A stretch of 42,990 nt of DNA from Ignavibacteriota bacterium (lineage in GTDB: Bacteria > Bacteroidota > Ignavibacteria > UBA10030): NCBI GenBank assembly GCA_003142475.1, contig PLMK01000042.1, positions 87,966 to 130,955 on the forward strand, given 5' to 3'. Shown one piece after another: positions 1 to 42,990 of the stretch. Each line of letters starts with the position of its first letter. The stretch's first letter is position 1. A model generated the notes under the pieces. It saw only the letters and a list, made by a program, of their open reading frames with translations, made no database searches and had not been told where the DNA came from. The translations under genes were made by a program, and so were the position numbers.

Positions 1-432
1 TAAGGAAGATCGGGAATAATATTACTTTCAATCGCCTTACCGCCCATAATAAGCCGAACATTATTACCTTTACCTTCTCTTTTTACCGATACATTATGGC
101 AAATCCCCTTAAAAATACGGGCTACAGAGAATTCTTTCCATTTCGTCGGAATTGCAGGTGCCACCATCAATCCTTGATATGTTGGACGAACTCCAAGAAT
201 GAATTGAGTGATGGCATAATAATTCCCTGCTATAGTCCCAGTAAGCCGGGAATTAATCGCTTCGTCGTGAGTAGACACATCTTTTCCTGCAATCATTTGT
301 GCAAACACGTATGGTTTGTAACGGCGTAATTTGCTAATCTTTTCGCGGGCGGACAGATTAATTCGGAGATAATAATAAAAGCCCGATCTCCGTTGCCTAT
401 CATTGCGTCGGCAATGATAATCCAGGGATTCG
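1..432 (-). pseudogene. 5'-truncated, frameshifted GH94 phosphorylase relic (continues past window edge)
   Basis: Translation of the minus strand gives the C-terminal part of a GH94 glycoside phosphorylase, in two frames. The first frame reads NPWIIIADAMIGNGDRAF and the second picks up as FYYYLRINLSAREKISKL and continues to base 1, including the family pattern (Y)VFAQMIAGKD, a degenerate NSRLTGT where intact members have NSWLTGT, then ITQFILGVRPTYQGL and the IP.KWKEF motif. The frame change falls at a T run (about 378-381) and is explained by loss of one T. Nothing of the N-terminal two thirds, including the catalytic DWND region, precedes it: the intact GH130 gene ends only a few bases upstream. 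It differs clearly from the intact GH94 gene at 1499-3892, so it is a second, divergent paralogue rather than a fresh duplicate. A sequencing error could explain the frameshift but not the missing front. Confidence 0.75.
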
Positions 433-435
433 AGA

Positions 436-1428
436 TTAGAAAACCTCTGAATTCTTTTTTATGTGATCTATGAGTTCATCAACCTGACAGAAGGCTACAG
501 CTGTATATGTATCAGCAGCACCATAATAAAGAGCAATTCTTCCAGTAGTCGCATCATTTAAAATGCCACCGGGAAAAGCTACATTCGGCACAAATCCGGT
601 TGTTTCGTAAGGTTTTTCTGGAGTGAGCAAATAATCACGTGTTCTATACAATACTTTACCTGGATCGTTAATATCCAATAGCACGGCACCGGTACTATAC
701 ACAAAACCATTGCATGTAAACGATACACCGTGATAGAACAGCAGCCAACCTTCTTTTGTCTCAAGAGGAATCGGACCGGCGCCGACTTTCGTTCCCTGCC
801 ACCAGCCTGACCCGCCATTTCCCATAACGAATCTATGTTTTCCCCAATGAATCAAATCAGGACTTTCACTAATATAAATATTTCCAAATGGAGTATGTCC
901 GCTATCGCTGGGACGGCTCAATATCATATACTTCCCGTTTAATTTTCGGGGGAAAAGAACACCGTTTCTATTATACGGCATAAACGGATTAGGCATACGA
1001 ATGAATGTTTTGAAGTCCTTTGTTTTGCCCAAGCCGATGGACGCGCCATGCATATCATCACACCATACAATGTAATATGTGTCGTCAATTTTAACGAATC
1101 TTGGATCGTATCCATAGCTGATGGGATTCGGTTTCCCGTTTTCGTCAACCCAGTTGATAGGATCCGGTCCTATATTCCAATGAATACCATCATCACTCTT
1201 TCCAAAGAATAACGTCGCCCTACCATTTTTTTGATCAGCACGGAAAGTTCCTACAAATTTACCATTGTACGGTAGCACTGCGCTATTATATATTCGTGCG
1301 GCTTTTGGAATAGGATTCCATCCAATAATGGGGTTTCCACTATATCGCCATACAACATCGCTACACCCTTTAGGCTTATCTTCCCATGGAATATTTGGCA
1401 ATGCATCTCCAATAATTATATTACTCAT
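436..1428 (-). CDS. GH130 beta-mannosyl phosphorylase (4-O-beta-mannosyl-glucose phosphorylase-like)
   Basis: This 330-residue protein is a five-bladed beta-propeller enzyme of family GH130. Visible family motifs are GYDPRFVKIDD (residues 106-116; the Asp of D-P-R at 108 is the candidate general acid), YNRNGVLFPRK (152-162), GHTPFG (177-182), TKVGAGPIP (213-221), LFYHGV (230-235) and YYGAADT (301-307). The basic residues R154, K214 and H233 are of the kind that bind phosphate in phosphorolytic members, favouring phosphorylase over mannosidase. The GHTPFG and RNGVLFPRK pattern looks most like the Man-beta-1,4-Glc phosphorylase subgroup, which acts on disaccharide from glucomannan or epimerised mannobiose and gives mannose-1-P plus glucose. 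There is no signal peptide, so it is cytoplasmic. A GAGGAGAG ribosome-binding site precedes the ATG. It lies 70 bases after the GH94 gene and is probably cotranscribed with it. Subfamily assignment is inference. Confidence 0.88.
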   Translation of the reverse strand: MSNIIIGDALPNIPWEDKPKGCSDVVWRYSGNPIIGWNPIPKAARIYNSAVLPYNGKFVGTFRADQKNGRATLFFGKSDDGIHWNIGPDPINWVDENGKPNPISYGYDPRFVKIDDTYYIVWCDDMHGASIGLGKTKDFKTFIRMPNPFMPYNRNGVLFPRKLNGKYMILSRPSDSGHTPFGNIYISESPDLIHWGKHRFVMGNGGSGWWQGTKVGAGPIPLETKEGWLLFYHGVSFTCNGFVYSTGAVLLDINDPGKVLYRTRDYLLTPEKPYETTGFVPNVAFPGGILNDATTGRIALYYGAADTYTAVAFCQVDELIDHIKKNSEVF

Positions 1429-1498
1429 ATATCTCTCCTCTATATTAAATACAACGACTTATTTCTTCAATCTTACTTAGAAATACATGCTCCTAAGA

Positions 1499-3892
1499 TC
1501 ATCCCATTTGAACAAACACTTCATTAGTATCCAAAATGTCCGTTAAAGGAATTAAATTACCTTCAATTTCCCTGCCGTTTATCGTTATTTTCTTGACTCC
1601 TTTTTGCACATGGCTTGAATTTAAAATCGTAATATTAAGATTCTTCTTTCTAAATCTTCTTGTGATCTTGATTTCTTTCCAATCCGAAGGAATACAAGGA
1701 TCAATTCTTAATCCAGAATACTCCGGCTGAATCCCAAGAATGTATTGCGTCACTGTATAATACGCCCACGATGCTGTTCCGCTCAACCAAGGGAGACGTG
1801 AACCACCATATCGCGGATTATATTTGCTATTTGTAAACTGACAATAGACGTATGGCTCGGTGTGTCGGATTTCTGCTTTTGTATTGTACGCAGAAGGCAT
1901 GAACTTACGGTAGTATTCATATGCGCGATTTCCTCTTCCAATAAGCGTCTCTGCAATGACAACCCAGCTTTGTGTATGTTGAAAGATAGAAGCGTTTTCC
2001 TTCATGCCTTTATTGAATAATCTTGCTTTAATAACATGCGGATCGGTTCTTTCGACCGGCGGATCACAAATCATAAGTCCGTAATCTGTTGATAAACGTC
2101 TGTTTACAACATCCAGTATTTTTTTTGATCGCTCTTCTGAAGTATGGCCACTGATGACAGCCCATGGCTGCGGTTCCAAAAAAATAGACGCTTCTTTGTT
2201 TTCTTTTGATCCAAATTTCAGACCATCAGCACGATATGCGCGTAGATACCATTCACCATCCCATGCATATTTTTCAAGGTTTTCATCTAAGGTTTTTAAA
2301 TGGCTTTCTGCCCACTGTGCTTCAATGGGTTTATGCAACATCCCTGCAATTTCTTTATATACCTTCAATGCATAGCGTAGCTGAAATGCAACAAACAATG
2401 TTTCGCCATCTTGGCCAAGAACGAGACAATCATTCCAATCAGCGGATAAACCACATGGAAGGCCATGTTTCCCTGAGTGGTCAAGATTGAACTGAATTGC
2501 ATGCCTCATATGCCCGAGTACTGTATCTTTCCCTCGATCAGAGTACGGCAGGACTTTATCATAGAATGCAATGTCGCCAGTTTCTTTGACGTAAGCAGGG
2601 ATCGTATTAAAAAGCCACATACAATCGTCGGAACGATATTCTTTTTCTTCCGGCGCTTTTTCACTTCCAGGTTTGTGAGAAAACGGTTTGACGACGGGCA
2701 TTGCCCCACCCGTAGAAACCTGCCCCGTAATCATGAGCTCAAGGCGCTCTTTTGCCTCTTCGGGAATTGTATGGAGAACACCAAGCATATCCTGCACTGT
2801 ATCACGATACCCCAAGCCGTCTCTTTCACCGGTATAAATCAGACTCGCAGCTCTTGACCACGCATACGTGATAAGCGAGTTGTACGGATTCCACATATTC
2901 AGCATGCTGTTAAGTTCTTTATCAGGAGTCTCAGCAGTCATTCCCTGCAATCGTAAATGCCAGAATGTTTTAAGCTTACTAAATTCCTCTCGAACTTTAT
3001 CCGGATTCCCCATCTCTTTCACTGCATGCTTGCCTTCGACTGCTGCCTCACCAATTCCCATAAGAACGACCAGTTCTTTTGATTCACCGGGTTTAAGTGA
3101 AATATCAACCTGCAAAACGCCGCATGCATTATCACCCACAGCGATGGAATTCTTACAGTGTCCCTGTTCTACCACAACCGGATTTGCATAAGATCCATAG
3201 GGTCCAAGGAAAATATTTCGATCTGTATCATAACCTTTCACAGGAGCTCCGCTCACCGCCAAGAACGAATGACGCGCTTGTTCGACTCCTTCCATCCGTT
3301 CTGGTCCATAGGGCATCATGACATTTGTACCGTGATCAATCATCTTATCAACAACATTCATTTTCATAATATACTGAGAGTACTGAAGATTGATCTGATC
3401 CTGATAGACATTCCAATTATTTGCATATTCGACATAAGTGAATAATTTCAATTTTCTTTTTTTCCGTCCGGTGTTTGTTACTTTCACTAGCCAGCATTCG
3501 TACATCTTACCTAACGGGACAAAATACAATGTCTCTGTTTTAATCGAAGAGTATTCAGAAGAGATTTTTGTATACGCTGTCCCATGACGGCATTCTGATT
3601 TATACTCTTTCAGCGATTTCCCAACCGGCTGCCATGAAGTCGACCAGAAATCTTTGCTGTCGTTATCGCGAATGTAGATATATCGCCCCGGCTGATCCAT
3701 AGGAATAGAATTAAATCGAAGTCGTGTAAACCGACCTTGTGCAGCAGATTGATAAAAACTATATCCTCCAGCGTTATTAGTAATGATAGCGCCGTATTCT
3801 GTCGAACCGAGATAATTACTCCATGATCTCGGAGTGTCCGGTCGCTTAATCACATATTCTTTATTTTTATCATCAAAAGATCCGAATTGCAT
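1499..3892 (-). CDS. GH94 cellobiose phosphorylase-like glycoside phosphorylase
   Basis: The 797-residue protein has the usual length and layout of GH94: an N-terminal beta-sandwich (about 1-290), a helical linker, an (alpha/alpha)6 catalytic barrel (about 320-720) and a C-terminal jelly roll. The barrel contains GERDGLGYRDTVQD (355-368), EYRSDDCMW (418-426) and GLPCGLSADWNDCL (477-490), whose D-W-N-D (485-488) holds the catalytic acid. GH94 enzymes cleave beta-linked disaccharides or oligosaccharides with inorganic phosphate, giving alpha-glucose-1-P. The GLSADWNDCL form is closest to cellobiose phosphorylases, but chitobiose or other beta-glucoside specificity is not excluded. No signal peptide is visible, so the enzyme is cytoplasmic and would act after import by the GPH symporter 54 bases upstream. 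GGAGAAAAGCAC precedes the ATG. Confidence 0.92.
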   Translation of the reverse strand: MQFGSFDDKNKEYVIKRPDTPRSWSNYLGSTEYGAIITNNAGGYSFYQSAAQGRFTRLRFNSIPMDQPGRYIYIRDNDSKDFWSTSWQPVGKSLKEYKSECRHGTAYTKISSEYSSIKTETLYFVPLGKMYECWLVKVTNTGRKKRKLKLFTYVEYANNWNVYQDQINLQYSQYIMKMNVVDKMIDHGTNVMMPYGPERMEGVEQARHSFLAVSGAPVKGYDTDRNIFLGPYGSYANPVVVEQGHCKNSIAVGDNACGVLQVDISLKPGESKELVVLMGIGEAAVEGKHAVKEMGNPDKVREEFSKLKTFWHLRLQGMTAETPDKELNSMLNMWNPYNSLITYAWSRAASLIYTGERDGLGYRDTVQDMLGVLHTIPEEAKERLELMITGQVSTGGAMPVVKPFSHKPGSEKAPEEKEYRSDDCMWLFNTIPAYVKETGDIAFYDKVLPYSDRGKDTVLGHMRHAIQFNLDHSGKHGLPCGLSADWNDCLVLGQDGETLFVAFQLRYALKVYKEIAGMLHKPIEAQWAESHLKTLDENLEKYAWDGEWYLRAYRADGLKFGSKENKEASIFLEPQPWAVISGHTSEERSKKILDVVNRRLSTDYGLMICDPPVERTDPHVIKARLFNKGMKENASIFQHTQSWVVIAETLIGRGNRAYEYYRKFMPSAYNTKAEIRHTEPYVYCQFTNSKYNPRYGGSRLPWLSGTASWAYYTVTQYILGIQPEYSGLRIDPCIPSDWKEIKITRRFRKKNLNITILNSSHVQKGVKKITINGREIEGNLIPLTDILDTNEVFVQMG

Positions 3893-3935
3893 GTGCTTTT
3901 CTCCGAATATTAAAGCAAGTGTTTTCTCATTTTAT

Positions 3936-3952
3936 AAAATCGAATTTCAATT
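3936..3952. promoter_or_regulatory. Shared 17-base element before GH94 (copy 2)
   Basis: The sequence AAAATCGAATTTCAATT lies 44-60 bases upstream of the GH94 start and overlaps the last codon and stop of the GPH symporter gene. It matches 15 of 17 bases of the element at 5506-5522, which sits upstream of the symporter itself. Read on the minus strand it contains TTGAAA. It could be a binding site for the locus repressor or a -35 region. There is no direct proof of either. Confidence 0.3.
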
Positions 3953-5431
3953 ACTACTTTCCTTTCGTCTCAAATCAAGATCTGCTTTCACTTTTTTCAT
4001 CGTCGGTTCATCTAATTTGTAGAAGAAAGCAAGAATAATAAGAGCAGCCGCTCCAACCACAACCGGTATCGTACTCATCATTGCTTTCAAGCCATTCTGT
4101 ACATCAATGTTTTGAACCACATTTGCTACGAATCCGGTTTGATCCAGTATAAAGGCAGCAACCATGCTCCCTACCGCCCACCCGATTTTAGTCGACATTA
4201 TGGAAGCCGAAAAAACGAGTCCAGTTGCCCTTCTGCCAGTTTTCCATTCAGAATAGTCAGCTGTGTCAGCATACAGAACCCATAAGAGTGCAGAAATCGG
4301 ACCTCCAGTGATTGAGCCGATGAGCTGAAGAATATAAATCAGTGTTAAGTTATCAGGACTTAAGAAATAGAATGAGCCTGTGCAAATCATCGCGGTTACA
4401 AAAAGAATAATGACCGCACTCTTTCTCCCAACTACTTTTGTAAACCATGGAACCAAGAGTACCCCAACTAATGATATTCCTTGTCCCAAAGTATTAAAAA
4501 TAGATGTCAATACTTCATAACCATACTTATGCGTCTCGTCTAATAAAGGGGTCGCTTGAGATCCAAAAATTCCATATAACGGATTTAAAATATATTTCAA
4601 TAAAAAGTTGTAAATATGTGTTAACAGCGGACTGGCCTGTTCTCCGATATAATATTTAAAATAGTGCGTGGTCACACTCATCCGAATACAGACAAACAGA
4701 ATAAAAAGAATCGTCACGGCGAACAACAACATCCAAGGAGCATTCTTCGATAAATCATTCAGGTCATCTTTGACGGATGTTTTTTCTTTTGCAATTGGTT
4801 GAATACGTTCGTGCGTCGAAATAAAAGTTATGAAGAAAAAAACGACCGCTAATACACCATAAATACTCATTGTCATCTGCCAGCCTTTCGCAACGTTTTC
4901 ATGACCAAAATACGATGAAAGCGGCAGGACAGTAGCGGAAACGATAAAACCGGCTAGATATGCACCTGTGAATTTAAACGATGAGGCACTCGTTCTGTCC
5001 ACAGGATCTCCGCTGATTACACCCAGCAAAGCTGTATAAGGAATGTTGACGGTCGAATACAGGAACATAAAAAGGACAAATGTCAGATAGGCGTAAATAA
5101 GTTTTCCTGTTTCACCGAATTCAGGCGTTGTAAAAGTCAGTACGGCTGAAACGGCCAACGGAATAGCTCCCCATAACAAATAGGGCCTGAATTTACCCCA
5201 TCGGCTTTTAGTCCGATCGGCTGTCATGCCAATGACGACATCAAATACTGCATCCAATATCCTAGAGACAAAAAACATTATTCCAGCGGCTCTTCCTGTC
5301 AAGCCGAATACATCGGTGTAAAAGAAAAGCAACTGCGACATAATCGTCGACCAGAACAGACATGATGCTAGATCGCCAAATCCATACCCGATTTTTTCTC
5401 TTAGAGGAAGTTTGGGGATTACTTGTTCCAT
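3947..5431 (-). CDS. GPH-family (MelB-like) sugar:cation symporter
   Basis: The 494-residue, roughly 12-helix transporter begins LREKIGYGFGDLASCLFW and carries the GPH signature VFDVVIGMTADRTKSRWGKFRPYLL (about residues 62-86), including the acidic residues that coordinate the coupling cation in MelB. Helices can be followed through to LIILAFFYKL near residue 470. An unusual loop with two similar segments (YNFLLKYILNPLYGIFGSQATPLL) lies between helices about 250 and 290. GPH proteins import glycosides or oligosaccharides with Na+ or H+. Lying directly before GH94 and GH130, this one probably brings in cello- or manno-disaccharides for phosphorolysis. A CAGGAG site precedes the ATG. The 232-base gap upstream holds a candidate promoter, so this gene may start a transcript with GH94 and GH130. 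Confidence 0.9.
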   Translation of the reverse strand: MEQVIPKLPLREKIGYGFGDLASCLFWSTIMSQLLFFYTDVFGLTGRAAGIMFFVSRILDAVFDVVIGMTADRTKSRWGKFRPYLLWGAIPLAVSAVLTFTTPEFGETGKLIYAYLTFVLFMFLYSTVNIPYTALLGVISGDPVDRTSASSFKFTGAYLAGFIVSATVLPLSSYFGHENVAKGWQMTMSIYGVLAVVFFFITFISTHERIQPIAKEKTSVKDDLNDLSKNAPWMLLFAVTILFILFVCIRMSVTTHYFKYYIGEQASPLLTHIYNFLLKYILNPLYGIFGSQATPLLDETHKYGYEVLTSIFNTLGQGISLVGVLLVPWFTKVVGRKSAVIILFVTAMICTGSFYFLSPDNLTLIYILQLIGSITGGPISALLWVLYADTADYSEWKTGRRATGLVFSASIMSTKIGWAVGSMVAAFILDQTGFVANVVQNIDVQNGLKAMMSTIPVVVGAAALIILAFFYKLDEPTMKKVKADLDLRRKESSN

Positions 5432-5489
5432 GAAATTCTCCTGAACTGATTTGGTAAATGAAAGACGTTATGCCTTCGTGTCTTTAAAT

Positions 5490-5522
5490 GTTATATTGAA
5501 TCACAGAAATCGATTTTCAATT
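5490..5522 (-). promoter_or_regulatory. Candidate promoter/operator of the GPH symporter gene
   Basis: On the minus strand TTGAAA (5520-5515) is followed after 19 bases by TATAAC (5495-5490), a plausible though long-spaced -35/-10 pair about 60 bases before the symporter start. The -35 overlaps the element GAAATCGATTTTCAATT (5506-5522), which contains the 10-base perfect palindrome AAATCGATTT and the CGATTTC core also seen before the sodium/sugar symporter gene. The overlap would suit repression by the locus LacI protein. This is inference from pattern only. Confidence 0.35.
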
Positions 5523-5663
5523 CTTAAAATACTGCTTAAATTGAAATCATTCCAGTCTTTAGTATTACTTATTTTATTAATAATTGATATTCCGTCCGAT
5601 ATTTTTAAAATCTAATTCACAGGATATTCAGTTTGTTATCAGAAATGCGAATTGATACATTTA

Positions 5664-7787
5664 TCATAATTCTATTTGTTTTTCTAGCCTGATATCTTTT
5701 GAAGATGAGCCGATATGAATAACAAATGTACCTTTCTCAAAAAACCAATCTTTTGTTTCCGGATTCCAAAACGAAAAATCCTTCTTATTTAATTCAATCA
5801 CAACAATCTTACTTTGACCCGGATCCAAATTCACCTTCTTAAATCCTTTGAGTTCTTTTATCGGTCTAGGAACGGCAGATTCAATATCCTGAATATACAA
5901 TTGAGCTGTTTCCAACCCTGTTTTCATCCCAACATTTCTTACTGTAAAACTTACTTTCACAACACCATTTTCTTGAAACTTGTCATTTGATATTGAAATA
6001 TCGCTATATTCAAAGGTTGTATAGGACAGACCATGTCCGAATGGATAAAGGGTCTCGATGTTTTTCTTTTCGTACCATCTATACCCAACAAATATTCCTT
6101 CTGAATAACGAACATCGTATACAGGATGTGCTTTTTCCTGTTTTTCATTCCAACCGTGATACAATGTTTCGCCTTCAGGTAAATATCTATATCCTGGTGA
6201 ATCTTTAAATTCTTTCTCGATGGTTATAGGCAACTTCCCTGATGGGTTTGTTTTTCCTGCAATAATTTCAACTAACGCTTTGTTCCCAATTTGCCCGCCA
6301 TACCATGCATAAAGAATTGCTCTCGCTTTGTCACTCCATCCTGTCATCCTTACGCCGCTTCCGGTAGTAACAATGACAACCGTATTGGGATTGTTTTTCA
6401 CACACTCTTCAACTTTTTTCTCCTGGTTTTCTGGTAATTCAAATGGACGATCCCATCCCTCACTGTCTTCCGTCCCGATATTACATAACACCACATCTGC
6501 AGATTGTATTTGATCAGGATTCGGGTTCTTCATATACGTTATCCTGTTACCAAATTCTTTCTTCAGTTCATCAAGCATGAGTCTAATGTTGTAGCCCTTC
6601 ACGAATGCAGAGCCACCACCCATCACATTTTTTTCTACGTAATCACCGGTCACAAGTATTTTCTTTTTGTCATCTTGGAGAGGAAGAATATTCTTTTCGT
6701 TTTTAAGGAGAATAATTCCTTCCCGGGCGGTTTGTAGGGCTACTAACTCATGATTTTCAAACATAGTATTATCAAAAGCAATCTTTTTCCGGTCGTCAAA
6801 TTTCATAATAAAACACGTTCGCAGAATACTTTTTGCCATTCTATTGATATCTTTGATCTTTATTTTCCCTTCACCGAGAAGCTTTTGCACATCTTTCAGT
6901 GCAACAGCTAACGGCATCTCCAAATCTTGACCGGATTTTACAAGTTTTTCACCATCATAGACAGACCACCAATCTGTTATAACCAATCCCCGAAATCCTA
7001 ATTGTGTTCTCAAGATTTCGTTGATGACATATTCACTTTGACCACACCATTCTCCATTCACTAAATTATAGGCTGTCATCACTGCTTGAGCTCCCGCATC
7101 AATTCCAGCCTTAAAAGGTGGCAGATAGATCTCATGCAGCGTTCTCTCATCGATGATTGAATTGCTTTTCCTTCTATAGTAGTCGGTATTATTTGCTACA
7201 AAGTGTTTTAACGTTGCTATCGTACCTGTACTCTGCACTCCCTTCACATACTCACCGACCATTCTTGCTCTGAGGAAAGGATCTTCTCCGAAGTACTCAA
7301 AATTTCTGCCGCACTGAGATATACGATAACCATTCACACCAGGTCCTAATAGGATACCAATACTGCCTGCTCGACATTCTTCGCCTACCGCTTCTGCATA
7401 CTGATATGAAAGTTCGAGATTCCATGTTGCGGCTAACGAAATCGGACAAGGAAAAGCAGTTGATTTTTCCAATTGATATTTTGTCAGGTCAATACCACTG
7501 AATTTTTCTCTGAGGTGCACACCTTGTGTAGCATCCGTCATATATACTTCGGGAAGATTCAATCGCGGGATTGATCTGATGAAAAATGATCTATCACCTT
7601 CCACCATAGCAATTTTCTCATCCTGTGTCATCAACGCCAATACAGAATCGGCTTTTTTATCTGCCGATTCATATGAAAGCGGCTGAAAGATTTCTTTTTT
7701 CATATTCATGGATTGACTCTTTATCTGAGAATAAAAAATGATAATAGAGATCGACAGCGCTACGACAAAAATAACATCTTTAAGCAT
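5664..7787 (-). CDS. GH3 beta-glucosidase-type glycoside hydrolase
   Basis: The 707-residue protein has one N-terminal hydrophobic segment (residues 4-20) without a clear cleavage site, suggesting export or membrane anchoring. The GH3 TIM-barrel domain spans about 45-345, with GRNFEYFGEDPFL (160-172), KHFVANN (194-200, substrate-binding Lys-His) and FRGLVITDWWSV, whose Asp272 is the nucleophile. The alpha/beta sandwich (about 375-570) and a fibronectin-III-like tail (about 600-705) follow, with YPFGHGLSYTTF between them. No PA14 insertion is present. The family removes terminal beta-linked glucose or, less often, xylose. Here it probably trims gluco-oligosaccharides made by the GH5 enzyme. 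GGGGATTGAAAT precedes the ATG. Exact sugar specificity cannot be read from the sequence. Confidence 0.9.
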   Translation of the reverse strand: MLKDVIFVVALSISIIIFYSQIKSQSMNMKKEIFQPLSYESADKKADSVLALMTQDEKIAMVEGDRSFFIRSIPRLNLPEVYMTDATQGVHLREKFSGIDLTKYQLEKSTAFPCPISLAATWNLELSYQYAEAVGEECRAGSIGILLGPGVNGYRISQCGRNFEYFGEDPFLRARMVGEYVKGVQSTGTIATLKHFVANNTDYYRRKSNSIIDERTLHEIYLPPFKAGIDAGAQAVMTAYNLVNGEWCGQSEYVINEILRTQLGFRGLVITDWWSVYDGEKLVKSGQDLEMPLAVALKDVQKLLGEGKIKIKDINRMAKSILRTCFIMKFDDRKKIAFDNTMFENHELVALQTAREGIILLKNEKNILPLQDDKKKILVTGDYVEKNVMGGGSAFVKGYNIRLMLDELKKEFGNRITYMKNPNPDQIQSADVVLCNIGTEDSEGWDRPFELPENQEKKVEECVKNNPNTVVIVTTGSGVRMTGWSDKARAILYAWYGGQIGNKALVEIIAGKTNPSGKLPITIEKEFKDSPGYRYLPEGETLYHGWNEKQEKAHPVYDVRYSEGIFVGYRWYEKKNIETLYPFGHGLSYTTFEYSDISISNDKFQENGVVKVSFTVRNVGMKTGLETAQLYIQDIESAVPRPIKELKGFKKVNLDPGQSKIVVIELNKKDFSFWNPETKDWFFEKGTFVIHIGSSSKDIRLEKQIEL

Positions 7788-7848
7788 ATTTCAATCCCCA
7801 TACATTGTTCGTATTTATTTATCAATTCTCTGGGAACCATTTCCTTTT

Positions 7849-8844
7849 TTAGAGATCGAAAGCTTTTTCATATTGACTGATAATCTTGTCCATCCAATCA
7901 TTTGTCTCTTTTCTTATGATTTTTCTCGTAGGATCTGATTCAAACCATTCAATAGTCTTTTGAATACCGTGTTCAAATGGAATGACAGCGGCAAATCCCG
8001 GTACAAATTTCTTTATCTTTGTATTATTAAAAATAACACTTGTTGCTTTATCGCCAATCAAACTGCCGCGTAATTCTTCGTCAAAAGTTGCTAAAATATC
8101 AGACGGAATGTGCACAATTTTAGCTTCACACTTGACCGCCTTTGCGATGGATTGATGAATTTGATTCCATGTAAGAATTTCATCAGATGTAATATGAAAT
8201 GATTCACCAATTGCTTGTTGATTGCCCAAGAGTCCGAGAAATCCTTTTGCGAAATCATCTGCATGAGTTATTGTAAACAATGAAGTTCCATCACCATGCA
8301 CAATAATTTTCTTTCCTTTTTTGATCCTGGCGACAATCGTATAATTTGTCCATCCTCCGATTGGAACTGGAATAACAGTATCATAAGTTAATGACGGCCT
8401 TACAATCGTGATAGGAAATTGCTCCTGACGATAATAGGAATTCAATGCTATTTCACATGCAATCTTATCGCGCGAGTACTGCCAGAAAGGATTTACCAGC
8501 GGTGTTGATTCCGTGACAATAGGAAATGCAAGAGGTTTCTGATATGCCGATGCAGAGCTAATAAATATATATTGCTTCGTTTTCCCTCGGAATAATTTAT
8601 AATCTCTAGCAATATCCTGCTCATTGAATGCAATCCAATTAACGACGGCATCCCATGTATGCCCATTTAAGGCAGATTTTATTTCCTCGGGATGTGTGAT
8701 ATCTCCAACAATTGATTTCGCACCAGTAATATTTGAAATTCTTTTCCTGCGATTGAGTAGATACAATTCTATACCAAGATCAATAGCTTGCCTGGATACA
8801 GATGTACTAATATTGCCAGTACCACCGATAAATAATACTTTCAT
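7849..8844 (-). CDS. Extended SDR, NAD(P)-dependent epimerase/dehydratase-like
   Basis: The 331-residue protein starts with the dinucleotide-binding loop MKVLFIGGTGNIS and has the SDR catalytic pattern SSASAY (about 96-101) and YSRDK (YxxxK, about 123-127), followed by IVRPSLTYD. These define an extended short-chain dehydrogenase/reductase. The substrate is not clear. It lacks the GxxGxxG spacing and C-terminal pattern of typical GalE and looks more like the CSP41/atypical group often annotated as NAD-dependent epimerase. It sits between GH3 and an isomerase relic in the glycan locus, so action on a sugar or sugar nucleotide is a reasonable guess. The GH3 gene starts 61 bases downstream. Whether it could supply the UDP-galactose epimerase step missing from this window is unknown. 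Confidence 0.8.
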   Translation of the reverse strand: MKVLFIGGTGNISTSVSRQAIDLGIELYLLNRRKRISNITGAKSIVGDITHPEEIKSALNGHTWDAVVNWIAFNEQDIARDYKLFRGKTKQYIFISSASAYQKPLAFPIVTESTPLVNPFWQYSRDKIACEIALNSYYRQEQFPITIVRPSLTYDTVIPVPIGGWTNYTIVARIKKGKKIIVHGDGTSLFTITHADDFAKGFLGLLGNQQAIGESFHITSDEILTWNQIHQSIAKAVKCEAKIVHIPSDILATFDEELRGSLIGDKATSVIFNNTKIKKFVPGFAAVIPFEHGIQKTIEWFESDPTRKIIRKETNDWMDKIISQYEKAFDL

Positions 8845-8869
8845 AATAATCCAAAATTAATAATGAATA

Positions 8870-9250
8870 TTATACTTCACACTTTGCCAAATGGTTTTTT
8901 ATCAAGTAATTATAACTACTTTGCATACCATTGAATATATTTCCAGCGTATTCATCAAACTCGACAATCATCCATTTTGTGTTTTTACCGCCAGCCTTAA
9001 CTATCGATGATAAGTTCATTGCTCCAGTTCTTGCAGGAACCCGTTGGAAAGCCTTATCTCCTTTTATCGCTGGTTCATTTTTGATGTTAAAAACGATGCA
9101 CACTTTCCAAAATCTGCACCAACTTTCACAGGATTATATCAATGAACAATGGCATCGACATAAGGATCATTCGCTTCTAATCCAGCACAGAATAATATTC
9201 TGTAGTCAAATGGAACAATATCGGATTCATTTGTAAATCCTTTCAACCGG
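8870..9250 (-). pseudogene. Decayed TIM-barrel sugar-phosphate isomerase/epimerase relic
   Basis: The end of this stretch reads, on the minus strand, NIKNEPAIKGDKAFQRVPA, then SSIVKAGGKNTKWMIVEFDE and SSYNYLIKNHLAK. This resembles the C-terminus of AP-endonuclease-2-like sugar isomerases/epimerases (HxKD..., G.GxxxxxxIxxAxxxxxxWxIVExD, SYxYL). Upstream, the reading continues only in other frames: a stretch ending GLEANDPYVDAIVH then a stop, and NPVKVGADFGK before a shift. At least two frame changes or stops interrupt about 125 residues, and nothing of the N-terminal two thirds is present between the GH5 stop and this point. The piece from 9103 could be read as a 77-residue protein from GTG, but it would be only a barrel fragment. 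Family assignment is moderate; decay is well supported. Confidence 0.5.
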
Positions 9251-9269
9251 AGAAGATATGGCGAATAAA

Positions 9270-10313
9270 TTATCTAACGACAGAATTAAATTTTTCAAAA
9301 AGAGGACCATTTAGAGTACGAATCCGATTGCGGATTATTTTCCCAGAAGCGTTCAAATCTGAATCTTTCCACGATCCATTTGGATCGGCACCTGGAATTA
9401 ACACTGCAGAAGTCTCGTTTTTATCTATTACCGACCAATTGCAAGTACTTAATTTGTACCTATCAATAAATGAAAACCATTTTGCCGTTTCCGTCGTATC
9501 AATCACGCCATTTCCATTTGCTTCACTAATACCATATTCTGTTACAAATATCGGCGCTCCTTTTTGTAATGCAGTTATTACCTTATCCCTAAAATTTTGT
9601 TTATGCCAACTATCGCTACTATAAAAATGAAATGCATATGCAATATTTGAATCGATAATTCGCTGATCTGCGGCAACATCGACATCTTGCGACCAATTCG
9701 GCGTTCCCACAATAATGAGATTGTCAGAATCGTACTGACGAATAACTTTGATAACTTCTTCCGCATAGGGTTTGACAACCTTACTCCATGAGACTTTGAG
9801 AGGTTCGTTATATATTTCGTAAATAATATTTGGAAAACTTCCGTATTTTTGTGCAATTGTACGGAAGAATTCTTTTGATAGTTGCAAATGATTTTCCGCA
9901 CTATGATCATGCCAATCAACAACAACATAAATCCCGAGATCGATACACGCATCAATCACTGTTATTATTTTTGCGAGTTCTTTTTTCGGATTCGTAAGAT
10001 ATCCGTCTGAATGAATACCACAGACAGCTCTGACAACGGTACATTTCCAATCATCCCGCAGCCAGCAAATACAATTAGCATTATAATACCTACCTCCCCA
10101 TTGACTCCAAAACAAACTCATACCATGAAGAGTGATAGGAACGCCATGCTGATCAATAATTGTATTTCCTTTTACTTGAAGATGTCCAAAATAATTAACA
10201 AGTGTTCGTCTGTTGTTCTCGCTCTTTGGTACATAACCATCACTTGCTTTTATAAAAGAACAAACTAGTACAAACATTAAAAACAATACTACAATACGAA
10301 TGTTGTATTTCAT
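9270..10313 (-). CDS. GH5 endo-beta-1,4-glucanase (GH5_2-like), secreted
   Basis: The 347-residue protein has a signal peptide (about 1-23, hydrophobic core VVLFLMFVLVCSF) and a single GH5 TIM barrel. Motifs are LHGMSLFWSQWG (62-73), VVVDWHDH (130-137), NIIYEIYNEP with acid/base Glu170, FHFYSSDSWH (229-237), PIFVTEYGIS with nucleophile Glu259, and CNWSVIDK near 293. The overall pattern is that of GH5_2 cellulases such as Cel5A. Many of these also cut glucomannan, and the mannoside and galactoside enzymes around it make a mixed mannan backbone a likely target. There is no carbohydrate-binding module or C-terminal secretion tag. AAGAGGA precedes the ATG, directly below an inverted repeat at 10328-10340. 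Confidence 0.9.
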   Translation of the reverse strand: MKYNIRIVVLFLMFVLVCSFIKASDGYVPKSENNRRTLVNYFGHLQVKGNTIIDQHGVPITLHGMSLFWSQWGGRYYNANCICWLRDDWKCTVVRAVCGIHSDGYLTNPKKELAKIITVIDACIDLGIYVVVDWHDHSAENHLQLSKEFFRTIAQKYGSFPNIIYEIYNEPLKVSWSKVVKPYAEEVIKVIRQYDSDNLIIVGTPNWSQDVDVAADQRIIDSNIAYAFHFYSSDSWHKQNFRDKVITALQKGAPIFVTEYGISEANGNGVIDTTETAKWFSFIDRYKLSTCNWSVIDKNETSAVLIPGADPNGSWKDSDLNASGKIIRNRIRTLNGPLFEKFNSVVR

Positions 10314-10608
10314 TCAGAATAATCCTCTTAAAGCGTTTAATTTATTCTTGAAGGTTAGTTCAGGGATAAAGGAACCAATAGTTGATGCCGTCAGAATATT
10401 ATGAAACCATTTTGTCATTACGGCACAAAAAACAAATACTGCTTTATTTATTATCGCTCCAATGCTCATCTTAGAGAATGTTCCATTGAAATGGACAAGA
10501 ATTCCCTCAAGCCGCTCTTTTCATCATGGGAATCATAGTACGTCGGTCAAGTTTCAATAAATACGAGTCCGAGGTATATCAATCTATTGATAATGGATGA
10601 TATGGCTA
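10314..10608. other. 295-base gap between GH27 and GH5: inverted repeats and a doubtful 51-codon frame
   Basis: This space holds two small inverted repeats: TTAAAGCGTTTAA (10328-10340, five-base arms around GCG), just upstream of the GH5 ribosome-binding site, and TCCATTGAAATGGA (10482-10495). A 51-codon open frame from ATG at 10469 to TGA at 10314, ending one base before the GH5 ATG, encodes a hydrophobic stretch (INKAVFVFCAVMTKW) but has no good ribosome-binding site and no recognised homology. The repeats may be protein-binding sites, and GH5 may therefore have its own promoter. No terminator with a stable hairpin and T-run was found. Confidence 0.3.
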
Positions 10609-11820
10609 TTATTTTGTTAATCGTATCATGAGCACATCATGTGGAGGTATTTCTGCCCTTAGGCTCTTTTTCGTCGTGCCGAGATTCTTTTTAGACCATA
10701 GATCTTTGATAGAATATGTAAAATCATTCGTATTTAGTGTTTTCTTTGAGATATCATCGCTGATATTTTTCTTCGACCAATCAAAATCGATCTTCTGCTT
10801 TTGCTCGGACTTGTTGAAGAAACAGATTGCCCAATCGTTTTTGTTTAATGGTTTTATCCAGACTTCAACACCGCTCTCATTATCACTATATTTTAATCCT
10901 TGCACTCCAAGTGAATCTTGATCGACAGCAATAACATCTTTATTCGTAAGAATCTCGTTAATCTCCTTCTTCATATCCCGCAGGTCATTTCCGGCCATAA
11001 GAGGGGCAGCAAGCATCGCCCACAAAGAAAAATGTGCCCGATCTTCATTAGGAGTCATCCCGCGTCCAATTTCCATCATATCGGGATCATTCCAGTGATC
11101 GGGACCGGAATATTGACGAATGCCTTTTCGCATTTCAATTGTATTTATGATTCCCCAAGAAGACCACGAGCCATGATTTATTTCACAATCAAAACAATCG
11201 GTAATATCTCCCGTTATACGCCAGAGATGACCGACATCTTTACCCCACTCCCAGGGTTTGGTGTCGCCCCATTCGCATATGCTGTAAACAATTGGCCTGC
11301 CTGCAACATGAATCGCATCGCGCATTGTCTTATAAGTTTCTTCAGAATTGGCTGTGCCATGCGAACACCAATCGTACTTCAGGAAATCAATACCCCACGA
11401 TGCATAAAGCCGGGCATCTTGAAATTCATGTCCCCTGCCCCCTGGAAAACCAGCACAAGTCTTGGTACCGGCACAGTTATGAATACCAAATTTCAATCCT
11501 TTTGAATGGATATAGTCACCCAAAACTTTCATTCCTGATGGAAATTTTTTCGGATCAGCGATAAGACTGCCGGCGTTGTCTCTTTCCATCGCTTCCCATC
11601 CATCGTCAATGACGATATATTCATATCCAGCATCTTTCATTCCGCTCGCGACCATCATATCGACAGTTTGTTTAACTAAATCTTCGCTGATGTTCACTGC
11701 AAATGTATTCCAACTGTTCCAACCCATCGGGGGTGTCAATGCCAACCCCTCGAACTTCTGAGCAACAAGTATTTGACTAATAGCAACAACAAAAGAAGCC
11801 ATCATCAACCATCTTTTCAT
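10609..11820 (-). CDS. GH27 alpha-galactosidase, secreted
   Basis: The start at 11820 gives 403 residues beginning MKRWLMMASFVVAISQ, a proper signal peptide, with GGAG seven bases upstream. An in-frame start 33 bases further up would add residues before the signal and lacks such a site. The GH27 barrel shows LTPPMGWNSWNTF, IVIDDGWE, FGIHNCAGT and FLKYDWCSH with nucleophile Asp150. LWRITGDI follows with acid/base Asp205, then HWNDPDMMEIG. A C-terminal beta-sandwich occupies about 310-403. The enzyme releases alpha-1,6-galactose from galacto(gluco)mannan or raffinose-type sugars. With galK, galT and an SGLT-like symporter upstream in the same direction, the freed galactose is probably taken up and used through the Leloir route. 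Confidence 0.93.
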   Translation of the reverse strand: MKRWLMMASFVVAISQILVAQKFEGLALTPPMGWNSWNTFAVNISEDLVKQTVDMMVASGMKDAGYEYIVIDDGWEAMERDNAGSLIADPKKFPSGMKVLGDYIHSKGLKFGIHNCAGTKTCAGFPGGRGHEFQDARLYASWGIDFLKYDWCSHGTANSEETYKTMRDAIHVAGRPIVYSICEWGDTKPWEWGKDVGHLWRITGDITDCFDCEINHGSWSSWGIINTIEMRKGIRQYSGPDHWNDPDMMEIGRGMTPNEDRAHFSLWAMLAAPLMAGNDLRDMKKEINEILTNKDVIAVDQDSLGVQGLKYSDNESGVEVWIKPLNKNDWAICFFNKSEQKQKIDFDWSKKNISDDISKKTLNTNDFTYSIKDLWSKKNLGTTKKSLRAEIPPHDVLMIRLTK

Positions 11821-11865
11821 AATACGCTCCAAAAATAATTTGATAATGAGCACATTCAGATTCTA

Positions 11866-13929
11866 CTATTCCAGCCAAGTATCTGTTCGGAATGATGGAG
11901 CTGGCAATCCATCTTTATTAAAAAATGTACTTTCTTCGATATTACTCCATGCATACCGCACTGCGACTGGTTTGGAAATTTCAGGATGATAAACGACAAG
12001 GTTCTTGCCTTCTACTTTTACCAATGCTTTTTTGAATACCTTATCTTCACCGGCAATCAGAAAATTGAGATCTCCATTTCTATCTTTTAGAACCAATCCC
12101 TTACCGGATTGTTCGAATGACAATATAATCTTCCCTTTTAACGCTTTCATTGATTTGTACAGTGGGCCAGAAAATGGAATTTTCTTTCCATATGTTTTTG
12201 CTAACGCCCAAAAAGCAAGCCGTTTTCCGACATCTTCTTTGTCAGTTGGATGAATATTTTTCGGATTCCCGATATCGAGCGTAACCGCCATACCAGTGTT
12301 CTTCACAGAGAGCGTTTTACATTGTGCTTCGCGTAGAAGTTGCGACTTCGAATCTTTACCATAATCATATGGTGCAAGCTGAACAAAATAAAACGGAAAT
12401 TCACCGCTCTGGAATACTTTTCGCCAGTCGGCAATCATTGCCGGGAATAATTTCTTATAGAGCGATGGATTAGAAACATTATTCTCTCCCTGATACCAAA
12501 TAACTCCCTTGATGGTAAACGGAACAAGTGGATTGATCATGCCATTGAAAAGCGAAGTTGGGGTTGCCTGCGAAAAATCAAACGGAAATTTTGGCCGGCG
12601 ATTATATTCACATCCTTCCGCTCCATAAACATAAAATATATTTGACTTCAATTCCGCCACCGGTAAGTATTTCCAATTGCCTTCAAGCGAGACTCCATCG
12701 CTGAGAGAGTCTGGCGCAACTTTCATTTTTATTCCTTTCCCCCAAATACCTCCACCTCCGCGCAGATCAATTACACGTACAGCAATCTGTAATAGAGAAT
12801 CCTGTACGATTGGTACCGCTATTTTATAAACACGATTCGTACTCCAGTAACCGTCCGTCATATGGCGACCAACTTGCTGACCATTTACATATGTTTCATC
12901 CAAATCATCAATCGGGCCAAGTTGAAGTATAAGTTCTTTTCCTATCCAAGTCTTGGGAATGACAACAGATTTCCTAAACCATACGACGCCATCAAATTCG
13001 CCCACAGAAGTCTGCTCCCACAATGTAGGCAGCTTCATTTCTTTCCAGCTGCTATCGTTGTAAACACGCGCTGAACATTTTTCATCCTGGAAATTGAATC
13101 CTTCCCACCTCCGGAGAGGATCCTGTTCGGTCACAGCGATGCTTTTATGACTCGTGATCCATTGGTTCAGCGAATGCACACTTTCCTGACTTTCATCCAG
13201 TTTTTTCAATTGACCGGAAAATTCTTCGAAAGGATTCAGACCTTGTTTGCTCATCCACGCTTCGATGTATGTTCCACCAAAACTTGAATTGATGAGACCT
13301 ATAGGTATTTTAAGTTCCTTACTCAATATTTTCCCGAAATAGAATGCTGTCGCGCTGAATCCGCGAACATCGAGCGGCGAACACTCGGTCCAATTGCCGA
13401 CGCACTTATCCGCCGGAGCTGCTTCATAAGCATGCATGACAGAGAACATGCGAATAGTGGGATACAGGGCTTGGTCAATTTCACTAACACTGTTTGCAAT
13501 AGTATCTGATGGCGGCCAGCCTTCTAATGGCATTTCCATGTTCGATTGACCCGAGCAAAGCCATACTTCGCCAACTAAAATATTCCGCACTACCGTAACA
13601 TAATTTCCATGTCGGAATGTCATTTGAAATGGTCCACCGGCGTTGGGAGTTAACACTTTGGTCATCCAATTACCATCAGGTTGAACCACGACGTCTGTTT
13701 TCTTTCCCCAGGATGTTTGAATGGCCACCGAACTTCCGGGATTTCCTTTTCCCCAAACGGTTACATCAGTCTGTTGCTGAAGCACCATATTGTCCTGGAA
13801 TAATGGAGCAAGTTGGAATGTGGATGATTGAGAAAAAAGATTCATGACCAACACGAGATTGATCCCTACAGAAGAAATCAACCGAATAATAGATCCGATG
13901 TTTTTAAAGCTGCTTCTTGGTTTATTCAT
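11866..13929 (-). CDS. SGNH carbohydrate O-acetylesterase (sialate-O-acetylesterase family)
   Basis: The 687-residue protein has a signal or anchor segment (about 13-34). An N-terminal beta domain (about 37-115) leads into LVGEVWLCSGQSNMEMPL, where Ser129 of GQSN is the nucleophile. Further SGNH blocks are IGLINSSFGGT (210-220), VIWYQGENN (476-484) and NIHPTDKEDVG, with catalytic His560. Residues of about 270-400 form an inserted GH2-like jelly-roll segment (WFRKSVVIP, DDLDETYVNG). The family removes O-acetyl groups from sialic acid, xylan or mannan. In this locus deacetylation of galactoglucomannan is the best guess, since no sialic acid genes are present. AGGAGAT precedes the ATG, and GH27 starts 45 bases downstream. 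Confidence 0.87.
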   Translation of the reverse strand: MNKPRSSFKNIGSIIRLISSVGINLVLVMNLFSQSSTFQLAPLFQDNMVLQQQTDVTVWGKGNPGSSVAIQTSWGKKTDVVVQPDGNWMTKVLTPNAGGPFQMTFRHGNYVTVVRNILVGEVWLCSGQSNMEMPLEGWPPSDTIANSVSEIDQALYPTIRMFSVMHAYEAAPADKCVGNWTECSPLDVRGFSATAFYFGKILSKELKIPIGLINSSFGGTYIEAWMSKQGLNPFEEFSGQLKKLDESQESVHSLNQWITSHKSIAVTEQDPLRRWEGFNFQDEKCSARVYNDSSWKEMKLPTLWEQTSVGEFDGVVWFRKSVVIPKTWIGKELILQLGPIDDLDETYVNGQQVGRHMTDGYWSTNRVYKIAVPIVQDSLLQIAVRVIDLRGGGGIWGKGIKMKVAPDSLSDGVSLEGNWKYLPVAELKSNIFYVYGAEGCEYNRRPKFPFDFSQATPTSLFNGMINPLVPFTIKGVIWYQGENNVSNPSLYKKLFPAMIADWRKVFQSGEFPFYFVQLAPYDYGKDSKSQLLREAQCKTLSVKNTGMAVTLDIGNPKNIHPTDKEDVGKRLAFWALAKTYGKKIPFSGPLYKSMKALKGKIILSFEQSGKGLVLKDRNGDLNFLIAGEDKVFKKALVKVEGKNLVVYHPEISKPVAVRYAWSNIEESTFFNKDGLPAPSFRTDTWLE

Positions 13930-14004
13930 ATTGAATCTCCTGAAAGATGATAAAAAGTATTTTGTACACCTTCATTTATGGTCATCCGCCGTTAATCTTG
14001 TGTA

Positions 14005-15054
14005 TTATATATTGTTTTTATAGTGAACAATCGACAATGATCTCAAAACCTCTGCACTATATTCTGGAGTAATATCTCTTTGAGGTTCAGCGAGCATTTC
14101 ATAACCAACCATAAATTTTTTTATACTTGCAGAACGCAACAGCGGCGGATAAAAATGCATATGAAAATGCCATTCCGAGTGATTTTTTCCATCGGTCGGT
14201 GCTTGATGCAGCCCTGAGGAATAGGGAAACGATGTCTTAAAGAGATTGTCGTACTTGATCGTCACCACGCTTATCGCGTTGGCAAAATCTTTTTTTTCCG
14301 TTTCCTTTAACTGAAGAATGTGAGGCATCCTTCTTTTGGAAATAACGATTGTTTCGTACGGCCAGACAGCCCAGAAGGGCACAAGAACTGCAAACGAATT
14401 ATTTTCGTAAACAATTCTTTCTTTTATTTGTAGTTCCAGCTTGAGATAATCTGCTAAAAGACTACGCTTCTTTTTCATGTAATACGATTTAAATTGCTTC
14501 GATTCTTTTAACGGCTCCATTGGAATACTTTCCTGAGCCCAGATCTGCCCATGAGGATGTGGATTACTATTCCCCATGAGAGATCCCTTATTCTCAAAGA
14601 TTTGAATATGGTTTATTCGCGGATGAGATCCTAATGAGCTATATTCATGTTGCCATGCAGTAATAACTTCTTCTATTTCACTTTCCTGCATCTCTGCAAG
14701 AGTCAAATCATGCCGAGGTGTAAAATTCACAACTCTGCAAATGCCTCTTTCAGTTTTCAGAGAAAGCAAATTATTTTTATTCGGTTTATTGGAAGGAATA
14801 TCCTCTAGTAAAGCAGAAAAATCATTCGTAAAAATATATGTAGATGTGTATTGAGGATTGATTGTTCCATTTGCCCGTTTGTTTCCTGGACACAAATAAC
14901 AGTCAGGTTCATATGATTGTCTTTTTTCATTAGTCGGAGATGATATTTCTCCCTGCCATGGGCGATTCGTTCGATGGGGAGAAACCAACACCCATTCCCC
15001 GGTAAGGATATTTTTTCTTCGATGAGGAATATGAAATAACTCAGGCTGCTTCAT
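14005..15054 (-). CDS. galT: Galactose-1-phosphate uridylyltransferase
   Basis: The 349-residue protein has the length of class I GalT. The active-site sequence SNPHPHGQIWAQE contains the His-Pro-His triad (166-168), with His168 the residue uridylylated by UDP-glucose. Cys52 and Cys55 in CYLCPGN are zinc ligands in related enzymes. The enzyme exchanges UMP between UDP-glucose and galactose-1-P. The gene overlaps the end of galK by 14 bases, which indicates translational coupling. A UDP-galactose 4-epimerase needed to complete the cycle is not visible in this window. Confidence 0.95.
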   Translation of the reverse strand: MKQPELFHIPHRRKNILTGEWVLVSPHRTNRPWQGEISSPTNEKRQSYEPDCYLCPGNKRANGTINPQYTSTYIFTNDFSALLEDIPSNKPNKNNLLSLKTERGICRVVNFTPRHDLTLAEMQESEIEEVITAWQHEYSSLGSHPRINHIQIFENKGSLMGNSNPHPHGQIWAQESIPMEPLKESKQFKSYYMKKKRSLLADYLKLELQIKERIVYENNSFAVLVPFWAVWPYETIVISKRRMPHILQLKETEKKDFANAISVVTIKYDNLFKTSFPYSSGLHQAPTDGKNHSEWHFHMHFYPPLLRSASIKKFMVGYEMLAEPQRDITPEYSAEVLRSLSIVHYKNNI

Positions 15055-16216
15055 GATTCTTCCTAGTGATGATATCCGTCCCAGAACTGATTGAGGTGAT
15101 ATATGTTTTGAGATCTATATTGAATTTCTGTTTATATCTTTCAGTCACCATTTTACTTACATCATTAACATGGTTGTTTTCAATGAGATTAATCGTACAT
15201 CCACCAAATCCGCCTCCCATCATTCGCGAGCCATAGATTTGCGGATCGTCTTGGACTAGTTCTACCAAGTAATCGAGTTCCTTGCAACTCACCTCGTAGT
15301 CGCGGCTTAATCCTTCATGCGTTCTTGACATATACATGCCAAAAGCTTTTAAATCTCCCTTCTCCAGTTCTCGACATGCTTGTAGAACCCGATCATTTTC
15401 TTCTACTACATATTTACACCTTCGATAGACCGTTGCATCCATCTTGTCCTTGCATTTTCGGATCATATCTACAGAGACATCTCGCAAAGAGTCTACCTCC
15501 GGATTACATGTTTTTATGATTGTGACTCCCTCACCACATTCTTCTCTCCTTCGATTATATGCTGATGATGCCAACGAATGTGAGACACGTGTATCAAAGA
15601 GAACGATAGAGACGTTGTGAAAAGCAAATGGATAATATTTATATTCTAACGAGCGGCAATCAATTCGAAGAACATTGTCCTGCTTACCAAAAATGTTTAT
15701 GTATTGATCCATAATGCCACACTGAACACCCACAAATCTATTCTCAGCTTTTTGAGCAAACTTTACCAAAGCAAGATCATCAATTCGTAATTCGAACATA
15801 TGGTTAAGGGCAAATGCCAAACCTGCTTCGAGTGCGGCTGAAGATGACATCCCTGCGCCAATGGGAATATCACCTCCAAAGACACAGTTAAACCCTTGTA
15901 TCATATACTGTGCATGGATTAATTGATCCACTACACCCATCAGATAATTAGGCCACCCTTTTTTTGTAACTTGAATATCATCGATGGAGAACTCATATTC
16001 ATCGTTCATATCCATTGCGACTACAATACATTGCCGATCTTTGCGTGGCGCGATTGCGAAATAGATGGATTTGTCAATAGCCGCCGGAAGGACATACCCT
16101 TTGTTATAATCCGTATGTTCACCAATCAGATTCACTCTTCCTGGTGAACGAATCAATAGGGGTTGTTCATTAAATTTTTTCCGGAAGATCGCTTCGACAG
16201 ATTCTGCAAGGTTCAT
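15041..16216 (-). CDS. galK: Galactokinase
   Basis: The 391-residue GHMP kinase has all galactokinase signatures: PGRVNLIGEHTDY (25-37), the ATP-binding loop IPIGAGMSSSAAL (117-129), CGIMDQ with catalytic Asp170, and GSRMMGGGFGGCTINL near the C-terminus. It phosphorylates alpha-galactose at O1. AAGGTG lies upstream of the ATG. The gene follows the small membrane protein and sodium/sugar symporter by short gaps and overlaps galT, so uptake and phosphorylation of galactose look like one transcript. Confidence 0.96.
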   Translation of the reverse strand: MNLAESVEAIFRKKFNEQPLLIRSPGRVNLIGEHTDYNKGYVLPAAIDKSIYFAIAPRKDRQCIVVAMDMNDEYEFSIDDIQVTKKGWPNYLMGVVDQLIHAQYMIQGFNCVFGGDIPIGAGMSSSAALEAGLAFALNHMFELRIDDLALVKFAQKAENRFVGVQCGIMDQYINIFGKQDNVLRIDCRSLEYKYYPFAFHNVSIVLFDTRVSHSLASSAYNRRREECGEGVTIIKTCNPEVDSLRDVSVDMIRKCKDKMDATVYRRCKYVVEENDRVLQACRELEKGDLKAFGMYMSRTHEGLSRDYEVSCKELDYLVELVQDDPQIYGSRMMGGGFGGCTINLIENNHVNDVSKMVTERYKQKFNIDLKTYITSISSGTDIITRKNHEAA

Positions 16217-16223
16217 GATATGT

Positions 16224-16439
16224 TCACCTTGTTTGATTTCTCATCTTTAAATAGAGCCCGCCTCCAAAAATAATCATAAGACCTCCCCACCATAAATTGG
16301 GATGCATTTCAGCTAATACTGTTTTGACAGCAGGTGGATTGAAAAAAAGATAGATACCGCTGCAAAAAACCAGCCCTCCGATCACCAGGACTATCAATCC
16401 AACAAAATACCAAATAGGTTTCATTCCTTGCTCAGACAT
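16224..16439 (-). CDS. Small two-helix membrane protein between sglT and galK
   Basis: This 71-residue protein has two hydrophobic segments (IWYFVGLIVLVIGGLVFCSG, about 9-28, and LWWGGLMIIFGGGLYL, about 49-64) separated by a loop with NPP and AEMHPN, and a basic C-terminus (KMRNQTR). It has a strong AAGGAG site, lies 15 bases after the symporter gene and 7 bases before galK, and uses codons like its neighbours, so it is very probably a real gene. I do not recognise its family. The position recalls small two-helix partners encoded beside other sodium:solute symporters, such as YhdT with PanF. A role as accessory subunit of the symporter is inference. Confidence 0.8.
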   Translation of the reverse strand: MSEQGMKPIWYFVGLIVLVIGGLVFCSGIYLFFNPPAVKTVLAEMHPNLWWGGLMIIFGGGLYLKMRNQTR

Positions 16440-16454
16440 AGTGTTTCTCCTTAA

Positions 16455-18131
16455 TTACCAAAACCAAATATTCAGTAAAATGAAAATGATCAAAGAAATA
16501 ATCGCATAAAATTCAGGCCTCTTCATGAATGGAATATTCTGATCGTGTTTCTCCTTGGTTAATCCTTTCACCAAACCGACGAGTTCTTCTTTCGGTCTCT
16601 TTTTTGTGAATAGACTCACTAATATTGTCACGGTAGCACAAATCAGCCACGCCCACCATGCACGCCAGAAGTTTGCCGCCATGTCGCTCTGAACGCTCGA
16701 CATCGTGATGATACTCTCTGCAAACCAATGAAACTTGACAGCGAAATACATCAGTATTGATGAAAGCATTCCTGCCACAAGACCCCAGAAAGCCCCGTTT
16801 GGTGTAATCCACCAGAGAAACATACCTAAAAGCATGGTTGCAAACAGTGGAGCATTAACCCAAGAAAAGATTGCCTGCATATAATCCATAATGCTTGGGA
16901 AACCTTTTGCCCAGTATGCAGTCACCAGAGAAAGAATGACGCCGACAATTGTTGATACTCGTCCCATCCAGAGAAGATGTGCATCGGATGCTTTTTTGTT
17001 CAATACAGATTTATAGATGTCATATGTCCATACTGTATTAAAAGCACTGATGTTTCCTGCTTGTCCCGCCATAAATCCAGCCAGTAATGCAGTCACTCCT
17101 AAGCCAACCAATCCCGGCGGATAGTACCGAGCTATCAATAGCGGCAATGCAGAGTCATAATTCACCTGTCCTCCATCATGTAATAATTTGAAGCCACTCT
17201 TCGGGTCTATCGAAAGAGCGATCGCTATCAATCCAGCAAGGATAACAATGAACGGTAAGGCCATTTTAAAAAATGAAGCAAGGATAGGAGTCATACGTGC
17301 CGAACGCAAATCCTTTGCCGAGAATGCTCGTTGGACGACAAGAAAATCCGTTGTCCAATATCCAAAGGATAAAACAAATCCAAGACCAAGCACGATGCCG
17401 CCCCAATGAACCAACATGCCATTCAGCATCGGGTTAGAAGAGGTCGACCATAATGTGGTAAAGGAAACCTGAGGACTATATGTGTTTATCCGTGCCATAA
17501 TTTCGCTGACACTTCCAATCTCGATGATACCGAGAATCGAAACAAGAAATAATCCAAACCAAATTAAAAAGAATTGAATAATTTCTGTAAAGATTGCTGA
17601 CAGCAAGCCGCTTAAGGTGACATACCCTGCTACTGTAATTGCCGATGCCCACATGCTGTAATCCCAATTCCAACCCAGGAATGTATGCAGAACAAGAGCC
17701 ATAGCGTAAAGATTGATACCAGAAACAAGGAGTGTCATTATGGCAAATGCAATACCGTTTAAGACACGTGTCTTTTCATCAAAACGAAGTTTGAGATAGC
17801 CGGGGATAGAATTGATTTTACTGCTATAATAAAACGGCATCATATAAATGCCTAGAAAAAGCATTGCAGGAATGGCGCCGATCCAATAAAAATGTGCAAC
17901 ATACATCCCATATTTGAACGTATTACCGGTCATACCAAGTAATTCAAGAGCTCCGAGGTTCGCTGAAAGGAATGCAAGACCTGCAACCCATGTAGAATTC
18001 TTTCTTCCTGCAAGGAAGAAATCTTCTTGACTTTTTGTATATCGACGAAGATACAAACCGATACCAAGCACAAATGCGAAATAAATGAATATTATAATCC
18101 AGTCAATAAATGAAAGGCCTATTGCTTCCAT
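16455..18131 (-). CDS. Sodium:solute symporter, SGLT/galactose type
   Basis: From ATG 18131 the protein has 558 residues, starting MEAIGLSFIDWIIIF, with AAGGGA eight bases upstream. A TTG start 54 bases higher would add a lysine-rich tail with no ribosome-binding site. About 14 helices can be followed. Family features are SQEDFFLAGRKNSTWVAG, the unwound TM1 region (AFLSANLGALELLGMTG), SGLLSAIFTEIIQFFL and FVVLGL-type helices ending in ILLNIWFW, close to the ending of the Vibrio galactose transporter. SSS proteins couple sugar uptake to Na+. Its place directly before galK and galT supports galactose (or glucose) as substrate. A promoter and operator-like site lie upstream between it and lacI. 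Confidence 0.9.
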   Translation of the reverse strand: MEAIGLSFIDWIIIFIYFAFVLGIGLYLRRYTKSQEDFFLAGRKNSTWVAGLAFLSANLGALELLGMTGNTFKYGMYVAHFYWIGAIPAMLFLGIYMMPFYYSSKINSIPGYLKLRFDEKTRVLNGIAFAIMTLLVSGINLYAMALVLHTFLGWNWDYSMWASAITVAGYVTLSGLLSAIFTEIIQFFLIWFGLFLVSILGIIEIGSVSEIMARINTYSPQVSFTTLWSTSSNPMLNGMLVHWGGIVLGLGFVLSFGYWTTDFLVVQRAFSAKDLRSARMTPILASFFKMALPFIVILAGLIAIALSIDPKSGFKLLHDGGQVNYDSALPLLIARYYPPGLVGLGVTALLAGFMAGQAGNISAFNTVWTYDIYKSVLNKKASDAHLLWMGRVSTIVGVILSLVTAYWAKGFPSIMDYMQAIFSWVNAPLFATMLLGMFLWWITPNGAFWGLVAGMLSSILMYFAVKFHWFAESIITMSSVQSDMAANFWRAWWAWLICATVTILVSLFTKKRPKEELVGLVKGLTKEKHDQNIPFMKRPEFYAIISLIIFILLNIWFW

Positions 18132-18194
18132 AGATTTTCCCTTTTTCTGTTTATGTTTATTGGAAAAGTAAAAACAGAGTGACAATATTTATTA

Positions 18195-18241
18195 GAAACG
18201 ATTTCACTATACTTGATTCGGCATATCATTACACCATTATA
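18195..18241 (-). promoter_or_regulatory. Promoter and LacI-type operator candidate for sglT
   Basis: A perfect -10 hexamer TATAAT is on the minus strand at 18241-18236; no convincing -35 was found. About 30 bases downstream lies GAAACGATTTC (18195-18205, plus-strand spelling), four-base inverted arms GAAA/TTTC around a central CGA, in the style of LacI-family operators. The ATACTT and further leader follow to the ATG at 18131. The site shares the core AACGATT with two sites at the start of the lacI gene, so repression by the neighbouring regulator, acting just downstream of the transcription start, is plausible. Confidence 0.45.
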
Positions 18242-18291
18242 CAAATATATAAAAAATATATTCTTTAAATATTCGAAAAATTTAGAATATT

Positions 18292-19305
18292 TTAGGTTGA
18301 TCCGCGTTCAATCAGTGTAGCATCCAAAATCAGTGTTTTAGGCTCCAATAATTTACCTTCTATTGTTTGGATGAGTATCTCTGCAGCTTTTTTTCCCATT
18401 TCAAAAGAAGGCTGGTCAATGGTCGTAATTTGAGGATCAACTAAACCAGTAATTTTATTATTGGAAAATCCCATAATTGCTATATCACCAGGAATTTTCA
18501 ATTTTGCTTCTTTTATTTTTTGATAAGCGCCAAGTGCAACTGGATCATTGACGGCAAAAATAGCATCTGGAATAATATTTTCATTAAGCAGAACATTCAT
18601 AGAATTATATCCGTCCTGCTCATGCATCCCGCCATATTGCACAAATCCATTATTCAAAAACATTTGGGCATGTTTGAGTGCGTCAAAATATCCGCTTAAT
18701 CTTTTTTTACAAACAAATAATTCCCTTGGTCCAGCAAAATGGGCTATCCTTTTATATCCTCTGCTAATAAGGTAAGTAACAGCATCAAATGCACATTTAT
18801 AATCATCAATCATTACCTTGCTTGCCACTACATCATCGCAAACACGATCAAAAAATACCAAAGGAATTCTTCTTCTCAGGAGATCCTGAAAATGCTCTCC
18901 GTTTTTTGTGTTTTGAGAGATAGAAACAATAACTCCTGCGACACGATGATGCATAAGTACATTCGTATTAAGAACTTCTCTTTCATAACTTTCATTCGAT
19001 TGGCATAAAATAATCGTGTATCCAGATTGATACGCAACTTCTTCTATCCCGCTGATCGCTGAAGAGAAAAAATCATGCTTTATTTCCGGTACGATAACAC
19101 CTATTGTAGTTGTTCGATTACTTTTTAGACTTTGAGCAATTGGGTTTGGAGTATACTTTAATTCCTTGGCGATTTTTCGTACGAGTTCTTTCGTTTCACT
19201 CTTAATATCAGGATGATCATTTAGTGCACGGGATACTGTTGACGCGGAAATGCCTAGTCTATTTGCAATATCAATGATAGTCGTATGTATTGTGACATTT
19301 TTCAC
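18292..19305 (-). CDS. LacI-family transcriptional repressor
   Basis: The 337-residue protein has the LacI helix-turn-helix IIDIANRLGISASTVSRALNDHP (about 10-32), the hinge NPIAQSLKSNRTTTIGVIVPEI and a periplasmic-binding-protein-like effector domain to the end, with VPLVFFDR and DAIFAVNDPVALGAY typical of sugar-responsive members. It starts at GTG, the first in-frame start after an upstream stop. Its promoter and a tandem repeat sit immediately before it, suggesting autoregulation. As the only DNA-binding protein in the region and adjacent to the transporter and gal genes, it probably represses this glycan locus until a sugar inducer, perhaps galactose or a manno-oligosaccharide, binds. The inducer is unknown. 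Confidence 0.92.
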   Translation of the reverse strand: MKNVTIHTTIIDIANRLGISASTVSRALNDHPDIKSETKELVRKIAKELKYTPNPIAQSLKSNRTTTIGVIVPEIKHDFFSSAISGIEEVAYQSGYTIILCQSNESYEREVLNTNVLMHHRVAGVIVSISQNTKNGEHFQDLLRRRIPLVFFDRVCDDVVASKVMIDDYKCAFDAVTYLISRGYKRIAHFAGPRELFVCKKRLSGYFDALKHAQMFLNNGFVQYGGMHEQDGYNSMNVLLNENIIPDAIFAVNDPVALGAYQKIKEAKLKIPGDIAIMGFSNNKITGLVDPQITTIDQPSFEMGKKAAEILIQTIEGKLLEPKTLILDATLIERGST

Positions 19306-19307
19306 AT

Positions 19308-19329
19308 CGCAATCGTTCCCGCAATCGTT
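19308..19329 (-). repeat. Tandem 10-base repeats at lacI transcription start (operator candidate)
   Basis: CGCAATCGTT occurs at 19308-19317 and again at 19320-19329, a 12-base period. On the minus strand each reads AACGATTGCG, and the core AACGATT is shared with the sglT operator candidate at 18195-18205. The first copy downstream ends two bases before the lacI GTG, and the expected transcription start falls in the upstream copy. This is a classic position for an autoregulatory operator. Confidence 0.5.
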
Positions 19330-19332
19330 TGT

Positions 19333-19361
19333 ATGTTACAAATATTTGATTTTTTTGTCAA
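19333..19361 (-). promoter_or_regulatory. lacI promoter
   Basis: On the minus strand a perfect TTGACA (19361-19356) is followed by a 17-base spacer and TAACAT (19338-19333). This is a good sigma70-type promoter 28-56 bases before the lacI GTG. The predicted start lies inside the tandem repeat at 19308-19329. Confidence 0.55.
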
Positions 19362-19722
19362 GTTAATATATTGAAAATATTAGTCAAATAGAAATGTTAG
19401 GTTCACAGTACATATAAAAGTGTTTAATACTAGTTGTACTTTATGAATCCGCTAAAGAGAAATGGCTTCCATAATGATATTGCCCTTGAGTTATCGAGAA
19501 ACAGATAGGTTGAAAGTCGTCAGATGCATCGGACAGAAAAACCTGATAATTGTAGAACTTGCCGGTGGTGGTAACATTAAAAGAGAAAAAATGTTTACTT
19601 CCTATATTTCAATTTGTATTGCAATCCATCAGCGTGTGCCACTAAGGCACGTCATAGAAGGAAAGACTCGTCCATTTATTACAAACACAAGTTTATCAAA
19701 TCATTTTTTGTATGAAGTGAAT

Positions 19723-22700
19723 TTAATTTGTTCGTTCTATTTTCTCTTCTAAAACCTCCCGGAGTTTCCGCAGAACTTCATCAGGACTGTACGGTTTCTG
19801 AATAAATCCTTTCGCTCCCGCTTTAAAAAGTTCTGATTTAACATCAGGATCAATGAAACCGCTGGCAAGCGTAACCTTCACATCTGGATTAATCTCTTTG
19901 AGTTTTTTGAATACTTCTGCTCCTGTCATTCCAGGCAGCCCCATGTCGGAAAGGACAAGATCAATCTCTTTATTATGCTCTTTATACACCTCAATCGCTT
20001 CTAGACCGTTGTGAGCAGCGTATACTTTATATCCATTGGCTTCAAGCAATAAGTGCACCATGTCTATAAGCAGTTCTTCATCTTCAACAATCAGGATCGT
20101 TTCCGTGCCGCCTACTGTAAAAGAATCAGATGTCGTTTGCGAATCAATAAATTTTTCGTTCGGATCTGGAGCAGGGAAGTAGAGCTGGAAAGTACTTCCC
20201 TGCTCTAATTCACTTTCCACATGGATAAAACCATTATGCGTTTGCATAACTCCGTATGTAACGGATAAACCCAAACCTGTGCCCTTTCCCTTTTCTTTTG
20301 TCGTGAAGAAAGGATCGAAAATCCTAAGACGTGTTGCCTCGTCCATTCCTTCGCCAGTATCAGTCACACTAATACGGACATACGCATTTTGATCGGCAGT
20401 TGGGAATATTTCTTGAATTTGTTCCTGTGTAACTATTTCAGTTCTTATAATCAAAGATCCGCCGTTTGGCATTGCATCCCGAGCATTCACACAAAGATTA
20501 AGCAATGCTTGATGAATTTGTGTGCGGTCTGCCTGTATGTATGGGATATGTTTTTCTATGATTTCATTAAAAGTGATAATTTTAGGAAAGGTCTGTTGAA
20601 GCATGCATATCAATTCATGCACCAAATCATTAACATTTATCACTTCGAATTCAACATCTGTTTTACGTGCAAACGTTAAAATCTGGCGGACAAGCGCAGC
20701 CCCGCGATGGACTGCCTGGTAAATTGCAGAAATGCTTTCGGCATGTTTTGAGTCCTCAAGCTTCTGTCTCTCAAGCAACGATGCATAACCAAGAATAATG
20801 CCGAGTATATTGTTAAAGTCATGTGCAATACCACCGGCAAGCGTTCCAATACTCTGCATTTTTTGCGATTGAAGAAGTTCTTGTTGAAGCTTCTTTTGCT
20901 CTGAGATATCTGTGGCAGCACCCACCAGCGCTATTGGATCCCCCAGTTCATCATGAACGGTGGACGTTGAAAGATGTATCGGAAATTCCGTTCCGTCTTT
21001 TTTTAGATTGATGCGTTCGCCATGCCATTCCCCACGGAGCGTGGCTGCGAGTATCTCTTGCTTGTCTGATCCCTTCGTATATACAATATCGCTGATATTT
21101 TTTCCGAGCACTTCTTCTTCAGCGAATCCATAAGTATCCAAGAATGCCTGATTGACATAAATAATATTATTATGCAAGTCTGTAACACTAATGCATTCAC
21201 CAATACTCTTGATAGTATGGCTAAGCAAGTTCACTGTCTCTTCGGCTTTTTTACGTTCTGTAATATCTGTAAGTACGCCGCGTATTCCGATTAGTTTATC
21301 TCCATCAAAAATCGGTTTGCTTGAACTTCGGATCCACCGATACTCGCCTGATTTTATTTTTATCCGATATTCAGATGGCTCTAAAATTCCTGACATGATT
21401 TTTTGTACTTGTTGTTTATATTTTGAGATAAACATAGGATCAAGAAATTCTTCCATTGGATGGCCAATCATCTCCTCAGGTTTGTAACCACTCATATTTT
21501 CTGCTGCCGGACTGATATAGGTGTAGATTCCGTGTACATCTGCTGAAAATATAACATCATTGATCTGTTCTACCATTTCACGATACTTTATTTCTGAACG
21601 CTGCAGATCCTGTTCTGCACGCTTACGATCGGTAATGTCAAATTGTATCCCTTGAGTGCCAATAATTTTTCCGTCAAATGAGAATACGGGTGATTTTACG
21701 ACTTGGAAATACTGTGTTGTACCGTCTGGTTGTGGATAGGTTTCTTCCAGTTCGATAGGTTTACCGGTGAGCATGATTAATTTATGATGATCCGTACCCT
21801 GCTCTTCCAATGTGCGCTGCGTACCCATCATTTCATATGTTCGAGAGTTTTCTATTGCAGATTCGTATGCTGCCAGCTCATGGGGCGTTTTACCCAAGAT
21901 TTCATCCGCTTTCAGGCCTTTCAGTTGACAAAAATATGAATTGACAAAAATGTAACGCCCTGTGCTGTCTTTGCGGAAAACACCTGCGGGTATATGTTCG
22001 ACGAACGACTGATACAATGCTTGAGATTCGTGCAAGGCATTTTCTGCAAGTTTTCGTTTTGTGATATCCAGTATCGTTGTTCGAATTCCTATAATTTCTC
22101 CATGATCGTTTTTCAGAAGCGAGTCATCGGCAATTACCGGCATTGTCGTTCCATCTCTATGAGTATATACTTGTTCAGTATTTTTATTTGGAGGGAGCAC
22201 ACCTCTCAATTTTCCCAGAACCCTTGTTTGAGATTCTTGTTTATCAGCTGCATACTCCCATACAGGCCATCCGATCATTTCATCAAAGGAATAGCCAAGC
22301 ATTTTCAGTTCTGTTTGATTTACATTGATAATGTTGCCTTGTCTGTCTATTTCATGGTATCCTACAGGAGCGTTTTCAAACAACTCTTTGAATTGCTTGT
22401 CTTTTTCCTTGACTGATTCTTCAATTAATTTACGTTCGGTGATATCCAAGACTAATACACTCACTTGACCTTTGGTCGGTTTATAGGAATAAGTCTCGAA
22501 ATATTTGTGATATTCATTTGAATAGAATTCATAGGTGAGGGGTGTTCCCGTTTGTGCAACTTTGCAGTAAAAATCCAGCCATTGAGTTGTGTCAACCGGT
22601 ACCAATTCCCGATAACGTTTACCAATGATCTGATCACGTTTCAATCCCAAAATCTGTTCAAACTGTGGGTTGACTTCCAAATATCTATAGTCGCAAGGAT

Positions 22701-23658
22701 TGCCTTGAGTATCATAGATTATCTCGGAGAGATAGAAACCCTGACTCATGGACATGAATAAAGATCTGAACTGTTCTTCTTTTTGATGAATTTCTTCTTC
22801 CGCCTGTTTGCGCTCGGTCATGTCTCTAAACAAGCCGAGGAGATATTTTTCCCCTTCAAAAGTAATCACAGAACCACTGACATCGGTAAAAAACACATTC
22901 CCGTCTTTTCTCATTACAGGAATATCATGTGCGATTAATATTTTCCCCCCTAATAATTTCTCAAATTGATCTATAACATACGGCAACGATTCTTTCGGAT
23001 GAATATCAGTATAACTCAACTTTAAAAGTTCTTCTTCCGTATAGCCTAACATCTTACAAATTTTGCCATTAGCAATTGTAAGTAATCGATCGTCAGGTCT
23101 TGCCAAAAGAATTCCATCTGATGCAAAATCAAATATTGTTCTGAACTTTAATTCCGCTTCTTTAATCACATTTTCTGTACGCTTGCGTTCGGTTATGTCC
23201 TCAATCATCGCAAGCATATATTGGAATTGCTTATTCTTGCTGCGAATCACTGTAACCGTAAGGGTTCCCCATATAATCTGTCGGTTCTTTCGTATATAAC
23301 GTTTCTCAGTTCGATAGACCGGAAGTTTTCCTTTGATGAGTTTTTTTATCGATTGTACATTTTCAGCAACATGATCAGCATGCGTAATATCTTTGAAAGT
23401 CATAGAGAGTAGTTCGCGCTTTGAATAACCCAGCATCTTGCAGAACACTGCATTCACTTTTGTAAAATGAAAATCCAAGTCGACTAACGCCATACCGAGC
23501 GGTCCTTCTTCAAAGCCCCTTCGGAAGCGTTCTTCGTCATCCCGTAATGATTCTTCAGCACGACCGCGTTCCTGCCGTTTGTTGATTTTCATCAACTTAG
23601 AAGAGCCTGCAATTGTTTTCTTGTTTTTGGGTTTTAACGGTTTCTTTGGAATTTTCAT
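19723..23658 (-). CDS. Soluble multi-PAS hybrid histidine kinase
   Basis: The 1311-residue protein has no membrane segment. Seven PAS-like units, each closing on a DITERK-type motif, run at about 40-160, 168-285, 294-410, 420-537, 545-680, 688-803 and 808-922. A HisKA domain follows with SIGTLAGGIAHDFNNIL (phosphorylatable His946), then an HATPase with N-box NLCVNARDAM (1054-1063), DTGEGM and GKGTGLGLS. A C-terminal receiver (about 1185-1305) has acidic pocket EDEE, phospho-acceptor Asp1238 in SDMGLPG and Lys1288. It senses something in the cytoplasm through the PAS array, but no cofactor residues could be assigned. It has no DNA-binding output. It follows an AAGGAG site and lies downstream of nothing on the same strand within 700 bases. 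Confidence 0.92.
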   Translation of the reverse strand: MKIPKKPLKPKNKKTIAGSSKLMKINKRQERGRAEESLRDDEERFRRGFEEGPLGMALVDLDFHFTKVNAVFCKMLGYSKRELLSMTFKDITHADHVAENVQSIKKLIKGKLPVYRTEKRYIRKNRQIIWGTLTVTVIRSKNKQFQYMLAMIEDITERKRTENVIKEAELKFRTIFDFASDGILLARPDDRLLTIANGKICKMLGYTEEELLKLSYTDIHPKESLPYVIDQFEKLLGGKILIAHDIPVMRKDGNVFFTDVSGSVITFEGEKYLLGLFRDMTERKQAEEEIHQKEEQFRSLFMSMSQGFYLSEIIYDTQGNPCDYRYLEVNPQFEQILGLKRDQIIGKRYRELVPVDTTQWLDFYCKVAQTGTPLTYEFYSNEYHKYFETYSYKPTKGQVSVLVLDITERKLIEESVKEKDKQFKELFENAPVGYHEIDRQGNIINVNQTELKMLGYSFDEMIGWPVWEYAADKQESQTRVLGKLRGVLPPNKNTEQVYTHRDGTTMPVIADDSLLKNDHGEIIGIRTTILDITKRKLAENALHESQALYQSFVEHIPAGVFRKDSTGRYIFVNSYFCQLKGLKADEILGKTPHELAAYESAIENSRTYEMMGTQRTLEEQGTDHHKLIMLTGKPIELEETYPQPDGTTQYFQVVKSPVFSFDGKIIGTQGIQFDITDRKRAEQDLQRSEIKYREMVEQINDVIFSADVHGIYTYISPAAENMSGYKPEEMIGHPMEEFLDPMFISKYKQQVQKIMSGILEPSEYRIKIKSGEYRWIRSSSKPIFDGDKLIGIRGVLTDITERKKAEETVNLLSHTIKSIGECISVTDLHNNIIYVNQAFLDTYGFAEEEVLGKNISDIVYTKGSDKQEILAATLRGEWHGERINLKKDGTEFPIHLSTSTVHDELGDPIALVGAATDISEQKKLQQELLQSQKMQSIGTLAGGIAHDFNNILGIILGYASLLERQKLEDSKHAESISAIYQAVHRGAALVRQILTFARKTDVEFEVINVNDLVHELICMLQQTFPKIITFNEIIEKHIPYIQADRTQIHQALLNLCVNARDAMPNGGSLIIRTEIVTQEQIQEIFPTADQNAYVRISVTDTGEGMDEATRLRIFDPFFTTKEKGKGTGLGLSVTYGVMQTHNGFIHVESELEQGSTFQLYFPAPDPNEKFIDSQTTSDSFTVGGTETILIVEDEELLIDMVHLLLEANGYKVYAAHNGLEAIEVYKEHNKEIDLVLSDMGLPGMTGAEVFKKLKEINPDVKVTLASGFIDPDVKSELFKAGAKGFIQKPYSPDEVLRKLREVLEEKIERTN

Positions 23659-24414
23659 GAGACCTGTGCTCCTTACTTAAGCCATCGATTTCCGGTAGAA
23701 TCACATCTTAAAACATCCTAACCGAAAACTGATCTCAGTATCTGAATACAATACTTTACATTATTATAAGCGCACTACAATTGAATTGCTTTGCACTTCC
23801 GGAATTTGAACTCAGAATAAAAATGGTAGCTGGTCTGTAGTCTATGGAATTGAAAGTCCAAGACCTTATTCTAAGGAGTGTTCTCTGAGCTCAAACTCTT
23901 GCCAAAAACTACACTTCTTCCAACTGAAAAGCAAATTTTGACCTAATTTTGGCAATAACAACCTTGAAGGGATAATATATCTTTGAACAATAATTTATAT
24001 CTGGTTTTGAAGAGTGGTATAATTTTTCGATACTACCAAACCATTGCAATCTAACGTCACTTATAACTGAGATAGATGCATTTAAATAGATAGCACTATG
24101 TTTGTTACAATGAAGTAGTTGTGGGATAAATAAGAGATATTTGTGTTTATTTTTCATTTTTAGTAATTACACATCCAGCAAGTCAAACTATTCACGCACA
24201 AGATATCATTAACTCAATTTTTTTTGGGGGGGGCAATACCATTTCAAATATTCTGCAGTCTAACAAAGTGCTACACAAAGTAGATTAATTTATTAATATG
24301 TTTCTATGCATACTTCAAAAATATCAACTCATTGACTTTTTGTGAAGCCTTTTGCATGTTGGACTATAATCAGAGGTCATACTATAACATAATATTTTGA
24401 GGAATAAGATCTTG
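23659..24414. other. About 750-base divergent gap between hybrid kinase and CBS gene
   Basis: This divergent intergenic region must carry promoters for the kinase (minus) and the CBS protein (plus). A TATAAT at 24365-24370 with a weak TTGTGA 19 bases upstream is a candidate for the CBS gene. An 82-codon minus-strand frame (23909-24157) has no ribosome-binding site and no known similarity and is not called. A run of eight T followed by eight G is at 24218-24233. No RNA gene or insertion sequence was recognised. Confidence 0.4.
24218..24233. repeat. T8-G8 homopolymer tract
   Basis: Eight T residues are followed directly by eight G residues in an otherwise AT-rich non-coding stretch about 180 bases upstream of the CBS gene. 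G runs of this length are prone to slippage and to sequencing error. It is too far from the CBS start to alter its promoter spacing directly. Confidence 0.6.
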
Positions 24415-24846
24415 ATGACAGTCGAAAATGTTTTGCATGTCAAAGGTAATAATATTTGGTCGGTTGCTCCAGAAGCGACCGTCTTTGATGCTATTAAAAT
24501 TATGGCAGAAAAGAATATTGGCGCGCTTTTAGTGATGCAAAAGGAAAAAGTGGTAGGGATTTTCTCTGAACGGGACTATGCTAGAAAAATAGTACTCAAA
24601 GGAGAGTCTTCGCATACAACCGCTGTAAAAGATGTGATGACCTCCGAAATACTTTTTGTGAACCCGGAGCAAACTATTGAGGAATGTATGGCTCTTATGA
24701 CTAGCAAATACATTCGTCATCTTCCCGTCTTAGCAAATGGAAAACTTGTTGGACTCATTTCAATTGGAGATGTAGTAAAAGCAATTATTTCTGAACATGA
24801 GTATACTATAAAGCTTTTAGAAAACTATATTACAGGTTCTCGGTGA
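24415..24846 (+). CDS. CBS-domain pair protein
   Basis: The ATG at 24415 gives 143 residues; GAGGAA lies 10 bases upstream. An in-frame TTG 18 bases earlier overlaps that site and is rejected. The whole protein is two CBS motifs: about 5-60 (IWSVAPEATVFDAIKIMAEKN and VGIFSERDYAR) and 72-130 (MTSEILFVNPEQTIEECM, HLPVLANGKLVGLISIGDVV). CBS pairs bind adenine nucleotides and sense energy state. Stand-alone versions of this form are common beside signalling genes. It precedes the membrane hybrid kinase by about 200 bases on the same strand, but has its own leader. The partner is unknown. Confidence 0.9.
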   Translation: MTVENVLHVKGNNIWSVAPEATVFDAIKIMAEKNIGALLVMQKEKVVGIFSERDYARKIVLKGESSHTTAVKDVMTSEILFVNPEQTIEECMALMTSKYIRHLPVLANGKLVGLISIGDVVKAIISEHEYTIKLLENYITGSR

Positions 24847-25042
24847 AGAGAATCTCGACCGCAGCACCTTACAATGTGATTGAATCGAAGCAATATTTTT
24901 TACCGCATCTCTTGTATTCTCCCGCTACCGTACGTATATTATTGTCGTTTGAGTTTGACATTCAACGATGAAGACCTGCCGAATTTCTTTCGTTATGTCA
25001 ATAGTCGAACTAAAAGCTGGTGTAATATAAGGATAAATCAAA

Positions 25043-27613
25043 ATGTTTGAAAAGTTACTCTTGCTTCTTGCACCGCCAAACTTTGGCGACGAAGAAAAAA
25101 ATCGTGTTGCAGAGATCCTTAATGTTATCGCACTTAGTATCCTTACAGGATTCATAATTCTCGTCCTTCAAAGAGCACTTTCCGGTCAGTTTAGACTTTT
25201 TATTCAAATATTATCCGCTGGTGTAATGATTATAATTTCCATAGTGTTCCTCAGGTATGGCCGTTTGCAATGGTCGGAAGATTTGCTGTTATGGACACTT
25301 TGGTCTTTCATTACATATCTACTCTACACGTCGAATGGACTGCACAATATTGCCCTTCTTGGCATCCCCACCTGTCTTGTGTTTGCAGGAATTGCTCTTC
25401 GTGCAACATATTTTTACGCTTTCACATTATTAACAATTCTCTCAGTAGTCATTATTGGACTTCTTGAAACGAATGGATTGATCATAAATGTAAAAGACCC
25501 AAAAACAACTTACTTCGATATTATCGATATCGCTGTTATCCTTTGTGTGACTGCTATCGCTGTACGTATTCTTGCAGACAATCTTCTGCGAAGTATAAAT
25601 AAAGCTCGGATGAACGAAAAGGATATTCGGCATCAAGCCATGGAATTAAAAGAATCGGAAGAAAAGTTCAGAACTCTTACTGAAGAACTGCCAAATATGG
25701 TTTTTATATATAAAAATGGAAAGATCCTGTATGTGAATGAAAGATGTAACGAGTTAATCAATTATAAGCGCGAAGAAATTTATGCAGCAGAGTTCGACTA
25801 TCTTTCGATTATTGCACCAGAACATCGCGATGTGGTCATGCAAAAGTTCTTTCAACATAAAATAGGAGTCGAAGTAGATCCGTATGAATGTACATTGATC
25901 AGCAAAACGAATCAGAGAATTGAATGCCTCCAAATGTCGAAGGTAATCCATTATAAAGGGGAACGAGCCATACTTGTTATTGTGACGGATTTAACTGAAT
26001 TCAAGCGCACTCAAGAAACCATTATCGAAAGTCAAAACCGACTTTCTTGCATTATCACATCGGCAATGGAAAGCATTATCACTTTAGATGAACATCGGCG
26101 AATTCAATCGTTTAATCCTGCATCGGAGCTGATGTTCCGATGCTCAAAAGATGAGGCAATGGGACAATCTATCGATCGTTTTATTGCTCTCCCAAACAGC
26201 GATAAAAATCATGACAACGACAGTGAGCATGAACAGAACTCGATTGTCAGCTTGTTGGAAGGCAGGATGAGAACGATCAATGGCATTCGCGTCAACGGTG
26301 AAGTTTTTCCTGTTGAGGCATCTATTGCAAAGGTGAATGCTGGAGACGAAGAACTTTACACAATTATACTCCGCGATATCACTGAACGATTGAAGTCAGA
26401 AGAGACACAAAGAAACTTGCAGGCGCAACTATTGCAGTCACAAAAAATGGAGGCAGTCGGTTCTCTTGCCGGCGGTATTGCTCATGATTTTAATAATATT
26501 CTTTCTGTCATCATTGGTAATGCCGAGTTAGTAAAACTGAAGCTAACTCCAAAACACCGTGCAATAAAACACATCGAGGAAGTAATCAGTGCATCGGATC
26601 GAGCGCAAGAACTTGTTCAACAAATTCTCGCTTTTAGCAGAAAACAGGATACACATTTCCGGCCTGTACGGCTGCATTATATTTTGCGAGAAGGAATGAG
26701 ACTTCTACGTGCATCGCTTCCAAAAACCATCGAAATTAAAATGGATTTACCGATGAACGGTCCGCTCGTCTTAGGTGATGCAACGCAGATACACCAAGTG
26801 ATCATGAATCTTTGTACAAATGCCGCTCACGCAATGGAAGGAATCGATGGAAAACTCTTCATACGCCAAAAGAATGTAGAATTTGATGACCGTTCAATCC
26901 TATATCACCCTGATCTGAAAAAAGGTGCATATGCAATGTTCACTGTTCAGGATACAGGCCTTGGCATGGATGGATTCACGCTGAAGCGGATTTTTGAACC
27001 GTTTTTTACAACGAAAGCGCTTGGCAAAGGAACAGGATTGGGATTAGCAATTGTGCATGCCATTATTAAAAATCATGGTGGCGCAATCAAAGTTCAAAGT
27101 CAAGTTGGAAAAGGCACACAATTCGACGTTTATCTTCCTATTTATGAAGGTGAAGAAGATAATTTAAAATCTGAAAAAACAAAGGAAAGCCTCGGAAACG
27201 CTGAACGAATTATGATTGTAGATGATGAAGAGCAATTACTTAAAATGTTATCAGAGACATTAAAAGGACTTGGTTATCAGTCGTTTCCCTTCGTAAGGCC
27301 GATCGAAGCTCTACAAACATTCGAGGAAAACCCATCTGGCTTTGACCTCGTCATCACAGATCAGACAATGCCGCACATGACCGGTATCTTTCTCGCTGGC
27401 AGAATTAAACAATTACGCAATGACTTGCCAATCGTTTTAATGACTGGATACGATCAATTAGAAGATCCTAAAAAACTTGAATCTTTCGGTATACGGACTG
27501 TCCTGCTTAAACCTTTTAGGAAAGTGGTTCTTGCAGAAACTCTAAGGAAAATATTGGGAAAAAAAGAAGCGATTACATCGTTCAATCACGTAGCAAAAAA
27601 AGCAAAAAATTAA
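25043..27613 (+). CDS. Membrane-bound PAS hybrid histidine kinase
   Basis: The 856-residue protein has about six transmembrane helices in residues 25-180 with short loops, forming an integral sensor module rather than a periplasmic domain. Two PAS domains follow (about 205-322 and 328-450), then HisKA with AVGSLAGGIAHDFNNIL (His481) and an HATPase (NLCTNAAHAM, DTGLGM, GKGTGLGLA). The C-terminal receiver (about 721-840) has DDEE, Asp773 in VITDQTMP and Lys823. AAGGAT precedes the ATG. It converges on the response-regulator gene at 27688, only 74 bases away, and the two are candidates for a phosphorelay. The signal is not evident from sequence. Confidence 0.92.
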   Translation: MFEKLLLLLAPPNFGDEEKNRVAEILNVIALSILTGFIILVLQRALSGQFRLFIQILSAGVMIIISIVFLRYGRLQWSEDLLLWTLWSFITYLLYTSNGLHNIALLGIPTCLVFAGIALRATYFYAFTLLTILSVVIIGLLETNGLIINVKDPKTTYFDIIDIAVILCVTAIAVRILADNLLRSINKARMNEKDIRHQAMELKESEEKFRTLTEELPNMVFIYKNGKILYVNERCNELINYKREEIYAAEFDYLSIIAPEHRDVVMQKFFQHKIGVEVDPYECTLISKTNQRIECLQMSKVIHYKGERAILVIVTDLTEFKRTQETIIESQNRLSCIITSAMESIITLDEHRRIQSFNPASELMFRCSKDEAMGQSIDRFIALPNSDKNHDNDSEHEQNSIVSLLEGRMRTINGIRVNGEVFPVEASIAKVNAGDEELYTIILRDITERLKSEETQRNLQAQLLQSQKMEAVGSLAGGIAHDFNNILSVIIGNAELVKLKLTPKHRAIKHIEEVISASDRAQELVQQILAFSRKQDTHFRPVRLHYILREGMRLLRASLPKTIEIKMDLPMNGPLVLGDATQIHQVIMNLCTNAAHAMEGIDGKLFIRQKNVEFDDRSILYHPDLKKGAYAMFTVQDTGLGMDGFTLKRIFEPFFTTKALGKGTGLGLAIVHAIIKNHGGAIKVQSQVGKGTQFDVYLPIYEGEEDNLKSEKTKESLGNAERIMIVDDEEQLLKMLSETLKGLGYQSFPFVRPIEALQTFEENPSGFDLVITDQTMPHMTGIFLAGRIKQLRNDLPIVLMTGYDQLEDPKKLESFGIRTVLLKPFRKVVLAETLRKILGKKEAITSFNHVAKKAKN

Positions 27614-27687
27614 AGAAATAAAATAAGCTGTAACCTTTTTCTCTTTACGTTTATAATAGTTAACCGCATCTTTTTATAACGAGAAGC

Positions 27688-28800
27688 CTACAACCCTGAA
27701 AGAAGTCTGAGTTGTTCGTACCTCTTTATTCTTCCACGAATTGTGGCAAGAAGATTTTCGCGATGGATCGGCTTAACCAGAAAGTCATCGACACCGATTT
27801 CTTTTCCCTCTCGCATAAGAACTGCATCATTTAATCCGGTGATGAATACAAATGGAACGTGTTGCAAGTGGCGTAATTCTCTGGTTCTTTCATAAAACAA
27901 AAAACCATTCATTGTGGAAGTTTCCAGGCTGATGTCGCTGAGAATTAGATCGACGCCTTCTTTCTTTAAAAATTCGTATGCATCATCTGATGTGCTGAAC
28001 GCTACCACATTGTATTTTGCTTGAACAAGTGTTGCCTTCATCATGGTAAGTATTTGTTCATCATCGTCAACAACAGCTATCTTCCACTTTTTCCCCTTCT
28101 TCTCTTTTAAGACAACAAGGTTAGCATCAATCACAACTTGATCAGAACTGGATACATTAAAACTTTTACGAAGCTCAGTAAGACTTTCTTCCACTTCTGT
28201 CTGCGAGGCATGTGATTGTAAAAGATGCTTTAGTAAAAAAATATAACATTCCAATTTTGCCTGTCTATCTATGACTTCATGTTCTTCCACGGTAATATAA
28301 AGCGATTGTCTGAGGTCTTGAAGTTCGCATACTTCTTCATCGGTTTTTTGGCCGTCAGACCATACTAGCAGGAGTGCCTGTTTGTATGTTTCTAACGCTT
28401 CTTTGGATGCTCGTTTTACTTTTGAAGGTTCAGATGAATCAGAAGAACGCAGACCAGCTTTTTTGAACTCTTCATAAAGAGCCGGTACCTTTATTCCATA
28501 AATATCTTTGTTGTCACTAAAGATGTGTTCATTTAAATTGTACGGTGTCAATACTTTTCCAGATACGTCGGTATCCTTTACATTGTTTCGAGGATCTATC
28601 TTTTTGCGTTGCTGCTGAATAAATAGTTCTTGAATTCGTTCTTCATAAGCATATGCATATAAGTTTTTTGGATCTATTTCGCGCGCTTTTTTTACTTCCT
28701 GGAGCGCTTTTTCTAAATTATTTGATTTTACGAGTTGATCGACACGCTTGAGGATTTCCCTGGATGATCTCGTGGATTCAGGTAATTGTGTCGGTTCCAA
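27688..28800 (-). CDS. Response regulator with TPR-like and TerB-like N-terminal region
   Basis: The 370-residue protein starts at TTG with AGGAG eight bases upstream. Residues about 14-62 look like one TPR-type helical hairpin pair (LVKSNNLEKALQEVKKAREIDP). Residues 132-232 form a helical block with the acidic WSDGQKTDEE pattern of TerB-like domains (an ALLLVWSDGxxTxEE helix). A receiver fills 238-360: VVDDDEQ, phospho-acceptor Asp289 in LILSDISLET, FITG and Lys343 in VKP. There is no DNA-binding or enzymatic output, so the receiver probably controls a protein-protein interface. It converges with the membrane hybrid kinase. The TerB-like assignment is from pattern and less certain than the receiver. 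Confidence 0.85.
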   Translation of the reverse strand: MEPTQLPESTRSSREILKRVDQLVKSNNLEKALQEVKKAREIDPKNLYAYAYEERIQELFIQQQRKKIDPRNNVKDTDVSGKVLTPYNLNEHIFSDNKDIYGIKVPALYEEFKKAGLRSSDSSEPSKVKRASKEALETYKQALLLVWSDGQKTDEEVCELQDLRQSLYITVEEHEVIDRQAKLECYIFLLKHLLQSHASQTEVEESLTELRKSFNVSSSDQVVIDANLVVLKEKKGKKWKIAVVDDDEQILTMMKATLVQAKYNVVAFSTSDDAYEFLKKEGVDLILSDISLETSTMNGFLFYERTRELRHLQHVPFVFITGLNDAVLMREGKEIGVDDFLVKPIHRENLLATIRGRIKRYEQLRLLSGL

Positions 28801-29096
28801 TTATTTTTCTCCTACAATACAGTCACACATACTTATGATCCTTAAAAAAGAAATTTGTCTTTCCTGGAACATTACAAACTTTGAAATTCTATTAAGAATT
28901 CTCTTTATAAGACAATTAGTTATACTATTCTTTTACAGTAAAATGTAAGGATGTCTTTTGAGAAACGCAATCTAAAAATTCATATACTCACATTTTTTTA
29001 AATGACAAATGATTATCTGTTACTACTTTGTAATAGAGGTGACTGCACATCATCTTTTTTTAGGACATTTCGCAACTCTGCATTTCGCGAAATCAA

Positions 29097-30923
29097 TCAA
29101 TAAGTGCTCTTCGAAATTTCTTGCTTACGACAAATCACAGCAATCCATTTAGGTGTCGCATCAGCAATCACGATAATCACACTTCCCATAATCACAGCCG
29201 TGAGAAAAAGATTAATAATTCCCTGCATTTGTGTCTTTGCTATAAGCACCATAGGAAGGAACAAGTTTATAATGTTCATTGTACCGGCAACGAGAGTAGT
29301 AAACGTAACGAAAATAAGCGGCACAATCGTAACCCACGCATACCGTGCTTTATCACGATTAATGATGAACGACGTACCGACCGTAAGCGCAATTGCCGCA
29401 AGTAACTGGTTTGCAGTTCCAAACATTGGCCAGATAGAAGAAACACTTCCGGTATAAATGAAGTATGCCCATGCAACAACGATTATAAAACTTGCAATCA
29501 AATTACCTGGAAGCCAATCCGTCCTGCCAAAAGGTTTATAAAATTTTCCCAGCATTTCTTGTAACACAAATCTACCGATTCGAGTGCCGGCGTCAATTGT
29601 GGTAAGAATGAACAGTGCTTCAAACATAATGACGAAATGATACCAGTAAGACATTAACTTAGTCAATCCGGGAATATTAGAAAATATTTGCGCCATGCCG
29701 ACTGCAAGTGATACCGCGCCGCCGGTTCTTCCGATAATCTTCTCTCCCACTTCCGCCGAAAGCTGCGCAATATTCGAATCTATAAATCCCATTGCATGAA
29801 GCTGCGGAAGAACAGATTGAAATTTTTCTGTCGGCACATTGATCATAAAATAATCGAGCGGCAATAAACTCGCCGCTGCGATAAGTGCCAGCACACTGAC
29901 AATACTCTCGGCAAGCATCGCTCCGACTGCGATGAATTTGATTTGTGATTCTCTCATCAACATTTTGGGTGTTGTACCGGAACTCACCAGCGAATGAAAT
30001 CCAGAAACAGCTCCGCATGCGATGGTAATAAACAAATATGGGAAAAGTGTTCCGGGAATAATCGGCCCGCCGCCATGCACATACATCGTAAATGCTGGCA
30101 TTTTCAGAGTTGGTGCAACAACGATAATGCCAAACGCAAGAAGTCCGATAACGGCTAATTTCATAATTGAGCTCAGATAATCTCGCGGTGACAATAATAA
30201 CCATACCGGCAAAACAGAAGCACAGAAACCATAAATTGCGAGTAAGATGGTCAACGAACTATGATTGAACATAAACCACGAAGCAACTGGCGAATCCGGT
30301 ATGTATCGACCGCAAATAACTGCAAGTGTCAATAAAATAACACCGCCTATTGTTGCTTCCGCAACTTTTCCCTTTCTCAATTGAAACATCCAGATGCCCA
30401 TAAGAAGCGCGATGGGAATCGTCGCTGCAATAGTGAATGTGCCCCATGCACTTTCGGAAAGCGAGTTCACAACCACCAAACCGAGTCCTGCCATTGCTAC
30501 GATGAGAATTATCAGGATAGCGACCGATGCCGTCGTTCCACTTAACCGGCTGATTTCCACTTTTGCAATCTCTGCCAAAGATTTTGCATCGTGCCGAATC
30601 GATGCTACGAGAATAACAAAATCATGTACCGCACCTGCCATCACTGCGCCAATCACCATCCATAAAAAACCAGGAAAGTACCCGAATTGCACTGCAAGCA
30701 CCGGACCTACGAGCGGACCTGCGCCCGCAATCGCCGCAAAATGATGACCGAAGAGCACCCATTTATTCATGGGATAATAATTCTGACCGTCATACAATCG
30801 GCTAGACGGCAATACCTTGGTATCATTAATTACAGCAACTTTTGCTGCGATGAAACTAAAATAAAAACGATATGCGAGCGCAAAAAAAGCAACCGCCGCG
30901 ATGAGCAAAGGCATGGCATTCAT
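29097..30923 (-). CDS. cstA: CstA-family carbon starvation protein / pyruvate or peptide transporter
   Basis: The ATG at 30923 follows GGAG by five bases; a TTG three bases earlier is the alternative. The 608-residue protein has about 16-18 membrane helices and the CstA hallmark region GHHFAAIAGAGPLVGPVLAVQ (about 59-79), then AVHDFVILVASIRHDAKSLAEIAK, and near the end SIWPMFGTANQLLAAIAL. Family members import pyruvate or peptides when carbon is short. The usual YbdD/YjiX companion is not found; a 19-codon frame with a good ribosome-binding site precedes the gene. It is not linked to the glycan locus except by proximity. Confidence 0.94.
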   Translation of the reverse strand: MNAMPLLIAAVAFFALAYRFYFSFIAAKVAVINDTKVLPSSRLYDGQNYYPMNKWVLFGHHFAAIAGAGPLVGPVLAVQFGYFPGFLWMVIGAVMAGAVHDFVILVASIRHDAKSLAEIAKVEISRLSGTTASVAILIILIVAMAGLGLVVVNSLSESAWGTFTIAATIPIALLMGIWMFQLRKGKVAEATIGGVILLTLAVICGRYIPDSPVASWFMFNHSSLTILLAIYGFCASVLPVWLLLSPRDYLSSIMKLAVIGLLAFGIIVVAPTLKMPAFTMYVHGGGPIIPGTLFPYLFITIACGAVSGFHSLVSSGTTPKMLMRESQIKFIAVGAMLAESIVSVLALIAAASLLPLDYFMINVPTEKFQSVLPQLHAMGFIDSNIAQLSAEVGEKIIGRTGGAVSLAVGMAQIFSNIPGLTKLMSYWYHFVIMFEALFILTTIDAGTRIGRFVLQEMLGKFYKPFGRTDWLPGNLIASFIIVVAWAYFIYTGSVSSIWPMFGTANQLLAAIALTVGTSFIINRDKARYAWVTIVPLIFVTFTTLVAGTMNIINLFLPMVLIAKTQMQGIINLFLTAVIMGSVIIVIADATPKWIAVICRKQEISKSTY

Positions 30924-30996
30924 CAAAACTCCATTCCAACTAATTCAATAAAAACCCAAAACAAGAAATAAGTACCAAATAAACAGGGATAATTAC

Positions 30997-31056
30997 CTAT
31001 TGCATGAGTTGGTAGTAATCTGTGAAGAGCGCTGCAACTGAATCAAATACTTTCAT
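30997..31056 (-). other. 19-codon micro-ORF with strong ribosome-binding site upstream of cstA
   Basis: The frame MKVFDSVAALFTDYYQLMQ ends in TAG at 30997. It is preceded by GAAGGT seven to nine bases before the ATG, as good a site as those of neighbouring genes, and lies 73 bases before the cstA start in the same direction. It could be a leader peptide, a tiny conserved protein, or a chance frame. It does not resemble the YbdD companion of CstA. Confidence 0.3.
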
Positions 31057-31104
31057 AATCCAACCTTCAAAGTGATCATACGACGATTGATTTCTAAGCA
31101 GGAA

Positions 31105-31464
31105 TTAAAACGAATCTCGAATATGACGTATCTCTGCTTTGCCATTTTTGAATTCAATCGCAACGACATCAAACCGGCATGGACGATTATCAATATCGTG
31201 TTCGTACAAATAACCGTCGGCAACAGTACGCACTTGTTCTTGTTTCTCTTCCGTTACCGCTTCTTCCGGCGCACCAAACACTGTTGAATTCCGAGCCTTT
31301 ACTTCTATAAAGACTAACTCACTGCCCTCTTCTGCAATGAGATCAATCTCGCCCCGTTCAAAGCGGTAATTTCGTTCTAATATTTTAAAACCGTTTCGTT
31401 CAAGAAACCTCGCCGCCAAATCTTCTCCGATTTTTCCTTGAATTCGACTATTGATTGGTGACAT
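31105..31464 (-). CDS. YraN/UPF0102 family nuclease-like protein
   Basis: The 119-residue protein has the whole UPF0102 pattern: GKIGEDLAARFLERNGFKILERNYR, then RGEIDLIAEEGSELVFIEVKAR, the E-x-D-x(n)-E-x-K core of the restriction-endonuclease-like fold, and a C-terminal RFDVVAIEF. Its cellular role is not settled; members sit beside rnhB in many bacteria, as here, 154 bases downstream of it on the same strand. Confidence 0.92.
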   Translation of the reverse strand: MSPINSRIQGKIGEDLAARFLERNGFKILERNYRFERGEIDLIAEEGSELVFIEVKARNSTVFGAPEEAVTEEKQEQVRTVADGYLYEHDIDNRPCRFDVVAIEFKNGKAEIRHIRDSF

Positions 31465-31516
31465 TGGTTATCTCGAACTTGCCAAACGTTTCTTCATTCG
31501 AACATCTACGAATTAT

Positions 31517-31532
31517 GAAAAGTTCACTTTTC
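31517..31532. repeat. Inverted repeat between rnhB and yraN
   Basis: GAAAAGT and ACTTTTC form perfect seven-base arms around TC, about 53 bases upstream of the yraN start. The two-base loop is too small for an RNA hairpin terminator, so if functional it would be a dimeric protein site. The evidence is only the symmetry. Confidence 0.25.
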
Positions 31533-31618
31533 CAAAATAACAAATGTGTATAGGATATGCAATCCAGAGTAATATCTGTATAAAACCAGACGCCAGAAAA
31601 TATTAATTCATACTTTCA

Positions 31619-32242
31619 CTATAAAAGTTTTTTCTGAAGAGCAGAAGGATGAAACGATCTGCGATGAATTTCGCACAAACCGTATGTACGGATGGCTTCA
31701 ATATGCTGGCTCGTTCCATACCCCTTATGTCGGGCAAAGCCATATTGTGGAAATCGAATATCCAGTTCGCACATAAACCGATCACGCGTCACCTTTGCAA
31801 CAATCGAAGCGGCAGCAATCGTGAACGACTTTGCATCACCTCTAATAATGTTTCGATATTTCAACGTTTCATGCTTAAACGAATTGCCATCGAAAAGTAC
31901 AAACTCCGGTTGAATATTCATATTCTCTATTGACTTCCTCATCGCCAATATTGTTGCTTGCAGAATATTGATGCGATCAATCACTTCGTGATCGACAACG
32001 CCAACACCAACACTAAGGGCTTGCTTCATAATCAACGTGAACAATTCTTCCCGCTGTTTTGCTGTACATTTCTTAGAATCATCCACACCTTGTATCATAA
32101 ATTCCCTTGGAAAAATAACAGCCGCCGCGACGACGGGACCCGCAAGCGGACCGCGGCCGGCTTCATCCACACCGGCAATGCGCTCAATACCTTGCAGCCA
32201 AAGCGCGCGTTCTATTTCAAGATCGACAGAAGAATGTTTCAT
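31619..32242 (-). CDS. rnhB: Ribonuclease HII
   Basis: The 207-residue protein carries GVDEAGRGPLAGPVVAAAV with metal-binding Asp26 and Glu27, VLFDGN with Asp118 and SIVAKVTRDR with a fourth acidic residue (Asp154), plus RHKGYGTSQH. It removes ribonucleotides from RNA/DNA hybrids in the cytoplasm. It begins three bases after the prenyltransferase stop codon, so it is translationally linked to the envelope operon. Confidence 0.96.
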   Translation of the reverse strand: MKHSSVDLEIERALWLQGIERIAGVDEAGRGPLAGPVVAAAVIFPREFMIQGVDDSKKCTAKQREELFTLIMKQALSVGVGVVDHEVIDRINILQATILAMRKSIENMNIQPEFVLFDGNSFKHETLKYRNIIRGDAKSFTIAAASIVAKVTRDRFMCELDIRFPQYGFARHKGYGTSQHIEAIRTYGLCEIHRRSFHPSALQKKLL

Positions 32243-32245
32243 GAT

Positions 32246-33088
32246 TTACATCGAGCCAGCGATAATTGAAATTAAACCAATAATCATTATTATTTTTAAA
32301 ATCGTACTGACCTGTCTCATTGTTGTTGAAGAATGGTTGCGCCACATTAGCATTATTGAAACGCATATCAAACAGTCGGCAACAAGCACAATGAACGAAA
32401 ACACTAAGTTGTACAAAGCGAAGATTGACGCCGCAACCGTGGCACCAATCAGGATAAGAAGAGAGACAGTCGACAACACAAGCGCTGGTGTAACACCGTA
32501 TTTGACCGGTAGCGTAACTGCATGTTCTCTCTGATCACCTTCCATATCTTCTACATCTTTCAGCAATTCACGTGCAAGATTCACAAAGAACGCAAATATC
32601 GCCGGAACGACAGCACGCTCCATTCGTCCGACCACAACCCCGCCATAAATAAATGCCATGCCTGTCATCAACCCTATAACGAGATTCCCAATGAACACTG
32701 TCCTCTTTAACCGGGCAGAATAAAAATAGAGAAGGACAATAGATAGAACTACAATCAGCAAGGCGATTGAATTCAAGAAAAGATTTATTACGAGCGCCGC
32801 GATAGAAAGAATCAGCCACATCTTCCGTGCATCACGTGGCGTGAGTGCACCATGCGGTAATGGGCGATCCGGCCGATTAATGCGATCAATATCAATATCA
32901 AACGCATCATTAATAGCATTTGCACTAGCTGCAACCAACGCGCCCGTTATGCCAGCTAATAGAAAGAAAAGCCACGAGGATGCAGTTCCGCCAGCAATCC
33001 AGCACGCGACAGGAATGGATATGAACGTAATGAGTACATTCACTGGACGACTAAGCTGAAAATATGCTACGATTTTTTTAGAATTCAT
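32246..33088 (-). CDS. UbiA-family prenyltransferase
   Basis: The 280-residue integral membrane protein has both aspartate-rich motifs of the family: NAINDAFDIDIDRINRPDRPLPHG (about 57-80) and DVEDMEGDQREHAVTLPVKYG (about 174-194), with seven to nine helices. The pattern is that of the group annotated as (geranylgeranyl)glycerol-phosphate geranylgeranyltransferase-like, found in Bacteroidota relatives. Substrate assignment between lipid and quinone pathways is uncertain. Its start overlaps the end of the Omp85 gene by 11 bases, and rnhB follows at once. Confidence 0.85.
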   Translation of the reverse strand: MNSKKIVAYFQLSRPVNVLITFISIPVACWIAGGTASSWLFFLLAGITGALVAASANAINDAFDIDIDRINRPDRPLPHGALTPRDARKMWLILSIAALVINLFLNSIALLIVVLSIVLLYFYSARLKRTVFIGNLVIGLMTGMAFIYGGVVVGRMERAVVPAIFAFFVNLARELLKDVEDMEGDQREHAVTLPVKYGVTPALVLSTVSLLILIGATVAASIFALYNLVFSFIVLVADCLICVSIMLMWRNHSSTTMRQVSTILKIIMIIGLISIIAGSM

Positions 33089-34874
33089 TGATTAGCCGAA
33101 TATGAATTTTTGATGTGCTAAATGTGTCTCCCTCACCAAATGCAAAGCTCACGCCGATTAAGCCAAGTGCCGAATCCATACGCACACCGATGCCATAACC
33201 AATTTTACTTTGTTCCGATGCCGTCATATTGATTGTGGCAATGACAGGTTGAACTATGTAACCGACATCAACAAAACCATAGAAGAAAGAACGCGACGCG
33301 ACAATAAAGCGATATTCAAAGTTTGTCCATACAATGCGCGAACCGAGAAACTGTCCTTCTCGATAACCACGAAGTGTCGATGCACCGCCAAGCCGAAATA
33401 AATCACTTACGTCCATCGTGCTGCTGCTAAAATCTCGAAGATGTAATTCCGCTGCAAGCACTTGCCGAAAAAATGTCGAAAGATAGTACGAGAGATCAAA
33501 TACTAAACGTTGTGTAGTGCTTTTATCTTCTATGGGAAATGTTCCGCTGACGCTCGTCTGTTTAGATCCGGTTTGATATTCCGTTGAATATAAAATGCCG
33601 CTTGTAGGTGTAGTCGGATTGTCACGCGAATCATAACGTATTGATGCGCCAAAGCTTGCTGTCTTGCTTTCTGCCATTATAGAACGTCCGTAACCTTCTG
33701 TTGGATAGACACCGCACTGAGAAAACGAAGCACCGACGGAAAACTCATCCGTCAACATCAATTCGGTGGATACATCGTATTGCATCTTTACAAACGTTGA
33801 ATCCTGTTTGCGTTGAAAGAATCCAAGCTGTGCATTCACAGGATACGATGCCACCCATGGCTCTAAATAGTGAAGCTCCGTTTCCTGCGAATTTTGATTC
33901 TCTTGATACCAACGAGCAGAAAGTTTGCGACCTGTACCAAACAAATTTCTTAGCGAAATGTTGACGAGTCCGGTGAGGTAACCATTTCCACTTGAACCGC
34001 TAGATGGGACATAGCCAAGTACACCGTCGAAACTATTTTGATTCCCTTCGACAACTCGCACAGACAATCCCGCTTGTTCCGCTTGGGTTAAATATAATTC
34101 CGGCAATGAAACTGACGAGAAGAGTTGCAGATGATCTAACCGCCGCTTGATTCTTTCTGGAAGATCACCGCGAAACAACTCGTTCTTATGCAATCTCGCC
34201 TCACGAGTAATGATATAGTCTTTTGTTGCTTTATTGCCTTCAATGCGCAATTCAGAAATATGAAGTTCTTTCCCCTCGTCAATATGAATTTGCACTTTTG
34301 CGGACATTTCTTCCATCGAATCGGCAAAAGATATATTTTGAATCACAACTTTTATAAACGGATATCCTTTATTTTCATACAACTGTAGAATCGACTGGAG
34401 ATCTTGTTCCAAGATAGAGGGAACAAACAGATCACCTTCGTGCAATTTCATGACTGCGTACAGTTCAGCAGAAGCAATATATCGACAGCCGTCCAATTCA
34501 ATCTGCCGCACAACTGATGGTTTTCCTTCGTTCAGAAAGATTTTAACTTCTACATCCTGCCGCATTGTATCGCGTTTCATCCACACCGAATCTATACAAA
34601 CATGCAGATAAGCTTGGCTTTTATAAAGATCGAGAATATGTTCGAGGTCGATTTTTAGAACTGATTCGGAAAATATTCCAGCTTTTTTAATTAAGAGCGC
34701 AGAGGTAAGCTGGTTTGCAGAAAATGCATGATTTCCATTAAAGCCGATCGAGCGAACTGTTAATGAAGTTTGTGCATCAGCAACCGATAAGAACACGACG
34801 AGCAGTGTGCCGCATAGAAAACAATATGCCAAAATGAAAATAGCTCTCAAACGGCTGAATGTTGTAAACACCAC
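33078..34874 (-). CDS. Omp85/BamA-TamA family outer-membrane protein with POTRA domains
   Basis: I chose the GTG at 34874, which lies just after the stop of the GWxTD gene, has GAAGGA upstream and gives a signal peptide (RAIFILAYCFLCGTLLVVFLSVADAQ). A longer start at 34946 would overlap the upstream gene by 68 bases. Three POTRA-like repeats run through about residue 260 (SIGFNGNHAFSANQL, VRQIELDGCRYI, ISELRIEGNKATKDYI). A 16-strand barrel follows with the substrate-binding LRGYREGQFLG motif near residue 517. The protein is shorter than BamA, which usually has five POTRAs, and resembles small Omp85 or TamA-like assembly factors or transporters. It probably helps insert or translocate proteins or lipids at the outer membrane. 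Confidence 0.87.
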   Translation of the reverse strand: MVFTTFSRLRAIFILAYCFLCGTLLVVFLSVADAQTSLTVRSIGFNGNHAFSANQLTSALLIKKAGIFSESVLKIDLEHILDLYKSQAYLHVCIDSVWMKRDTMRQDVEVKIFLNEGKPSVVRQIELDGCRYIASAELYAVMKLHEGDLFVPSILEQDLQSILQLYENKGYPFIKVVIQNISFADSMEEMSAKVQIHIDEGKELHISELRIEGNKATKDYIITREARLHKNELFRGDLPERIKRRLDHLQLFSSVSLPELYLTQAEQAGLSVRVVEGNQNSFDGVLGYVPSSGSSGNGYLTGLVNISLRNLFGTGRKLSARWYQENQNSQETELHYLEPWVASYPVNAQLGFFQRKQDSTFVKMQYDVSTELMLTDEFSVGASFSQCGVYPTEGYGRSIMAESKTASFGASIRYDSRDNPTTPTSGILYSTEYQTGSKQTSVSGTFPIEDKSTTQRLVFDLSYYLSTFFRQVLAAELHLRDFSSSTMDVSDLFRLGGASTLRGYREGQFLGSRIVWTNFEYRFIVASRSFFYGFVDVGYIVQPVIATINMTASEQSKIGYGIGVRMDSALGLIGVSFAFGEGDTFSTSKIHIRLINEF

Positions 34875-34878
34875 TGCT

Positions 34879-36192
34879 TCACCGTATCCTTCCCCACAAA
34901 TCAGTCTCGGGATAGCGAAGTCGGTAGTCACCAAATCCAGTTTCATCTATAAAAACAAATTCCCGATTTTGACCATAGTAGTACCAAATTTCATACGGTT
35001 TGTTGTCTGAATCGAATGGATGACGCTCTATATTTTGCGGTGGACCAAATCGTATCAATACCATTCCACGATCCGTTCTCCACCCTTCCATATAACCCGC
35101 ATAGCTTTTATTGGCATATTCAACGCGCGAATAGTATTCTTCCATCAGTTCATTATACAGTGCTTTGGGATCGGGATTGTGCTTCGACCAAAATTCAAGA
35201 AACCGTTTCTGTTTCTCATCCGGATTCGCCGCTTCTTTTATATAAGAGATTTCGTCTCCTTGGGCAATGTACTGAAGTTGTTCTGTCGCCTTATCAATAT
35301 CGGTAATGATCAGCGGCATATTCTTTATTCGAATGATGCAGAGACGGGACACAGATGCACAAAATGATTTGCCTGAATCAGCTTTGGATTTTCCCGCGGC
35401 TTCTATTAGAAGTAAATACTTATCAGGACTAATTGAAAACGTGTCAATCTGCCAAATTGTCTGCGTTCGATTACCGGTCAGCAGTTCGCTTTTTGTTCGT
35501 TGCGCTACAACTTCCCGTTTTGAATTTATGAATTTGCAGGTTAATTGAACTGAATCGAGTTGAGCACGATTCCATATTTCGAAAAAGAGATAGAAACTAT
35601 TTTGCTCTTTACCAATCATTCCGGTTAGATTTGGTACAATATTCTTGCGCGTGCCATCAATAGTCATTCGACGGACAAACATCACATCGCTCAGTGCAAG
35701 CGTATCATTCCAAAAATCTTTTACGATGATGGATTGTTTGGATGACTCGACCTTCTTAGATTCTTGATTTGTTACTTGTAGAAGAAGATCATACTTCCCC
35801 GGTGCAAGATCTGTGGAAAATTGCTTCAGACTGAAAGAACTATTGGAAATGGTTTGTGAAAAATCCTTTAGATGTAGTTCTACAAGCTGACTTTTTTGCC
35901 AGAGTTGCTGTTTTTCCTGAGAAAGCACTGTTGCGGAAATTTCAAATCGTCCCGTATATTGCTCTTCCTCTTTGACAAAGTTTATTTCTGGATAAGGCAC
36001 TTGAACATAGATATCAATGCGCCCTTTACCAGGCTGATCAGATACAAATGCGAATGCTTCTACAAACAGATTAGATACTGCTTCATTTGGATGCGCACTC
36101 TCAATCTGTGCATGCAAGTAGGTAGCAATAATTCCGACTGCGAAGATTATTTTGCATACAAAACTTTGCCAACTTGTTCGTAAGTATGACAT
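34879..36192 (-). CDS. GWxTD-domain exported protein
   Basis: The 437-residue protein has a signal peptide (about 1-28). A beta-rich region (about 35-290) follows, then a C-terminal GWxTD domain (about 320-437) with WSKHNPDP, EEYYSRVEYANKSY, EGWRTDRGMVLIRFGPPQNIE, YEIWYYYGQNREFVFID and FGDYRL. GWxTD domains occur in FCB-group bacteria and have no assigned biochemical role. It lies a few bases before the Omp85 gene on the same transcript, which suggests a periplasmic partner for that outer-membrane protein. That link is inference. Confidence 0.9.
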   Translation of the reverse strand: MSYLRTSWQSFVCKIIFAVGIIATYLHAQIESAHPNEAVSNLFVEAFAFVSDQPGKGRIDIYVQVPYPEINFVKEEEQYTGRFEISATVLSQEKQQLWQKSQLVELHLKDFSQTISNSSFSLKQFSTDLAPGKYDLLLQVTNQESKKVESSKQSIIVKDFWNDTLALSDVMFVRRMTIDGTRKNIVPNLTGMIGKEQNSFYLFFEIWNRAQLDSVQLTCKFINSKREVVAQRTKSELLTGNRTQTIWQIDTFSISPDKYLLLIEAAGKSKADSGKSFCASVSRLCIIRIKNMPLIITDIDKATEQLQYIAQGDEISYIKEAANPDEKQKRFLEFWSKHNPDPKALYNELMEEYYSRVEYANKSYAGYMEGWRTDRGMVLIRFGPPQNIERHPFDSDNKPYEIWYYYGQNREFVFIDETGFGDYRLRYPETDLWGRIR

Positions 36193-36216
36193 ATTGTTTG
36201 CCTCACATCGTGTACA

Positions 36217-37503
36217 TCATACCGATGCAAACAAATCGTATTCTACTGCATCGGTAATAGACACTGTATGAAATGTTCCCGCTTTTAACGGCTGACCGCT
36301 GCGTACAAATACTTCTTGGTCGATCTCCGGTGCGTCCCATTCTGTTCTTCCAATAAAGAATTCTGCATCCTGAGAATCAATTAAAACCTTCACCTTTTTT
36401 CCGATCAAAGACGCATTGTGTTGTTCAGAAATATCTTTTTGGATTTCCATAACAGTCGCCTGCCGCTCCTCCTTTATTTCTTCTGAAACTGTATCACCAA
36501 GTTCAAATGCTGCGGTGCCTTCTTCCTCCGAATATGTAAAAACGCCAAGACGATGGAAGCGCATCTCTTTCACAAAATCGCATAATGCTTTGAAATCGTC
36601 TTCCGTCTCGTTTGGATACCCGACAATGAGCGTAGTGCGGAGCGCAACATCAGATATTTCGCACTTTAAGCGTAACAGTAAATCTCGTGTTGAGCGTTGT
36701 GTAATACCACGCCTCATCGACTTCAATACGCTGTCAGAACAATGTTGGATTGGGATGTCGATATAACGGCACAGTTTCGGAAATTTTTGAAATGCCTCAA
36801 TGACATCGAGCGGAAATTTTGCGGGGTACGCATACATAAGTCGGATCCATTCGATTCCTTCAATGCCGTTTAACTCACCTAGAAGTTTTGCAAGCCGTCG
36901 CTCGCCGTACAAATCCAATCCGTAGAATGTTGTGTCTTGCGCAATGACTATAAGTTCCTTCACGCCTTTTTTTGCTAATAGCCGCGCTTCATGCACAACT
37001 TCTTCAATCGGCTTGCTTCTGTGCTGTCCGCGCATTAACGGGATTGCACAGAAAGAACACGGATTGTCGCATCCTTCGGAGATTTTTAAATAAGCGTAAT
37101 GCATTGGAGTTGTCAGTAAACGTTCGCCGAGAAGTTCACTTTTATAATCCACGCTAAGATCTTTGAGCACATCGGGCAATTGATTTGTGCCAAAGAACGA
37201 ATCAACCTCTGGAATTTCAGCAGCAAGTTCTTTTTTAAATCTCTCTGAGAGGCATCCCATAACAACAATTTTTTTTAGCTCGCCGTGGTTTTTCTTTCCT
37301 ACCGCCTCCATAATAGCATCGATGGATTCCTGCTTTGCATCCTTAATAAATCCGCAGGTGTTGATGATAACCGTATCGGCATCGTTAGCGTTTGCAACAA
37401 GCTGGACACTACTATGTTTTAATTGACCGAGAAGGTATTCTGAGTCAACAAGATTTTTCGGGCATCCCAATGTAACAACATTGATCTTCGACTTTTTAGA
37501 CAC
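36217..37503 (-). CDS. rimO: Ribosomal protein S12 methylthiotransferase RimO
   Basis: The 428-residue radical-SAM protein begins at GTG. Its N-terminal MTTase domain has Cys14 (LGCPKN), Cys50 (INTCGF) and Cys84 (VMGCLSER) for one 4Fe-4S cluster. The radical-SAM cluster site is CDNPCSFC (Cys145, 149, 152), and a TRAM domain ends the protein (KVKVLIDSQ through VSITDAVEYDLFA). The GCPKNLVDSE start and CSFCAIP-MRG pattern distinguish RimO from MiaB. It adds the methylthio group to an aspartate of ribosomal protein S12. It lies 25 bases from cdsA. Confidence 0.95.
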   Translation of the reverse strand: MSKKSKINVVTLGCPKNLVDSEYLLGQLKHSSVQLVANANDADTVIINTCGFIKDAKQESIDAIMEAVGKKNHGELKKIVVMGCLSERFKKELAAEIPEVDSFFGTNQLPDVLKDLSVDYKSELLGERLLTTPMHYAYLKISEGCDNPCSFCAIPLMRGQHRSKPIEEVVHEARLLAKKGVKELIVIAQDTTFYGLDLYGERRLAKLLGELNGIEGIEWIRLMYAYPAKFPLDVIEAFQKFPKLCRYIDIPIQHCSDSVLKSMRRGITQRSTRDLLLRLKCEISDVALRTTLIVGYPNETEDDFKALCDFVKEMRFHRLGVFTYSEEEGTAAFELGDTVSEEIKEERQATVMEIQKDISEQHNASLIGKKVKVLIDSQDAEFFIGRTEWDAPEIDQEVFVRSGQPLKAGTFHTVSITDAVEYDLFASV

Positions 37504-37527
37504 ACATATCTTTCTATACGATTATTG

Positions 37528-38478
37528 TTATGACAACACAACAAAGTCTATATAAAGATACACAATCGGAGAGATATAAACCAAACTGTCGAAACGATCA
37601 TACACACCGCCATGCCCTGGAATAAGTGAAGAGGAATCTTTGACACCTGCATCTCGCTTAAACCGGGATTCGATAAGATCACCCAATTGCCCGAAGACAC
37701 CAATGAGCACTCCAAGAACAATTGCATGCTGAAATGTAAGATAACCAAGCACAAGTATTTTTGCTGTCACCATAGTCAGCATGGAGAAAATGAAACCGAA
37801 TACAGCTCCTTCCCATGTTTTATTTGGACTTACCCGCACGAAAAATTTATGTTTCCCGAATGTTTTTCCGCCAAAGTACGCCGCCGTATCACACATCCAA
37901 ATCGATGCAAAGACAGCGATGACCGTGTATCCACCCCATCGATTGATTTGTGCAAGCTGAAGATCATCGGCATAACCAATCGCAAAAAACTTGTACACTG
38001 GAAATCCATACGGAAATAATTCACGCAAGAAAATAAGTGTGCCAAAGCAGAGCGAGACAATCATCACACCTGATATCGTCGTAGCAATATTAATTATCGG
38101 CGAACCTTTCGTACGGAACAGTTCAACGAGCATCGTCAGCAGTAAAAGCTTCAGCAATACTACCGTGAGAAGTTGATGCTGTGAAAACATCGCAAGATGA
38201 ATACCGAAATGATTAAGAATGAATTGGTAGATATCTACCTGAAAGCGTTCATACACAAACGCAGCATTGATAATGACCCCAGCTATAAGCCCGAGAGTTT
38301 TCAGCGGTGCGGCGCCTTTAGCTTCTGCTAATCCATAGAATTCATACAATGTAAGTGACGAGATGATGGCGATAAGGAAGAAGAAGAAATATCCGCCGAG
38401 CATAGTCAACCATAAAATGATGGGAATTGCAATAAGCGCGACGAGCACGCGAGTAGAAAGACTTTCGAATTTTGGCAT
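37528..38478 (-). CDS. cdsA: Phosphatidate cytidylyltransferase
   Basis: The 316-residue membrane protein has about eight helices and the CdsA signature near its end, from SPNKTWEGAVFGF through GDLIESRFKRDAGVKDSSSLIPGHGGVYDRFDS. It makes CDP-diacylglycerol from phosphatidic acid and CTP, the branch point of phospholipid synthesis. No Shine-Dalgarno match is obvious before the ATG. It stands 50 bases from the zinc-ribbon gene in the same operon-like run. Confidence 0.95.
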   Translation of the reverse strand: MPKFESLSTRVLVALIAIPIILWLTMLGGYFFFFLIAIISSLTLYEFYGLAEAKGAAPLKTLGLIAGVIINAAFVYERFQVDIYQFILNHFGIHLAMFSQHQLLTVVLLKLLLLTMLVELFRTKGSPIINIATTISGVMIVSLCFGTLIFLRELFPYGFPVYKFFAIGYADDLQLAQINRWGGYTVIAVFASIWMCDTAAYFGGKTFGKHKFFVRVSPNKTWEGAVFGFIFSMLTMVTAKILVLGYLTFQHAIVLGVLIGVFGQLGDLIESRFKRDAGVKDSSSLIPGHGGVYDRFDSLVYISPIVYLYIDFVVLS

Positions 38479-38528
38479 TTTTCAATAATCAGTTAAGAGT
38501 TGAGTGACTAATATACAATAAGGCATAA

Positions 38529-38987
38529 TTAATCCTTACCAACTAGATTTAATTCCTTAAGAAGCGCTTTTGCCTTTTCATTTTCCGATTTTCTAACAAA
38601 CAAGAACACACGATTTTCGTCTAACCAGCGCGTTGTTATATAATCTCGCAGAGAAAATGTTTTTGCTTTGATTCCAGCGTCTGCAAGATTGCGCACGAGT
38701 GCTTCCGCCTCAAATTCCGAATCCGGCTGATGCAGTACGCACCATTCTTGAAGCAATATTCTATGCTCAGGATCAGAACACAAAATTTTTCCGGCGCTCT
38801 TCACTTCGCAGTCAGAGCAAACCGGTTTTCCGCAAATGACGCAAAGCCCAACTGCACGACAATCTGGATGCGTTTCGCATTCAATTTCAAAAATTTTTTC
38901 TTCACCCGCATCGAGCAGCACACCACACACATAACAAAACTTTTGCCCTGCTTGGATTTGTGTTGAGCAATTCTTGCAGATGTTCAT
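38529..38987 (-). CDS. Zinc-ribbon / B-box-like / DUF2007-like small protein
   Basis: The 152-residue protein is a mosaic. Residues 1-25 are a zinc ribbon (CKNC and CYVC pairs). Residues 35-80 have a second cysteine/histidine cluster resembling a B-box finger (CETHPDCRAVGLCVICGKPVC.DC). Residues about 88-150 (EFEAEALVRNLADAGIKAK, VFLFVRKSENEKAKALLKEL) match the DUF2007 putative signal-transducing fold. The function is unknown. It lies between the CPBP protease gene (8 bases) and cdsA, in step with an envelope or lipid operon. Confidence 0.85.
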   Translation of the reverse strand: MNICKNCSTQIQAGQKFCYVCGVLLDAGEEKIFEIECETHPDCRAVGLCVICGKPVCSDCEVKSAGKILCSDPEHRILLQEWCVLHQPDSEFEAEALVRNLADAGIKAKTFSLRDYITTRWLDENRVFLFVRKSENEKAKALLKELNLVGKD

Positions 38988-38995
38988 TGTATTAA

Positions 38996-39940
38996 CTAAC
39001 GAATCCGCCTAGAAACATCGTGTGTGAGTTGAAGATAAAGCACAAACGTCAAGAAAAAAAGTAAGCTAAAGCCAATTAATTCGAAGACCATTGCAGACGT
39101 ACCGGTTGTCGTCTGTGCGGCTGTCAAAAGATTATCATCCTGCACACCATAAAAGGAAGCAAGCACTGCCATTAGATTATTAAAAAAATGCGCTACTATC
39201 GGCACCAACAAACTTTGCGAACGATACCGAAGCAACCCAAAGAACACACCTAATCCAACGAGCGGAACAATTTCAAACGGATTGACATGGAACAAACCGA
39301 AGATCGTTCCTGCCAGCACCGCCGATACCACAGGTGACATCAATCGTTCAAAAACTTTTTGGATGAGTCCACGAAACAGCAGTTCTTCCACAATCGCGGG
39401 CACAACCGCCACTACCAAAATCACAGCCAACAGCTCTAAAGGTGAATCGGCACGAAGCAAAACTTTAGTCAACTCCTCAAATAATTTTTTAATCGGTTCG
39501 ATAACTTCACGAAGTATTTCCGGCATCGGAACGCGTTCTTGAAAAAACATATATGCTTCGAACACACGCTGCAATGAAAAAAGTGCTAAGAGTGCAAGCG
39601 TCGATTCGCGCAGTCCCGGTACTCTAAATTGAAATACTTCGCGCAATCGTGTGGTGAACAGCCGAGCCAGAAGAACTGTTGGGACAAGGATGAAACACAA
39701 TTGTCCTGCGAGCGTAAGCCAGCGCATTGTCCAAACATTGTCGCGAGTAATCGATGTTGCACCTATAACGAGAAACGTCAGTACACCACCACCGACCTGA
39801 TAGAGAATAAATACGAAAACCAGCGACGCGAATGCAAATAATAGCGGATGGATTGCATGCCGATCAACAAAAGAAAGTTCGCCTGCAATTATTTGTTCAT
39901 TGTCTGCTAATTCCGGAATGTGTTCGTTCGATTCTATCAT
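38996..39940 (-). CDS. CPBP-family intramembrane metalloprotease
   Basis: The 314-residue protein has about eight membrane helices and the CPBP (Abi/CAAX protease-like) motifs: EELLFRG (EExxxR), FGLFHVNPFE and HFFNN. These residues form the metal-dependent intramembrane active site. Bacterial members cut membrane or lipid-modified proteins; the substrate here is unknown. Its ATG overlaps the stop of the gene before it (ATGA), which implies coupled translation. Confidence 0.9.
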   Translation of the reverse strand: MIESNEHIPELADNEQIIAGELSFVDRHAIHPLLFAFASLVFVFILYQVGGGVLTFLVIGATSITRDNVWTMRWLTLAGQLCFILVPTVLLARLFTTRLREVFQFRVPGLRESTLALLALFSLQRVFEAYMFFQERVPMPEILREVIEPIKKLFEELTKVLLRADSPLELLAVILVVAVVPAIVEELLFRGLIQKVFERLMSPVVSAVLAGTIFGLFHVNPFEIVPLVGLGVFFGLLRYRSQSLLVPIVAHFFNNLMAVLASFYGVQDDNLLTAAQTTTGTSAMVFELIGFSLLFFLTFVLYLQLTHDVSRRIR

Positions 39941-40896
39941 CTGGAAGAAAGTTGAACCTTAATCATTGCGGCAAGCAGCGGAAACATAATTTCATGATGC
40001 CCCGTGAAGTTATATCCACGCCCATATTTTTGTGTCGGCCGGTCGACGACATTCATTTGCGGCCGGTATTGGCGTATCATATCGAAGTTTGCGGTAGAAA
40101 ATCCTTTTGCCTTGTATCCAAGGTTACGTGCGACAGTGAGCGCTTTTAGAAAAACTTCTGGCATAATCACTGCAGATCCAAAGTTGAGTACGACACCGCC
40201 ATTAATTAGATCTTTAATGGAGTTTACAAACACTTTAAAATCGCGATAGCTGAGTTCACCTGTTGCCGCGCCGTCCATTGTCGCTTGTTGGTGAATAATA
40301 TCCGTCCCAATTGCCGCATGCACCGTTACCGGAACGCCAAGTTCATAGCATTTTGCAAGAATACTCATACTTCGGTTTCGCGCCTTCATTGCCACAATTT
40401 TCTTCCCCAGCGTTTCGCCGTAACCAGCATCAGAAACTTTCATTGCTTTCGTCAACGCAAGATTGATAAAATCACCGGTTTCTTTTGACATCCCGAATGT
40501 CCCATCCATTAAATTCATTGCAACATCTTCTGAAGTCTGTCCCCACATCGCCGTTTCAACATCGTGAATTGAAGCCGCGCTGTTCATCGCCACATGCGTG
40601 ATAACTCCGCGTTTGAGTAAATCAACGATGAGCGGTGAGAGTCCGACCTTAATGACGTGCGCTCCCATCATCAGGATAACAGGATTATTATTTTTCCGAG
40701 CACGGACTATGTCGTTCACCAAATCCCGCAATTCGTCGGCAATAAGAATGTGCGGCAGTGAATCAGCAAAGTCTTTGAAGCTTGCATGCTTTGCATCGAG
40801 CGGTTTAGCAAAATCTTTCGGCGTTACTTTACTTTTACGTCCCTTAATGGAAATCGTTTTAACGCCGGTGACATCTATTTGTATGTATTTTGACAT
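39937..40896 (-). CDS. Deoxyhypusine-synthase-like conserved protein of unknown function
   Basis: I take ATG 40896 (319 residues, MSKYIQIDVTG) because GAGG lies just upstream, though closely spaced; an ATG at 40938 adds 14 residues. The sequence VILMMGAHVIKVGLSPLIVDLL, then THVAMNSAASIHDVE and a long run with MWGQTSEDVAMNLMDGTFGM, defines a Rossmann-like family resembling deoxyhypusine synthase. Bacteria without eIF5A have no hypusine, so the reaction must differ. GTDIIHQQ and NFGSAVIMPEVFLKAL are other conserved-looking blocks. No transmembrane segment or signal is present. The activity is not known to me. Confidence 0.75.
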   Translation of the reverse strand: MSKYIQIDVTGVKTISIKGRKSKVTPKDFAKPLDAKHASFKDFADSLPHILIADELRDLVNDIVRARKNNNPVILMMGAHVIKVGLSPLIVDLLKRGVITHVAMNSAASIHDVETAMWGQTSEDVAMNLMDGTFGMSKETGDFINLALTKAMKVSDAGYGETLGKKIVAMKARNRSMSILAKCYELGVPVTVHAAIGTDIIHQQATMDGAATGELSYRDFKVFVNSIKDLINGGVVLNFGSAVIMPEVFLKALTVARNLGYKAKGFSTANFDMIRQYRPQMNVVDRPTQKYGRGYNFTGHHEIMFPLLAAMIKVQLSSR

Positions 40897-40959
40897 AGTC
40901 CTCTGTGTCTGTCTTGCCTGCAAACTGTACAAAGGCATCTCTCTGGCATGACTTTTAGT

Positions 40960-41769
40960 TTATTCTACCTTTGCTTTAATCTGTCCATTGATGCCAGAGT
41001 ATTCTCGCAACTCTGCATCGATGGAACCAACAACAACTTTCGTGCTCACTTTCACTGGAATCTTTCGTTCATCATTTGTCATCCAAATAATGATGCGTCC
41101 CTCACTTTTGAATAATCCGCCTTCCATAATCAGCGGTTCTACCAATACGCAATTGAATGTTCCTGCGTCTACCGAAATTTGCTGATATCCAAGAAACTTT
41201 ACTGCAAGTTGGTAAGTTGTATCTTTAAAAAAATTCTGCAAGAAGATTTTTCCCCCCGGACGACACTTAGAGTAATCTAATGTTCTTACATAAAACATTG
41301 CCGAGACAACATCGTGTACATACGGCGGAATCGCGTAACTACCAGCTTTTGTGGTCGCAATGTTACTGAGCTGATCGAATTCAGCGGCGAAATCGTTTCT
41401 GTACTTGCCTTCGCGAATTCGTTGTGTAAATCTCCACGGAAAAACTCCTTTCTTATCCAGTATAGTTTCATAACGGTCGTCAACTTTATAAAAGAATGAA
41501 AAGGTCGGCGTGGAATTTACAGTAAAAAGCACTTGATAGCATTCTCTTCCGTGCATTGTTTCAATCGAAGGAATCGAGAACACTGCCTCTCCCGCTGTAA
41601 TAAAACTATAGCCAACGTCGTACACTAATCGCTCACCAAGTGTAAATGCTATCTGATTGATAGTACGGAGGCTGTCCTTCGATTTTACTGGTTGAGTATC
41701 CTGTGCCTTTGAACTTAAGGGTAAGGATAGAAAGAAAAAGACATAGAATGTGAATCTAGAAAGCCTCAT
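40960..41769 (-). CDS. DUF3108-domain exported protein
   Basis: The 269-residue protein has a signal peptide (MRLSRFTFYVFFFLSLPLSSKAQ) and a single beta-rich domain: FTLGERLVYDVGYSFITAGEA, then VDDRYETILDKKG, FAAEFDQ and the terminal REYSGI. This is the DUF3108 pattern of periplasmic proteins of unknown role. Its ATG overlaps the stop of the GT9 gene by four bases. Confidence 0.9.
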   Translation of the reverse strand: MRLSRFTFYVFFFLSLPLSSKAQDTQPVKSKDSLRTINQIAFTLGERLVYDVGYSFITAGEAVFSIPSIETMHGRECYQVLFTVNSTPTFSFFYKVDDRYETILDKKGVFPWRFTQRIREGKYRNDFAAEFDQLSNIATTKAGSYAIPPYVHDVVSAMFYVRTLDYSKCRPGGKIFLQNFFKDTTYQLAVKFLGYQQISVDAGTFNCVLVEPLIMEGGLFKSEGRIIIWMTNDERKIPVKVSTKVVVGSIDAELREYSGINGQIKAKVE

Positions 41770-42836
41770 AGTATTCCATTAATTGCTCGAATATCAGATA
41801 CAGATGGTATCTTATTGTGTTCTGTTAATCTCAGTGATGCTTTTAAAACTTGCTCAACTGTAATTTGTCCCATGCACTCATTTCCCCGACACTCGCCGCC
41901 TTTGCATCGTGGACATTGCACCGGGTCGGGTACGAATATTACTTTTTTATCAGTTAATGGTCCCCAGCGCTTCGGGCTCATCACGTGTACTGGCGAAAAA
42001 AATCCAACAACCGGTGTTCCAACTGCCGCCGCAATATGCAACGGACCAGTAGAGTTCGCCACAAACAACTTTGCTGTTTGAATGAACGCTGCGAACTCTT
42101 TTAAACTTAAATTACTGACGAAGGACTTTACTCCTTCTCCAGCGCTCTGCGCTACACTATGTACAAGCTCAGCTTCAGCTTTCCCACCAGTAATAACAAC
42201 ATAAAATCCCAGCTTCCTCAATTCAGTAGCAAGAAGAGCAAAGTTTTCCAGGTTCCAATCGTGCGCCGAACCGCCGGTGCCGGGATGCAATAATACTAAA
42301 CGGTCGGTATCAGAAATTCCAATCGATTGACGAATGTCAGAAGCTGTTTTTCTTTCCTGTTCGGATATTACAATCCTTACTTCGGGCTTCGACGATACTG
42401 TACATCCCAAACCTTTTAAGAGCGAGAGATTGTATTCTGCTTCATGCTTCTCTGCGGTCTTGCGATGTTCAAAAATTTTTTTATTAAATAGAAACGAATA
42501 CCATCGATAACCGGTTCCAATGCGGACTGGGATTCCTGCCAGCCATAATAAAAGAGCAATGCGGAATCGTGGAAATGCGACCACAACCGCATCAAATCGT
42601 GCACGGCGAAGTTCTGCCAGCATCTCAAAGAATGGCTTCGGTGCTATTTCTCTATTATAAATAAGAACATCCGCGATGCCTTCCGCCAAACCCGCGGTAT
42701 ATGAATTCAACAGCATCGCAATGTGAGCATTCGGGAATTTCGACTTCAGCGCTTCGATTGTAGGGAGCGTAAGGATCACATCTCCAATACGATCGGTCCG
42801 AACAACTAAAATATTCTGCAAGCGTTGTTGTTTCAC
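41766..42836 (-). CDS. Glycosyltransferase family 9 (heptosyltransferase-like)
   Basis: The family pattern starts with NILVVRTDRIGDVILTLP and continues with VLLHPGTGGSAHDWNLENF, VVITGGKAEAE, LFVANSTGPLHIAAAVGTPVVGFFSP, the C-terminal nucleotide-sugar fold. A cysteine cluster CPRCKGGECRGNECM follows. GT9 enzymes add heptose or related sugars to lipopolysaccharide core. I chose the GTG at 42836 because GT9 proteins usually open within a dozen residues of the first strand. A TTG at 42929 would add 31 residues and overlap an upstream frame, with a weak AGGA. The true start is uncertain. Confidence 0.85.
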   Translation of the reverse strand: MKQQRLQNILVVRTDRIGDVILTLPTIEALKSKFPNAHIAMLLNSYTAGLAEGIADVLIYNREIAPKPFFEMLAELRRARFDAVVVAFPRFRIALLLWLAGIPVRIGTGYRWYSFLFNKKIFEHRKTAEKHEAEYNLSLLKGLGCTVSSKPEVRIVISEQERKTASDIRQSIGISDTDRLVLLHPGTGGSAHDWNLENFALLATELRKLGFYVVITGGKAEAELVHSVAQSAGEGVKSFVSNLSLKEFAAFIQTAKLFVANSTGPLHIAAAVGTPVVGFFSPVHVMSPKRWGPLTDKKVIFVPDPVQCPRCKGGECRGNECMGQITVEQVLKASLRLTEHNKIPSVSDIRAINGIL

Positions 42837-42900
42837 TCCACGAACTGATAAATATTGAGTCAATATAACGAGCGATGGCGGGAGATGCAAGGAAATGACG

Positions 42901-42990
42901 CTAAGAATGCTGTCTCTTACTTGAGTCAAGCATCAAAGTATCCTGATAATGTGGAAAGTATGCAGGTGCGAATTCATCTTGGGATGGCTT
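42901..42990 (-). CDS. Possible 3' end of an upstream gene, partial
   Basis: One minus-strand frame is open from the window edge to TAG at 42901 (29 residues, ending MLDSSKRQHS). The two other minus frames close within 20 codons. The end would lie 64 bases before the GTG chosen for the glycosyltransferase, or overlap its longer TTG form. The length is too short to identify a family, and it may be chance. Confidence 0.3.
   Translation of the reverse strand, partial: KPSQDEFAPAYFPHYQDTLMLDSSKRQHS

Follow-up and report, generated by a model that had tools for sequence, protein, structure and literature searches.

We propose that the 71-residue membrane protein encoded at positions 16224-16439 of the window (by which we mean the whole 42,990-nucleotide stretch of DNA analyzed here) is probably a constitutive accessory subunit, that is, a second subunit, of the SSS symporter encoded just upstream. 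This reading is favored by a linkage between the two genes that is nearly without exception in many phyla, together with sequence distances of the small protein that track those of the symporter, while three symporters of the same clade that lack such a neighbor and the exceptional loci L113, L142 and L036 speak against it. The genes of the putative operon all lie on the minus strand, in the order LacI regulator, SSS symporter, small gene, galK and galT (Table 1).

Table 1. Features of the window around the small gene (positions are those of the window).
Feature	Position	Strand	Remarks
galT, galactose-1-phosphate uridylyltransferase	14005..15054	minus	Pfam GalP_UDP_transf and GalP_UDP_tr_C
galK, galactokinase	15041..16216	minus	Pfam GalKase_gal_bdg and GHMP domains; a neighbor, not a constant partner
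Gene for 71-aa two-helix membrane protein, subfamily A of the putative small partner	16224..16439	minus	Purifying selection, invariant columns, two predicted helices
Spacer, symporter stop to small-gene ATG	16440..16454	minus	15 nt, holds AAGGAG Shine-Dalgarno site
SSS (SLC5) symporter, 558 aa, partner-bearing clade	16455..18131	minus	SGLT-type fold; last hydrophobic helix ends at the C-terminus
LacI-family regulator, upstream of symporter	18292..19305	minus	Pfam LacI and Peripla_BP_3

The small gene is a real, protein-coding gene of 71 codons. It starts with ATG, and the 18 bases 5' of this codon, TAATTAAGGAGAAACACT, contain the symporter stop and, after it, a strong AAGGAG site. The first-pass annotation described a 71-residue open reading frame between the symporter and galK with minimal spacing on either side, and both points hold, with the frame on the minus strand, the symporter stop 15 nt before its ATG and the galK start 7 nt past its stop. 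Homologues of the small protein are present in 30 of 61 genomes (its own, which is counted, and relatives). Comparison with four relatives carrying an ungapped homologue (L010-L013) gave dN/dS values of 0.085, 0.088, 0.165, and 0.108, which are ratios of the computed dN and dS (the L010 symporter comparison seems out of register and was left out), and because these values lie between 0.085 and 0.165 in all four, we attribute them to purifying selection on the small protein itself. As a control, 370 non-SSS frames of at least 250 aa, which were open frames rather than called genes, were searched for a frame of 55-95 aa, predicted to form two helices, within 60 nt downstream; five had one, compared with 64 of 76 SSS genes searched with the same detector. 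A chance open frame was rejected on both grounds, that is, dN/dS of 0.09-0.17 and the control. It is scarcely credible, either, that the frame serves translation only, by coupling the symporter to galK in the way reported for cbrX and cbrA. The short gaps on both sides would suit such a role, and cbrX provides a precedent as quoted in passages of one paper (PMC9100948), but the dN/dS values and the residues that are invariant across phyla indicate selection on the protein, and the downstream gene varies between loci.

AlphaFold2, supplied with 34 aligned sequences, predicts helices at residues 9-33 and 47-67 of the small protein with a mean pLDDT of 82.8, in agreement with the two-helix topology proposed at first pass. 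The mean net charge over 71 small proteins is +0.97 at the N end, −0.65 in the loop and +1.75 at the C end, and this positive-inside bias suggests that both ends are cytoplasmic. The homologues fall into two subfamilies. Type A, which has PIWYFVG or IPIWFFIG in its first helix and opens its second with WWG, follows the motif PIWYFVG...G......P...TVLAE.HP..WWG......G, and its invariant columns among 36 sequences are I9, W10, G14, G21, W50, W51, G52, and G59. Type B, which adjoins one branch of the symporter clade, follows the pattern LDIRLPIGLLF...IYxRSLGINVNLxWG. The two types are related by a profile comparison in which type B was represented by only six sequences (hhalign probability 97.9, E 4.5e-13), and the loci span Ignavibacteria/Bacteroidota, Acidobacteriota, Planctomycetota, Gemmatimonadota, Actinomycetota, and others.

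Among the small proteins with scores printed, none reached the cut-off of a Pfam family, the nearest being DUF5671 (26.9 bits against a cut-off of 28.4, for the L031 protein only). In NCBIfam, the sole score over a cut-off was that of LPXTG_anchor on the window protein (16 against 15.9 bits, E 0.015, with no stretch passing), a borderline score that we read as chance on a hydrophobic tail, and the NCBIfam scan of the small proteins matched no small SSS partner family. Four Pfam families of such partners, DUF997 (YhdT), DUF485 (which we take to be YjcH), DUF3311 and DUF4212, were not found by hmmscan of the window protein against Pfam-A at E 1, nor for 18 members at E 0.01 or 10 members at E 0.001. 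On these Pfam-A and NCBIfam scans, we rejected the idea that the protein belongs to one of the known families of small SSS partners. A PDB search with the small protein returned three weak matches (best E 0.017), and the small-family profile A3 matched none of the PDB chain sequences at E 0.1. In addition, the best-ranked matches from the open-access literature contained no description of a small partner of sugar SSS carriers. The protein had been called unrecognized at first pass, which agrees with the outcome of the Pfam scans, in which no cut-off was reached, and of NCBIfam, with its single borderline LPXTG_anchor score. To judge from its sequences, the family is without an informative counterpart in Pfam or NCBIfam and differs from the known small SSS partners.

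A scan of 84,980 species genomes yielded 252 relatives of the small protein, of which the best 80 were kept as loci. In 78 of these best 80 of 252, an SSS gene lies directly upstream on the same strand, with a widest gap of 394 nt and a median gap of 15 nt in the 71 of 78 loci with a settable start. The genome of the window itself has two small-gene copies, each directly behind its own clade symporter. Within the set of relatives, a symporter is found upstream in 30 of 31 distinct loci; at the exception, L036 in genome G027, the symporter has decayed to short remnants and the small frame is open but without an ATG. A small-protein match was found in 20 of 296 genomes of the phylum, at 24 places, 23 of which are no more than about 120 nt from a symporter by coordinate comparison, the other being cut by the contig start. 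At L113 (6001-6195), the small gene adjoins galK with no SSS gene nearby, in a genome that the window symporter does not match at 1e-40; this copy may be an orphan or may reflect an incomplete assembly. L142 is an orphan copy, without an SSS gene upstream. A natural fusion of symporter and small protein was rejected, there being no long-enough open frame among the matches listed, and the 265-aa open stretches of L021 and L024 are in a different frame from the symporter gene that they overlap.

Searching from the symporter (E 1e-60) gave 30 of the 61 genomes, 29 of them shared with the small protein. In the thirtieth, G009, the small gene is broken by an assembly gap, and in G027 the small protein occurs without a symporter match at the decayed locus. 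In the phylum of an Acidobacterial relative, clade-type symporters were found in 30 of 149 genomes, at 44 places or more. Acidobacterial loci chosen by the symporter alone had a small gene (A or B) in 28 of 28 cases, with gaps from −7 to +31 nt, and among 12 further places chosen by the symporter, nine had the small gene. The remaining three (L239, L243, and L244) are clade symporters of Acidobacterial genomes without an adjacent small gene.

When all loci were pooled, leaving out SSS frames shorter than 400 aa and duplicates whose last 350 residues were identical, there were 174 distinct SSS genes, of which 144 fall in the partner-bearing clade, two of these being cut by a contig end. A small gene lies downstream of 139 of the 142 readable clade symporters (114 of type A and 25 of type B); many of the 142 loci were fetched via the small protein and so provide no independent test, while the others were chosen by the symporter. 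Partner types were called by motif because, in many true homologues, the second helix escapes the hydropathy rule; nine were assigned by eye (L240, L245, L247, and L250 as B; L035, L047, L049, L096, and L110 as A), type B being read from the printed sequence for L250, and a few small genes lie more than 130 nt downstream of the symporter. Of SSS genes outside the clade, for which 130 nt downstream were read, 28 of 30 lacked any frame of 40-130 aa with a predicted helix within this distance, and one of 30 (L188) was followed by a two-helix gene of unrelated sequence. In many lineages, the small gene is next to an SSS gene and runs in the same direction. The neighborhood search proposed in the first-pass annotation, which had suggested a link to SSS symporters, found the homologues linked rather than scattered, both forward (78 of the best 80 of 252) and in reverse (139 of 142).

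Two other small open reading frames were observed beside SSS genes. The SSS protein of L188 is 34% identical, and a different two-helix open reading frame of 69 aa, without a Pfam or NCBIfam match, follows its gene after 1 nt, possibly representing another small-partner family. In L008, on the reverse strand, a 47-aa single-helix open reading frame lies just upstream of a further SSS gene from the window's genome and overlaps its start; this frame is also without a Pfam or NCBIfam match.

A different companion for the small protein would be galK, in which case it might act in galactose metabolism or its regulation and have the symporter nearby only through the shared gal operon. We consider this highly improbable. 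Of the 74 loci with room, 41 do have galK no more than 600 nt downstream, and the L113 copy adjoins galK without an SSS gene, but at loci with symporters of less than 70% identity galK was within 600 nt in 0 of 10 and the small gene was still present. Across 37 loci in which all three genes are present, sequence distances of the small protein correlated with those of the symporter at r 0.76 and with those of galK at r 0.40, galK here being the best match in the locus and not always the adjacent copy. The corresponding partial correlations were 0.71 for small protein and symporter and 0.11 for small protein and galK, the latter once the symporter is accounted for, and none of 2000 permutations gave a value as high as that for the symporter. 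A tie of the small gene to galK instead of the symporter was rejected on the 0 of 10 divergent loci and the partial r of 0.11, and on these distances the small protein follows the symporter, not galK.

The window symporter belongs to the SSS/SLC5 superfamily, based on its matches to Pfam SSF (PF00474; E 7.9e-48, 163.7 bits against a cut-off of 22.8) and TIGR00813 (218.5 bits against 184) and on its SLC5-type fold; it also matches the vSGLT chain 2xq2 at E 1e-49. In a tree of 97 SSS proteins built without the Na2 columns, a quick tree in which some outgroup branches are very long, the partner-bearing clade comprises 70 rows with an SH-aLRT of 100. The small gene accompanies 68 of 70 rows inside the clade and 0 of 27 outside it (the unrelated gene of L188 not counted), and Gly at position 356 is a single change on this tree. 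At the positions of the vSGLT Na2 serines, which we take to be S364 and S365, the window symporter has A355 and G356 and thus lacks the canonical pair. The clade as a whole has Ala/Ser-Gly in place of the serines, with G356 in 143 of 144 rows (the one deviating row, L027, comes from a frame-split gene that was read out of frame), whereas 28 of 30 outside the clade have Ser or Thr at 356.

The sugar site also departs from that of vSGLT. At the seven galactose-site positions of vSGLT, presumably Q69, E88, S91, N142, N260, K294, and Q428, the window symporter has E, Y, G, S, S, K, and Q, so that two of seven are kept (K294 and Q428; the aligned chain 2xq2 is the K294A mutant) and a vSGLT-type galactose site is not found. 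Q69 and E88 correspond to E63 and Y82 of the window symporter, which occur in 112 of 112 and 141 of 141 clade rows with a letter there, with Phe at Y82 in the Nocardia record. This record is one of four named plasmid records (Gemmatirosa, Nonomuraea, Nocardia, and Tsukamurella) by which type B was extended by eye; their symporters have the clade's Glu and Gly, and a B-like gene, annotated as a hypothetical protein in Tsukamurella, lies directly downstream. The symporter of a fifth plasmid-record match, Catenovulum, has an intact Ser pair and no B-like gene downstream. Since the Na2 serine pair and several galactose-site residues are not conserved, the label of sodium/galactose carrier is unsafe, which applies also to the first-pass description of an SGLT-like galactose carrier. 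It is the operon that suggests a galactose carrier, pointing to galactose or a galactoside as the substrate.

The coupling ion of the clade is uncertain, and the loss of the Na2 pair, whose counterpart in hSGLT2 is S392 and S393 in passages of the structural work (PMC10803289), is no demonstration of proton coupling. In CbrA, for which passages of a review (PMC7918813) describe non-conserved Na2 residues, a proton gradient appears to stimulate transport.

A close homologue of the symporter, from L081, was modeled as an artificial fusion with the small protein (mean pLDDT 71.1, pTM 0.74). The model can be superposed on NIS, with Z 37.5 and an rmsd of 2.8 over 481 residues, and on hSGLT2, with Z 35.6 and an rmsd of 2.8 over 512 (model residues 4-558 on chain residues 19-672), and Foldseek and VIA matched its symporter part, and no other, to SGLT, vSGLT and NIS chains. 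A last hydrophobic helix is present in the window symporter as in hSGLT2, and the model can be aligned as far as the C-terminal helix of hSGLT2, albeit in its low-confidence part. In hSGLT2, TM13 is contacted by the helix of MAP17, as described in passages of PMC10803289, and because the model superposes on NIS and hSGLT2, the carrier of the window probably has this TM13 helix. In the fusion model, the small-protein part formed a hairpin of fair quality (pLDDT 66-88 in blocks of ten), the last symporter helix at residues 539-557 was of low confidence (about 35-57), and the model, read without coordinates or PAE, gives no docking site. That the small protein docks on TM13 of the symporter is a guess by analogy with MAP17.

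The C-terminus of the symporter is itself constant in position: in 140 of 141 clade rows with a stop codon, the last residue coincides with the exact end of the window symporter, and 111 end in FW. Bare, conserved and placed where the last helix ends, this C-terminus could serve for contact with a partner.

Taken together, we hypothesize that the small protein and the symporter would be made from one message and would form a stable complex needed for the full amount or activity of the carrier. More speculatively, the small protein may lie in the membrane against the last helix of the symporter (TM13 in SGLT numbering), where MAP17 touches SGLT2, and may support a carrier from which the usual Na2 serine has disappeared. 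Alternatively, the small protein might be an assembly or stability factor that helps to insert the nascent symporter or shields it from proteolysis while remaining outside the working carrier. Its gene does lie just after that of the symporter, and small proteins that guard transporters from FtsH, MgtS and MgtU, are described in passages of PMC10710835; however, the presence of one copy for each clade symporter in a single genome and the matching distances of small protein and symporter favor a dedicated partner, and we regard such a factor as unlikely. The small protein could also inhibit or tune the symporter, as SgrT does with PtsG. Small proteins that inhibit transporters exist (passages of PMC10710835), but a gene that sits with that of its carrier instead of elsewhere, and has a strong ribosome-binding site in front, suits a constant partner, which makes an inhibitor decidedly unlikely.

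If the accessory-subunit reading is extended, the clade might constitute a two-subunit SGLT-fold system that combines loss of the canonical Na2 serine, a conserved Glu in the sugar site and dependence on a dedicated two-helix subunit at the last helix, and that may hence be coupled to protons or otherwise rather than to sodium. We put this forward as possible but rather doubtful. An accessory subunit of an SGLT-type carrier would, if the reading is correct, have arisen in bacteria separately from MAP17 in animals. A near-obligate partner missing from Pfam and NCBIfam would also mean that carriers of this clade are being annotated, and maybe expressed, without part of their complex, and a clade without the Na2 serine would offer a natural test of coupling ion against accessory subunits in the SGLT fold.

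SSS carriers are usually treated as single-chain machines, and vSGLT is active alone, a point against the accessory-subunit reading. In a term search, the main text of a 2021 review of prokaryotic SSS contained none of the terms 'subunit', 'YhdT' or 'DUF' (PMC7918813). MAP17 (PDZK1IP1), the accessory subunit of human SGLT1 and SGLT2, resembles the window protein as a small membrane protein with an SGLT-fold carrier, but has one membrane helix where two are predicted in the window protein. The A3 profile search, in which no PDB chain was matched at E 0.1, also served as the comparison with MAP17. To our knowledge, the MAP17 gene does not lie beside the gene of its carrier.

In bacteria, DUF997 (YhdT) is paired with PanF, and DUF4212 with SSS proteins of the VC_2705 type. 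Passages of two papers describe further cases, in which yjcH, a gene for a small membrane protein, adjoins the SSS gene in the acs-yjcH-actP operon (PMC6498577) and a DUF3311 gene adjoins that of MctP (PMC9100948), and the function of such SSS-adjacent small genes is given as unknown in the passages concerned (PMC6498577, PMC9100948, and, for DUF485, PMC5715377). In Pseudomonas fluorescens, deletion of the DUF485 gene had a negligible effect on growth on acetate, which also counts against an accessory subunit here, but deletion of actP had as little effect (passages of PMC5715377). Compared with DUF485, DUF3311, DUF997 and DUF4212, the window gene differs in lying downstream of its SSS gene, in another SSS clade. 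MetS of Corynebacterium glutamicum is a small membrane protein needed by the LeuT-fold carrier MetP of the NSS family, a likeness by description, MetP being of another transporter family than the window symporter. CbrA, also likened by description, resembles the window symporter as an SSS protein with non-conserved Na2 residues, but has a fused sensor kinase and histidine as substrate. Genes for small membrane proteins beside SSS genes are already known as a kind, and the family described here matches none of the known ones by sequence.
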